Source: Mercurialis annua (Eukaryota > Streptophyta > Magnoliopsida > Malpighiales > Euphorbiaceae). From it: DNA of 64,000 nucleotides. Of the stretch, positions 1-64,000 are shown in pieces. The stretch lies in assembly GCF_937616625.2 (NCBI RefSeq), contig NC_065570.1, positions 10,860,001 through 10,924,000 of the forward strand, read 5' to 3'. The position numbers and the translations under genes were made by a program. How positions within the stretch are numbered: position 1 is the first letter of the stretch; each line of letters opens with the position of its first letter. The notes under the pieces are model-generated. The model made no database searches. It was not told where the DNA came from and was given only the letters and a program-made list of their open reading frames with translations.

Positions 1-704
1 AAAGTAAAAGTGTTAAAAAGGTGAAAATAATTTCTCTATATTTTCACTGTTAGAGTAAAAATTACTATTATTTAAAAAATTGAGTGTTTTTTCTAATTTT
101 CTCTAAAAACATTAAAAACATTTAAGATAAAAAAAAAATAGGGAGCAAGTGATTTAGGGGTTATTTCTCAAAATCAAATACTCCCTCTAATTTTCTCTAG
201 TTTCTTTTTCTTATGGCTAAACTTCAAAAATATAAATTATGACGGATGTGCGGAGTCTCATAGTAATTTGCTCTATTTATTTTCTCATAAACTACTATAT
301 TTAATAACTAACATATTTTATGTGGTCGTACGTAGTTTATAAAATTTAAAATTAGAAAATTCGGAAGATGTTATTTATATAAGTGTCGTGATTTTTTATT
401 AAATGTTGGTCCATTTTATTTAATAATGTAGGATTACCAAAATAAATCAGACTATGTTTATCAGATTAAACTAATTTTATATACTTATATAATACAACTA
501 ATATCAATTTTTTTTGGTAGAATTAATATTAAAATTTGCCAATAAAATAATAATAAAATTTAAAATATAATGCTAGTTATAATGAATTGAATTGAAAACA
601 TGGAGTAACCAATAGAATGAAAAAACAAAAAGCATGGCTCAATGCAAATTAAAGTGAATTGAGTGATTAAAATATCCAAGAAATAATGAAAAAGAAGTAA
701 AGAT
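1..704. other. Intergenic, with a repeat fragment at the left edge
   Basis: AT-rich DNA with no supported gene. The first ~120 bases resemble 42,095-42,185 (shared pattern: TTTCTCTAT, a run of A/T, then TTTTCTAATTTTCTCTA), so they are probably the end of a dispersed repeat cut by the window edge. The part nearest 704 should hold the 3' UTR of the minus-strand gene that ends at 705. I see no clear AATAAA there. Confidence 0.4.
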
Positions 705-2777
705 TCAATGAGTTAGTTGCGGACAGAAGCATGAAAACAGAAATGGAAGTCCATACCCATTCCCATCTGCCTCAATTGATACTGAATTTAACGGACAAAA
801 ATCACTAACTCCGCCAGTTCTGTTAACGTTGTTGGCTGCAGCTCTTCTTTCCTCTTGAAGAAAATGACTGAGTGAAGCTGCGTTAGTGTTAACAGCGTCA
901 CTACTGCTTAGCTTTGAGCATAACCAGAATAAACAATTAGGTTTGTTATTCATCTTTTGATCGTTAAAAGTTTGGTCTGCCCTTCTTCTTCTTCTTCTTG
1001 TTCTACTTGATCTTCTCGAGAGCTCGGAAACATTATCGCTACTTACTCCGATGAGGCTACCGAGGGTGATGCTCTTGTCGTGGAAGAATGATCCGGTTGA
1101 CTGATAAATTCATCATAAGAGATACAAAATTTTATTATATAAAGTAAATCAATAACTATTTTATACTATAACTTTCTATTATAGCATAAATCAATAACTA
1201 TTTTATAATAATAATGCGGAATAATTAACTTTGAATGAACCTACCGAAGAGCTATACATTACCTTAAATGGTGCAAGTAAAAATATTCTACTAGAGTCAT
1301 AGATTCAGAAGAAAAAAAAAACTTTACTGAACCTTAATATATCAAATCGAAAATCAATCTTAAGGGACTGATTTTTGACTCCAAATTTCATCGTTTAAAT
1401 CAATGTTCTAAAAATCAAATTGGTGAGGCCACCGGTTTCTGGTTGAACCGGTTCAATAATCGGTTCAACTAGTTTAACACATTTTTAAAAAATATAAAAA
1501 AAAATTGGTTTACCGGTTTAACTTCCGATTCACCAGTTCAACATCTGATTTTTATTGGTTCAATCCGGTTCAAACTGGTCCAACCCAATTCAACTAAAAA
1601 ATTCGGGCTTTTGGTTGTTTTAGACCGGACCACTGGCCGGTTTCCGGTTTAACCGGTATGATCGGCCGGTCCTGTCCGGTTTTTAAAACACGGGTTTAAA
1701 CCAATTTTTTAAACTAATATAGATCTGTTGCATTCAATTTTTATTTCATATATATTTGAATTCATTTTTGCAAAGTCGAATAAATGTTTAGACCTCATAA
1801 ATACCTTTTATCTAATAATTTAGTATTGAATAATCTTATAAAAAAATTATCTTTCAATTATATAGTACTATTTTAGTGCATCATGCTAAAATAAAAGTTT
1901 AGTGATTCACGTGATTTAATATTACCCAACAAATCCCTGAAAACTCATCCGAAATTTGTACACCCAAACAACTTGGTATCAAAATTTTGAACAAATTACT
2001 ATAAAATTCACATATATGTTATAATTTACACTTTGTCCTTTATGTTTGAAAATCAAATAATATGGTTTCTTACTTTTGTTTTCATCAACAATTTAGTCAT
2101 TCCGTCTACTTTTAGTGTTAGTCAACCAAATCAATAGTTTTTACTTGTATTTTTTAAAAAAATTATTATTAATGCATATAATTTCAATTCAGCGGGGAAT
2201 TTTTCTATCTAATTGTGTATATATGTCCAATGTTTAGAAAAAATAAAATAAATTCAATAGCCACATAACATTTTTGCCAAAAAAAATCTTCATTAAAACA
2301 GAATTTAAGTTAAATAATAAAATTAAAAAAAATTGGTAAACACGAATTAAGATTTGGTCACCAATTAATATACATATAAAAATACGATAGTTATAATGAA
2401 AGCAAGAGGTAAGCAGTTGATATAGATGATAATAAAGCACGTGAAAAGAGTAAAGTGGATTAATTCAACTCCACTTTATTTTAGTTCTATAGTCCCACAA
2501 AATACCGTTTAATGTTAATCAAAGGATTAATGCAACAAACTAGAATGATTATGTTTGTGTGCAAAATGAAAAACAGCAAGAGTTAATGAATGACCTGAGT
2601 ATCAAGATCTGAGGAAGAGTCATCAGTGGTGGAGCTTGGAGGAGAAGAGGCAGTAAGCAAAGTAGTAGACGATAAAGATCCGTTAAACTCGCCATTTCGG
2701 ACCAACGCAACTCTCTCATTCACCGGTCTTAACCCAAGCGGCCAGCCTTCTTCCTGCATTTCAATATCGAAACTCAT
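705..2777 (-). CDS. Two-exon plant-specific protein of unknown function (192 aa)
   Basis: Exon 1 is 2595-2777 (61 codons, ATG at 2775-2777). Exon 2 is 705-1100 (131 codons plus stop). The 1494-nt phase-0 intron starts GTCATT and ends ATCAG. Reading runs in frame across the junction from an acidic Ser/Asp stretch (SSSDLDTQ) into STGSFFHDKS. Exon 1 begins MSFDIEMQEEGWPLGLRPVN and is followed by a Ser/Thr/Pro-rich stretch. Exon 2 has ITLGSLIGVSS, an Arg-rich run (RTRRRRRRA, possibly a nuclear signal), WLCSKLSS, SLSHFLQEERRAA and a Cys/aromatic end (LPFLFSCFCPQLTH). The MQEEGWPLGL opening and the LFSC end match a plant-specific family I recall but cannot name, and no enzymatic domain is visible. 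The second Met (residue 7) could be the real start. The donor GTCATT is weak, which is the main doubt about the model. Confidence 0.72.
1418..1690. repeat. CCGGTT/GGTTCAA-rich repeat inside an intron
   Basis: Within the intron of the first gene, about 270 bp carry many imperfect copies of GGTTCAAC, AACCGGTT and CCGGTTTAACCGGT on both strands. It ends in CCGGTTTTTAAAACACGGG, a motif often seen at the end of plant dispersed repeats. No TIR or target duplication was resolved, so it is called only as a repeat. Confidence 0.5.
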
Positions 2778-2801
2778 TCACACGTATCAAACCGACGTCG
2801 C

Positions 2802-2840
2802 TTATGGCGAATGCACATTAATTAATACCTGCAGAGCCAT
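2802..2840 (-). other. Upstream ORF (12 codons) in the likely 5' leader
   Basis: An ATG at 2838-2840 lies 61 nt upstream of the chosen start of the first gene. It opens a 12-codon frame ending in TAA at 2802-2804. If the transcript starts near the TATA-like box at 2921-2933, this uORF is in the leader and could lower translation of the main frame. The CAG/GT inside it could also act as a splice donor. Confidence 0.35.
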
Positions 2841-2920
2841 GAGCCTGTTGTAGTGCAGTGTAGAGTATGGTCACCGGAGGAATCTAGCTACCGTAAAAAA
2901 GAATTCATATAAGAAGAATT

Positions 2921-2933
2921 AAATATATAAAGG
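2921..2933 (-). promoter_or_regulatory. TATA-box candidate for the first gene
   Basis: The minus strand reads CCTTTATATATTTAA here, about 145 nt upstream of the start codon. This fits a TATA box with a leader of roughly 110 nt. The region is AT-rich, so chance matches are possible. Confidence 0.4.
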
Positions 2934-3247
2934 AACTATATGTTTGATGAAAAAGAAGAGAAATGGCAGAAAATGTGGTGCTTTCAACAGCATGTGTCTC
3001 TTTAATTAAACACAGAGCCCAACAATATACTAGCAAGAGAATGAGTGAAAGTAATGTATTACCGTTGTTTAGCTCTGCAAATTCTGATTCACTGCTCTGC
3101 ACAAAGAATAGATAGTGGAAGGAGAATCAATGAAATATTTTATTTTTATCTACAAACTGAGTCCAAGTAGAAATATGTATGAGGCCTAATCCGATAGAGA
3201 ATAATGAAAATAAATGATTTCTATTTATAAAATGTTTAAGAGAAAAT

Positions 3248-3622
3248 TACGTTCAGGTCTTTGAAGTATATCATAATCAACAGTCTGGTAACTCTTGTTT
3301 CAAAAGTTTACTTAATTGTCCTTCAGTTTTAATTTTGTTAAATGAGATACCCTTTCGTTAATTTAAGAGAATAAATTGTTTAATTGAATTAAAACTAAGG
3401 TATCAAATTGTTTAAAAGTGAGGTAAAATTGATCAAATTAAAAGTGATGGAGCAAACAGTTCACGGAATTAAAGATGGGGTAGCAAATCGTTTGAAAGTA
3501 AATGACAAAATTAACGGAGGGGCCTAATAGTTAACCGAATTAAAACTAAGGGATCAATTAAATATTTTTTTTAAAAAAATATATTAAACTATTAATTATG
3601 ATATACCTCAAAAATCTCGAAT
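3248..3622. mobile_element. MITE-like element with ~40-bp terminal inverted repeats
   Basis: The left end (TTGAAGTATATCATAATCAA) and the reverse complement of the right end (TTGAGGTATATCATAATTAA) match over about 40 bp. The interior has repeated phrases such as GGGATCAA and AATTAAAACTAAGG. A diverged relative lies at 11,830-12,195. No coding capacity is visible. Confidence 0.6.
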
Positions 3623-4556
3623 TAATTTATTAAAAGTTTAATTAATTAGTTAGATATAATGATTTTATTACCTTATAAACACATTAAATAAAATTTAATT
3701 ATTTCGTTTGCAGCACTTAACATACATAGTTTATATTAAAAGCAGTGGAGAAACGTGCCTAAAAAAGAAGTAATGAGATGATTAAATAAATAAAGTTATA
3801 TTACAAAATGAGATCGTTGAAGCAGGGTTTTATGAACCGAACCGGATGGAATGGCTCAACCATTTATCAATGTAAACTGAGAGTTAGTCTGGTTCAGTTT
3901 TTTTTTTTTTTTCTAAAAACTGAAAATACAATTGAACTTCTTCAAAAAAAAATATTAATTGGTTAAAACGTAAAAACTAACTTATTTTGAAATTAATAGT
4001 TAGAGTATTGATTTATTTATTAATTTTTATGTATTTATTAGTTAGAACTTTACAGATGTACCTAAAATTTAAATATATAAATATATTTTATAAAAGAAAA
4101 TACATGTTATGTATTGTATAAATATATTTATATTTATAATATTAGCTGGCAAATCTAAATCATAAACCGGTCCGAAAACATTGAATCAAAATTAATCATG
4201 ATAGCTTCGTCTTCCAAATGGTCGCCCGTCCTACTCCTCCGACCCGATTCGAAATGTAGTTAAGCATCTTACAAAACTCATCTAATATTTGCATATGGTT
4301 TTGAGTTTCGACATTTATAGAGTTGGTTGGATCCGGTCGGTATGAAATAAACAATCATTTAGATGTCCCATTTGTATGGGTCTCACATACTTATAATGTT
4401 TACCTGATCTATGTAGTAAGGAATCTTCTGCCCTTTAACACACGAGTTAGCATTTCGATGCTAGCAAAAAAAAATATACATATTAATAATTGAAAAAAAA
4501 AAGATATTTTATATGTTAAAAAATGGAAAATAAAAATGTAATTGTTGCTTATTGTG
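3623..4556. other. Intergenic, no gene seen
   Basis: AT-rich, with a poly-T run at 3899-3913 and a short hairpin near 4448-4463 (TAGCATTTCGATGCTA). Nothing coding is supported on either strand. Confidence 0.4.
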
Positions 4557-4570
4557 TAAAATGTCAGCAG

Positions 4571-4720
4571 TTTTTTTTGTTGCCCGTCCAGTTTCCAAGA
4601 TTTTATCCTAACTAATCCAATTCCGATTCACACTGGAAATTTTTTACATTCATAAGACTCGAATACGAAACCTTACTTAAGCGATATCAAATCGCTTACC
4701 ATTTGAACCAATCCCATTGG
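4571..4720 (-). mobile_element. tRNA-derived SINE with 14-bp target duplications
   Basis: Read on the minus strand, the 150-bp body starts near 4720 with CCAATGGGATTGG. It has an A-box-like TGGTTCAAATGGTAAGC and a B-box-like GGTTTCGTATTCGAGTC, and ends in an A-run (GGGCAACAAAAAAAA). The flanks are direct repeats TAAAATGTCAGCAG (4557-4570) and TAAAATATCAGCAG (4721-4734), one mismatch in 14. RNA polymerase III boxes, an A-rich 3' end and long TSDs are the hallmarks of a retroposed SINE. The family was not identified. Confidence 0.75.
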
Positions 4721-4734
4721 TAAAATATCAGCAG

Positions 4735-5614
4735 TTTTAATGGGTTACTCTTCTTTCTAGGGACCAAAAAGACTCTATTACTGTTAGTCCAAGTTTCTTT
4801 TTCTTACTCTGGTCCACAACCTTTTTTTATTGCTGGCTTGACCTGCATCTACACATGAAATAACCTGGAAAAAAAAAAGCATAGCCAGAAAGCATCCAAC
4901 AAGGATTTTGTTCAATAATAAGGATTTTATACCATCCATACATATTTAACAATATTTCATTTCATTATATAAAACTCAAATTCAATTTTATCCCAATATA
5001 AAAAGAAAAAAGAGTAAAATATACATTAAATTACAAACTACGATGTGTTTTGCAATATTAATATAAGTTTTTAACTTTTACAAACTTAAGACGCAAATTT
5101 CTTTTTTTTTTTTTGCAATTTGAATCATCGATTAAAAATCTAGTCAATTGGTGCTGATTTAAACACCAAATCTATCTTACGATTGCGTTTTCTGCCACTG
5201 GCACACGGACAGGATCTATATTACTTCATTTATGCTTTGTTTATATGAATGATCTAAAGCAAGGAAATATATATATTATGATTAATCAAATTAATTTTTA
5301 ACAAATAAATGTAAGAAAAACAACTCGGGTCCATTCACCCTGTTAGTCCAAACCTCCATTAATGTCTCTGGTCCATAAGCCTTGTACAGTCCAAAAGCTA
5401 CATAATATCTCTGTTTAAAATGTTTCTATCAATTACTGTCAAATATTGCAAATAGCAACAACTATGTGGTCACAGCTTAGACCAGATGAGCAATTTATAT
5501 TTACTAATAAGAAATTCGAAATCTTAACTTTTTCAGTTTCTTATCGCAATGTTGTACATTCATGAGCAAATTAGATGGACTACATTGTTGCTTAGAGATG
5601 CAAATATAACAAAT
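4735..5614. other. Intergenic and 3' flank of the five-exon gene
   Basis: AT-rich, no supported gene. The last part before 5615 should contain the 3' UTR of the minus-strand gene that ends there. Confidence 0.35.
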
Positions 5615-8600
5615 CTATTTATTGAATTCGCTCATTCCAGGTCGATACTCGCCAATTCCAAGTAGGTCCTGCCAGTGTGCAAATTATAAGTTAGCACTTT
5701 CAGAAATGTATTTCTTTTTGGAATTGACATCATAAAGCACTACAGAATAGAGCATATAACATCATATGCTTAAAATATATTCTGAAGTAGATGCACATCA
5801 ACCAGATTTAAGAATAGCATTTGCTATTTGTCTCGTGTATGGGTGCATTCAGTTCACACCGAACCAAATTTAAAACGATTTGAATTTTCAAACTGAAATG
5901 GGCCTGTCAGTCAGGCTGGTTTTCCTGTTCGGTTCGCACCAAAACATAGCTGATACTTTTTATGTACAAAACCAAAACAAACCGGAAAATTGAAACTTTT
6001 AATGGTGTCAAACTGAGCATAACCAAAATTGTCATATTCGAGGTGACAAATTATCATTTTACTAACTAGTTTAAGTAAGAGGCTGAATTCTTTGCTAAAT
6101 TCAAAAACCATTTAAAATTATGCTTGGGATAATTGGATGATATGGACAACAATAGAAAGTTTATAATGTCTGGCGTATTTGTTCACTCTACATGTCTATC
6201 AAAACAATGTTAACTTCCAAAAACATTAGCCTCTAGCCGCAATTCTATTTTGGTAGGATGTAAAGTTTCAAACTAGACATATCTGATATGCACTAATAAA
6301 ATGAGCTGACCCAAGCTTTCTTTCCAGCATTAAGTTGAGACAACTGTACTGAGCCAGTGGGCTACACAATGCACCTAAGCTCAACTTCATGAAATGCTCT
6401 AAAAGTATATATTGTGCATGAGAAGCAGTTGGCTAGCCGCAATTCATAAATTTGCACTGTAAATTTTAGAAATAAGCATAGGAAAGAAGGAAAAACCTGG
6501 CAAGCTTTATTTTTTGCTCTAGTTTCAGCTGTACTGGGTATATCATGATTTGGTTTTGTAAATTTCTTTTCACGCCGCTCACAGGAACCCCATCCATCAG
6601 AGAACCTGCCACCCCTAGTAAAAGGGAAAAATAGAAAGCAAATAAAATATCACCATATGAACCAATTTAGTGTATACCACTTTATTCAAAAAAGGAGACA
6701 GAGAAACGCACTGCATATGTGCCCGAACAATAAATTCAGCACGCTGAACATTTCTATTATCATCAAATTCAATATTCTTGTCTCTGATTTCATAGGAAAT
6801 ATTGAAGTACAATGATATCTTCCTCCAACCTGCATGTGTACTCACACATACTAGTTATTCCATGACAGCACAAGATGTTCAGAAAGAAAAAAATAATGCA
6901 TTACCTGTCTTTTTAATGAAAGGGTGCCCAGAAATCCTAGTGTAATCTGATTTCTCCAAAATCTGCTCATGAAATGACACATGGAAAGAGTCTTAAAAAA
7001 AAAATTGCCGAAGAAGAAAACACTTTCAAGGTAAAAGTCCTAGCACATATAAATGAATCCATAGGCATTTGGCGATTCTATGGCACTCCACATTCAAGAT
7101 AATATATATAAAAACATCAATGAAGATCACATTCTGAAAAATCATGAATGAGCACTTATGGATTGTTAGACAAACATGAGGTACTGAATACTGATAGAGG
7201 GATACTTTAAATTTTTCAGATTATTATTAACCAACAAAAAGGAAACAATTCCATCAAATTATACAAATCAATATTGAAAGATGGAAACACAATGCGCTCC
7301 ATCATAATAACATGTGCAGAAATCAGTTCTTGAAATGTTGCGAAATTAGGATCATGGTAACTTCACCTCATCAGCCATGCTATCTGGCATCTGCTATGAT
7401 CCTTAATTTACGTGCAGACAAAAAATACTTGTAAACAATCACCATTGTTACCCTACAGTCCTACTTCTGAGTGTTTATCTATTACAACTACATATGAAAG
7501 CAAGCAGAATGACACCATGATAATTGCATTTGATGCAAATTTCCAACACTACTTCAGGGGCACTTATCAACACTCAACCTACAATATCACTATATTCATG
7601 TTCATGCTATTAAATAAAAGAAACCATAGAGTGTATAAACTAATAACATAAAGTAAGTCGGCATTCACTGCTCATCTAAGAGTCGATTATCTAATTAGCT
7701 TATGTGGCATTCATAATAGAATGGTTAAGTAGTTAAGCTCATGATCCACTAGGCAACATTATGTTACTTTTTAATAAAAATCCGGTTTATTGTTTTGAGT
7801 AAGAATCATAGTGCTACAGCCACAACGCTTTACATCTAAACCTAGTTATTCCATGTATTAGTCAACTCTGGTTGGTATCTGAATCTAAAACAGACCCAAG
7901 TAAAAATAAAGCCAAAATTCAATCTTATAAGGAATGATTTGCAACAACTATATCCAAGTTTAATGAGTTAAAAAATGTTTGATCCGTATAATACAGCCTA
8001 AGTTCTTGCCAATCTGTTATGATGGAGGACTTCTATACTCCTGTTTAGCAAGTACTACTAACTACAAAGTAATAGAATGACCGAAACCAAACAAAATCAT
8101 TTACCTATAAGATCAGGGAAATGCAAACACAACAGAAGCTTAAATCGCAGATAACATAGACAGAACGATAATCAAATGCACCAACAGCAAATACATAATA
8201 AACCCTTTGTTTCGTCTAAGATTAATCTCATTTTCAGTTAAAAATAATTGAATTCTAGCAAACGTAAGGTTTCTACCACAAGAATTCATCAAGTAAATCA
8301 ATTCATTTGTTCATTTGAATTCTTGCATCTATTTGAGCTAATGAACAAATCTAACCTATATTGTTGACCTAAATATAATAATTTCCAATTGAAACGCAGG
8401 GAGAAAAAACGACATGAAACAAAGAGAAGAAATTACCGCCATAGCAGCATCCTGATAATCTTTAAAAAGCGAAACCGAAGGAAATCTCCCATTCAAGCAA
8501 TGCCTCATCACATCATTCTCTTCATTATGACGCATAAAACTTCCCGGAGAAACCTCCGATCCATCATTCGAACCATACTTCCCAATCTTCGGCGACAAGT

Positions 8601-9042
8601 AAGCCTCAGGAGACGAATACGCCACCGTATTAATAACCGGCGAACTCTTCTTAACAATAGCAAGCCCAGGTGGACTAGTACTCGTACTGTCACTGATTTC
8701 CGACCCAAACGTTCTCGCTATCTTATTAGGCCGCCGATAAGGATCAGAATAAGGAGAATTTCTATTACTAGTATTATTATTATTATTATTACTATTATTA
8801 ACGTATCGAATTTGAGATCTAGGGTTTTGAGGCGGAGATGAGAAATTGGAGACAGGTGTCGGTGGAGATTGGAAATTAGGGTATCGGAGAGCGAGCGGTT
8901 TGCTACGGGGTTTTGTGGTGGAGTGAGAAGCTTCGGCGGAGTCGATTACAGCCCACAATGCGGCGTCGTCTAGGTCTTTGTCGTCGTCGATTGTGTAGTT
9001 ATTCGTTGCTGTTCTTGTTGTTGTTAAAGATGATGAGGTCAT
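5615..9042 (-). CDS. Five-exon conserved plant protein with a possible nucleic-acid-binding C-terminal domain (317 aa)
   Basis: Exons on the minus strand are 8437-9042, 6905-6962, 6712-6829, 6497-6614 and 5615-5668. They total 954 nt, with phases 0, 1, 2 and 0 all consistent and GT-AG at every intron. The N-terminal ~150 residues are Ser/Asn/Pro-rich and look disordered, with a poly-Asn run from an (AAT)n tract. A folded region follows: NDVMRHCLNGRFPSVSLFKDY in exon 1, KSDYTRISGHPFIKKTG, then WRKISLYFNISYEIRDKNIE and NVQRAEFIVRAHMQ, RFSDGWGSCERREKKF, PNHDIPSTAETRAKNKACQ and DLLGIGEYRPG. The last blocks are the conserved end of a plant family I recognise by pattern but cannot name. The A-E-T-R-A-K-N-K-A signature resembles those of single-strand-annealing or RPA-like proteins, but that is a weak inference. 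The exon model is firm and the function unknown. Confidence 0.82.
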
Positions 9043-9330
9043 TTGCTTCGGGTGAGTTTGAAATTAAGTGTGTGGAGTGAAGCTGTGGTTTAATGGCGGA
9101 GAGTGAGAGAGAAGAAGAAGGGGGGGGGGGAGATAGCGGGGTTTTTATTTGATTCAAATTTTCAAAATTGGGATGATGAGTTTGAAACGACATCGTTAGA
9201 TTCACTAAGGCAAAATTTAAGTGAGATATAGGCAAATTATAAAAGTTTAAAAATAAAGGGCTTTTTATATGTTTTACGGGATTTCTTAGTCCAATAACTT
9301 TTATACGGGCCAAGATTTTTCTTTACTTTT
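9043..9330 (-). promoter_or_regulatory. Promoter and leader of the five-exon gene
   Basis: Upstream of the start codon the minus strand has a poly-C run (complement of G at 9121-9130) and a CT-rich tract at about 9095-9130, typical of plant leaders. A TATA-like TTATAATT lies near 9237-9244, and TATATC near 9222-9229. The transcription start cannot be fixed. Confidence 0.35.
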
Positions 9331-9339
9331 CATACAGTC

Positions 9340-11240
9340 TTTTATTACTTTTTTGACCTAAATTTTTAAATTCTTCTCTTTTATACGAACTTCTTTCTTA
9401 GCTCTGATATTGGCGGTTTCTTTTTCGTTTTTCTCTGAAAGTAGCGGTTTCTTTTCTTCTTCTTCCCACGATTTCTTCTTCTGATAGTCGTCGCCCTTCA
9501 TCAAGTCTCAGTGCCGCTCCACTGTCGCCTTCGTTGTGCCGCCGCCGTTCTCTTATTTTTGTGTTTTCTTTTTCAGATCTGAATCGGAGTTATTGTCGGA
9601 AGGAAGAATAGATATCAGAAGTTTTTAATGATTTTAAAAAGTTTTTTAAAGGCATATGATCAGATTTTGAGACAAAAAGATTCACCATTCTTCTTCTTTT
9701 TCTTTTTCATTTTCAGATCTAGAAATTGTTTTATTAACTGTTTTTAAGTCATGATAATTTTTTTACCATTAAACATGTGTAAAGATTATCTTTAAGGAAT
9801 GTAATACTAATTTTCATGTATATAAAATAATTTTATGATTTTATGGAATGAAAATATGTTATTTCTGCAGTTTTACTATGTCTGGTTATAATTCTGTGTT
9901 TTTTTAATTCTGCAGCACGATTTGTTGATGATGGTAGATTGATAAAATTATTATAATGTTTCAGTGTTGTTGATTTTATGTTAATTTTATGTTGATAATC
10001 AGTTGATATTTATTGATTTTAACATTGACAAATAAGATAATGATGTCCGTAAAATAAACTAAAAAAATAAAAATTTAACTGAGACTAGATAATGATATGT
10101 TAGCTTTGGGAAAGAAGACAAACAAAGATGTTGAATTATTGCCACTTTACAATGTTGAAATTGTGTTGATTTCCGGTTAATATTTTGTTGATTTTAACAT
10201 TGGTGAAAAAGACAATAATAATATTGAATTATTAAAATGTTACAATGTTGATCTTGTGTTGATATTCTGTTGATGTTATGTTGATATCAACATATGTAAT
10301 AAACTAACTGATTTAAATTTTTCAATCTTTTTTATACTAATTTTTATTTTTTCAATATTTTTTCAATTTAATTTCAATTTTTTATTTTATGTTCACATAT
10401 AATGTGTTCTTTTTCGTTAATGATAAAATCAATTAAATATCAACATAATATTAATGCAATGTCAACATAAGATCAACATTGTAACATTATAATAATTTAA
10501 CATCATTATTTTCTTTTTCACTAATGCTAAAATCAACAAAATATCAACCGAAAATTAACACAATGTCAACACTATATCATTACAATAATTCAACTTCATT
10601 ATTTTTCTTCTTCCATGATGCTACCATATCATTATCTAGTCTCAATTTAATTTAATTTTTTAATTTATTCCACAGACAATATTATTTTATTTGCCAATGT
10701 TAACAAAAAAAATCAGTTGATATAAACATAAAATCAACATAAAATCAACAACACTGTGATATTACAATAATTCAGCAATCAATCAGCATCAACAAATCGT
10801 TCTGCAGAATTAAAAAAAACACAGAAACACAAAAAAAATGCAGAAATAACATAATTTTATTCCATAAAATCACAAAATTATTCTAAATAACATGAAATGA
10901 GTATTAGATTCTTTAAAGATACTCTTTTATACATGTTTAATGGTGAAAAAACAGTAAAAAATTAGCAAATTACAGATCTGAAAATGAAAAAAAAGAACAA
11001 AAAAAATCAGATCTGAAATCAAAACGATAAAAAAAAGATGACGACGAGACGAAGACGGAACGGCGGAGGCGGAACAATGGAAGAGAAACGATGGAAATGG
11101 AACGGCGGAGGCGGAAGGTGAGCTGAGAGAAAGAAATGAGAGAAAAATTTGAAGAGAGAGAAAATTATTTGGTTTATGAGGATTTGACTTGGAGTAGTAT
11201 ATATTAGTCCGTATAAAAGTAATAATCTCCAGCATGGATG
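9340..11240. repeat. Long inverted repeat (arms ~0.8-0.9 kb, short spacer)
   Basis: The left arm (about 9360-10,300) is complementary, with substitutions and small gaps, to the right arm (about 10,400-11,230). The pairings include TTTTATGGAATGAAAATATG (9839) with the complement of CATAATTTTATTCCATAAAA (10,850), and AATTCTGCAGCACGATTTGT (9907) with the complement of ACAAATCGTTCTGCAGAATT (10,793). Both arms are full of GTTGAT/ATCAAC phrases, and both outer ends carry ACTTTTATACGG-type sequence. It could be a foldback transposon or an inverted duplication. A transcript would form a long hairpin. No reading frame of note. Confidence 0.75.
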
Positions 11241-11361
11241 GTAGTTTTCATATTGAAAACTCTTACCCGTATAAAAGTAATATTTTTGTAAATGTTAGAT
11301 GTTTATGTAAAAAGACCAAAAATAAACTCTCTTCTTCATATTTTTATATTTTAGAAGGGAG

Positions 11362-11772
11362 AGGGTACAAAAATGATCCTAATGTTTAACCTATGGTGCA
11401 TATTTTCTAATATTTTTTGAGTCTCAAAAATGATCTAACATTATCAAATGGAATAAATATATCCTCCATCGTTACACGGCAAGTATATATGCTCCACTTT
11501 GATAACGTTAAGGTTATATTTGTTCTACTTTGATAGCATGAGGGTTATATTTGTTCCACTTTAATAACGTTAGGGTCATATTTGAGATTCTAAAAATATT
11601 AGGGTAACAGCTGATCGTATGTCACATCAGCCAAATTAACGTTAAAACAGGCTACCGTTAGACAGAGGATATATTTATTCCACTTTGATAACGTTAGGGC
11701 CATTTTTAACTCGAAAAATATTAGGAGGAAATGTGAGCCACAAGGTAAACAATAAGATCATTTTTGTACCTT
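11362..11772. mobile_element. TIR element, ~410 bp
   Basis: The left end (GGTACAAAAATGATCCTAAT) and the reverse complement of the right end (GGTACAAAAATGATCTTATT) match over about 45 bp. The interior carries several copies of TTCCACTTTGATAACGTTAG. Non-coding. Target duplication not resolved. Confidence 0.65.
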
Positions 11773-11829
11773 GACCCATTTTAAAATACAACTAGTAGTA
11801 TTTTTTATTTTTAATATTTAAAACTAGAA

Positions 11830-12195
11830 CAAATTACTATGAGACCCGTTATATATATTATAATTAGTGGTCTTTCACTTTTTATTTCGTTAATGATTAT
11901 GTTCTTCTATTAATTTGGGATATTAAATTATTAACGAAATTGAAAATGAATTAGCAAATCATTTAAAAGTGAGATAATAAATCGTTTAATAAAATTAAAA
12001 TCGAGGGATCAAATCGTTAATAAAATTTGAGATGCCAAATTATTTGAAAGTATTTGCCGAAATTAACGGAAGGACTTAATAATTAACGGAATTAAAAATG
12101 AAAGACCATTAAATCGAATTTTAAAATAAAGAGTACCAAACTGTTAATTATAATATAATTACAGTGTCTTAGAATAATTTACTCTAAAAATTACT
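11830..12195. mobile_element. MITE, diverged relative of the 3248-3622 element
   Basis: The ends are inverted repeats (ATATATTATAATTAGTGGTC against the complement of the ATTATAATATAATTACAGTG side). The interior shares GGGATCAAATCGTT, AATTAACGGAAGGACTTAAT and related phrases with the element at 3248-3622. Non-coding. Confidence 0.55.
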
Positions 12196-12636
12196 GTCTA
12201 GTATTCTCTATATATTAGTAATATATTTTCTCTGTTACATGTAAAGGGGGAAAATAAGTTCCTACTATATAGAAGAACAATATAATACCCGAGAGAAATG
12301 TTTATGCAGACTCAGTCAACTATATCATTTATGGACTAACCCTATTACATTATGATACGTCTTTAAAACAAAGACATTATCGTAATATTACTATTTAAAA
12401 GTGTAAAAAGTAACAAACAAAATTATGATAGTGTCATTATTTTAATGACGTGTCCTAATGTGATAGGCTAGTATACGGATGACGTGATAGAATGAGTCTA
12501 CCTAAAATTCTCTCTATAACCGATTAGCTTCGTAAAAAAAGTATTTTTTAATGTATTTATTCAATTTAATAATTTTATACACGAGAGCAAATTTATGGAG
12601 GGACAAACCATAACCAAATAGAGAAATAAAATAATT

Positions 12637-13114
12637 TTTCTAAAATCTATTTTTGCTAAGGTATGAACTATCATGCACACTTGATTCTTAATAACATATA
12701 TGAACTAGTCGTAAATCCCGCGTATTTACGCGGAATTAAATTAATATTCATTTAAATAATAAATTTGTTAAAAATTATATATGAAAAATATGAAAAAAAA
12801 TCATATACATAATAACTAACAAATATTTTTAATATTAATAATAAATTATTTAAAAGTATTGAATATCTCTAATATTTTCTAAAATCTATTTTTGCTAAGG
12901 TATGAACTATCATGCACACTTGATTCTTAATAACATATATGAACTAGTCGTAAATCCCGCGTATTTACGCGGAATTAAATTAATATTCATTTAAATAATA
13001 AATTTGTTAAAAATTATATATGAAAAATATGAAAAAAAATCATATACATAATAACTAACAAATATTTTTAATATTAATAATAAATTATTTAAAAGTATTG
13101 AATATCTCTAATAT
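12637..13114. repeat. Perfect 239-bp tandem duplication
   Basis: Two copies with a period of 239 bp (TAAAATCTATTTTTGCTAAG starts at 12,641 and again at 12,880) look identical by eye. Each copy contains the hairpin CCGCGTATTTACGCGG in otherwise AT-rich sequence. Identity suggests a recent duplication. No gene. Confidence 0.85.
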
Positions 13115-13504
13115 CAATACTCTTTTAATAACAATTTTATATCAGTTTAATTTTAATAAAGTATAATATTAAAATAAAAAAACTAAATAAGTATTTTGTA
13201 TAAAATATGAGCTCGAAATATTAGATCAACTAAAATAATTATTATTAATAATATTTTTAATATCTAAATAATTGTTGATTATTTTTAATTTTAAAATTAT
13301 TATATCTCAAAAGACGTCTAATATTATGAGTTTTAGTTTTTATTTTAATATATGTTTATTTAGATTTTTATTTTTTTATTACAAATATTGCTAATGTATC
13401 TTACTAATGTAGTAATTATACGTTTAATAGTTTGATTTTAATAAATAGAGACCCACATCATCTATGACACAAAGTATTCATGCTGTAGAGAGTAAATATT
13501 AGGC

Positions 13505-13740
13505 TTAATTATTTAAAAAATTCCACCTTATAATATTTTTTCATTTATCCATGACCTAGGAAAAAATTTATTTGTACCCTATTTTTGATTTTTCGTTTTC
13601 AACTGTACCCCGAAATACTAAATTGATCTCTTTTCATATACAAAAAAGACTAAAATAATCCTTTAAATTTAACTATTATTCTAATAAGACATTAATCATA
13701 TTAATTGTACAAAAATACCTTCTTTTCCAAAAAAAAGTTT
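13505..13740. mobile_element. Half copy of the 56,160 MITE family
   Basis: The series TTAATTATTTAAAAAATTCC, then TTATTTGTACCCTATTTTTG and ATCTCTTTTCATATACAAAA parallels the left half of the element at 56,160-56,570. No matching inverted right end is found, so this is probably a truncated copy. Confidence 0.5.
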
Positions 13741-15483
13741 AAATTGATAATAAATATTTAATTTATATAATATACAATTATCTTAACCGTAATAAAAATT
13801 AAAATTTATGTAAATTTTTTTCTAAATTGATACACAATATTAAATTATCCATATCAAACCAATAACGAATTTTACAATTAAAAATTCGTAAAAACAATTA
13901 GTAGTTTACACACCTTAAGAACTCTACATAAGCTGAAAGTATATTAAAAATATAAAATTAAAATAAGGAGATTATAAAAAATGGAAACTCGTATTTGTAT
14001 CAATACAAACTTTGTTCTATCGTTTTTATTGCAATTTGTGTTGTAATACACAAGTTACTGTAGTCAATAGAAAAATAAATAAAACGAACTATATATTAGT
14101 GTTTGAAACTAAATTAAATGTTAATGTATTTTCTATTTATCACAATGACAAATAAAAAATTAAATTAAACTTGATATTTACTCTCTACAAGTTTAAACTA
14201 AATTAAACTTGATGAGTTATGTTCTATTTATCACAATGACAAATAAAAAATTACAAAATAATATATTTAGAAATAAAAATTGCCAGAGTGTGCATCTAAA
14301 CAAAATAACTATTATATATTGTGTATCAAATGATTAAAATGTTCATTTAAATCACTTGTCTTTGATGTTTTACTTTTTCAACACTCGAACAAATATATGG
14401 TACAATAAATAAGCAGACTGGAAAATGATCGTATGACATTTGAAATAAATATTAATACAAATAAAGAATCACATAGTAATTTCACCGGTTGATTTTTTAA
14501 AATTTGAAACAATTTTACTCAAATAAACAATTCAAAATGGAATTCTTAGAATAAACTGTTATTAAAGGAATTAAATATGGATCAAATATGATACACACGC
14601 AATTAAATTGGACTCAACTTATTTACCTTTCCGATAGTCTTGTTGTTTTTTTGGCTGAAAGGGTTGTAAAACAATAAGTAAATCCTGCCGAATTTGCGTC
14701 AGTCACCTCGACAAACTCCAAATTTCCACTCTAGGTTCATGGTTAACGTGACAAAAATAATCAATTTATAACCTAATACATCCAACACATGTGTCTTTAC
14801 TTCCAATATAAATCATATATTGCCGATAACCTCAAGCACAACTATATGTAAGTAGAAATAAGAGTTTCCATAGTAATAGGATTATGTATTTGAGATGAAT
14901 ACAATCTCTAATTTATTAAATATAGAGATTATCTAATAAAATGAAAGTAATGAAATTATCTATTAATAATAATTTTAATAAAATAAATAAATAAGTAGTC
15001 TATTTAAATGGGGAACTCATGAGAATGCTCTATTTGCTCAGAATCAATGAGAGGGTTCCGTTGGTCCTCTCAATTATATAATATATAGATATAGATAATT
15101 ATCCAACGCAACGGTTGCGCCACGTCATTCATACAACAAACCAATGAGGCGTTAGACATGTGTAAATGTTTAATGATAAAAAATAAGCAATAAATAAAAA
15201 TTTCTTATTGCAAATGATTATTGCCTTATTGTAAAAATGACGTGACACATCCGTTATATGGGATAAACACTCTTAAACTAGTATTAATAAAGAGAGGTTA
15301 TATATGCAAATAAAAAATTGAGTATAAATTAATTAAGGACTTATTTGCAACTTCGGGCTATTTTGTGTCCAAGGTTTTCGGGCCAAATAGCACGGCCCAA
15401 ACTTAATTACATTTATAATTACTATTTTTACATTAATTTATATTATATTAAAAATTGCCAATATTATTTATCATTATTATTTT
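13741..15483. other. Intergenic, no gene seen
   Basis: AT-rich. A direct repeat, TTCTATTTATCACAATGACA, occurs at about 14,131 and 14,221. A short hairpin (GAGAGGGTTCC..GGTCCTCTC) lies near 15,049-15,071. Nothing coding is supported. Confidence 0.4.
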
Positions 15484-18400
15484 TTTGAATAAAAACTACA
15501 TAAAAAGTCACTAGAAGTGGCAAAATCCGCTATTCAAAGCTTTCGCACAAGAAATGGCACATACAAAATGACACACTAAAAATTTAGGCTAAAAGCAACG
15601 GAACAAGAACAAAGTCATCTTTCCGGAATTAAAATACAGTAAGAATTTCTATTAAAATCACCCGAATAAGAAAAACTCATATACAAATTTTATAATGAAA
15701 AACCGCCTTCGTAAAGCAATTGTAGATCACAACATTTTATAGACATATCCTAAAAAACTCTTGAGTTCCTGCATTTCCAAATCTCCCAAACAATCAGAAA
15801 TCATAAAATCTGCCACAAGTTCGAATAAGCACCTTTTGGAACAATATTTTGCCCACTGAATCATAAAATCTGCAAAAAAAATGGAAAGAACCTAGATGAT
15901 GTTAAATTTTTGAAGAACACTACACCAAACTTCTCTAGCAAAATTACAGTGGACAAAAATATACTTTTGCGTTTCCTACATATCACAAATCAAACACAAA
16001 GATTTTCAAGAGGGACAATTGCACGTCTAGCTAAAAAATCAAGTGTGGAGACTATTATGTAAAAAAATTCAAATAAAAAAAATTATTCGAGGCGCAGCAT
16101 GAGATTTCCAAATCTGAGCAAAAGGAATAAAAATTTCCTTACCAGTTGCCACCACTGTTGTCTCTATAATTTCCGTCTCATATGACCAATAACCTTTTGC
16201 CTAGCCAACTCATCTTCTCCCACATGAAGTACATATTTGCAAATTCTCATCTGCACTATTCTGGACAGAAGCATTTGTTATGTTTTTTCGGTTCATAACG
16301 CAGCGGAATTTCAAAAATTTATCTAAAACCGAAACCAAGATCCATGTAATTCGAATTAACAGAATAAGTACTTACTTGTATGTCGAATTCAACAGCAATG
16401 TAGGAAGGAAGGAGGTGGTTCACTTTGGTGATACCTGGCCTCGGATCAGAAACGCCTCCAAAAGAACGCGTCTTCTACGAGTATCCACACGAACAAACCT
16501 TAGCCAAAACTAGTGCTTGTGTGCTAGCACTATTGCTTCACAAGCAATTTCGAATTTTAGTGATTTAGTGAATAATGAATTTCGTTATTCTCAAACCAAT
16601 TGCTTAATGTGTATTTATAGTGATACAATAACACTAGGGTTTGAGACAAATTCGAATTTCAATTTCATTGCAATTCTTACAAGTTTATGTTTATCAAACA
16701 CTTTTTTTTGATAATCATCCATACATATTAATTATTTATTATCTTCAAAAAATAATAAATTAAGGAAAACACTTATCCTTAATTTCAAATTAATATATAT
16801 TTATTAATATATATATATTACGAATTATATATATATATATATATATAAAAATTAATCACTTAATCACATTGGGCTTATACAATCCATAACTGTTTTGGGC
16901 ATATTCTTAGTGTTCGACCCTGTAGGTTCATATAACGTTGGCAGTAGGCCCGAAATCCCTATTTCAGCCTACAAGTCATAAGTGGCCTCTAGCAAGACAT
17001 TATGACTACCCAAGTTAAATGAATATCGACAATCCGATTTAACCATTTACAATAATATTTTAATCCCTTTGTCACTCGATATCCAGATTGAATATAAGGC
17101 ATAGTCCTGTCATCCTTATAATATTCAATCATTAGTTTTTTGACTCTAAGTAGACTGAAAATGATAACTCCTTATCAAGTAGCATGGCCATACATTTCCT
17201 TCAGTCTATCTTCTTCAAGGGGCCCATAGATATCTTACTCAAATAAATGAGGGACAAATTCCTTCTCAGTCACTCACATTTCTCACATAGTTACTTTCAT
17301 ATCCAATGACAATCTATTCCATTATCCTGTTAAAGATAATGTAAGACTGTATCAAAATATGAAATAGCTATGTAGAAATCCATGATGATTTCAAGGTCAA
17401 AGGATTATACTAATAGAACTGTAATGAGAATTACTTATGACAGTGATCTATGTAGTATTCTCACAGTGGGTCATCCAGTGCCTTATTTCTCAAATAGCAC
17501 CTATGATTTGACTTAATATCTCATATACATGATTAGTAAAACATAATCATCAGTCAACATCATACTAGTCTCAATGTTCTATTAAGACTAAGGATATATG
17601 GTATATAATTATTTTATTAAACCTAAAGGTTCTACTATCAAGTCACATACTTGATGACCTTAGAAATAATTAACCATTCAAGTCTTTAATCATTAATATA
17701 AAATGATAAAACTGCCAATCAATAAATTACAAAATGATAAAGTCAAAACATGGTCAAACATGATTGACCTAGTGCATATCACTAACAGCATTCAAATGAC
17801 GTCCACGTTCCTCAAGATTGCTCCCAGCTGCATGGGCAGAAAAGGACGAAACTGCCGCAACCATTTTTTTTATAAAACGAAGCCGGAGAAAAATCTCATG
17901 AAGGTTAGTTCCAATACATGAAATCCAGTCCGTTTTCATCCCTTCTAATATCATTAAAAATATTCTGACAATCAGTGAGTAATACGATTCCGCTCCCCTC
18001 AAACATGTCTCCATTTCTGACCATCTCGCCAAATATGAGAAATAAGTACATATTTTTTATTTGAAATATTGAAAAGTCTTAGAAACGTCTCGAAAGTCAT
18101 TACCATCCAATTATCATACCACAATGAAATATAGGCATCATCTCTCATCTTATAACGAACTTTTGCAATAAAAACTCTCTAAACAAATTTATCACAACAA
18201 CATTGTTTTTTAATATCCTTCCAAATACAAAAGAGCTTCTTTGAATCATCAAGAATTAAAGAATCTCTATCCGAGATAGAGGAACTAGTAGAGACAATAT
18301 TGTACCAAAGAGAATCCTTTTACTAAAACATAATTTTTAAACAAAAAATTTGATTTCTAACTTTGAGATTAGGAATACCACTATCACCCAAATCAAAATC

Positions 18401-18860
18401 TTGACAGATAACTTTCTAGGGAACTTTACAATGCATCGTTGAAGAAATGTCGCCTTTACAGAGAAAGCGTTTCATATAAAACTCCAACTTATTCTGAAAC
18501 GCACAAGGCATACTGAACACCGACATAAAGTAAACCAGAACGCTAAATAGAACTGAGTTTATAAGGACTAACCTGCCTATAGGAGAAAGCAAGTACCCCT
18601 TCCATAACGCCAACTTAGCTTTAAATCTGTCCATAACATGATCCCGAAATCCAGATACTAGTTGACGCTTCACCAGAGGCAAACCAATATACTTAATAGG
18701 AAGACTTGATCTTACAACCCACTACATGTGCAGCAACCGCTAAATCACTATCATTAATATTAAATTCCATAATGGAATTTTTATGGAAATTAATTTTCAG
18801 GCCAGAAACCACTTCAAAGCAACGAAGAATACTCGTCGTATTCTTCAGCTGCATACGAAT
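15484..18860 (-). pseudogene. 5'-truncated, decayed LINE (non-LTR reverse transcriptase), split by a solo LTR
   Basis: On the minus strand, 18,416-18,860 encodes fragments of a LINE reverse transcriptase C-terminal part: a LSGLKINFHK-like stretch, then after a frameshift IKYIGLPLVK, the KAKLALWKGYLLSPIGRLVL block and LVYFMSVFSMP. These match the 'GWK..LS..GR..LI.SVL...P.Y.MS' pattern of plant LINEs. The 3' part (15,740-15,800) contains the end-of-ORF motif IWEIWKCRNS, and the body ends in an A-rich tail at 15,484-15,500 on the minus strand. The LTR at 16,276-17,787 interrupts it. Many stops and frameshifts make it non-functional. A related 3' end lies at 61,665-61,790. Confidence 0.75.
16276..17787 (-). 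mobile_element. Solo LTR (1512 bp) of a probable Ty1/copia element
   Basis: On the minus strand the unit starts TGTTAGTGATATGCACTAGG and ends CATAACA. It is flanked by the 5-bp direct repeat GCATT (16,271-16,275 and 17,788-17,792). There is no internal region, PBS or second LTR, so it is a solo LTR left by LTR-LTR recombination. Phrases such as AGTAGCATGGCCATACATTT and GGGGCCCATAGATATCTTAC are familiar from plant copia LTRs (recall, not searched). It sits inside the LINE relic and is therefore younger. Confidence 0.85.
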
Positions 18861-19178
18861 AAATTACTGTAAAAAAATCAACGATTTATTTGGAATCGAT
18901 CAAAAAATGATATGCGAGACAAGTCAAATGCCACAAATTATTAATTATACTATTAAGTTGATTATTTAATTTAAAATTTAATATAAACCCACAAAATGGC
19001 GGATAACATAAAGACCCCACTATTTTGAAATTAAAATTTACTATAATATATTTGTACTTTTAAATAAGATTAAATAAATTCTTATGAATTTGTTTATTAA
19101 TCAAACATAAAATAAGAAGATTAATCATCTAAGTCTTTTATTCAGTCAACTATTTATTTAAAACAATATTTTATATTT
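18861..19178. other. Intergenic, no gene seen
   Basis: AT-rich spacer beyond the 5'-truncated LINE. No supported feature. Confidence 0.35.
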
Positions 19179-19463
19179 CTTCCGTCCCAAATTGATAAGC
19201 AGTTTAGGACAAACACAATTATCAAAAAAAATAAGTTTATCTAAAAAAAATGAGTTGATTTAGGTCAAAAATACCACACTCATCCTCATTTAATATATTA
19301 GTAATATTTTCTTTTAGTATTTGTGTTTTATTTTGAATGAATTTCATTATAATAAGTGAGAGTGTATTTAACAATTCATCATCCAGGTAATAAATGTCTG
19401 TCTATAATTTGGAATAAATAAAAATAAAAATAGTGCCTATCAATTCGGGATTGAGGGAGTATT
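19179..19463. mobile_element. MITE with CTCCGTCCC-type ends
   Basis: The left end TTCCGTCCCAAATTGATAAG is complementary, with few mismatches, to the right end (CTATCAATTCGGGATTGAGG). About 285 bp, non-coding. This end sequence is typical of plant mariner/Stowaway-like MITEs, which duplicate TA, but the exact borders are uncertain. Confidence 0.65.
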
Positions 19464-19859
19464 AATTAAGAAAGAGATTAAATTCTTCTATAATTTAAAT
19501 TTGCCTCAACATTGATATATAAAACAAAAATAAAAATTTCAAATTACAAGTTAAAAATCATTCGATTATACATTAAAAAATACATTAAAAATTTACATCT
19601 ATATTTATTTATATATTAATTTGTCAAATATTATTATTATATTTCAATACATGTATTTATCTTTTTTATTAAAAGTAATTTACGAAGTAAATTGAATGAT
19701 ATTCAATAACGTATACATATTTATGTATGAGTAACGATGTGATTATTCAATATTTTAATGATGTATAAATAAGTCAAGGACAATTATACAAAATATTTTA
19801 GTGGTAATTTCTCAGAATACATGTTTCGGCATTTTAATTACAATTTTACATTTCAAGTT

Positions 19860-20790
19860 TTGACTTTTCTTTTCTGACTTTTTTTATTTATGAAAAATAT
19901 TTTTTTTTTAATTTCACAAATACCTTTTTGGGTTTTCAATTTCGGTTTTCGGTTTTTGTGTATATATAGTGTATATATAATGTTAATTTTTATTTTTTAT
20001 AGATTTTTTTCCTGGAATATTTTTTTATTTTTTATAGTGTAACAGTAGTGTATATATAGTATTTTTATGGTGTTTCTATAGTGTAAAATTAGTGTGTATA
20101 TAGTGTATAAGTAATGTATATATAGTATATAAGTAGTGTATATATTGTATTTTAGTGCATTTATGACATTTTGTAGTGTATTTTATGGGTTACACCATGA
20201 AACACTGCAAATACACCATAAACACTGTAAATACACCATAAACACTGTAAATGCACCTTAAATATACTAAAAAGGGCAGAAATACACTATAAATACACCA
20301 AAAATACACTAAAACGTAAATATATTATAAAATTACTACAAATGCACCATAAATTAATTTGTTTTTTACAAAATCAGTAGCAATAAACAAATATATGAAT
20401 AAGAGAAAGACAAAATAAATAATTATATGTATAATAGAACAATTTTATAAACAAAAAATTATAGATCTACAATAATTTATTTACAAAATATTTAAATCAC
20501 TATAAAAAATCTAAAAAATTACACAAATCTAAAAATGAGTTGAAAATTCCATTGAACGAACGGAAGAGACGAACGGACTAGCGCGAACGAAAAAGACGAA
20601 CGAAAAAACGACCAAAACGACGAAAAATCCATCGGAAGTAGACGAACGGAAGCGCGAACGGAAAAACGAACCGAAAAGTAACTGGAGGAGAAAAACTGAA
20701 AATCAAACGAAAAAGAGGAAGAAAAGAAGAGAGAATTTTGAGATAGAAGAGAGAGAAAAGAGAGAAAAAGGAGTGGTTATGTAAAAAATT
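19860..20790. repeat. Low-complexity repeat block with a 20-bp minisatellite and a CGAACGG cluster
   Basis: First half: repeated GTGTATATATAGT phrases. Around 20,200-20,265: about three tandem copies of a 20-bp unit (AATACACCATAAACACTGTA). From 20,555 to 20,700: repeated GACGAACGGAAG/GCGCGAACG motifs, locally CpG-rich in AT-rich DNA. The outer parts are weakly inverted (pyrimidine-rich TTTTCTTTTCTGACTTTTTT on the left, purine-rich GAAAAAGAGGAAGAAAAG on the right), so this may be a foldback or Mutator-like element. Borders not established. Confidence 0.45.
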
Positions 20791-21542
20791 AATTTAAAAT
20801 GAGATAAGACTTCTTTATATAATGAGTATTTTTGATAAATAAGTTAGCTTATTAGGTAAAATAGGAAAATAAGGAAAAGATGGGTTAAAATAGTGTAAAT
20901 ATTTTGCCAAAAACAGATATTTGAAAAATAATTCCAATATTTTACTATTCAAAACTACATAATTTAAAATTTAATGTTTTAATCTATATAAACTTTATGA
21001 ATCCATATTTGGAACCACATCTTTTTGACGGAAAAATCACAATAAATCAAATTATGTTATAAAATATTAATGCAATTTATGATCAAATTACTTGTGACGT
21101 ATGACTTGACGTGCCATATTCTCTTTCAATTATTATATGAGCTATAAATCATTGAATTTTTAAATATAATTAAAAAAAATTAAAAAGTGATGAATGACAT
21201 TGATAATTTTCAAAGTTTGTGATAGATGGTATTATAAATCAATGTAAAAATTGTAGTTTAAACGAAAGTGATTTTTTTTTTAAATTTGGAAATTTGGTCA
21301 CGGTAAGTTAGAAAATAATTTTTTTTAATATGTTATAAAATATGAATTCTCACTTTCTTGGATAAATATCATGTAAAATTTTAAACTCGAAACTTCTATC
21401 TATTTTCATTAACCAAATAAGTTCCCGATCCCTGATTAGCTGCATTATTACATTTTGCAATCAGTGACCAGAATATTGTGTACTAGTCTTAGCCATAAAT
21501 ATCCAATTTACCAATCCATGGGAATCATGAGATAATTGTTCT
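20791..21542. other. Intergenic flank of element A
   Basis: AT-rich, no supported gene. The last five bases (GTTCT, 21,538-21,542) are the left target duplication of element A. Confidence 0.5.
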
Positions 21543-22174
21543 TGATGGATACCGAATCCTACAGTAAATATAATGGAGTCGAGTCACAGGAGATCCACTC
21601 TCAGGTGATACCGGACTCCCCCTGAAGGTCCGAAAATATGAAGGAGACGCCGAATCCCTTAAGATTCGGTGATATGCCAACTGATACTGAATCCCTTGAG
21701 ATTCGGTGATATGCCAATAAAGACCGAATCCCACATGATCCGCCCAAAGCGCGTTAGGTCCGGGATTCGGGTAATCGACCAAGAATGGAAGTATTGTCCT
21801 ATTCGGACACAAACACTATATATGGAAGGATAAGCTCTACCTTAGAAAGATAAGACTATTTAGGAAGATGTTCCTAAATAGGACTCTTATCAGATTAATG
21901 TAGATCTCGACAAATCAGGAGAATCCCTACAATGTTGCCGAATCCCTACAAAGCAGGATTCACCTGCCTATTATGACTCTACAAGGTATATTCGACTACT
22001 ATAAAAGGAGCACGAGGTATGCCTAGAATCACAATTACATTCATATACACAAAACACTGCTCAAAGCTCTAAACTGACTTTAGCATCGGAGAGTTAATCG
22101 GACAACCACAGTCTGGTTAGCTTCTACCTTGTTTTGCAGGTCTTACTCACCGGCTCAGAAGGCAGACTCCATCA
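21543..22174 (+). repeat. 5' LTR of element A
   Basis: 632 bp, TG...CA ends. It contains two small hairpins with GATTCGG arms (CCGAATC..GATTCGG at about 21,650-21,670 and 21,690-21,710). A strong TATA box (TATAAAAG) lies at 22,000-22,007, so transcripts should start at about 22,030, leaving a short R-U5 of about 145 nt. Confidence 0.9.
22000..22007 (+). promoter_or_regulatory. LTR TATA box
   Basis: ACTACTATAAAAGGAGCACG is a near-consensus plant TATA box in the 5' LTR of A. The same site in the 3' LTR is at 40,171-40,177. Confidence 0.65.
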
Positions 22175-22193
22175 ATTGGCGCCGTCTGTGGAA
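22175..22193 (+). other. Primer binding site of element A
   Basis: ATTGGCGCCGTCTGTGGAA directly follows the CCATCA end of the 5' LTR. TGGCGCCGTCTGTGG is a common PBS in plant gypsy elements of the Tat/Athila group. The matching tRNA was not verified. Confidence 0.7.
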
Positions 22194-22259
22194 AAAGCTT
22201 TACTAAACTTCAAATAGAAGGAGCTTTTCTGAACTCAAAAACAAATTTCATTGAAGAAG

Positions 22260-24743
22260 ATGACTTCTGAAAGAGTGAAGCTGAAAGACAAACAACCAAT
22301 GGACCCAAAAAATACTCCGGAGATAATCAACGTGACGGAAGACGGGCTTCACAACTCTGGGGAGAAAAGCAATACCGGAGGGCCCTCTTTTTCAACACCT
22401 CAATACCAAACTAATCCGATGAGGGGAAGCAACCCAATTGCTTTCAATCTGAACACTGAAGAACAACAAGCGCCGAGCGTAGCAGCACAAGATTCGTACA
22501 ACGAAATGCTGAAAAAGGTACTAGAATCGGTCCAAGCAAATCTGGACAGATTGGCTAGCGAAGCCAAAAGAACGAATGATAGGCACGAAGAAACCATGAA
22601 AATCCTGAGGAAAAATTTCAGCCCTACAGCTCCCAGAAGAAGAGGGAGAACAGAAAACGCAAACCCAAGCCGCCGAGAGACGAGAGCGGAAAACAATAAA
22701 AGCAAGGAACCCCGAACCAGAGGGAATGGAGAAAGAAACGAAGCAAGAAACCAACGAGAGAATAGAACAAGCGATGAAGAAAGTCCGAATAGAAACAAAT
22801 CCAACGAGGAATCACCAGAGACACCCAGAAATGAGCATAACCAGGAGGACGCCCGAAGTGGTTTGAATTCAAAGAGAGACGAACGAAGAGAGAAGGAAAG
22901 AGAAGACGCCCCCCCAAAGAGCAAGCGACAGGAAAGAGATGCAGGGAAAGAACAAACTAAGAAAAAACACCAAGAAGGAGAGGGCGAATCGTCAGAAACA
23001 TCCCAAAAAAGCAATGCCACATACGTAGTGGAAGAAGATTTTGAAGAAAAGATCGCCAAAGCACTCAAAAAACTGAAATCTGAAGAGTTGGACATAGACG
23101 ATCTCAGGTTGAAAGGATCCCCCCTCTCGCCTGAGATCATGGAGGAAACTATCCCACACAGCATGAAGTTGCCGATCCTGCCAACTTTCAATGGGGAAGG
23201 AGACCCCCGAGATCATACATCTAGATTCACAGCGACTATGGGGCTACTCAGCGTATCAGACGCCATTCTATGCAGGGTCTTCCCCACCACACTCACGGGC
23301 ACAGCCCAGAGATAGTATAACAAATTTAAACCAGGCTCAATCAAGAGCTTCGCTTCGCTCTCAGCAGAATTCCTCAATAGATACCTCACAAACATTCCAG
23401 CAAAAACTACTTCCAGCATCCTAAGATCATGCATCCAAGAAGAAGGAGAAACCTTACGAAGCTACATCGAACGATTCAACAAGAAAGCTATGAAGATTGA
23501 CAACCTGAACGTCGACATGGCGACAGAAGCATTGCGAGAAGGAACGCGATTCGGAAAACTGGTGGACAAGCTACTAGTCAATAAGCCCACGACTTTCTCG
23601 AACTTGATGGGCATAGCTCAGAAATACTTCGAGCTAGACGAAGGGCAAAGGGCGATTCGTGGAAAGGAAGCAAAAGGAAAAGAGTCAAAAGAGAAATCCA
23701 GAGAAAAGACCAAGTCGAAACCTGATGATAGGAGAGGAAGGCCAGAAGAGAACAGACGATTCGCCCCCCAGACAAGATATGAATCAAGATATGACCCCAG
23801 AGATGACGAGAATAACTTCACTCCGCTAAACACCAGCCGAACTAATGTCCTCATGTGGATCAAAGAAAATGTCAAAAACGTGGTATGGCCACCAAAGATG
23901 AAAGCAGAGATAAGAGACACCAGAAAATACTGCAAATTTCACGACGATTACGGACATGAAACGGATATCTGCAGAGATTTAAAGGTCGAGATCGAAAGGA
24001 TGATCGACACAGGCGAGCTGAGGAAATTTATGGCCCGAAAAGAGAAGAGCAATGACAAAGGAGAAAAAAGAAGCAGAGAAGACAAACCAAAAGAGAAAGA
24101 AGACGAACGCCCATCCAAAATACTGGGAACCATACACATGATCAATGGAGGAGGACATAGCAGCTCTACGATCAGGAGAAAGCAGAGGAAAGAAGTGATG
24201 AACATCAGAGAAACTCACATGCCGCCGGTAATCTTTGATGGAGAAGACTATGAATACGTCAAAGCACCCCACAACGATGCTTTGGTAGTAACTACTATCA
24301 TTGAAAATTGAAACATGGAGCGAATCCTAATCGACGAAGGAAGCGCAGTAAACCTTATGACAAACGCAGCGTACAAAATGCTTGGAGGAACGGCGTCAAG
24401 GCTACGTCGAGTCCCAATTCCGCTATCAGGACTCGGTGGCCCCTCCATCAATCCACTGGGAGCAGTCACCTTGGAAGTAATAATCGGCCCAGAAAGAGGA
24501 ATCAACAAGAAAGTCATGTCACTATTCAACATAGTAGACATGGAATTAACATACAACGCCATCCTAGGAAGACCTTTCCTCCATGATTCGGCGGCAGTGA
24601 CTAGCATAAGAGCATTGACAATGAAAATACCAACCGAGAAAGGACTAGTGACGCTGAGAGGAGACCAAGGAATAGCCAAGAAATGCTATGACGAGTCCGT
24701 AGTGGATCTTCAAGAGAACAAGACCGAAAAGAAGGAAGAATAG
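22260..24743 (+). pseudogene. gag-pro: Element A gag-protease, two nonsense codons
   Basis: A single frame of 828 codons from ATG 22,260, interrupted by TAG at 23,313-23,315 and TGA at 24,309-24,311. The N-terminal ~270 residues are highly charged (Arg/Glu/Lys/Asn-rich). From about 23,140 comes the Gag core: MKLPILPTFNGEGDPRDH, FPTTLTGTAQR, SLSAEFLNRYL, and YIERFNKKAMKIDNL. At 23,929-23,972 is a zinc-finger-like YCKFHDDYGHETDIC. The protease starts near 24,315: RILIDEGSAVNLM, then MELTYNAILGRPFLH. The active-site triplet reads Asp-Glu-Gly where Asp-Gly-Gly or Asp-Thr/Ser-Gly is usual. Both stops fall where Trp is expected (TGG to TAG/TGA). The frame ends 24,741-24,743 with no pol downstream. 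An upstream in-frame TTG at 22,251 was not preferred. Confidence 0.88.
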
Positions 24744-24943
24744 GAAAGGAAAATGACCCATCATCGGTAACGATTTTATGTCTTACCCGATGGCGTCAAA
24801 TCTATCTTTAATGTTTTGTATGCAGTCTTTTTATCAATAAAAGTTCAATTTCCCTACTATATGATTAGCCAGACGAATCAATAAAGAAATAAAAATCAAG
24901 AACAGCCACGAATGATTAAATCAAAGATGAAAGATGAAAAAAT

Positions 24944-25330
24944 GAGTTAAAGATCAAACTCAGAAAAGGCAAAATCACCAAATAAGGCGAATCAACACGA
25001 AAAGGCTGATAGCCAAGAAAAATGAGTTGAAATTAACTCAAGAAAGGAAAAATTGCCGAATAAGGCGAATCGCCACAAAAGGCGGATAGCCAAGAAAAAC
25101 GAGTTTAAATTAACTCAAGAAAGGCAAAATCGCCGAACAAGGCAAATCGCCACAAAAGGCGTATAGCTAAGAAAAACGAATTTAAATTAACTCAGAAAAG
25201 GCAAATCGCCAAAAAGGAGTTTAGATTAACTCAAAACACAAAAAATAAAGAGTTTAGATTAACTCGAAATAAAAACAAAATAAAAGAGTTTAGATTAACT
25301 CTATAAAAGCAAAAAAACGCCAAGAAAAGG
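24944..25330 (+). repeat. Tandem repeat array in element A (~77-80 bp units)
   Basis: Units begin with GAGTT at 24,944, 25,024 and 25,101, and in decayed form at 25,178. Each reads roughly GAGTTTAAATTAACTC, AAGAAAGGCAAAATCGCC, then AAGGCGAATCGCC and AAAGGCGGATAGCC. Later only the short palindromic GAGTTTAGATTAACTC is repeated (25,219-25,300). Such arrays are common between the coding part and 3' LTR of Tat-type elements. Confidence 0.75.
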
Positions 25331-25486
25331 GTTTAGAATAACCCTCGAGGCAAGACAAGTACATAAATCAAAAACTGATATAAAGCAAGAGCACACTTGT
25401 GAAGAAGCACGAAGAAAATATATTCATAAATCGCGAATTACAAAAGAACAAAATTCGTACATTATGAAATACAATCAAAAGAAAAA

Positions 25487-27309
25487 CTACTTGACACGGT
25501 CCTTGACACGGTCCTTAGATATCTTGTCAAGAAGGCCACGAGCGATGGCCTGGGGATCCAACCCATTAACTCCGGAAAGATCAATATTAGGATTCTGCTC
25601 CAGAAGTTTCCTCCCAATCGCAAGGCGATACTCGCTTATCAAAGCAGAATAAAAAGCCTTCGTATCAAGTAAACGGATGTGAAGATCTTCAACCTCTGAC
25701 CTTAGTTTAGCCCTCTCCCCACCAACAAGGTTATTGATTCGATAAGCTCCTCAATCTCTTGAGTCAAGTCATTGGTTTTCTTCTCGATCACTTTGACTTG
25801 GTGATCGTTAATCGCATCCTGCGCCTTAAGTTGCGCCAAAAGGGAATCATGCTCTTCCAAAGATGCCTTCAACTTTGCCCTCTCAGACTCGGAAGTCGCC
25901 AAAAGAGAAGATAGACGCTCGACCTCCTCCTCAGCACACTGACGGCGGTCATTCAATACCAAAACAGATTAAAGAGCCTACAACACCAAAAATAGGTCAG
26001 TAAGGAAACAACAGAATCTAAAAACATTATATTCAAGAAAGAAAACACTTACAGAGAAACCATGAAAACAAGCCAGATCGGAAAGCTCTTGACCCGGCCT
26101 AGAACAAAACCATGTGACATCATCAGGAATCGCCAAAGTTCGGATGTATTCCGCCAACACTCTAGGATTCAGCAAACTAGCGGGATCCTGACCTTCGACC
26201 CATTGCACCAAATCTGGGGCAGAAGAAGAGCTTCCAGGAAGACTCTCTCTCGATGGAGAATCATCGCCAACTCGACGTCTCTTTCTAGACGGAGAATCTA
26301 GGTTTCGACCCAAGGAAATCTCTTCCGAATCAGCAACAATCAGCCCACCTGAATTCACATCCCCAACTCCCCCGGAGACAGTAAATGATGCTAGAGGGGG
26401 AGGTAGAGATGGGACCGCCTCATCACCTACTGGATCAACCAAGTCATCATCATCTACAACAATAACCCCATCGCCCGCAGGCAATGCTATCTCGACGGGA
26501 ACGATGGGAACATCAGCAGGAATTACATCCACATCAACATCGCCAGGAATAATGTTGGCAATGTGAGCGTCAGGACCGCCCATCGGAACGTCCAAATCTA
26601 CTTGAAATCCGGAAAGGAAATCGTTAGAAGAAGAAGACATCCTACAAAACAAACATCAAAAGAACTTAAGCAAATTAATATACCTTGAATAAAGGAGTAG
26701 CAAAGATCCGCCAAGCCTCGAGGAGGATCCTGCGAAGGAAACCATCGATGCCGAAGATGACTATTAACCAAGACATCTAGGACAGGACGCTGAAGAGCAC
26801 CATAGAATGATATGTCGAAAGCAAGTGTTGACTCAAATAAACTTAAAGGAGACGGACAACTCCGGACTTGATGAGAAGAAAAACCATCCGAAAAATGAAG
26901 AAAAGAAAAGTTATGGTAAACAATAAAGAAACGTCTCCGCCAGCGACTGGTTAGGCAAGGAAGATAAATACGAGATCGCCCTCCTCTGTCAAGGGCGAAA
27001 ACGAAACAACCATCGCATTTCCTAAAGTCTACGAAATAATACAACACGTTAAGAGAAGGGGCATAACCCCGAAGCCTACACGCCTCCGAAAAAGCAAGCA
27101 CTACTTTAATCGTATCGGGATAAAGTTGTCCCAGAGCAACCTTTAAATCCCTGCACACTTCTACTAAAAACGAATCTAAGGGAAACCTAAGACCAGCAGC
27201 AAACTGCTCCTCAAAAAGAACCGCCCTACAAGAGGAACCCGGAGAATCGGAGGCAGCCATATCGGCACCAGGTAATATTACCCTATAATCGGAAGGAAGG
27301 TTATACTTA
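25487..27309 (-). pseudogene. Antisense gene of element A, 3' part ('putative gypsy type transposon' family)
   Basis: Opposite to gag-pro. The frame at 26,690-27,309 carries VLFEEQFAAGLRFPLDSFL, LGQLYPDTIKVVLAF and LRGYAPSLNVLYYFV, which fit the plant 'putative gypsy type transposon' domain (PF04195, by pattern). The next frame (25,978-26,640) has an acidic low-complexity stretch and the nuclear-signal-like PSRKRRR. The last part (25,487-25,940) is a coiled coil (CAEEEVERLSSLLATSESER and on), with a one-base frameshift near 25,735, ending at TAG 25,487-25,489. GT-AG pairs suggest introns near 26,640-26,683 and around 25,940-26,040, but the first does not keep the frame. Element B has separated this part from its first codons at 39,092-39,185. 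Confidence 0.7.
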
Positions 27310-30300
27310 TGTCACGACCCGATTTCTCGAGCCGCAACCAGCGCTAGGGAATGGGAGTGGTAGCTCCGAAACCCGTAGCAAGCCTAAAAACCTGTGTAAA
27401 TTTTTCGTAAATCAAATCATTTTTTTCATATATCAAAATACATGTGACCCCATTTTACAAAAATATCAGAGTTAAAATGCGCTAGTCAAATACATAGACA
27501 AAAAAATCTAGACTACTGCGGACTGCTAGAATGAAAACCTTCTTTCACTTGTTGTGCAAATGACTTCCGAGAATTAAAACTTCGGAAGCTTGACTTTCCA
27601 AATAATATCATGCTATCCCTGAAAAATGGGAGGAGCAACGGGGTCAGTATAAAACTAAGTGAGTTCACCAAATTACACGCAATATCACATAAAGGGTTAA
27701 AACCGTTGAAAACCCATTTTATATATAGAAAATACTCTTTTAAAATCATATTGCATACCCTCTTTACTTTCCTTCATATCTCTTTGTTTATTTCATAAAC
27801 TTATAGTTTATACGTATTTGACATCTTCGATTTCTTATTATGGTTTTGATATTTTTCTTCTCTCGTTTTGTTTCATTAATTTTCGACCGAATCTTAAATC
27901 TTAGTTTATATCATCATGATTCTAAGTCGAACTAAATCATTGGCAAGTCTCTTGTGACTTGATCCTTATGGTTGGGTCCCGAGATAGTTCAACCGAGTTA
28001 CCTATAACCATATGGTACAGTCCCGAGATAATTCAACCGAGTTACTTGTACCATTTCTCAATCCCAAACGATCGATAGGAGTCCCGAGATAATTCAACCG
28101 AGTTACTCCTTAGACACGGGTCCCGAGATAGTTCAACCGAGTTACCTTCGTGTCTGCATTCGGACTCTGCACCCTGCAGGTCTTTTGAACTTAACTGTCG
28201 ATTCATATGATTCCTATTGACATTTAATAGGAGTAATTGTTCACATTGTGTCTCGATCTTGTTTCGTATTGATTCTCGAGGTATCACACTTACTTTTTAT
28301 TTCGTATGAGTTCCGAGGATTATCATCGAGAATGGATGAGATACAGGTCCCGGGATAATTCTACCGAGTTCAACCTTGTATCTCAGTTCTTATTATTTTG
28401 TGCACCATAGTACAATTCTCATTTTACGTTTTTGTATTTTTCGTTCTGTTGTATTGATCCTTTATGGACCATGGCATGCACATTACAATCTACAAGCATA
28501 CATCTATAACACACGCACGTATGGGTATTTATTATGTTTGATAGTACATATCGAAATGTACTATATTTCCTTATTCATATTTGATCTAATACTTGTATAT
28601 TATTCGATATTCGATTTATTAGTACATATAGGAATGTACTGTACTTTTCTTATTTATATTTGGTTCAATTCACATTTTATTACTTTACCCATCCCCGGTG
28701 TTTAAATATATATACTCTTTTCATTTACTTGTATTATTATCAAAATAGCACAATACGATAAAACTTCATTTTCAAAACATACATATATATGCATTTTAAG
28801 AACATACATTTAAACATAAAAATATTCATATAGCTTTCGTATTAAAATACGTAGCTTTACGAATATTAGCGAGTAATTTAAAGTGTACTAACCACTTGCT
28901 ATCCAAATTCTTCAAATAATTATGACGATATCTCGATCCGTTTGCCTCAAACCTTTTTCGATAGTCGCTCGTCCGATCTACGCAAATATAATAATAGCAA
29001 GAATTAATAAAATTCTAACTATTATTAACTTAACCAAAAATTATGTTTCTAGCCAACTTCGGCTATCAAAACCGCTTACTTAAAATAGTCCGACCCCTAA
29101 ACAAAATTGACATTCTTAAAGTTTAGAACGTCGCCTACAACTTTCGTTTAGGTCTCGGACCATGAAACGCACCCGAAGGTGTCGAAAACAAGCTCATAAG
29201 TTATTTCCTTGGAGTTGTTTACAAGTGCAGGGCAGACTGCACAACAAAATGTTCTGTCCAAAATGAACATCCTAGAGTCCGATTCAACAAAAACTCAAAC
29301 TTAGACAATTATAGTTAACATCCTAAAGTTTCTGTATCAACAAACAGAACTTGATTTGGACTTATACAGCCCGAGATATTGCCTTTGCAATATCGCTGTT
29401 TTGCAAGACATTTTCTGCAAAACGATAACTAGTTTACGTAAACTTATTACGCAACGAGGCCTATGAAATTTCATCGATACACACATTCTGAAGCAACACA
29501 ATCCAGTCATCCTATACCCCTTAACATCAAACATGATTCAAGACTTAAAATTGTTCAAACTTACTTGAACAAGAATTACATATCAATACCAAATCATCAT
29601 CTCATTTTCGATCAAACTTTCATCAATTAACACAATTCATATTCAGCTCTATCCTCATAAAACTCATGCCTAACACTATCAATTCATCTCTTAACATCAA
29701 CCTTATTACCCCTTTTACCTTTAACAATTTCAATCAAACTCACTTAACACAAACTATTTCTTATAATCAATTCCTCAAACACATAGAGCTCATGTTTAAT
29801 GCCTAATTCATATTCTAAAGCATCACACAAATACCTCAATCAAAAGCCACTAAATTTCAGCAACCTCACCTTGATTGAAGCCTCAAATCCAAAGGGTCTA
29901 GCTCCAAGATTCATCATCAAAATTGGTCCATGGAAGCTAATAAACACCTATGATTATCAAACACCATAAAACCTCAATTTCTCAACCAAAACCGAAATGA
30001 AAACTCTGAAACCCTAATTATACACTGAGCTTATTACCTTAAATTTCTGGTCTCAATCAGTAGAGGTCGTCTTCCTCTTTCCGTGGCCGTAAGAATCGCA
30101 TCAATCGGACCACAAATGAAAAAGTTATGGTGATTTCAAGTTTTGTTGAATGTTCTTCAATGGAGGAGTAGGATGAACGATTTTGCTAGCTGAATTTGAT
30201 TTTTTTGCTGGTTTAAATCAAATGAAAAGGGTTTATATATTATTGGCAAAGTGCCTCCTTTAATCCTTGAAGTTGCCACCTCCATACCTTTCAATTTCTA

Positions 30301-30977
30301 ACTTTTCTTTCGTCCAATTTAATCCACTAATCGCTTTATCATTCGATTCTCGATAAATCCCGTATTATTTATTTCCAAATAAATAATTTTGATTCCATAT
30401 CTTATAGCTTTACTTTCCAATAATTTTTTTTTGGCAATTTTGGCCAAAAACGCTCAAATTTCCATTTTGAGCTAACTTGCACTTTTCTCACTTTTTCGTC
30501 CAATTTTCATATTAATGACTATCGATAACCACTTTATCGATATTATTTTCTTATCTTGAGAAAATAGAGTAAAACACAACTTCCTCCGGAAGTTTGTGGT
30601 TAAAAGTCCACATTAGTCCTTAAAGTGGCTAATTTACACTTTAGCCCTTATTCTTAATTAATCGTCAAACTTTCTCCTAAAACGATTTCGTATACTTACA
30701 AAACTTTGACGATCATTTATTAATAATATTTCACGGACCTTGACGTGAATATTATTAACTCTGGCTTTCCAACTTATTTTATTTTATTCCCTTTTTGTCT
30801 CTATTAAATCCAATTGCTCGCCTAATAATTTTCAATTATTATTTTATGATAGTTCCAATAGACCCACTTCGGTCTAAGTCCTTATTATCCAATCTTAATC
30901 TGATATTCTCGTTCTTAATCTTTACAATTATGCCTCGTGGCACTACACGTAATACCTCAAAAATTTAGGTTATTACA
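27310..30977 (-). repeat. Element B 3' LTR (complete, 3668 bp)
   Basis: On the plus strand it runs TGTCACGACCCG...GGTTATTACA. Compared with 35,424-39,091 I found about five differences in 3.67 kb, so the copies are very young or recently duplicated. The hairpin series at 27,966-28,385 is in the part nearest the sense 3' end. Confidence 0.9.
27966..28385 (-). other. Series of five hairpins with constant loop and variable stems (B LTR)
   Basis: Five copies of a ~25-nt core (plus strand CCCGAGATARTTCAACCGAG, the last copy more diverged) each sit between different complementary arms: TATGGTT/AACCATA, ATGGTACA/TGTACCAT, AGGAGT/ACTCCT, AGACACG/CGTGTCT, TGAGATACA/TGTATCTCA (27,967-28,012; 28,012-28,054; 28,077-28,110; 28,112-28,155; 28,337-28,385). 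A further hairpin (CCTATT..AATAGG) is at 28,213-28,232. Copies are at 36,080-36,499, and the first two units are at 33,873-33,970. In sense orientation the series lies 0.66-1.08 kb from the LTR 3' end, possibly in the genomic RNA leader. Confidence 0.8.
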
Positions 30978-33216
30978 ATCTTCCCCCCTTACAAAAATTC
31001 GTCCTCGAATTTTCATAATCTCCTAATATCACTTAACCAATCCTTGTTCAAACCTTATTCACTTCCTTCCACACTTCCGCTGCGATACTCTGATTAGTTA
31101 TTCACTAACTGTTGACTTTACAATTAGGTTTATACGGTCATCTCGATATACTTATCGAGTAACTTCTTATGCTAACAATCCTAACCATCTTGTTACTTCT
31201 TGATTCATAACTATTATGAATCAATTCTCTTTATTCGACTTTTCTGAACAACACATGTTTGTTCGTAGGGTTCTTATCCCCTGATGTAACTAACTTCTAT
31301 GTTTGATTTCCTCATCCTAGAGGTAAACGTTCTTCGAGTTTAAACGTGGCCGCTATCACTTTACATGTTTGTAAAGTAGCGTCGTTGTTTTTTTTGTATT
31401 TAATATACAAGACCGCTTTAGAGATTTGCAATCCAAATCTCGATATATTGCGATTCGCATTACACTACTCGTCATTCTATATACTTGTCGTGTTACATAC
31501 GTATGTTTTCATATAGGCCTAACAAGATGATCAGTCTTGTTCTATGCCTCTATATACAGAGTCACTGTCTGAGCTTACTTACGTTGGAAAACTCATCCGT
31601 TTAAAATCACAATACTTTTCATTTCTCAAATCATGTCATAATTATGCGCCGGTGTGATGACTGCTCTCATCACAAGAGTTGCAATGACACTCCTCTTTTC
31701 ATTTCCAGACAAGCACAATGTATATGATGCATGGCCTATTAATGAATGCAATATGGATGTAGTGATGCAATTCTATTCGTGTCAATGCGATGTTTTTATG
31801 ATTCGTGTCCGGGCACAATTATGTCTTTTCAAAACATTTCATTTTGATCAAATACTTTTATTTTCATAAAACGGGGTTTACGTAAGTTGCTCTCGACATA
31901 AGACTCTGCACTATCTATTAATTATCTTTCTATCGTTCGCAACTATTTACATTCTTTACACATGTAAAGATGTAACTCTTTTCGCCTGATTCTGACGTCG
32001 TTCGAAAGACACGTCCTAAACGTTCGTGTTTACACTAGGCTAGCTCAAAAGGTCTGATCACTTTCGAGCTTCTAGTGTTTGGACTTCATGATGTTTATCT
32101 CGGTATATGGTTGTGTCTAACTAGAAGTCGTCGCGACAAACTCCGTCTTTTAGGAAAAAGATTGTTTCGTGTTTCCCGTGGTATCAAACTACTCGGGATG
32201 TGGGCATTCCTTCATGTGGTAACCTTGTTGTCCACATCGAAGACATATGTATGTCCTAGCTTGACACCTAGTCGAGCATCTCCTATCGCATAACGAGTGT
32301 ATGAAACTTGCATAGTTTGAACTTCCTTGTTCCGATGACAAACTAATAGTGCTAGCCCTTTTGGCTGCCTTCCCTTATCTATCTTTCCTATAAATCCAAC
32401 TATGTCGCCTTTCTTAAGTCTTGAGAGCATTTCGCCCAGCATAGGCTTAGCAAACTTTCATCATTGAATCATAAGAAACTATTTCTATTCATAACAATCG
32501 ATTACAATATATAAATTTTATGTATCGTATAAATTATCACAGGCTTACATACCTGTGAGCATATCACTCTCCTGAGTGATCGCGCTGCAAACATACATAT
32601 CTTATTTGTTACATTACATCACTCGTATAATATCCAATCCAACCAATTTATAATTCAATCATTGTCCATAACAATATTCATACATCATATGAGTCTCGAG
32701 AGTATATAACTCTTCATAGACTATAGATACTTGAAAGCATATTGCTTACTCGAGTAAACACACACATATTTTGTGCTCGCACACATCTAACTCGACTCCT
32801 AATAGCACATAAGGGAGAGGACGCTTTTGTAAAACTTTTGAAAAATCGATGAAAACGTTGATAACGTTCAAAAGACATGACTGGAAATCCCTATAATCCG
32901 CAGTAGTTCTTAGCTTAACCTAGTGACATCATACCTAGGAACTACAGACATCAATCGTATACAGGCAATGGCCTATGAATCTAAACCAGGCTCTGATACC
33001 ACCTTTTTTTCAGGTGCGGTCGTAACCGATATGGACTCCGTCCTATCCCATAGGGTGACATCCATATGTACCTATCAGAGCACGCATTACCATACGCTCT
33101 AGGGCGGAGAGCCTCACTTCGTCACAGATCATGAGTGAGAGTTCCCTAGAATCGGAACGGTCCCGGGAGCCCCGCTCACCAGCCGAACCTCCCATCCTTT
33201 GCTCTGATACCACCTT
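30978..33216 (-). pseudogene. Element B internal region with gag relic
   Basis: The only coding trace is near 32,200-32,440: on the minus strand a CCHC zinc knuckle, CLRCGQQGYHMKEC, at 32,204-32,245, soon followed by a stop. This is a Gag nucleocapsid motif. The rest shows no open frame, and no protease, reverse transcriptase or integrase motifs. The PBS (minus strand TGGTATCAGAGC, complementary to the 3' end of initiator tRNA-Met) lies just left of 33,217. Confidence 0.75.
33200..33216 (-). other. Primer binding site of element B
   Basis: Plus strand GCTCTGATACCACCTT is the complement of AAGGTGGTATCAGAGC, the classic initiator-tRNA-Met PBS. It abuts the LTR end TGTCACG at 33,217. A second GCTCTGATACCACCTT at about 32,991-33,006 indicates a partial duplication of the leader. 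Confidence 0.85.
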
Positions 33217-33973
33217 TGTCACGACCCGATTTCTCGAGCCGCAACCGGCGCTAGGGAATGGGAGTGGTAGCTCCGAAACCCGTAGCAAGCCTAAAAACCT
33301 GTGTAAATTATTCGTAAATCAAATCATTTTTTTCATATATCAAAATACATGTGACCCCATTTTACAAAAATATCAGAGTTAAAATGCGCTAGTCAAATAC
33401 ATAGACAAAAAAATCTAGACAACTGCGGACTGCTAGAATGAAAACCTTCTTTCACTTGTTGTGCAAATGACTTCCGAGAATTAAAACTTCGGAAGCTTGA
33501 CTTTCCAAATAATATCATGCTATCCCTGAAAAATGGGAGGAGCAACGGGGTCAGTATAAAACTAAGTGAGTTCACCAAATTACACGCAATATCACATAAA
33601 GGGTTAAAACCGTTGAAAACCCATTTTATATATAGAAAATACTCTTTTAAAATCATATTGCATACCCTCTTTACTTTCCTTCATATCTCTTTGTTTATTT
33701 CATAAACTTATAGTTTATACGTATTTGACATCTTCGATTTCTTATTATGGTTTTGATATTTTTCTTCTCTCGTTTTGTTTCATTAGTTTTCGACCGAATC
33801 TTAAATCTTAGTTTATATCATCATGATTCTAAGTCGAACTAAATCATTGTCAAGTCTCTTGTGACTTGATCCTTATGGTTGGGTCCCGAGATAGTTCAAC
33901 CGAGTTACCCATAACCATATGGTACAGTCCCGAGATAATTCAACCGAGTTACTTGTACCATTTCTCAATCCCA
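33217..33973 (-). repeat. Element B 5' LTR remnant (757 bp)
   Basis: Matches the first 757 bp (plus-strand order) of the other B LTRs, then stops at the CCAAA junction. It differs at about six positions from each of the two complete LTRs, which differ from each other at about two in the same stretch. It keeps the first two hairpin units. Confidence 0.85.
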
Positions 33974-33975
33974 AA

Positions 33976-35423
33976 GATGCCTTCAACTTTGCCCTCTCAG
34001 ACTCGGAAGTCGCCAAAAGAGAAGATAGACGCTCGACCTCCTCCTCAGCACACTGACGGCGGTCATTCAATACCAAAACAGATTAAAGAGCCTACAACAC
34101 CAAAAATAGGTCAGTAAGGAAACAACAGAATCTAAAAACATTATATTCAAGAAAGAAAACACTTACAGAGAAACCATGAAAACAAGCCAGATCGGAAAGC
34201 TCTTGACCCGGCCTAGAACAAAACCATGTGACATCATCAGGAATCGCCAAAGTTCGGATGTATTCCGCCAACACTCTAGGATTCAGCAAACTAGCGGGAT
34301 CCTGACCTTCGACCCATTGCACCAAATCTGGGGCAGAAGAAGAGCTTCCAGGAAGACTCTCTCTCGATGGAGAATCATCGCCAACTCGACGTCTCTTTCT
34401 AGACGGAGAATCTAGGTTTCGACCCAAGGAAATCTCTTCCGAATCAGCAACAATCAGCCCACCTGAATTCACATCCCCAACTCCCCCGGAGACAGTAAAT
34501 GATGCTAGAGGGGGAGGTAGAGATGGGACCGCCTCATCACCTACTGGATCAACCAAGTCATCATCATCTACAACAATAACCCCATCGCCCGCAGGCAATG
34601 CTATCTCGACGGGAACGATGGGAACATCAGCAGGAATTACATCCACATCAACATCGCCAGGAATAATGTTGGCAATGTGAGCGTCAGGACCGCCCATCGG
34701 AACGTCCAAATCTACTTGAAATCCGGAAAGGAAATCGTTAGAAGAAGAAGACATCCTACAAAACAAACATCAAAAGAACTTAAGCAAATTAATATACCTT
34801 GAATAAAGGAGTAGCAAAGATCCGCCAAGCCTCGAGGAGGATCCTGCGAAGGAAACCATCGATGCCGAAGATGACTATTAACCAAGACATCTAGGACAGG
34901 ACGCTGAAGAGCACCATAGAATGATATGTCGAAAGCAAGTGTTGACTCAAATAAACTTAAAGGAGACGGACAACTCCGGACTTGATGAGAAGAAAAACCA
35001 TCCGAAAAATGAAGAAAAGAAAAGTTATGGTAAACAATAAAGAAACGTCTCCGCCAGCGACTGGTTAGGCAAGGAAGATAAATACGAGATCGCCCTCCTC
35101 TGTCAAGGGCGAAAACGAAACAACCATCGCATTTCCTAAAGTCTACGAAATAATACAACACGTTAAGAGAAGGGGCATAACCCCGAAGCCTACACGCCTC
35201 CGAAAAAGCAAGCACTACTTTAATCGTATCGGGATAAAGTTGTCCCAGAGCAACCTTTAAATCCCTGCACACTTCTACTAAAAACGAATCTAAGGGAAAC
35301 CTAAGACCAGCAGCAAACTGCTCCTCAAAAAGAACCGCCCTACAAGAGGAACCCGGAGAATCGGAGGCAGCCATATCGGCACCAGGTAATATTACCCTAT
35401 AATCGGAAGGAAGGCTATACTTA
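33976..35423 (-). pseudogene. Second copy of the middle of the antisense gene
   Basis: Near-identical copy of 25,862-27,309 (offset 8,114; one difference noticed near the right end, T versus C in GGAAGGTTATACTTA). It lacks the 3' end beyond the junction at 33,971-33,975 and is fused there to B LTR sequence. It is flanked on the right by ACTTA (35,419-35,423) and the solo LTR. Confidence 0.85.
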
Positions 35424-38400
35424 TGTCACGACCCGATTTCTCGAGCCGCAACCGGCGCTAGGGAATGGGAGTGGTAGCTCCGAAACCCGTAGCAAGCCTA
35501 AAAACCTGTGTAAATTTTTCGTAAATCAAATCATTTTTTTCATATATCAAAATACATGTGACCCCATTTTACAAAAATATCAGAGTTAAAATGCGCTAGT
35601 CAAATACATAGAAAAAAAAATCTAGACTACTGCGGACTGCTAGAATGAAAACCTTCTTTCACTTGTTGTGCAAATGACTTCCGAGAATTAAAACTTCGGA
35701 AGCTTGACTTTCCAAATAATATCATGCTATCCCTGAAAAATGGGAGGAGCAACGGGGTCAGTATAAAACTAAGTGAGTTCACCAAATTACACGCAATATC
35801 ACATAAAGGGTTAAAACCGTTGAAAACCCATTTTATATATAGAAAATACTCTTTTAAAATCATATTGCATACCCTCTTTACTTTCCTTCATATCTCTTTG
35901 TTTATTTCATAAACTTATAGTTTATACGTATTTGACATCTTCGATTTCTTATTATGGTTTTGATATTTTTCTTCTCTCGTTTTGTTTCATTAATTTTCGA
36001 CCGAATCTTAAATCTTAGTTTATATCATCATGATTCTAAGTCGAACTAAATCATTGGCAAGTCTCTTGTGACTTGATCCTTATGGTTGGGTCCCGAGATA
36101 GTTCAACCGAGTTACCTATAACCATATGGTACAGTCCCGAGATAATTCAACCGAGTTACTTGTACCATTTCTCAATCCCAAACGATCGATAGGAGTCCCG
36201 AGATAATTCAACCGAGTTACTCCTTAGACACGGGTCCCGAGATAGTTCAACCGAGTTACCTTCGTGTCTGCATTCGGACTCTGCACCCTGCAGGTCTTTT
36301 GAACTTAACTGTCGATTCATATGATTCCTATTGACATTTAATAGGAGTAATTGTTCACATTGTGTCTCGATCTTGTTTCGTATTGATTCTCGAGGTATCA
36401 CACTTACTTTTTATTTCGTATGAGTTCCGAGGATTATCATCGAGAATGGATGAGATACAGGTCCCGGGATAATTCTACCGAGTTCAACCTTGTATCTCAG
36501 TTCTTATTATTTTGTGCACCATAGTACAATTCTCATTTTACGTTTTTGTATTTTTCGTTCTGTTGTATTGATCCTTTATGGACCATGGCATGCACATTAC
36601 AATCTACAAGCATACATCTATAACACACGCACGTATGGGTATTTATTATGTTTGATAGTACATATCGAAATGTACTATATTTCCTTATTCATATTTGATC
36701 TGATACTTGTATATTATTCGATATTCGATTTATTAGTACATATAGGAATGTACTGTACTTTTCTTATTTATATTTGGTTCAATTCACATTTTATTACTTT
36801 ACCCATCCCCGGTGTTTAAATATATATACTCTTTTCATTTACTTGTATTATTATCAAAATAGCACAATACGATAAAACTTCATTTTCAAAACATACATAT
36901 ATATGCATTTTAAGAACATACATTTAAACATAAAAATATTCATATAGCTTTCGTATTAAAATACGTAGCTTTACGAATATTAGCGAGTAATTTAAAGTGT
37001 ACTAACCACTTGCTATCCAAATTCTTCAAATAATTATGACGATATCTCGATCCGTTTGCCTCAAACCTTTTTCGATAGTCGCTCGTCCGATCTACGCAAA
37101 TATAATAATAGCAAGAATTAATAAAATTCTAACTATTATTAACTTAACCAAAAATTATGTTTCTAGCCAACTTCGGCTATCAAAACCGCTTACTTAAAAT
37201 AGTCCGACCCCTAAACAAAATTGACATTCTTAAAGTTTAGAACGTCGCCTACAACTTTCGTTTAGGTCTCGGACCATGAAACGCACCCGAAGGTGTCGAA
37301 AACAAGCTCATAAGTTATTTCCTTGGAGTTGTTTACAAGTGCAGGGCAGACTGCACAACAAAATGTTCTGTCCAAAATGAACATCCTAGAGTCCGATTCA
37401 ACAAAAACTCAAACTTAGACAATTATAGTTAACATCCTAAAGTTTCTGTATCAACAAACAGAACTTGATTTGGACTTATACAGCCCGAGATATTGCCTTT
37501 GCAATATCGCTGTTTTGCAAGACATTTTCTGCAAAACGATAACTAGTTTACGTAAACTTATTACGCAACGAGGCCTATGAAATTTCATCGATACACACAT
37601 TCTGAAGCAACACAATCCAGTCATCCTATACCCCTTAACATCAAACATGATTCAAGACTTAAAATTGTTCAAACTTACTTGAACAAGAATTACATATCAA
37701 TACCAAATCATCATCTCATTTTCGATCAAACTTTCATCAATTAACACAATTCATATTCAGCTCTATCCTCATAAAACTCATGCCTAACACTATCAATTCA
37801 TCTCTTAACATCAACCTTATTACCCCTTTTACCTTTAACAATTTCAATCAAACTCACTTAACACAAACTATTTCTTATAATCAATTCCTCAAACACATAG
37901 AGCTCATGTTTAATGCCTAATTCATATTCTAAAGCATCACACAAATACCTCAATCAAAAGCCACTAAATTTCAGCAACCTCACCTTGATTGAAGCCTCAA
38001 ATCCAAAGGGTCTAGCTCCAAGATTCATCATCAAAATTGGTCCATGGAAGCTAATAAACACCTATGATTATCAAACACCATAAAACCTCAATTTCTCAAC
38101 CAAAACCGAAATGAAAACTCTGAAACCCTAATTATACACTGAGCTTATTACCTTAAATTTCTGGTCTCAATCAGTAGAGGTCGTCTTCCTCTTTCCGTGG
38201 CCGTAAGAATCGCATCAATCGGACCACAAATGAAAAAGTTATGGTGATTTCAAGTTTTGTTGAATGTTCTTCAATGGAGGAGTAGGATGAACGATTTTGC
38301 TAGCTGAATTTGATTTTTTTGCTGGTTTAAATCAAATGAAAAGGGTTTATATATTATTGGCAAAGTGCCTCCTTTAATCCTTGAAGTTGCCACCTCCATA

Positions 38401-39091
38401 CCTTTCAATTTCTAACTTTTCTTTCGTCCAATTTAATCCACTAATCGCTTTATCATTCGATTCTCGATAAATCCCGTATTATTTATTTCCAAATAAATAA
38501 TTTTGATTCCATATCTTATAGCTTTACTTTCCAATAATTTATTTTTGGCAATTTTGGCCAAAAACGCTCAAATTTCCATTTTGAGCTAACTTGCACTTTT
38601 CTCACTTTTTCGTCCAATTTTCATATTAATGACTATCGATAACCACTTTATCGATATTATTTTCTTATCTTGAGAAAATAGAGTAAAACACAACTTCCTC
38701 CGGAAGTTTGTGGTTAAAAGTCCACTTTAGTCCTTAAAGTGGCTAATTTACACTTTAGCCCTTATTCTTAATTAATCGTCAAACTTTCTCCTAAAACGAT
38801 TTCGTATACTTACAAAACTTTGACGATCATTTATTAATAATATTTCACGGACCTTGACGTGAATATTATTAACTCTGGCTTTCCAACTTATTTTATTTTA
38901 TTCCCTTTTTGTCTCTATTAAATCCAATTGCTCGCCTAATAATTTTCAATTATTATTTTATGATAGTTCCAATAGACCCACTTCGGTCTAAGTCCTTATT
39001 ATCCAATCTTAATCTGATATTCTCGTTCTTAATCTTTACAATTATGCCTCGTGGCACTACACGTAATACCTCAAAAATTTAGGTTATTACA
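35424..39091 (-). mobile_element. Solo LTR of element B
   Basis: Complete LTR with ACTTA on both sides (35,419-35,423 and 39,092-39,096) and no internal region. In its first 757 bp it is closest to the 27,310 LTR, as expected if it derives from a duplicated B copy that lost its interior by LTR-LTR recombination. Confidence 0.85.
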
Positions 39092-39185
39092 ACTTAAAAT
39101 AGATATCTAAGACTTCACTCCTCCGAAGCTTTGATCTGGTAAAAGCCATAGTAGCGCATGCATCTTCCACTCGACTAAGAGGCAT
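39092..39185 (-). pseudogene. Antisense gene of element A, 5' exon part severed by element B
   Basis: Starts at ATG 39,183-39,185 (MPLSRVEDACATMAF...) and runs to the TSD ACTTA at 39,092-39,096. Across the B insertion the frame continues without a shift into 27,309, so the antisense gene was open here when B inserted. Its promoter would lie in 39,200-39,712, next to or inside the 3' LTR of A on the opposite strand. Confidence 0.7.
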
Positions 39186-39694
39186 CCTAGAACAGGAAAT
39201 CACAAATATAAATACAAAATGAAGATCAAACAGGAAATATATTGAAGAACACATTGAAAAACACCAAGAACAGAAAAGGAGTTTCCAGAACAACGATCAT
39301 GAAGAACATATACAAGCAGGAAAACCATCTTAACATCCAAATAACAAAAAGGAACATACCTGAAAATCTGGAGAAAACAAGTCACGAAGAACAAAATGAT
39401 CAGACAAAGAACGAAGAGGAAATAGTTGCAGAAATAAAAATAAATTCGAAAAGCAAGTGAGAGGGAAATGAAGAAATGCAAAGAGATTAAATATGAAGAG
39501 TTTTGAATAATCATTAATCACTAAATCACTAAATGTTGACACGTGGCAACACAGAATCTCACTAGAGAAGAAACGTCACCCACAAACATATAAAACGACT
39601 CGCCCGGAATACAAATCGACTCGCCCGTGATATAAGAGGACTCAGCTCCAAAAGAGCTAAAATCTACTAAGGCATGAATACCAATTACTTCAGC

Positions 39695-39712
39695 TCACTT
39701 GCGGGGGGCTAA
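39695..39712 (+). other. Polypurine tract region of element A
   Basis: CACTTGCGGGGGGCTAA directly precedes the 3' LTR start TGATGG. It is short and G-rich, as in Tat-like elements. Confidence 0.6.
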
Positions 39713-40345
39713 TGATGGATACCGAATCCTACAGTAAATATAATGGAGCCGAGTCACAGGATATCCACTCTCAGGTGATACCAGACTCCCCCTGAAGGTC
39801 CGAAAATATGAAGGAGACGCCGAATCCCTTAAGATTCGGTGATATGCCAACTGATACCGAATCCCTTGAGATTCGGTGATATTGCCAATAAAGAACGAAT
39901 CTCACATGATCCGCCCAAAGCGCGTTAGGTCCGGGATTCGGGTAATCGACCAAGAATGGAAGTATTGTCCTATTCGGACACAAACACTATATATGGAAGG
40001 ATAAACTCTACCTTAGGAAGATAAGACTATTTAGGAAGACGTTCCTAAATAGGACTTTTATCAGATTAAGGTAGATCTCGACAAATCAGGAGAATCCCTA
40101 CAATGTTGCCGAATCCCTACAAAGTAGGATTCACCTGCCTATTATGACTCTACAAGGTATATTCGACTACTATAAAAGGAGCACGAGGTATGCCTAGAAT
40201 CACAATTACATTCATATATACAAAACACTGCTCAAAGCTCTAAACTGACTTTAGCATCGGAGAGTTAATCGGACAACCACCGTCCGGTTAGCTTCTACCT
40301 TGTTTTGCAGGTCTTACTCACCGGCTCAGAAGGCAGACTCCATCA
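39713..40345 (+). repeat. 3' LTR of element A
   Basis: 633 bp, same ends as the 5' LTR, followed by TSD GTTCT at 40,346-40,350. About 16 differences from the 5' LTR by eye, i.e. older than elements B and C. Confidence 0.9.
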
Positions 40346-40355
40346 GTTCTCTACT

Positions 40356-40359
<4 letters not shown>

Positions 40360-40406
<47 letters not shown>
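40360..40406. repeat. (TA)n microsatellite
   Basis: An uninterrupted run of about 23 TA dinucleotides just beyond the right TSD of element A. Likely length-polymorphic. Confidence 0.95.
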
Positions 40407-40411
<5 letters not shown>

Positions 40412-42440
40412 TTATGAAGGACCAGGGTTGAACTGTTAAAGAAATCATGGTTCGCTATTTCATATTTTTCATTTGAGAACAAAATTTATAGGCTTAATAT
40501 TCAAAAATATTTTACCTTTTTAATTTTATTTCTTTATAACCTTATCTTTTGAAATTTTCAAGTTTAACCCGTTTATAATTTTCAGTTTTAATTGTAGTCA
40601 TTTGTTCAAATTAGACTAGAAAAAAATTCAAATATTTCATTAATATTACTTCATATTGCTCCAATTTATATTTTAATCACAAATATTTTAAATGTGGAAC
40701 AATATAAAGAGTATATTTAAATTTTTTATCACTACAATTTAAACAAATGGCTATAATTGAAATTAAAAATAAAAAACTGGCTAAAATAGAGAATTTTGAA
40801 AGATGAAAACACAAACGAAAAAACTCAGTAAAGAATAGTATTTTTGAATAATTATTATCAAAATTATACAATCTGAATTCGAAATCGAAATTAAATATTA
40901 CACTATTCATTCATAAAAAAATATTACACGATTATCTCATTAGATTATAGTGGAATAAGTTTATATATCCAATTACTTACCTGCCATAAATAACTGATTT
41001 TAGGAAATTATTAGTCAATTCATATCATTGAGATTCATTTTGCTTTTGCTTTTTTATTAGTCAATATATATTCTTTCCTATTAATTTAGAGATGCATTGG
41101 TTAATTTCAAATATGTTTTAAGACAATCTAAAATATTAAAAAGTAAGATCCTTTCTTCATAGGATGCCACACACATAAAAGAAATGCCATTGTTGATTTG
41201 ATTGGTTTATTCAATAATAAGACAAGCCAGCACAAAATTAGGGAATTTACAACACAAAAGGTGCTTATGGATAAAGCCAATCCATATATTGTGGAGGCAG
41301 AGGCAGAGTTCTGGACGACTGCTACTACTACAAATATGTTCGATATTTAATTATATAATTTTGGGACATTTACATATTTATTTAAAAAATAAAAATATTT
41401 ATACTTTTTATTTCAATATAAAAAAAATTTAAAAAATACTTTATGTATTTTTAGATTTATATTTTTACTCTGAATATTTAAAATAATAATAGTTTTACTC
41501 CGTTATCATCTAATTATCATATAGGTATCTTAAAACATTATCATCTCGGTATCATATGATAATATTATAATAACGACATGACGATGTTATAATATCAATA
41601 TAATAATCCAACATTATTTTTTGCAAAAATCTTTTTTTTTGCAGTGTTATGATAATGACATGATAATGCAGTGATAACGACATAATAATCAGACATTGTT
41701 TTCTGCAGAAAATCATTTTTTTTTCCCAAGTTGGTAATCATTTTTCTGCGAATTTTAAATCTGAAAATTGAAAAAAATCTACGATTAATTTTTTTAGGTT
41801 TGTAAGTTAAAATAAATTATAAAAATTACAAAATCGATAAATTAAATATGAAAGAACATAGGAACAACGGAAAAATGACGGTGGGACAAGAGCGGAGACA
41901 TAATAAAGAAGAAGAGAATAAAAATAGAAAAAAAAAAGAAACAGAGAAAAAAATGGAGAAGAAAGAGAAAACGATAGTGACAAGTGTTGAAAGTGATAAT
42001 TGAGAGTAAAATAAATATAATTAGAGTAAAATAATAATAAGAAGTAGATATTATAATACTTAAAATATGTTTTAAAGTGACAAAATAACAATATTAAAAA
42101 GATGAGTTATTTTCTCTATCTTTTTCTTATTAAGGTAAAAAATCATATTATTTTTTAAAAGAGAGTATGTTTTTTAATTTTCTCTATAATTTTTTTAGGC
42201 TCCACCATTAAAAAATACTTCATTTTCTTATTTTTTTTTAATTTATGGTTCAAACTTTTAAAATTTAAAATTTTAACTATTTTTATGATTTTTAATTATA
42301 GCAATTTATTTAAATTGGAGAGGGAAAGTGTTCAAATTGTTAATATAGTTATTATGCTTATATAATGATAGTATACTATTTTTCTTATCTAGTTTGGTTT
42401 AGTTTATATAAATGATTATTATATTGTTTTAGGATTTAAA
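40407..42440. other. Intergenic, no gene seen
   Basis: AT-rich. Between about 41,500 and 41,700 there are repeated ATGATAATG/ATAACGACAT phrases. The 42,095-42,190 stretch resembles the left edge of the window (1-120), suggesting an end of a dispersed repeat, possibly a TIR element starting near 41,360. A purine-rich strand occurs at 41,850-41,990. Borders are not resolved. Confidence 0.4.
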
Positions 42441-43794
42441 ACTTTCCATTCTATTGTTAGGCGCCCTCCATCTTCTTGTATCTCTTCGTTCTTTTATTTC
42501 TCCTCTAAATCAATGATATTTGCAATCTCTCGTCAATGTTATTATGATATCAGAACCATTTTTTTTGTTCTTGCTTGATCTCGTCCACAACTTTGCGGAT
42601 CCAACTTTTTGTGATTGCGCGGTTATTGCAATTGGTGATTATTCGGTTGCTAGGTGTTGTTGGTGATTTATCTCTAATTGTTTGTCAGTTTGGATGTTTG
42701 TCTTTTGAGTTTGTTCTCTCTGATTTTTCTATTGATATTTTTGATATGGATGAAATTAGAGATGATTCGCTTCAAGTAGCTAGTGTTCAGTTAGATGGTA
42801 AAAATTATGCATATTGGAGTTATGTGATGAAAACAATTAAAAGGTAATCAAAAATAGGGTTATGTTTCGGGTGCTTTTGTTAAGTTTGAGGATGGTATAA
42901 CTGCTGATATATGATTTTGTTAGATAAATATGAAGTGGATAATTTCAAGATCATTACTTGGATCAATAATTATGTTAAGCATTCGATAGGTACCTAGTTA
43001 GCAAAATATGAGCAAGCTAAGGAGGTTTGGGATCATCTAGATGGACTGTACACACAATCTAACTTTGCAAAATAGTACCAATTGGAATATGATATTCATG
43101 CTCAGCAGTAGAAAAACATGAATATTCATGAATTTTATGATGCTATGACAAATTTATGAAATCAACTAGCTCTCGCAGAATCTGTTGAATTATGAGCCTT
43201 TGGGGCTTATATTGCATGAAGAGAGGAGCACATATTGGTACAATTTTAAATGGCTCTTCATGATGAGTTTGAAGAACTTCGAGATTCCATTTTGCATCAT
43301 CATTCCTTGCCTTATTTTAACTATGTTGTTAGTGAACTTTTGACTGAAATTTTTTGTCTTAAGCCTTCTGTTGTAAAAGAAGTTTCTATTGTCTCTAATC
43401 CATTCGTCTTTGTCATGCCTCCACGATCAATTTTCAATTCTCAAATCAGGTCTTATGGAACTTTTGCTCATGATGAATGTGGTTTTTGTAAACAGAAAGG
43501 TCATTAGAAATCACAATGTCCAAAGTTGGGTATAGGAAAGCAACAATAGGCTCAACAATAGCCTCATCAATATTCTCATCAGTGGAGTTACCGATCACCG
43601 GCTTCTCATAATGAAACTCCTCTTCTTCCTCTCCCTAACAATGCACTGACATTTTTTTTTAAACTTTTATCAATGATTGAGTAGTTGCAGTACTTTCTTA
43701 CATCTCAGCCACATGTCATGCCACTTTCATCTCAAATAGGTCTGTATCTAGTTCTTCCTTCTGGATTTTAGATTCAGGTGCTTCGAATCATATG
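42441..43794 (+). pseudogene. Element D: decayed Ty1/copia, left part (LTR end, gag, start of protease)
   Basis: A PBS-like GATATCAGAACC at 42,546-42,557 (decayed TATCAGAGC) marks the LTR/internal border near 42,533. Gag starts at ATG 42,746 with SVQLDGKNYAYWSYVMK, typical of copia Gag, and is then broken by frameshifts and stops. A CCHC knuckle (CGFCKQKGH, stop, KSQC) is at 43,478-43,519, with TAG where Trp is expected. At 43,762-43,794 comes the copia protease motif WILDSGASNHM, cut right after the Met codon by element C. The rest of D resumes at 53,043. The start of the LTR was not found. Confidence 0.78.
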
Positions 43795-44650
43795 TGTAAT
43801 ACCCCAAAATATTTAATTATTTAATTGGGCCACGTGTCCAATTTCGAGTCGCCAGAGTGGCGATATCGGAAAGTTTTCCGATGAAATTAAGATAAATAAG
43901 TTTTAGTAGGTCGGTTTTGGAAAAGATTATATACGAGAAATTAAGGTTATATTTCAATTCTAAAACTAGAATTGGAATTAAAAGGAAAAATGTCAAGAAA
44001 AGTCCAAAATAAAGTATAGGGACCAAAGTGGTAATTTAGCCACTTTGTATCGAAAATGGAAATTTTAGGTTTTGACGGGAAAGTATTAATATCGAGCTTC
44101 GTATTATTTATAGGATATAAATAATACGTATATGTTATGATTAAAGTATAAATTGATTTAGTTATGGACTAAATCAAACAAAAGAAAAGTTTAAAAGAAA
44201 TTTTATAACAAAGAAAGAAAAGGAGGACCAAACTGAACCTTTTACCATAATATATATAATTAAACCTCATTTGAAAGTAGAAGGGATCAGATAGAAGAAA
44301 CCTCCAGAAGCTATTTCAATCGGCGATCAACTTCGACATCACGCCGTTTCTCCGTTCGTCGTCCGATTCGAGTGATTCTCGCGGCAATCTCTTCGGAATT
44401 CAAGCCTCTACCTTCCCCGAGCATCAAAACAAGGTGAGGTATACGTTTTTATGATGAAAAATGAATAATAGATGGCTGTTTGGTGTGGCGCCGTTACGGT
44501 TTGAGTCGAAATTACGTATAACAAGTAAAAATCGTTGTTTTTGAGCGTTTCGCAAGTGGGTTTTGATGTATATACGTATATAAGCATGTCGGGACTGTGT
44601 TGGACGGATTTCAGTGTGAGAAATCGACGGAAGAGGCCGAAAACGAGTGC

Positions 44651-44872
44651 CTCACGTCGTGAGACATTGTCTCACGACGTGAGACACGTCTCGCGACGCG
44701 AGACGGTGTCTCGCGACGCGAGACAAGGTCTCACGACGCGAGACCAAGTCTCGCGACGCGAGACTGACTCTCACGTCGTGAGACCCCCCTCTCACGACGT
44801 GAGAGCAGCTAGGCATGATGTGCCTAGCCGTCGCCGACTCCCGTTGGTCGTGTCGAGGTCCGACACGACCTA
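44651..44872 (+). repeat. Array of about ten consecutive palindromes (CpG-rich)
   Basis: Eight 13-17-bp palindromes, spaced 2-5 bp apart, follow the pattern TCTC-R-CG-A/T-CG-Y-GAGA: CTCACGTCGTGAG (44,651), GTCTCACGACGTGAGAC (44,669), GTCTCGCGACGCGAGAC (44,688, 44,708, 44,748), GTCTCACGACGCGAGAC (44,729), CTCTCACGTCGTGAGA (44,768), CTCTCACGACGTGAGAG (44,789). Two larger hairpins follow: GCTAGGCA/TGCCTAGC and GGTCGTGTCG/CGACACGACC. The 3' LTR repeats the array at 51,537-51,758. Confidence 0.9.
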
Positions 44873-45234
44873 GCTCAACCCATAAACATTATATGAACTC
44901 CGAAAACATGTGAAGCGAGTGGCGAACTTAATAATGTGGAATAAGGTTCACTTTTAGGTACTAAACGCGTATTTGACTTTTTAATGTGTCAGACGCGTCA
45001 GCGAGCAGTGAGGGCACCAGACGAGGTCTAGTGCGAGCATATCATTACATAGACCACATCATTACTTGGATAGCGGTTACTGTGAGTTGTACTTTTACTT
45101 TCACGTATTATATATTAAAACTATTATATATATATATATATACTGTTTTCACGCATCGCATTATATAAAATTGATTGAAATGTTATATGCTTTATTAATT
45201 TCTATATATGAGAACTAGTATGCGATCCGAAGAA

Positions 45235-45450
45235 ACTAGCTACCTATTGGGTGTCAATAGGCTGTGTGATCACCAGTATCGAGTCAGTCTAGTATGATTG
45301 CATTGAGAAATGACTTGACACAGCTGGGAGCTGTTGATGAATACGAAACTTACGATTGGGTATATGATTTAGATACGCAGAGTGAACTCGGCTACAGTGT
45401 AGCCTGGAAGTCCCCGTATCTAGTGGCTGGGCCACCAGCGAGTTGGACTC
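45235..45450 (+). other. Hairpin region of the C LTR with counterparts in element B
   Basis: CCTATTG/CAATAGG at 45,243-45,261 has the same arms and spacing as the B hairpin at 28,213-28,232. AGATACG/CGTATCT at 45,371-45,422 encloses GAACTCGG...GTCCC and parallels B unit 5 (GATACA/TGTATC enclosing GAACTCGG...GGGACC). Also GGCTAC/GTAGCC at 45,390-45,404 and GCGAGT/ACTCGC at 45,438-45,452. The distance to the LTR 3' end (0.7-0.9 kb) is the same in both families. Confidence 0.7.
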
Positions 45451-46160
45451 GCAATTGATATTTACGATTGGGTTGAATGATATATGATTATTTGAGAGAT
45501 GTGTCGCATGCTAGGATATTAGTTTTGTACGGATCAAATACCTGTTTATATGTTTTATATTAACATTTTCTTGAGATGCGATGCTATGTTTCTATATTAA
45601 TACTGTTAGTAAATGTCAACTCACTCAGTATTTCCCCAAATACTGACCCCTCACCTTTGATGTCTTTCAGGTGCTTAGCTTGTGGACTTAGCTAGAGGCC
45701 AATTTTGGAGTGCAGAAGTCATCTGTATATGTTAGTTTATGACTTCTGTTAATGCTGCAGTAGTGGTCCTGTGTCAACAGAATAGTAGCCTAGCCAGCAG
45801 TTTATTTTGATTGTATATATCAATTGCTATCTTTGTTTATATGCTTTTTGATAGGCTACGTACGTTGTATATAATCTACGGCCCCAGATGCCGGTGAGAT
45901 ATTTGAGATACTAACTGATGTATATAGTACCGCGAGGCCAGTTCGTACAGGGTACGGTAACTAGAGCCCGCGAGGTTTTGAAACAGTTAGTGTATATATT
46001 TGGTTACATGTTACATATGTATATTTGCTTCTGTTGTTTGTTATTATTTGTTTATTATGTGCGAAAAATTAATTGTGGTTTAAGGCTTGCTACGGGTTCC
46101 GGAGCTACCACTCCCGTTCCCTAGCGCCGGTTGCGGCTCAATATTTTGGGTCGTGACAAT

Positions 46161-46175
46161 GTTGGTATCAGAGCA
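46161..46175 (+). other. Primer binding site of element C
   Basis: GTTGGTATCAGAGCAG follows the LTR end by two to three bases and fits initiator tRNA-Met. The leader then repeats GAGCAGTTTGGTCCAGTTAC at 46,171 and 46,222. Confidence 0.88.
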
Positions 46176-46682
46176 GTTTGGTCCAGTTACCACTGCAAGT
46201 TTGTTTCAATGCTTGTTTGAGAGCAGTTTGGTCCAGTTACCACTGCTAAAGTTGTCTGATTGCTTGTTGACTGGGAGCATTTGTCAGTAAGTATACCTAG
46301 GAACTACTGCAGCAAGAGTCAGACCGTGGTTTTCTGTAATTGTGTTATGTGTGCATTAGTAGTACATGGCATTACGCGCGCGAACCAGGACTATTAAGTT
46401 AGTAAGTGAATAGTATCTGTTCATACGGACGACTAAGACGACTAAATAATTGTTTCTTATGTTAAGATATATAAGGTGGTTACATGTTTGCAAATTATGA
46501 ACGATTGAGAGGGTTAAGTATTTGCTATTCGCGCTGAGATTGTTAAGTGATTATTTGCTTGCGAATTACATGCAGTTGGATTAAATGCTAAAATGTTTAC
46601 AGTATTGTATAAGTTGATACTGGAATTGCGTGTGGAAAGGAACTCAGATGGTCGCTTATGTTTGAAATTGTTTCTTTTCAGC

Positions 46683-47717
46683 ATGTCTGGGCAAAACGGA
46701 GCTCAGTCGCATGCTGAGGAAGAACGGGAGGAAGCGCCTCCTATATTTGAAAACGGGTTTCATAATGAAGTAGGCGAACCATCTGGGGTCCATCAGAATG
46801 GATTCCACGCAAATAATGGAGCATCGCCAGAAATATATCAAAATGGCTATATGTCTGTGTCGGAGATAGGTAGTTCTTCCAGAAACAGAGTTAGAGAACA
46901 TTCGCCGGAGATTGAATACAACGAAGAAGAGGAAGAGGAACCGGAGGAAGATCCGGAAGAGGATCTTGAAGAAGATCCTGAGGAAGACCCTGAGGAGGAT
47001 CCTGAGGAGGATCCAGAAGAAGAATTAGAAGAAGAAGAAGCAGAAGAGGAAAATCCTCAGGAAGAAGAGTTTGAAGAAGAAGAAGAAGAGTTAGATGAAT
47101 TAGATGTCGAGGAATACAGAGGTGACTATTTCTGGTCAAGTGTGCGGAGATACCGCAATTTGAGGGAAGATGCGGACATAGCTAACGGTCAGGCGCAGAT
47201 AGCCCTAAATCAGGTTAGGAGGCAGATGCGTTCTTTTTCTAGAGGGATGTTAACTGTAGGAGCGTACTCTACTGATTTTCTGCGGATGGCAGAGGGAGTC
47301 CCTAATCTAAACGAAGACAATAGGACCATTAATCGTAGATATGTCAGGGGTTTAGGACCTCAGTTTGATGAGCTGTATGAGCATGTGGACGAACATTTCA
47401 GCACGCTTACTACAATGGCCCGTAGGATTGAAACAGAGCATGAATGGTCGGGTGATCCGGTACGACCTTATTACTTTAGACGTGAGTACCACCCGGATTA
47501 CGTCAGTACGTCCTCCAGAACTACAACCAACCCTTATTTTGTGCAAAGAGGTGGACGAAACTCAGGTAGAACAGTTAGGGGCCGACATACTGGCGTAGTT
47601 ATTAGGGAACCTAACGTTCCACACCAGGCACCTCCAGGTATTAGTGATTTACGTGCTTTAAGTAATTGTGTTTATGTGTTTGCATTATTGTGTTTATATA
47701 ATTGCTGCATTGCATAG
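46683..47717 (+). CDS. gag: Element C Gag-like protein with a large acidic region (344 aa)
   Basis: Starts MSGQNGAQSHAEEEREEAPP at ATG 46,683; an in-frame ATG at 46,593 is less likely. Residues ~20-75 hold repeated N-G-F/Y segments (ENGFHNE, QNGFHAN, QNGYMSV). Residues ~80-140 are almost only Glu/Asp/Pro, with EEDP repeats. After that come WSSVRRYRNLREDADIANGQ, then RGMLTVGAYSTDFLRMAE and INRRYVRGLGPQFDELYEHV, which fit the second half of a gypsy Gag core ('..TV..Y...F..L......RF..GL...'). The C-terminus is Arg/Gly/Thr-rich (RGGRNSGRTVRGRHTG). No zinc knuckle or protease follows. The open frame in a young element suggests it is or recently was translated. The first half of the Gag core is absent, so a deletion or fusion is likely. 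Confidence 0.7.
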   Translation: MSGQNGAQSHAEEEREEAPPIFENGFHNEVGEPSGVHQNGFHANNGASPEIYQNGYMSVSEIGSSSRNRVREHSPEIEYNEEEEEEPEEDPEEDLEEDPEEDPEEDPEEDPEEELEEEEAEEENPQEEEFEEEEEELDELDVEEYRGDYFWSSVRRYRNLREDADIANGQAQIALNQVRRQMRSFSRGMLTVGAYSTDFLRMAEGVPNLNEDNRTINRRYVRGLGPQFDELYEHVDEHFSTLTTMARRIETEHEWSGDPVRPYYFRREYHPDYVSTSSRTTTNPYFVQRGGRNSGRTVRGRHTGVVIREPNVPHQAPPGISDLRALSNCVYVFALLCLYNCCIA

Positions 47718-50666
47718 TAGAATATCAGTAATAGGTTTTGCCTTTAGGATAATACCTCAGAAAGTGAGAACCTATAGGAAGCGCTGTTATTAAATACGTG
47801 CCTAATGAAAGAAAATATATATAAATATAACTTACAGAAGCAATAATATGATAAACATCACATCATATAATTATCGCAAACGTAATTCCTATATTACGTT
47901 TTTGAATTGAAGAAAGAGATGGATTACTTATAGGAAGTCGATGTGAAACATCGGTATCTGCGTCTGTATATGACGTAGTTAGGAGTGTTGCAAAAGTGGA
48001 TGTGGTGATTATATCAGTAGAAAATTTTGAATTAAATTGAGTTGTCGGAGATATGGAGAGAGAAGGAATGTAACAGAAGAACAGTCTGTAAATGACAGCA
48101 ATACAAAAATTTGACAGCAATATAAAAATTTGAATTATACCCAATAAGTATAAAGAAAGCCGTTAAGAGTCGCAGAGCGTATCATCTAGAATAAGACTTA
48201 CGATTTTATGAAAATTTTGAAAGTTTTTATGATTTTTCAAGGTACAATTGTGCTCAGGCATCGCATGTGACATTGCATAACCACAATAGAAATGCATAAA
48301 AGAATGATTTTCAAAATTTTAGATCATGCATCATATCTTTGTAATGGAAAAAGAAACTGCGATTTTGAGCAACTCCTTGGTGATGAGAGATGTCATCACT
48401 CTGAGCAACAATTGTACTAACAATTTTAAATGATTTATGAAAAGTGGTTTGGAAAGAGCTGCGCAGCCAAAAGAAGTTTTAAAAATCGTTTGTTCAGTGA
48501 GTAAACTCGGATGTGAAACTCTGCGACAAATAATAAAAGATTCTTATTAAATAAGAATAAGAATTGTAAAACAAACCCCAATAACAGAATAAAGCCACGT
48601 TAACGATTAATTGCAACGAAGCTAGTGGAGCTAAAAAAAAATGTGAATAAGGAATTATCGCTGGAGAGCATATGCAGATAAGCTGCAATGCATTGGCAAT
48701 ACTTAAGGATACGATATTTATCCTTATGATAAAACGAAGGATGTAATGACAGAGAGTTGTGTTAGGTAAAAGAAACGTACAAGTACGCAAGGATGAAGAA
48801 TATAACGATTGTTCTTATAGAGAAAGTAGCAACCCAAAGTCATAATTGGAGGAAAGAAATTAAAAGTATAAAGGATGAGAAGACAATAGTATGAATGATG
48901 AACATTAAGTGATAGTTTAAGGATATATAACCTTATCAATATCAGTGCTTGAAAATACAGAAGTAAGAAGAGAAGGGAAATGGACGATGAAAAAGATAAT
49001 CCAGTATGATGTGAAAGTTTGAAGTAAGATAAATCAAGAGATGGTGATGCTATATGACTGATATTAAGTAAAGTTACTAATATCAGCATTAAGAGTTACA
49101 AGTTGCATTGACAGAAAAGAGAAAAGATAAGCTATAAAATTCTAACATACGGAAAAGGCACATGTATAGGCATACGTGTCGGTAAATGTAAGAATTGTGG
49201 ATATTATGAAAGGAAGTGTAATGAGGAAACTCATACACCCTTAAAATTTTACAAGATGATTAATGACATGAAAAGATTTAGAGAGGTGTCAGAAAGATTA
49301 TTAGAAGAAAGCAGCAATACCAGAGCTAGTATAGACAGAAGAAAGATGTGATGAATACAGTAAGTAAAGAATAAAGTAATACTTTATTGCTATTGGACAG
49401 ATAGAAGTGAATTGTATTTAAAAAGCCACTATGTGATAAGAACGAGAAATGATACCTTGGAAAATGATAATGAAGTTATGAAGCTAATCGAAAGTAAGAA
49501 GAAGAAGTACAAGACGAAAGGGGAAGTTGTTTGATGAGTAAGAAAGAATGACGGTTAAGGAAATACATAAATTATTAAGGACCTGCCGAATCTATTAAGG
49601 ATAAAAGTTAAAGATAAGAAAGGAGTTCAACGAAGGTTAATTAACGAGAAGGATTCTCGAAACAGTTAAACGTGAAAGAAACATATGAGGTCATTATGAA
49701 TAGGAAACTGTGACGTAAAGGAAGAAACATCATTGACTGAAAAGTCAATGAGAGATTCGAGGTGGACCTCAAGGGAGCAACTAGAGAGAAGTGAAAAGGA
49801 TAATAGTTAATATGAGTAGTACTAGCAAACAAAGGCAACTGTACAAGTCATACGACTAAAAGTAACGTGAAATGAAACGTTTACGACAATGGTAAGGGAT
49901 GAAAAATCACGACCGACCGAACGACGGGAAGCGCACGAGAGATTAAAAGAGCAAAGGAAAAAGAAATCGAAGATAGTAAAGAGTGTATCACGCTCAACTA
50001 TATGAAGAAATAGCAAGTGTGTTAGACAAAGTACAGTTCGAGAAAGATTAATTAATGAGAAGTAAGGTGTCAGACAATGGTAGAAAGGACTAAGAAATGA
50101 TAAGAACCAGTTAAGAAAGGAAAGTGAAATTTCAGATAATAGTAAAGATCATAACTGCAGATTATGGTTACGAGAGAAAACATTCATAGGAATACGAATA
50201 AAGTAAATATGTCATTAAGATAAAGTCAACACGTCGTGACTATTCACGTATAAAGGAGATGAATAGCAACCCTATGACGATTAAAAATGAAACAGTAGAC
50301 TTGAAGAGTATCAAGTGAGGATTAATCGACGCTAATGAGGAACAGAAGAAAGATCACAACCAGTTGTACAAGACATCGGGATTACGATATCGGTGATACG
50401 CCTTGAGCCACACTATTTTAAAAAGATGACAAGTAAGATAAAAGTAATAATGAGAGGATTCTCAAATTCCACAGCAGCAAAAAGCTACTGTGAACAAGAT
50501 AAACAATCAATCAACAATAATTATAAAGTTATAGCTGTGCATGGAAAGCTATGAGTTTTGTAAAAGAAAAGGCTGCAATTAAAACGTACTAATGCACACT
50601 AAAGAAAGTGTAAGGACAGTTATAAGGTCTTAACAAGTTTTATGAAAATTCGAGGACGAATTTTTA
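47718..50666 (+). other. Element C non-coding internal region
   Basis: About 2.9 kb, rich in A and G on the plus strand, with no frame of note and no pol motif on either strand. Its base composition matches the sense strand of plant gypsy internal DNA but it is scrambled by stops. A CKNCGYYERKC-like stretch near 49,190-49,225 may be a ruined zinc knuckle. Probably long-decayed gag-pol sequence retained as packaging-length DNA (inference). Confidence 0.5.
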
Positions 50667-50680
50667 TAAGGGGGGAAGAA
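50667..50680 (+). other. Polypurine tract of element C
   Basis: AAGGGGGGAAGAA immediately before the 3' LTR start TGTAATACCCC. Confidence 0.85.
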
Positions 50681-53042
50681 TGTAATACCCCAAAATATTT
50701 AATTATTTAATTGGGCCACGTGTCCAATTTCGAGTCGCCAGAGTGGCGATATCGGAAAGTTTTCCGATGAAATTAAGATAAATAAGTTTTAGTAGGTCGG
50801 TTTTGGAAAAGATTATATACGAGAAATTAAGGTTATATTTCAATTCTAAAACTAGAATTGGAATTAAAAGGAAAAATGTCAAGAAAAGTCCAAAATAAAG
50901 TATAGGGACCAAAGTGGTAATTTAGCCACTTTGTATCGAAAATGGAAATTTTAGGTTTTGACGGGAAAGTATTAATATCGAGCTTCGTATTATTTATAGG
51001 ATATAAATAATACGTATATGTTATGATTAAAGTATAAATTGATTTAGTTATGGACTAAATCAAACAAAAGAAAAGTTTAAAAGAAATTTTATAACAAAGA
51101 AAGAAAAGGAGGACCAAACCGAACCTTTTACCATAATATATATAATTAAACCTCATTTGAAAGTAGAAGGGATCAGATAGAAGAAACCTCCAGAAGCTAT
51201 TTCAATCGGCGATCAACTTCGACATCACGCCGTTTCTCCGTTCGTCGTCCGATTCGAGTGATTCTCGCGGCAATCTCTTCGGAATTCAAGCCTCTACCTT
51301 CCCCGAGCATCAAAACAAGGTGAGGTATACGTTTTTATGATGAAAAATGAATAATAGATGGCTGTTTGGTGTGGCGCCGTTACGGTTTGAGTCGAAATTA
51401 CGTATAACAAGTAAAAATCGTTGTTTTTGAGCGTTTCGCAAGTGGGTTTTGATGTATATACGTATATAAGCATGTCGGGACTGTGTTGGACGGATTTCAG
51501 TGTGAGAAATCGACGGAAGAGGCCGAAAACGAGTGCCTCACGTCGTGAGACATTGTCTCACGACGTGAGACACGTCTCGCGACGCGAGACGGTGTCTCGC
51601 GACGCGAGACAAGGTCTCACGACGCGAGACCAAGTCTCGCGACGCGAGACTGACTCTCACGTCGTGAGACCCCCCTCTCACGACGTGAGAGCAGCTAGGC
51701 ATGATGTGCCTAGCCGTCGCCGACTCCCGTTGGTCGTGTCGAGGTCCGACACGACCTAGCTCAACCCATAAACATTATATGAACTCCGAAAACATGTGAA
51801 GCGAGTGGCGAACTTAATAATGTGGAATAAGGTTCACTTTTAGGTACTAAACGCGTATTTGACTTTTTAATGTGTCAGACGCGTCAGCGAGCAGTGAGGG
51901 CACCAGACGAGGTCTAGTGCGAGCATATCATTACATAGACCACATCATTACTTGGATAGCGGTTACTGTGAGTTGTACTTTTACTTTCACGTATTATATA
52001 TTAAAACTATTTTATATATATATATACTGTTTTCACGCATCGCATTATATAAAATTGATTGAAATGTTATATGCTTTATTAATTTCTATATATGAGAACT
52101 AGTATGCGATCCGAAGAAACTAGCTACCTATTGGGTGTCAATAGGCTGTGTGATCACCAGTATCGAGTCAGTCTAGTATGATTGCATTGAGAAATGACTT
52201 GACACAGCTGGGAGCTGTTGATGAATACGAAACTTACGATTGGGTATATGATTTAGATACGCAGAGTGAACTCGGCTACAGTGTAGCCTGGAAGTCCCCG
52301 TATCTAGTGGCTGGGCCACCAGCGAGTTGGACTCGCAATTGATATTTACGATTGGGTTGAATGATATATGATTATTTGAGAGATGTGTCGCATGCTAGGA
52401 TATTAGTTTCGTACGGATCAAATACCTGTTTATATGTTTTATATTAACATTTTCTTGAGATGCGATGCTATGTTTCTATATTAATACTGTTAGTAAATGT
52501 CAACTCACTCAGTATTTCCCCAAATACTGACCCCTCACCTTTGATGTCTTTCAGGTGCTTAGCTTGTGGACTTAGCTAGAGGCCAATTTTGGAGTGCAGA
52601 AGTCATCTGTATATGTTAGTTTATGACTTCTGTTAATGCTGCAGTAGTGGTCCTGTGTCAACAGAATAGTAGCCTAGCCAGCAGTTTATTTTGATTGTAT
52701 ATATCAATTGCTATCTTTGTTTATATGCTTTTTGATAGGCTACGTACGTTGTATATAATCTACGGCCCCAGATGCCGGTGAGATATTTGAGATACTAACT
52801 GATGTATATAGTACCGCGAGGCCAGTTCGTACAGGGTACGGTAACTAGAGCCCGCGAGGTTTTGAAACGGTTAGTGTATATATTTGGTTACATGTTACAT
52901 ATGTATATTTGCTTCTGTTGTTTGTTATTGTTTGTTTATTATGTGCGAAAAATTAATTGTGGTTTAAGGCTTGCTACGGGTTCCGGAGCTACCACTCCCG
53001 TTCCCTAGCGCCGGTTGCGGCTCAATATTTTGGGTCGTGACA
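50681..53042 (+). repeat. Element C 3' LTR (2362 bp)
   Basis: Near-identical to the 5' LTR. Differences noticed: GACCAAACTG versus GACCAAACCG, a shorter TA run, GTTTTGTACG versus GTTTCGTACG, AAACAGTTAG versus AAACGGTTAG, TTATTATTTG versus TTATTGTTTG. Followed by TSD ATATG. Confidence 0.9.
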
Positions 53043-53890
53043 ATATGTCACCTAATTTTCCATTTTTACTTCTCTAACTCCTAATGTTTCAATTCCTGTT
53101 ATGAGTGCTAGTGGTACACCCATGCCCTTGCAAGGTGTTGGTTCGGTTATTACACCTTCTTTATTCTAATCCAATGTGTATAACATTTCTAATCTTACTT
53201 TAAATCTTACTTCTATTGTTCAGGATAATGGTTGTTTAGTTTTTTTTTTCGTCTTCTACTAGTTATGTTAAGGATCCAATAAGTATCAGAAAGCAATTAG
53301 GATTGGCCATTAGAAAGGACGACTTTATATATTTAATCACCTCAAAACTCCTAAAAATGCGACTGATGTTCCTGGTGTGGATTTATCATCTTTTTGTTTG
53401 AGTCCTTCTTCGTCTATGTTTTATTTGTGAAATTCTCGAAATGGTCATGTCTCTAGGTCTTGTTTACAATTTTTAGCTTCTACATGTGTTTTAGGAAATT
53501 TAAAAACTCATGATATTTCGGACTACAATGGTTGTAAACTAGTAAAATTCTCTGCGTTGCCTTTTTTCTAAAAGTAATACTATATCTATTGCACTTTTGA
53601 TCTTATTCATTCAGATGTTTGGGGACCCTTTCCTGTTTCTACAAAAGGTGTTTTTGTTATTATGCCTCTTTATTGATGCTGCACTGATTACTGTTGGATC
53701 TATCTTATGAAACGCCGCTCAGTTTTTTTAGGCTTTTATAATGAATTTTGAGCTCTAGTAAAAACTCATGCAACTGTTATTTAATACTTTAGATGTGATT
53801 TGGTGGACGAGTATACTTCTCATACTTTTAAAGAATTTATTGTTTTAGATGGTATAATTTACCAAACATTTTGAACCTAGTGAAGTTGTC
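53043..53890 (+). pseudogene. Element D: decayed Ty1/copia, right part (GAG-pre-integrase and integrase core)
   Basis: Starts with the TSD ATATG (53,043-53,047) and continues the protease frame. At about 53,420-53,560 is a GAG-pre-integrase relic (SRNGHVSRSCLQFLAS, then CKLVKFSALPF, with stops and shifts). At 53,595-53,880 is an integrase core relic (FDLIHSDVWGPFPVSTKGVF, then YCWIYLMKRRSVF and DEYTSHTFKEF). Homology stops near 53,890, with no reverse transcriptase and no 3' LTR, so D is truncated as well as mutated. Confidence 0.78.
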
Positions 53891-54805
53891 CCACAATCAT
53901 ATTTATAGAGGTTAGAGGTAGTTTAAGATTAGCTAGAGTCTAATAAGTTTATATTAGAAGTCTGTCATGAGTCGTAGATATATATACAGAAATAGTGAAA
54001 GTGTGTGAAGTGGTAGAGTTTTAAGATTCGGATTAGCTTTTACAATTATTATTAGGATTTTACAATTTAAATTAGTATTAATTTTTATAGGCTAAATAAA
54101 CTATGGTTAGAAGTTATTTTTAGTGTCCGAAAGTTTTAAAATAGACTTCTGGAACCCTATGAGTTTGGGTATTGTCAATTTTAGTCCGTCAAATTTGCAA
54201 ATTTGCCCATAAATTTTTTAAGATATTACAATAGTACAATTTTTTAAATTTAGACTACAATTTATTTGAATCTTTATATGTTATTTACGACTAACTACAT
54301 CTTAACCCCTCAAGTTTGCAGCTGTGCACTAATCACGCCTATTTGAATTCAAACAAACGAATCGTCACCCGGACGAATTTTTTTGCAAATCATCATTGGA
54401 CACTTCAACCACTTATCACTTTTACCTGTCCGAAAAATAGGTGCCTACGCTACATTTATTATATAGATAATAAAACATGTATTTTTTCAAGAATTTATTA
54501 TTATATATATTATTTAAAAAGAATAGTCATTTGATGTTTTTTTAAAAAAAATATTATACATGATTTTATAACCATTATATGAGAATTTAATATTCTTTCC
54601 GTGATTTTAAAGTTGTCCCAAATTGATAATATTAAGAAAGTTTCTTTTTATCTCAAATTAATAGTATAAAGATTGATATAACCTAATTTATTAAGCTATT
54701 AATTAATTAATGTTTTGATTCAAGATATGATTATAAATATATAATTTCGTTGCCTATTGTAAATGTATAAATTTTGTATTATAAATTTAACCATATAATT
54801 AATGG
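53891..54805. other. Intergenic, with a MITE fragment
   Basis: No gene. At about 54,590-54,680, TTCCGTGATTTTAAAGTTGT and CCCAAATTGATAATATTAAG recall the ends of the MITE type at 19,179-19,463, without a matching right end. Confidence 0.4.
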
Positions 54806-56028
54806 CTGAATACATGATTTAACACTTAAAAGATATCACTTTTTTATCATTGGATTTCTAAACATTTTTAATTTTCTATTGAACTTCTTAACTTTTGATT
54901 TTGTTCTATTTAATCTCTCAATTTTTTATTTTTTTAGCCGATCTGACCTCTTTTTGTCTAGTGTGGCAAAACACATTATTCAAACGCTTTGAAGCGCGAG
55001 AAAGATAACTAAAATACATAATTTGACTGGTAAACCATATTATTTTGTTCCATTTAACCTCATGAAAATACATTAGTTAATTTTAAACCATATACGATGA
55101 CATAGAATTTTATAAAAATATATATTTCAAATTTTGATAATATTTCTGTAAATTGTTGACGATGGTAGAAATTAGAAAAAAAATAGAAAAAATAAATGAA
55201 AAACATTTAAAACTAGTCAAGTAATTACATGATATTACTTCTTTTATATGAAAATATGTTTTTTTTTTACATTTCGACAAGAATAAAAGGAGCTTGTTTC
55301 TTTTTTTAATGATACTTATAAAATACATAAACCTTCTATTCTTAAATGATTTTAAATGAAAGTTTAATTGCTTAAAAAAATCACAAATTTTAGTGCGCGA
55401 ACTTTTAATTTTGATAAATTTACATATTAACTTTTGATTTTTTTCAATTTCACACACCAATAAGTTTTCTGTTTAAAAGATGATGTGGACACTGAAACAT
55501 TATTTATTTCGATATACATATCTAACATTTTTTTTAAATAAACATTGCACGGTGCTTAGAATTGCAAATAAAAAAAATGATAGTTATGGTAAACTGCCAA
55601 AATTTAAGATTTGTGTTAAAATTGCAAAACACATTAAAATTTATGATTTTAAGTAACTAAGCCTTAAATGAATTTTTAAATAATATATAAAAGACATCGT
55701 TCTTTATTTTAAATATGAAGGGCATATTTATACTTTGTTTAAACTAATGCATTGTGTGAGACGATAAATGAGCTAAACAATAGTAATTTAGATGTGTAAT
55801 AGAAAAAAGAATTAGTTAAGGGTGTTACAGGACAAAATAGTATAGTTTAAGGATCAAATAGAATAAAAGCATTTTTTTTCACATTAGCGTGTGTAATTCA
55901 CGAACAATTTGAGGGATTAAATAGAACAAAATCAAATTTAACAGATTTAATAGGAAATGAAAAAATACCTAGAGGTAAATTAATAGAACAAAGTGGTAGT
56001 TTTAGGAGTTAAATTATGTACTAAGACC
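54806..56028. mobile_element. TIR element, ~1.2 kb, TIR ~150 bp
   Basis: The left end (TACATGATTTAACACTTAAA) and the reverse complement of the right end (TACATAATTTAACTCCTAAA) match, and the similarity continues for about 150 bp, including GATTTTGTTCTATTTAATC. The interior is AT-rich and non-coding. The superfamily is not determined. Confidence 0.65.
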
Positions 56029-56159
56029 ATAGTTAGCAGAGTATTTAATAAAAAATATAAATTTGAAGGATAAGTCTTGAAATCATCAAACTTTTTTAAA
56101 AACAAATATTTAGAGATAAATGTTTTTATTTAGATGGATGATTAAAAAACAATTTTTAC

Positions 56160-56570
56160 AAAAGATTTAATTATTTAAAAAATCCCCACTTTAAATTTTT
56201 TTTCGCTTATACCCTAAACTTGTAAAAAAGTTATTTGTACTCAATTTTGGATTTTTAGATTTTATCTCTACCTAAAAGTACTAAAATTGCCTCTTTTTAC
56301 TTGAAAAAAAGTTTAGGATAATCCTTCAATTTATATTTATATACTAATTAGACGTATGATATAATCTTTTATTTAATTGATATAATCTTTTATTTAGTTG
56401 TTTTTAATTTTTTTATCCTTTAATTCATTAAATTGTCAATTATATTTTTGTATTGGGTAGAGATGAAACTTAAAAACCCAAAATTGAATACAAATGACTT
56501 TTCTACAAGGTCTAGTTATAAACGAAAAAAAAATTAAGGTGGAATTTTTTTTAAAGTAATTGACCTTTAT
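56160..56570. mobile_element. MITE, ~400 bp, TIR ~105 bp
   Basis: The left arm (AATTATTTAAAAAATCCCCA, then TTATTTGTACTCAATTTTGG) is complementary to the right arm (read in reverse: AATTACTTTAAAAAAAATTC, then TCATTTGTATTCAATTTTGG). The centre is short. A half copy is at 13,505-13,740. Confidence 0.7.
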
Positions 56571-56704
56571 AAAATAGCATTTAGTCTGACGTGCATTCTT
56601 TATCAGTTTGTTTTTTTAAAGTCTAACCATTATGAAAAGGGAATATTTTTGATATATTTAATCTATCACGCGTCATTTGTGGATTGAGTTAATTTTTTTT
56701 AGTA

Positions 56705-56954
56705 CATGGTACATGAAGTCGTCTGTATGAGCTCAACTATGATATGTCACTTTTAAACTTTCCACAGCTACACGAACTTCTACATGTTGGATAGGTCTCA
56801 GTTCGAGCCGGCTATATATCTAGTGGGAGGTAAAACTCTAATTTTAAATGGCATGGTACATTAGGTGTCCTGTATGAGCTCAACTTTGAGACAACATAAG
56901 TCGGATAGGTCTCTGCTTAAGCCGGATAGATATCTTGTGGGAGATAAAACTCAA
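56705..56954. repeat. Imperfect tandem repeat, period ~147 bp, two copies
   Basis: TGTATGAGCTCAACT, GGATAGGTCTC, GCCGG and GTGGGAGGTAAAACTC occur in the same order starting near 56,705 and again near 56,852. Copy 2 is shorter. No coding function is visible. Confidence 0.65.
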
Positions 56955-57483
56955 ATTCAAAGTTTATACGGATACATATATGAGTATGGTTTGCTCGCGA
57001 TCTTAGTTAAAGTAGAAAAGCGTCTTATCAATTCATATGCGTTTTGTAGATCGAACCATCATTTTAAAATAAATTATTAAATGTTGATACTAGCAAAAAT
57101 AATTATTGTGGAGATTCTATAATAAAATGAATTTAATAAAATATAAAATGGTAATAGTGATTATAGGTTAATAGACTGAAAAACTATTGATCTTTGATTT
57201 CGTTTTCAACAGCATTCTCATGTTGAAAAACAGTTAATTTTTATCCTATTTTATTTTTTTAACTTTCAATTGCATCTTAAATTAAAAAAATTAAATAATT
57301 TTATTATTATAAGGATAAAAATATTCAAACCAACTAAATTTAAGAGTTATATCATATTCTTTTTTAATTGAAAAAATTCAAAGAGATTTTTTATCTTAAA
57401 AAAATATTCAAATAGGTCCTAAATAAATGTTTAATTAGATATATAATTAATTTTTTAAATTATAAAAAAAATTTAAAACCGGC

Positions 57484-57690
57484 ATGTGTCAACGCCTCTT
57501 AACTCTAAATCCCCCATCGCCTTTGTCGGACCCGCCACACCCGCCGCTACTCGTCTTCCATGAAAGACGAGCTGCTTTTATTTGTCCTCTGTAGGAGGAC
57601 GAGCATACCTTCTTGCTCGTCCTCTCAGGCGAGCAGTGGCAGGTCTGAGGGCGGACGGGCGGTAGCAGTCCGAGGGAGGTAGCAATGGAG
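57484..57690. repeat. GC-rich hairpin cluster
   Basis: Several small hairpins in a row in AT-rich surroundings: CTCGTCTTCC/AGACGAG, GTCCTC/GAGGAC, GACGAGCA/TGCTCGTC, plus CCGCC-rich flanks. An open frame on the minus strand through it is a by-product of composition. Confidence 0.55.
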
Positions 57691-57912
57691 TAAGACATTT
57701 TTAATATCATTATATTATATAGTTTAAGTTATTATATTTATTATCATTATTATTATAGATTTATAGAAAAGATAGTTTAGGTTTAGTATTATTAAATACT
57801 ATTTATAATATATGCTAAATATGAAAAATTTATCTTAAATTATCTAAATGAAAATAGTTCAATTTTATGTTTCAGAATGCAATTGAAAGTTAAAAATACG
57901 AAATAAAATAAA

Positions 57913-58283
57913 GGGTTAATTCCTAAAAAAATCACGAACTTTACATGAAATTTTATTTTAATCATGACCTATTAAAGTTGTCATTTAAAGGCGCGAATTT
58001 TCATTTTATTTCAAATCTATTAACAAAGTAAAATTCGGTATATTTTATCTGATTAAAAATTCCTAATCCTAGATACTCTAACTGAAAGATAATAAAATTT
58101 GACGTTGATTAATAACTTGGGTCTTTCATTAATGATTTAGTGAAGAATTTAGTTAATAAAAATATACTGAAGTGATGAATTTGAAACAATATGAAAGTTC
58201 GTGTCTTTAAATGGCAACTTTTAAAGGTCATGATTAAAATGAAACTTCGTGTAAAATTCGTGATTTTTTTAGAAATTAACCCT
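57913..58283. mobile_element. MITE (371 bp) with 8-bp target duplication
   Basis: TIRs of about 107 bp start GGGTTAATTCCTAAAAAAAT (left) and GGGTTAATTTCTAAAAAAAT in reverse (right). Flanked by AAAATAAA at 57,905-57,912 and 58,284-58,291. An 8-bp duplication fits the hAT superfamily, though low complexity makes the exact edge ambiguous by a base. Confidence 0.75.
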
Positions 58284-58695
58284 AAAATAAAATTAACTAT
58301 TTTCAACGTCAGAGTGCTTATTGAAAACAAAATCAAAAGTAGTGTTCCAACTTATTGGTCATGATTATATTTAAAAACAGTCCAACCATAGTCGCTGCTG
58401 CATACTCCATTGCGTTTTGGAGTAAAGAAAGAGTTGAATTCGAATTAATCGATGGACGTTATAGTCATAAAATTGAGAAACTTAAAAAGAAAAAACAAAG
58501 TTGAGTTGGCTGCAGAGCTTATGGATATATGTGAGTCGAGGTTTGACATGGATTTTTGAGCCAAATCTATACATGCCGATCATATATTCTTCTTATGTAT
58601 TAAATGAAAGCTTTAGGACATAACCCACAAAGATATGCTCAAATTTCAATACGAATGAACAATTTGGGGATGATGATTAGGGTATAAGAATAAAG

Positions 58696-60530
58696 GATTA
58701 ATTAATTTTAAGGTCCCTTAATTTTACGGATTTTATTTGTCTGATTTTTAAATTTTCATATGATAACTTTATATCTTCTGTTTATCTGATCGATCTCCAA
58801 ATTTTTATTTACGTATTTCTGAATTTTGATTTTTCGCTTATTCAGGTCCTAAAGAACATAAAATTAAGACATCAGATAAATAAAAAATACAAAATTGAAG
58901 GATCAGATAAAGAAAAAACGTAAAATTAAAAGACCAGACAAATAAAAAAATATAAAATTAAATTAAATAAAAAAACATAAAGTTAGAAACATATAAAAGT
59001 TCAGGGGTTTTTGACATATTTGTGTCTCATATACACAAATATTCCGGATTTGTGCCTCCCACCCCCAGCCCGCTATCTGAGATAGGGGCTGCTCTTTTTT
59101 AGAACCAGCCCGCCATATGAGATGGCGGGCTGGTGCCTGATCCCCAATCATTGGGGATCAGCTCAATGATTGGGGAGAGAGTAATTAACTCTCTCCCCAA
59201 TCATTTGAAGCAGATAATGATTGGGCAATAACTGCCCAATCAGTTTGTTTTTTTTTAAAAAAAACTCTTATTTAACCAATGAATTGTAATTTACTTAAAC
59301 TATTTTCGGGTTATTTTCGAACACTTCCGAGCGTTATTTTATAAAACAAATTTAAAGAATAGTGTAGTTGACCTTTCAAACTTTATAAATGTCATTTGTA
59401 ATTATTGTTTGTACCAATCTAAATAAGAGTTTTAATTGATAAAAAAAGGTAGAAAAAAACCTGATTTGAATATGAAAATTTAACAAGTTAAGTTTGACGT
59501 TAATTTTGAAGATCTTACAAATGTCGAATAAAGTTCGAGTAAAAATGAAAGTCGTAGACGGTGGTGCGGTCTATATTAATATCCAATTTATTTTAAGTTA
59601 GATCTATTTTAATTAAGTGATTTTAATAGTTAAATTTGCCTAATAATTTAGTATTGGATTAATTGATTATAGGTTAAATTTTCGTAATTCACGCTTTTAG
59701 TAAAAAACACGACATTGCTATGCTATACTTTTTAAAAATAGATTAACAAATTTAGGGTTTATGATTTTAATTGTTATGAAGTGTTTTTACTGTTTTTAAG
59801 CATTTAAAAGCCTTTTTAAACGCTTTTGTCGTTATGAATTTTTCAAATATCAGATAATAATAAATCACTAGGTTTTGTAAATAATTATAAAAAAGCCATA
59901 CAAAGAAATTAAAATAAATCAAATAATCAAAAATATGTGTACAACAATAAAAAAAAGGTATAAAATACAACTAAATGTTTGTTCTATCTGGGGTCCGTAA
60001 GAGTGTCCTCAGATAATAACAATTTTTTTTCCCTCTCTAACAATTTTTTTATCTGTGTTTGAATAGGTGAGTGCTGAAGCACTCACCTATTTATAGCAAA
60101 GCAGCCCGCCATATGAGATAGCGGGCTGCTTTGCCCAGTGATTCCCTGCAACAGCAAGGAATCGTTTGACTGACCAGCTGGTCAGTCAAATGATTCCCTG
60201 CTGTTGCAGGGAATCACTCACCAGCCCGCCATATGAGATGGCGGGCTGGTAGCTAATTACGCTAATCACCGTAATTAGCTACCAGCCCGCCATCTCATAT
60301 GGCGGGCTGGTTCTAAAAAAGAGCAGCCCGCTATCTCAGATAGCGGGTTGGGGGTGGGAGGCACAAATCCGGAATATTTGTGTCTATGAGACACAATTAT
60401 GTCAAAAACTTAAAGTTCAGAATCCAAAAAAAAAAAACCTAATGTTAAGGAATGAGATAAAATCAAATGAAAATTCACAAATTGGATAAACATAACTCGT
60501 AAAATTGAGGGACCTTAGTATAGATTAATC
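58696..60530. mobile_element. TIR element hosting the Mutator-like element
   Basis: The left end (GATTAATTAATTTTAAGGTC, CCTTAATTTTACGG) and the reverse complement of the right end (GATTAATCTATACTAAGGTC, CCTCAATTTTACGAG) match over 80 bp or more. Without the inserted element and its TSD it would be about 420 bp. Non-coding. Confidence 0.65.
59005..60411. mobile_element. Mutator-like non-autonomous element built of hairpins (1407 bp)
   Basis: Flanked by the 9-bp direct repeat AAAGTTCAG (58,996-59,004 and 60,412-60,420), the duplication size typical of Mutator-like elements. TIRs of about 125 bp (GTTTTTGACATA, GTGTCTCATA, ACACAAATATTCCGGATTTG) themselves contain GC-rich palindromes (arms AGCCCGCCAT/ATGGCGGGCT). 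Further hairpins: CTGATCCCCAAT/ATTGGGGATCAG, TGATTGGGGAGAG/CTCTCCCCAATCA, TGATTGGGCA/TGCCCAATCA, AATAGGTGAGTGCT/AGCACTCACCTATT, GCAAAGCAGCCCGC/GCGGGCTGCTTTGC, and two ~41-bp-arm hairpins at 60,140-60,221 and 60,220-60,309. No transposase is visible. Confidence 0.82.
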
Positions 60531-61140
60531 AAAAATAAACCCATCCTTTGATTACTCTTTATAAACACCATATACCCACCGACCAACCAGAACATTATGA
60601 TGATTTTTTTGCTAATGTGTGGATTCTTGACTCTTGACGGTTTGAATTGAATTGGGTTTGCCTTCCTTTTTATTTCTTGGTTTTTGCAAAAGCTAAAATA
60701 CTATCAGATTCCTTTCTTTCATCAGTTCATCATCACCTATTTATTATTAATCATTTTAATTATATATATTCTTTAGCTAGCCAGACCAAAGAAGTTTCTT
60801 AGACAGACATTGGGGGTGGCAGAAGTATTTCCTTTCCTTTTATGTTTTCTTTTGTTATTTCAAGGACTAAATTGCTCTAATAATTAGTATTTATCTGTCT
60901 TTTGTAAATTTTCTAAAAGGTCGTCACCATTTGTTGAACTTTACCATGCTATAGACCAGCTTTGTTATTTTAGTAGAAAATTCGTTTAAGAAAAAGTTTT
61001 TTTTACAGCTATTTTGTTTTTACCATCAAATGCAAGTGCTTATAATATATATATTCATCAGATGATGATAAATGGTCATAATAATATTTACTTTATTCAA
61101 AATAAAATTATGTGATATATAAAAACTAATATATGATTAA

Positions 61141-61400
61141 GCAGGGGCGAAACTAGAAATTCAACTCGGAAGGGTCGAAATTTTTACACTCGGCTATTTA
61201 GAAAAATAAAAAGATAAATAGCATTTGTAGAGGCGGTTTTAACCGCCCCTACAAGGAAAACACCGCCCCAATAACTTATTGGGGCGGCTTTTAGGGGCAG
61301 TTATAACCGCCCCTACATAAAAAAAACTGTATTGTTTTCATTTTCTTTGGCGAGGAGGGCCAGCCAACCCTATCGACCCTCCCCTAGGTCCGCCACTGTA
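61141..61400. mobile_element. hAT-like MITE carrying a nested palindrome trio
   Basis: The left end CAGGGGCGAAACTAG and the reverse complement of the right end CAGTGGCGGACCTAG are the familiar hAT-type terminus. The flanking 8 bp (TGATTAAG / TAATCGAG) are only similar. Inside, at 61,215-61,318, three palindromes lie side by side: TGTAGAGGCGGTT/AACCGCCCCTACA, CCGCCCCAATAA/TTATTGGGGCGG, and TAGGGGCAGTT/AACCGCCCCTA. Confidence 0.6.
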
Positions 61401-61664
61401 ATCGAGCCTTTAAATAGTATACATAAAATATTTTTTTGGTATAAAGTACTACGTAAAAATTAAGTAATTTAGAGTTGAAATATGATAAATCCATAAAGAA
61501 TAAAATTAAATTGATACATGCTTTTTTTTCTTCCAAATTGATATATTCTATATTAAATTTTATTTTAATATCAAACTATTATTTAAATAATTAAATGATA
61601 TTTAAATTTTTATAATTATTGAAAAGACAATAAAAGAAAAAACAGTAATTAAAATTTGTGGAGT

Positions 61665-61790
61665 TACTAATTTTTTTTTTTTTTTGTGAATATATGTATA
61701 TTAAAACCTTAAGAAGTGGCAAAAATCTAAACCCAGAGCTTTCGCACAAAAAGTGGCACGCAAGACGACACACTAGAGGCTACTCACTCT
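61665..61790 (-). mobile_element. LINE 3'-end fragment with poly(A)
   Basis: On the minus strand: CTAGTGTGTCGTCTTGCGTG, CCACTTTTTGTGCGAAAGCT, then AGTGGC-type sequence and an A-run (the T-run at 61,671-61,684 on plus). It matches the 3' end of the LINE at 15,484-15,600 (TAGTGTGTCATTTTGTATGT, GCCATTTCTTGTGCGAAAGC). Severely 5'-truncated copy. Confidence 0.7.
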
Positions 61791-63682
61791 ATTAATAAGA
61801 TATGTTTCTTAATATTTGTGTTCGTATTAAATTGTCTACTAATTTATAACATAAATCTATATATTTATATAATTAAAAAGGACAAAGAAAATCTTCCAAT
61901 TTCAATTTCAATAAATGAAGCATTTTCATGAATTCTCATCAAATAAAATATTCTTAAATATTTCAACTATTTATTTAAGATATTTATATTAATTTTATAT
62001 TTTAAATGACTTTTTAATTTATATACATTTTTTAATCTCTATAAACTATCTATATTATTTACTTTAAAACAATATATTTCTTAATATCACTTGGAATTAT
62101 CCGGATATGTAATTTCATAGATCAAAAACCTAATTTTATGTTTAGTTCATAAATGTTCTGATCAGTTTTTAATTTGAATTTTAAACAAATTGTTTTAAAG
62201 TCCTACTTAACGTTATTAAAAAAATCGAACCCTCATTCAACACATTTTTGTTTTTCCATTTCTCATGTTGTCTTGGAAAATACATGAATCGACAAAGAAT
62301 CTAATTTTATATTTTTTTTATAACATTCAGTTTCAAACTGAAATAAATCATTCATATTCAAATTGAATAAAATGTTATGTGTATGTTATGTATCGTCCAC
62401 ATCAGCAAAAGTAACAGTGAAATAAATTCTTTAAAAGAGGGTCAATTTTTTTTTTAATAATACCAAGTACTATTTTAAAATAAAAAATAAAAATGATCAA
62501 AGTATATTTGACCAAAAATAAAATTGCGGTGGGCTAAATTGTTTTTTTATTGAGTCGATAGTATATGAAATTTAAGTATTGTCATCGCCATTTTATTGGT
62601 ACATTCTATTTGTTAAAATAATTATTATTTATTTACTAGAATCATTTTTTTGTATCTTTTTTCATAATAAATTGCTAAAAATATCATACTTTTAAGATTA
62701 ATTATTGAAGATAGTACAAATAAAATAATCAAATTACAATATACTAAATTTGTGACTTACCGTGAGTAGAGTAAGTTTTGGGGGCGCTCGTCCAGACACA
62801 TGGTTAACCAATGATCTGGTGGATTTTGAAAATAATGGAATTGCCACCTATCTCAGTTAGAAAATACTTTTTTATATCGATTAGACAACCTCACACGCTT
62901 TTGAGTGAGTTCATCGTGCATATGATCAAAAGAACGGTTTCATGGACATCACTAAAACTCTTGTACTTGACTTATTGATCATATCGATTTAGAAGATATA
63001 TCCGGAATATCTCATCTCAACATATAAAAAATCCACAAGATAAAGCGCTTGAAAATAAAAAGGTCTAAAAAACTGGAAATAGAAAAACTGGAAAACATGC
63101 ATGACGCTCATGACTCGATCTAGACTAGCATGTGAACAAGTAGAAATGGCTCCTAAACAAGCATCTAATCCTGAGTTTTCTATCATATAACAGACATAGT
63201 TGGATTTAGTTGGATTTTATTCTATTTTTCATGCACAAAACCTAGACTGGATGTATATCTGAGATTGATTTTATGTTTGTCATCTTAAATGCCTATACAA
63301 CCTTTAATTACAGTTTTAGCAGTTCTAAGATTTTTAGGTGATTTGTTAGATTTAAAGCTAATTAATGTGTTTATCTGATTAAACTTGTTAAATGATGGAT
63401 CTGGATATGCTTGAAAAGTGATAAACAATTTAAAAGTACCCATTTGTAGGTGATATATATGCAAGGAAAGAAATATTTTGAACCTTGAACTTCTATATAA
63501 ATGGTTATGGAAACTTAGCTTCTCATATCAGAATTCACTTTGGTTCAAAACTGTTTCAATTTGTTATTCCCTACACAATTGGAACTCTTTATTATTTGGA
63601 GACGTCAAACATCTTTCTCATATTTAGAAAGGTATTAGGAAAGCTTTTTGCATTGATAAGGTTGTTTGGGATATTTTTATTG
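61791..63682. other. Intergenic, possible old repeat at 62,760-63,190
   Basis: AT-rich without a supported gene. Between 62,760 and 63,190 the sequence is less AT-rich (GGGGGCGCTCGTCCAGACAC, ATGATCTGGTGGATTTTGAA), and on the minus strand an open frame includes LGAISTCSHASLDRVMSVMH. It may be a fragment of an old retroelement, but no motif proves this. Confidence 0.4.
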
Positions 63683-64000
63683 CACTACTAGAAAACAGTC
63701 GATTACCGACGGATTTTAGCGACGAATTTTTGTCGCTAAAAATCATCCCGTCAATTTGTTTTCACTTTTAGCGATATATTTAGTAATTCGTTGCTAAAAG
63801 TAGTACATTTACTGACGGATTACAAAATATGTCGCTAAATGCTTATTTTTAGCGACGGATTCCACAATCCGTCGCTAAATAATTTTTAATTAAAACAATA
63901 ATTTATTAAAAAAATAATTATTTATTACAAAATAATTATTTATTACAAAATAATTATTTATTACAAAATAATTATTTATTACAAAATTATTATTTATTAA
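63683..64000 (+). mobile_element. CACTA (En/Spm-type) transposon, terminal part cut by the window edge
   Basis: Starts CACTACTAGAAAA, the standard CACTA terminus. Subterminal repeats follow in both orientations: GACGGATTTTAGCGACG, TTTTTGTCGCTAAAA, TTTTTAGCGACGGATT, ATCCGTCGCTAAAT. From 63,911 an 18-bp unit (ATAATTATTTATTACAAA) is repeated to the end of the window. No transposase is reached. Confidence 0.82.
63911..64000. repeat. 18-bp tandem repeat inside the CACTA element
   Basis: ATAATTATTTATTACAAA repeats with starts at 63,914, 63,932 and 63,950 and continues to the window end, about five copies. Confidence 0.85.

Follow-up and report, generated by a model that had tools for sequence, protein, structure and literature searches.

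The 5′ leaders of retroviruses carry packaging stem-loops, i.e. hairpins with exposed conserved loops. To our knowledge, the RNA recognition of non-autonomous plant retrotransposons has been little explored, and an array of hairpins with constant loops and variable stems, such as that described here in the LTR of a retrotransposon designated element B, offers a concrete test of it. The exposed conserved loops of this array could bind Gag in the same way as those of the retroviral stem-loops.

Hairpin (palindrome) arrays in plant LTRs are already known. In the Sireviruses (PMC2829016), the palindromic RM boxes are clustered, hairpin-forming repeats located upstream of a TATA box, and in these respects they resemble the array of element B. 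In the Sireviruses, however, it is the palindromic arms that are conserved, whereas in element B the centre of each unit is conserved and the arms vary. The RM boxes are further defined, in the same report, by a CGG-CCG core upstream of the TATA box; the cores of four of the five units of element B (U1-U4) contain no CGG...CCG pair, and the arms differ between units. According to PMC3601003, the LTRs of plant Metaviridae could not be modelled because of their length variation.

A further related system is represented by hairpins of rRNA and other RNA genes, in which mutation patterns point to template switching as a process that makes perfect stems in one event; the authors of that work (PMC8794818) argue that the process can mend stems while the loop is kept. 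The array of element B shares with these hairpins the perfect stems, the simultaneous two-sided changes and the preserved loop, and differs from them in being an array in an LTR.

No description of the loop-constant, stem-variable form was found in the literature searched, most subscription journals being outside it. The explanation that we prefer, tentatively and at less than even confidence, is that the array acts in cis as a repeated RNA hairpin, within a transcript derived from the LTR of a non-autonomous plant LTR retrotransposon.

Structure of elements B and C

The window (the whole stretch of DNA analysed, 64,000 nucleotides) has a G+C content of 32.7% and reads as plant DNA. Element B is located on the minus strand and is represented by three LTR copies:

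27310..30977, minus strand, LTR1 of element B, the 3′ LTR (3668 bp, running from 30977 to 27310), with the ends TGTAATAACC...GTCGTGACA
33217..33970, minus strand, LTR2 of element B, a partial (truncated) 5′ LTR that carries U1 and U2 only; the PBS follows in sense
35424..39091, minus strand, LTR3 of element B, the second full LTR copy, with ACTTA on both sides

Element B is an LTR retrotransposon, as judged from (i) the TG...CA ends, (ii) the PBS (TGGTATCAGAGC, 33212-33201), (iii) the polypurine tract (G-rich, GGGGGG), placed just upstream of LTR1 in sense, before 30977, and (iv) the sequence ACTTA, which occurs beside LTR1 (at the left edge on the plus strand) and flanks LTR3. Since ACTTA is present on either side of LTR3, this copy is a solo LTR. 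The two full copies, LTR1 and LTR3, differ at 5 of 3668 bases, none of them inside the hairpin units, and LTR2 differs from LTR1 at 6 of 754 bases, one of which lies in U1. Of the frames listed (90 aa or more), only those of 91 and 107 aa overlap the internal part of the element (33216 to 30979), at its edge, so element B looks non-autonomous. No long pol frame was listed in B or C.

A 5.1-kb segment, 25857-30978, recurs at 33971-39092 with 99.9% identity, the flank and the LTR both being doubled. Either unequal exchange or the joining of two haplotypes in the assembly would produce this duplication. Its junction (33971-33975), with 5 bp of common sequence (CCAAA), lies between U2 and U3, within the array of hairpins. 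Of the frame that adjoins LTR1 in the flank (26598-27260, minus strand), 91% of the length aligns at 89% identity with an uncharacterised protein of Mercurialis annua; the frame also shows a weak match to Pfam Transposase_28 (25.2 bits, cut-off 26.2). Element B and its flank are enclosed by the LTR pair of another element, A (21543-22177 and 39713-40348, 97% identical, then TGGCGCCGTCTGTGG), which contains at 24957-25217 a tandem array of a 77-bp repeat with several GGC...GCC inverted repeats.

Element C is oriented on the plus strand, with its second LTR at 50681-53042 and the first as follows:

43795..46158, plus strand, first LTR of element C; ATATG is present on both outer sides of the element

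Both LTRs, the tract, the flanking ATATG and a PBS (46163-46174) identical to that of B identify C as an LTR retrotransposon. Its frame of 374 aa matched only Retrotrans_gag, at 13.3 bits, i.e. under the cut-off of 24.1, and was weakly similar (42% over 28%) to a protein of Mercurialis annua. Together with the protein match in the flank of B, this makes Mercurialis (Euphorbiaceae) or a close relative the probable host. The LTR ends and the PBS of B and C look Ty3/gypsy-like and suggest a putative label as chromoviruses of the Tekay/Del-like type, whereas the Sireviruses are Ty1/copia elements.

The last 100 bp of the LTRs of B (27310-27407) and C (46062-46158) are approximately 84% identical, and most of the remainder is hardly alignable; the global alignment is poor outside these 100 bp and one short hairpin (H1, see below), with one further stretch (64%) near the 5′ end. 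Both LTRs also contain (B, 27618-27648, minus strand; C, 45642-45671, plus strand) the sequence ACTGACCCC, after which come a stretch rich in pyrimidines and TTTCAGG; this block resembles the consensus of a branch point and a 3′ splice site. In C, ACTGACCCC is preceded by a 9-bp hairpin (TCAGTATTT/AAATACTGA).

Hairpin units of the element B array

The array spans positions 28385-27967, and its units, in sense order 5′ to 3′, are:

28337..28385, minus strand, unit U5, arms TGAGATACA/TGTATCTCA, inner CUCGG/CCGGG
28112..28155, minus strand, unit U4, arms AGACACG/CGTGTCT
28077..28110, minus strand, unit U3, arms AGGA(GT)/(AC)TCCT
28012..28054, minus strand, unit U2, arms ATGGTACA/TGTACCAT
27967..28012, minus strand, unit U1, arms TATGGTT/AACCATA; base 28012 is common to U1 and U2

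The initial annotation had described five copies of a constant core, each enclosed by a different pair of complementary arms. The five copies (27976-28368) and all of the arm pairs named were confirmed. The constancy of the core holds for U1-U4, which share CTCGGTTGAAYTATCTCGGGAC, whereas U5 differs from it at two places. As regards the arms, they do vary from unit to unit, but those of U2, U4, U5 and the related unit of C (see below) are visibly related, so that five unrelated stems are not present. The orientation had to be reversed: the PBS and the polypurine tract place element B on the minus strand, and the sense hairpin is therefore the reverse complement of the one originally written.

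The arms comprise 9 (U5), 7 (U4), 4 (U3), 8 (U2) and 7 (U1) contiguous Watson-Crick pairs; the 4 pairs of U3 are those outside the core, and 6 are obtained when GT/AC at the core edge is counted. With up to three mismatches allowed, the window contains 12 occurrences of the core, all of them in the three copies of the B LTR (5, 2 and 5).

Counterparts in the LTR of element C

A unit related to those of B, together with several short hairpins, is present in the LTR of C:

45370..45422, plus strand, counterpart unit in the first LTR of C, arms TAGATACG/CGTATCTA, with GAACTCGG on the 5′ side and inner GGCTAC agt GTAGCC
28213..28231, minus strand, hairpin H1 of B, CCTATT aaaTGTC AATAGG (written CCTATT...TGTCAATAGG), common to element C (45243-45261)
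28167..28179, minus strand, hairpin H2 of B, CTGCA GGG TGCAG; in C, ACAGCT GGG AGCTGT at 45320-45334, order conserved
27944..27961, minus strand, hairpin H4 of B, following the array, CAAGTC ACAAGA GACTTG; in C, GCGAGT TGG ACTCGC at 45438-45452

Because GAACTCGG occurs once in each C LTR, element C shows one unit of this kind. Its presence in an LTR that aligns well with that of B only over the last 100 bp and the 64% stretch argues for a repeated RNA hairpin.

It had been proposed that C contains a counterpart of U5 and, equally far from the 3′ end of the LTR, the hairpin CCTATT/AATAGG (H1). The latter is indeed found at a nearly equal distance: its start is separated from the LTR end by 922 nt in B and by 916 nt in C. 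The assignment to U5 is doubtful in view of the distances and order of the units: the unit of C starts 789 nt from the LTR end, compared with 1076 nt for U5 and 846 nt for U4, and it comes after H1, as does U4, whereas U5 stands upstream of H1. By position and order, the C unit fits U4 better than U5.

The hairpins H2 and H4, and the one that precedes ACTGACCCC, are suggestive of a larger domain common to B and C. They were rejected as proof of such a domain, since the density of short hairpins is no higher than background: short perfect hairpins (score 9 or more) number 3 in the B tail and 7 and 8 in the C tails, with a window mean of 4.3 per kb. In comparison with 200 shuffles of their own sequence, C had 7 hairpins (shuffle mean 1.0, maximum 5) and B had 3 (shuffle mean 1.2, maximum 5).

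Pairing and covariation of the arms

The matching of the arms was assessed by combining each left side with each right side, scoring the longest arm that could form, and comparing the true pairing with permutations. For the five B units the true arm lengths sum to 35, the best of 120 re-pairings (mean 22.2). With the C unit included the sum is 43, which is reached by only 1 of 720 permutations, the true one. Random sets of five sites in the B LTR gave a mean of 18.7 and a maximum of 30, and none of 8000 reached 35. The matching thus counts in favour of a repeated RNA hairpin. A long match (8) was also obtained for the cross pair of the U1 left and U2 right arms, which have sequence around CATATGG in common.

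Covariation was counted for U2, U4, U5 and C only, since the arms of U1 and U3 could not be aligned with the rest, and the register of these four rows from a single window was picked by hand. A MAFFT alignment of all six units was discarded for this purpose, as differences in bulge size caused the arms to be misplaced. Seven pairs, counted outward from the inner end, are Watson-Crick in all four units (28 of 28 cells); the eighth is paired in three of them, U4 having a C/A mismatch there. Variation affects four of the seven pairs and is two-sided in each, without G-U or mismatched intermediates, and in all six pairwise comparisons the left and right arms differ at the same pairs. These two-sided differences also argue for a repeated RNA hairpin, and the changes on both sides of a near-constant core, noted initially, are in this way supported within the window.

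The same pattern might have arisen by tandem duplication of one or two hairpins followed by drift, the arms seeming to covary mainly through descent of the units. The recognisable sequence common to the arms of U2, U4, U5 and C, and the motif ATGGT shared by those of U1 and U2, are what such an origin would leave. Drift alone would break pairs, yet all 28 aligned cells are paired, and so are the arms of U1 and U3, which are unlike those of the other units. Expansion of the array by duplication and drift is therefore unlikely, and as the whole explanation of the covariation we regard it as highly improbable.

The strongest rival is template switching, by which a DNA polymerase or the reverse transcriptase of the element would copy one arm from the other at an imperfect inverted repeat, so that the stems are maintained without function. 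This process, which we consider possible if rather unlikely as the sole cause, would make the arms perfect and change both of them at once while leaving the loop as it was, without selection on RNA; in the four units that could be aligned, every change in the seven aligned pairs is two-sided. The mutation patterns, perfect stems formed in one event and retained loop described in PMC8794818 are in agreement with it, although the same text rates the evidence for maintenance of short stems as circumstantial. Template switching alone, moreover, gives no reason for the near-unchanged core in five units or for the related core in C, and DNA copying would have converted to Watson-Crick the G-U pairs that persist in the inner helix. 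Both processes can be true: switching would supply the changes, and selection on the core would keep the unit.

The sample comprises six units from two families, the B copies in the window being near-identical, and the full B LTRs show no differences within the units, which counts against a repeated RNA hairpin. The only substitution of a B copy inside a unit (in U1 of LTR2, equivalent to 28003) counts in its favour, as the LTR2 form gains one predicted pair over LTR1. Elements of this type usually have many copies in the host genome; if this is the case here, the array provides a natural case in which to separate RNA selection from template-switch repair.

Strand and folding

In sense, the five B units fold into one predicted architecture, consisting of the variable stem, GGU/ACC or GU/AC, unpaired bases, CUCGG/YCGGG and a 10-nt loop. 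A small 5′ bulge occurs in four of the five units; the unpaired bases are AA, with more in U5, whose loop also contains one extra predicted pair. The inner helix and loop read CUCGG-UUGAAYUAUC-UCGGG, with one variant in U5. In U1-U4 this helix holds U-G and G-U, and consequently the isolated core finds no antisense fold (-1.3 kcal/mol in sense versus 0.0 in antisense), whereas the values for the isolated U5 core are -3.9 and -3.2. Complete units form alternative inner pairs in antisense; their stability is greater in sense, by 2.5 (U5), 3.0 (U4), 3.0 (U3), 1.1 (U2) and 2.6 (U1) kcal/mol. When 301 nt were folded in sense, U4, U3, U2 and U1 appeared as local hairpins of the same architecture, and this fold, together with the sense stability of all five units, is counted for a repeated RNA hairpin. 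It is the shared architecture of the predicted folds, and not their stability, that favours the sense strand for the B units.

Other folding results count against this explanation. With shuffled sequences as control, the region 27940-28240 has a z-score of -0.46 in sense and -2.01 in antisense, and the C region one of -1.35 in sense. In a scan with 120-nt windows, no sense window over the B array or the C unit went beyond z -2.5, whereas antisense windows did so over U5 (z -3.8 at 28330) and over the C unit (z -3.5 at 45499 and z -3.3 at 45439). The C unit, whose inner helix (GGCTAC/GTAGCC) is strand-neutral, is likewise stabler in antisense (-20.2 versus -18.6, a difference of 1.6).

Lower antisense scores are what a strand-neutral palindrome would allow, and they are consistent with an array acting at the DNA level: either tandem U3 sites for a plant DNA-binding protein or a Sirevirus-like palindromic cis-region, which would also be a source of small RNAs via host silencing. 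We regard this as unlikely. According to PMC10760457, more small RNAs map to the hairpin regions of Copia elements in maize, while Ty3 elements of maize show no obvious peak of such structures. Binding sites need no variable arms that remain complementary, and the conserved repeat of the Sireviruses is, as presented in PMC2829016, the palindrome itself.

Position relative to candidate promoters

TATA-like sequences near the B array lie on both sides of it: 28714 (with others at 28789 and 28658) precedes all units, and 27727 is 240 bp downstream of the array. In C they are found upstream of the unit (45109-45164 and 45203), with more at 45814, 45868 and 45993. If the upstream boxes are used, the units would lie in the R-U5 leader; if the downstream box is used, they would lie in U3, and hence in the 3′ end of the genomic RNA. 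Since the B array is placed between the candidate boxes at 28714 and 27727, it may belong to U3 instead of forming the structured leader that the initial annotation proposed. A TATA-like sequence downstream of the repeats is the order reported for the repeated motifs of Sireviruses in PMC2829016, which speaks for the DNA-level alternative.

Possible role of the array

If the array acts as a repeated RNA hairpin, the region would be transcribed, and selection would be the cause of the paired arms. Each unit would present one inner helix and a 10-nt loop on a stem in which pairing matters and the exact sequence may drift. With five units, compared with one in C, the RNA of B could be multivalent for one binder, which would most likely be Gag from a partner element, acting in packaging, or else a host RNA-binding protein. 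A broader proposal, which we consider doubtful, is that the LTRs of this group encode a modular hairpin domain with which a non-autonomous element would compete for the Gag of its partner or a host RNA-binding protein, and that B has amplified the unit to win this competition.

Related sequences and a second hairpin array

Exact patterns of the core, the sense core, the LTR 3′ end motif and the LTR end with the PBS gave no matches in viral contigs. The H1 pattern occurred in 36 viral contigs, which was taken as chance; BLAST of five LTR sequences against 40 loci, with the low-complexity filter on, revealed nothing at E 1e-3. Occurrences of the LTR 3′ motif in 4 bacterial contigs were also ascribed to chance, the sole similarity to the LTRs at E 0.01 being the 19-base pattern itself in one contig. 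A distant-mode search of the plasmid collection gave no match, and no related plant DNA was found in the collections searched (viral, genome contigs and plasmids). With Rfam 15 there were no matches at the gathering score in the window, and none with E up to 1 in 27310-28500.

The LTR of C contains another array, at 44651-44803 (copy at 51537-51689), composed of eight palindromes CTC[A/G]CG[A/T]CG[T/C]GAG. At base 4 and its partner, four of them have A-T, three have G-C and one has a mismatched A/C. Like the array of B, it is a tandem set of LTR hairpins, with one pair that switches between A-T and G-C from unit to unit; in contrast to the array of B, the units are strict 13-bp palindromes, one of them mismatched, spaced approximately 20 bp apart and lacking a long conserved loop. 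Its folds have z-scores down to -8.7 (sense) and -10.2 (antisense).
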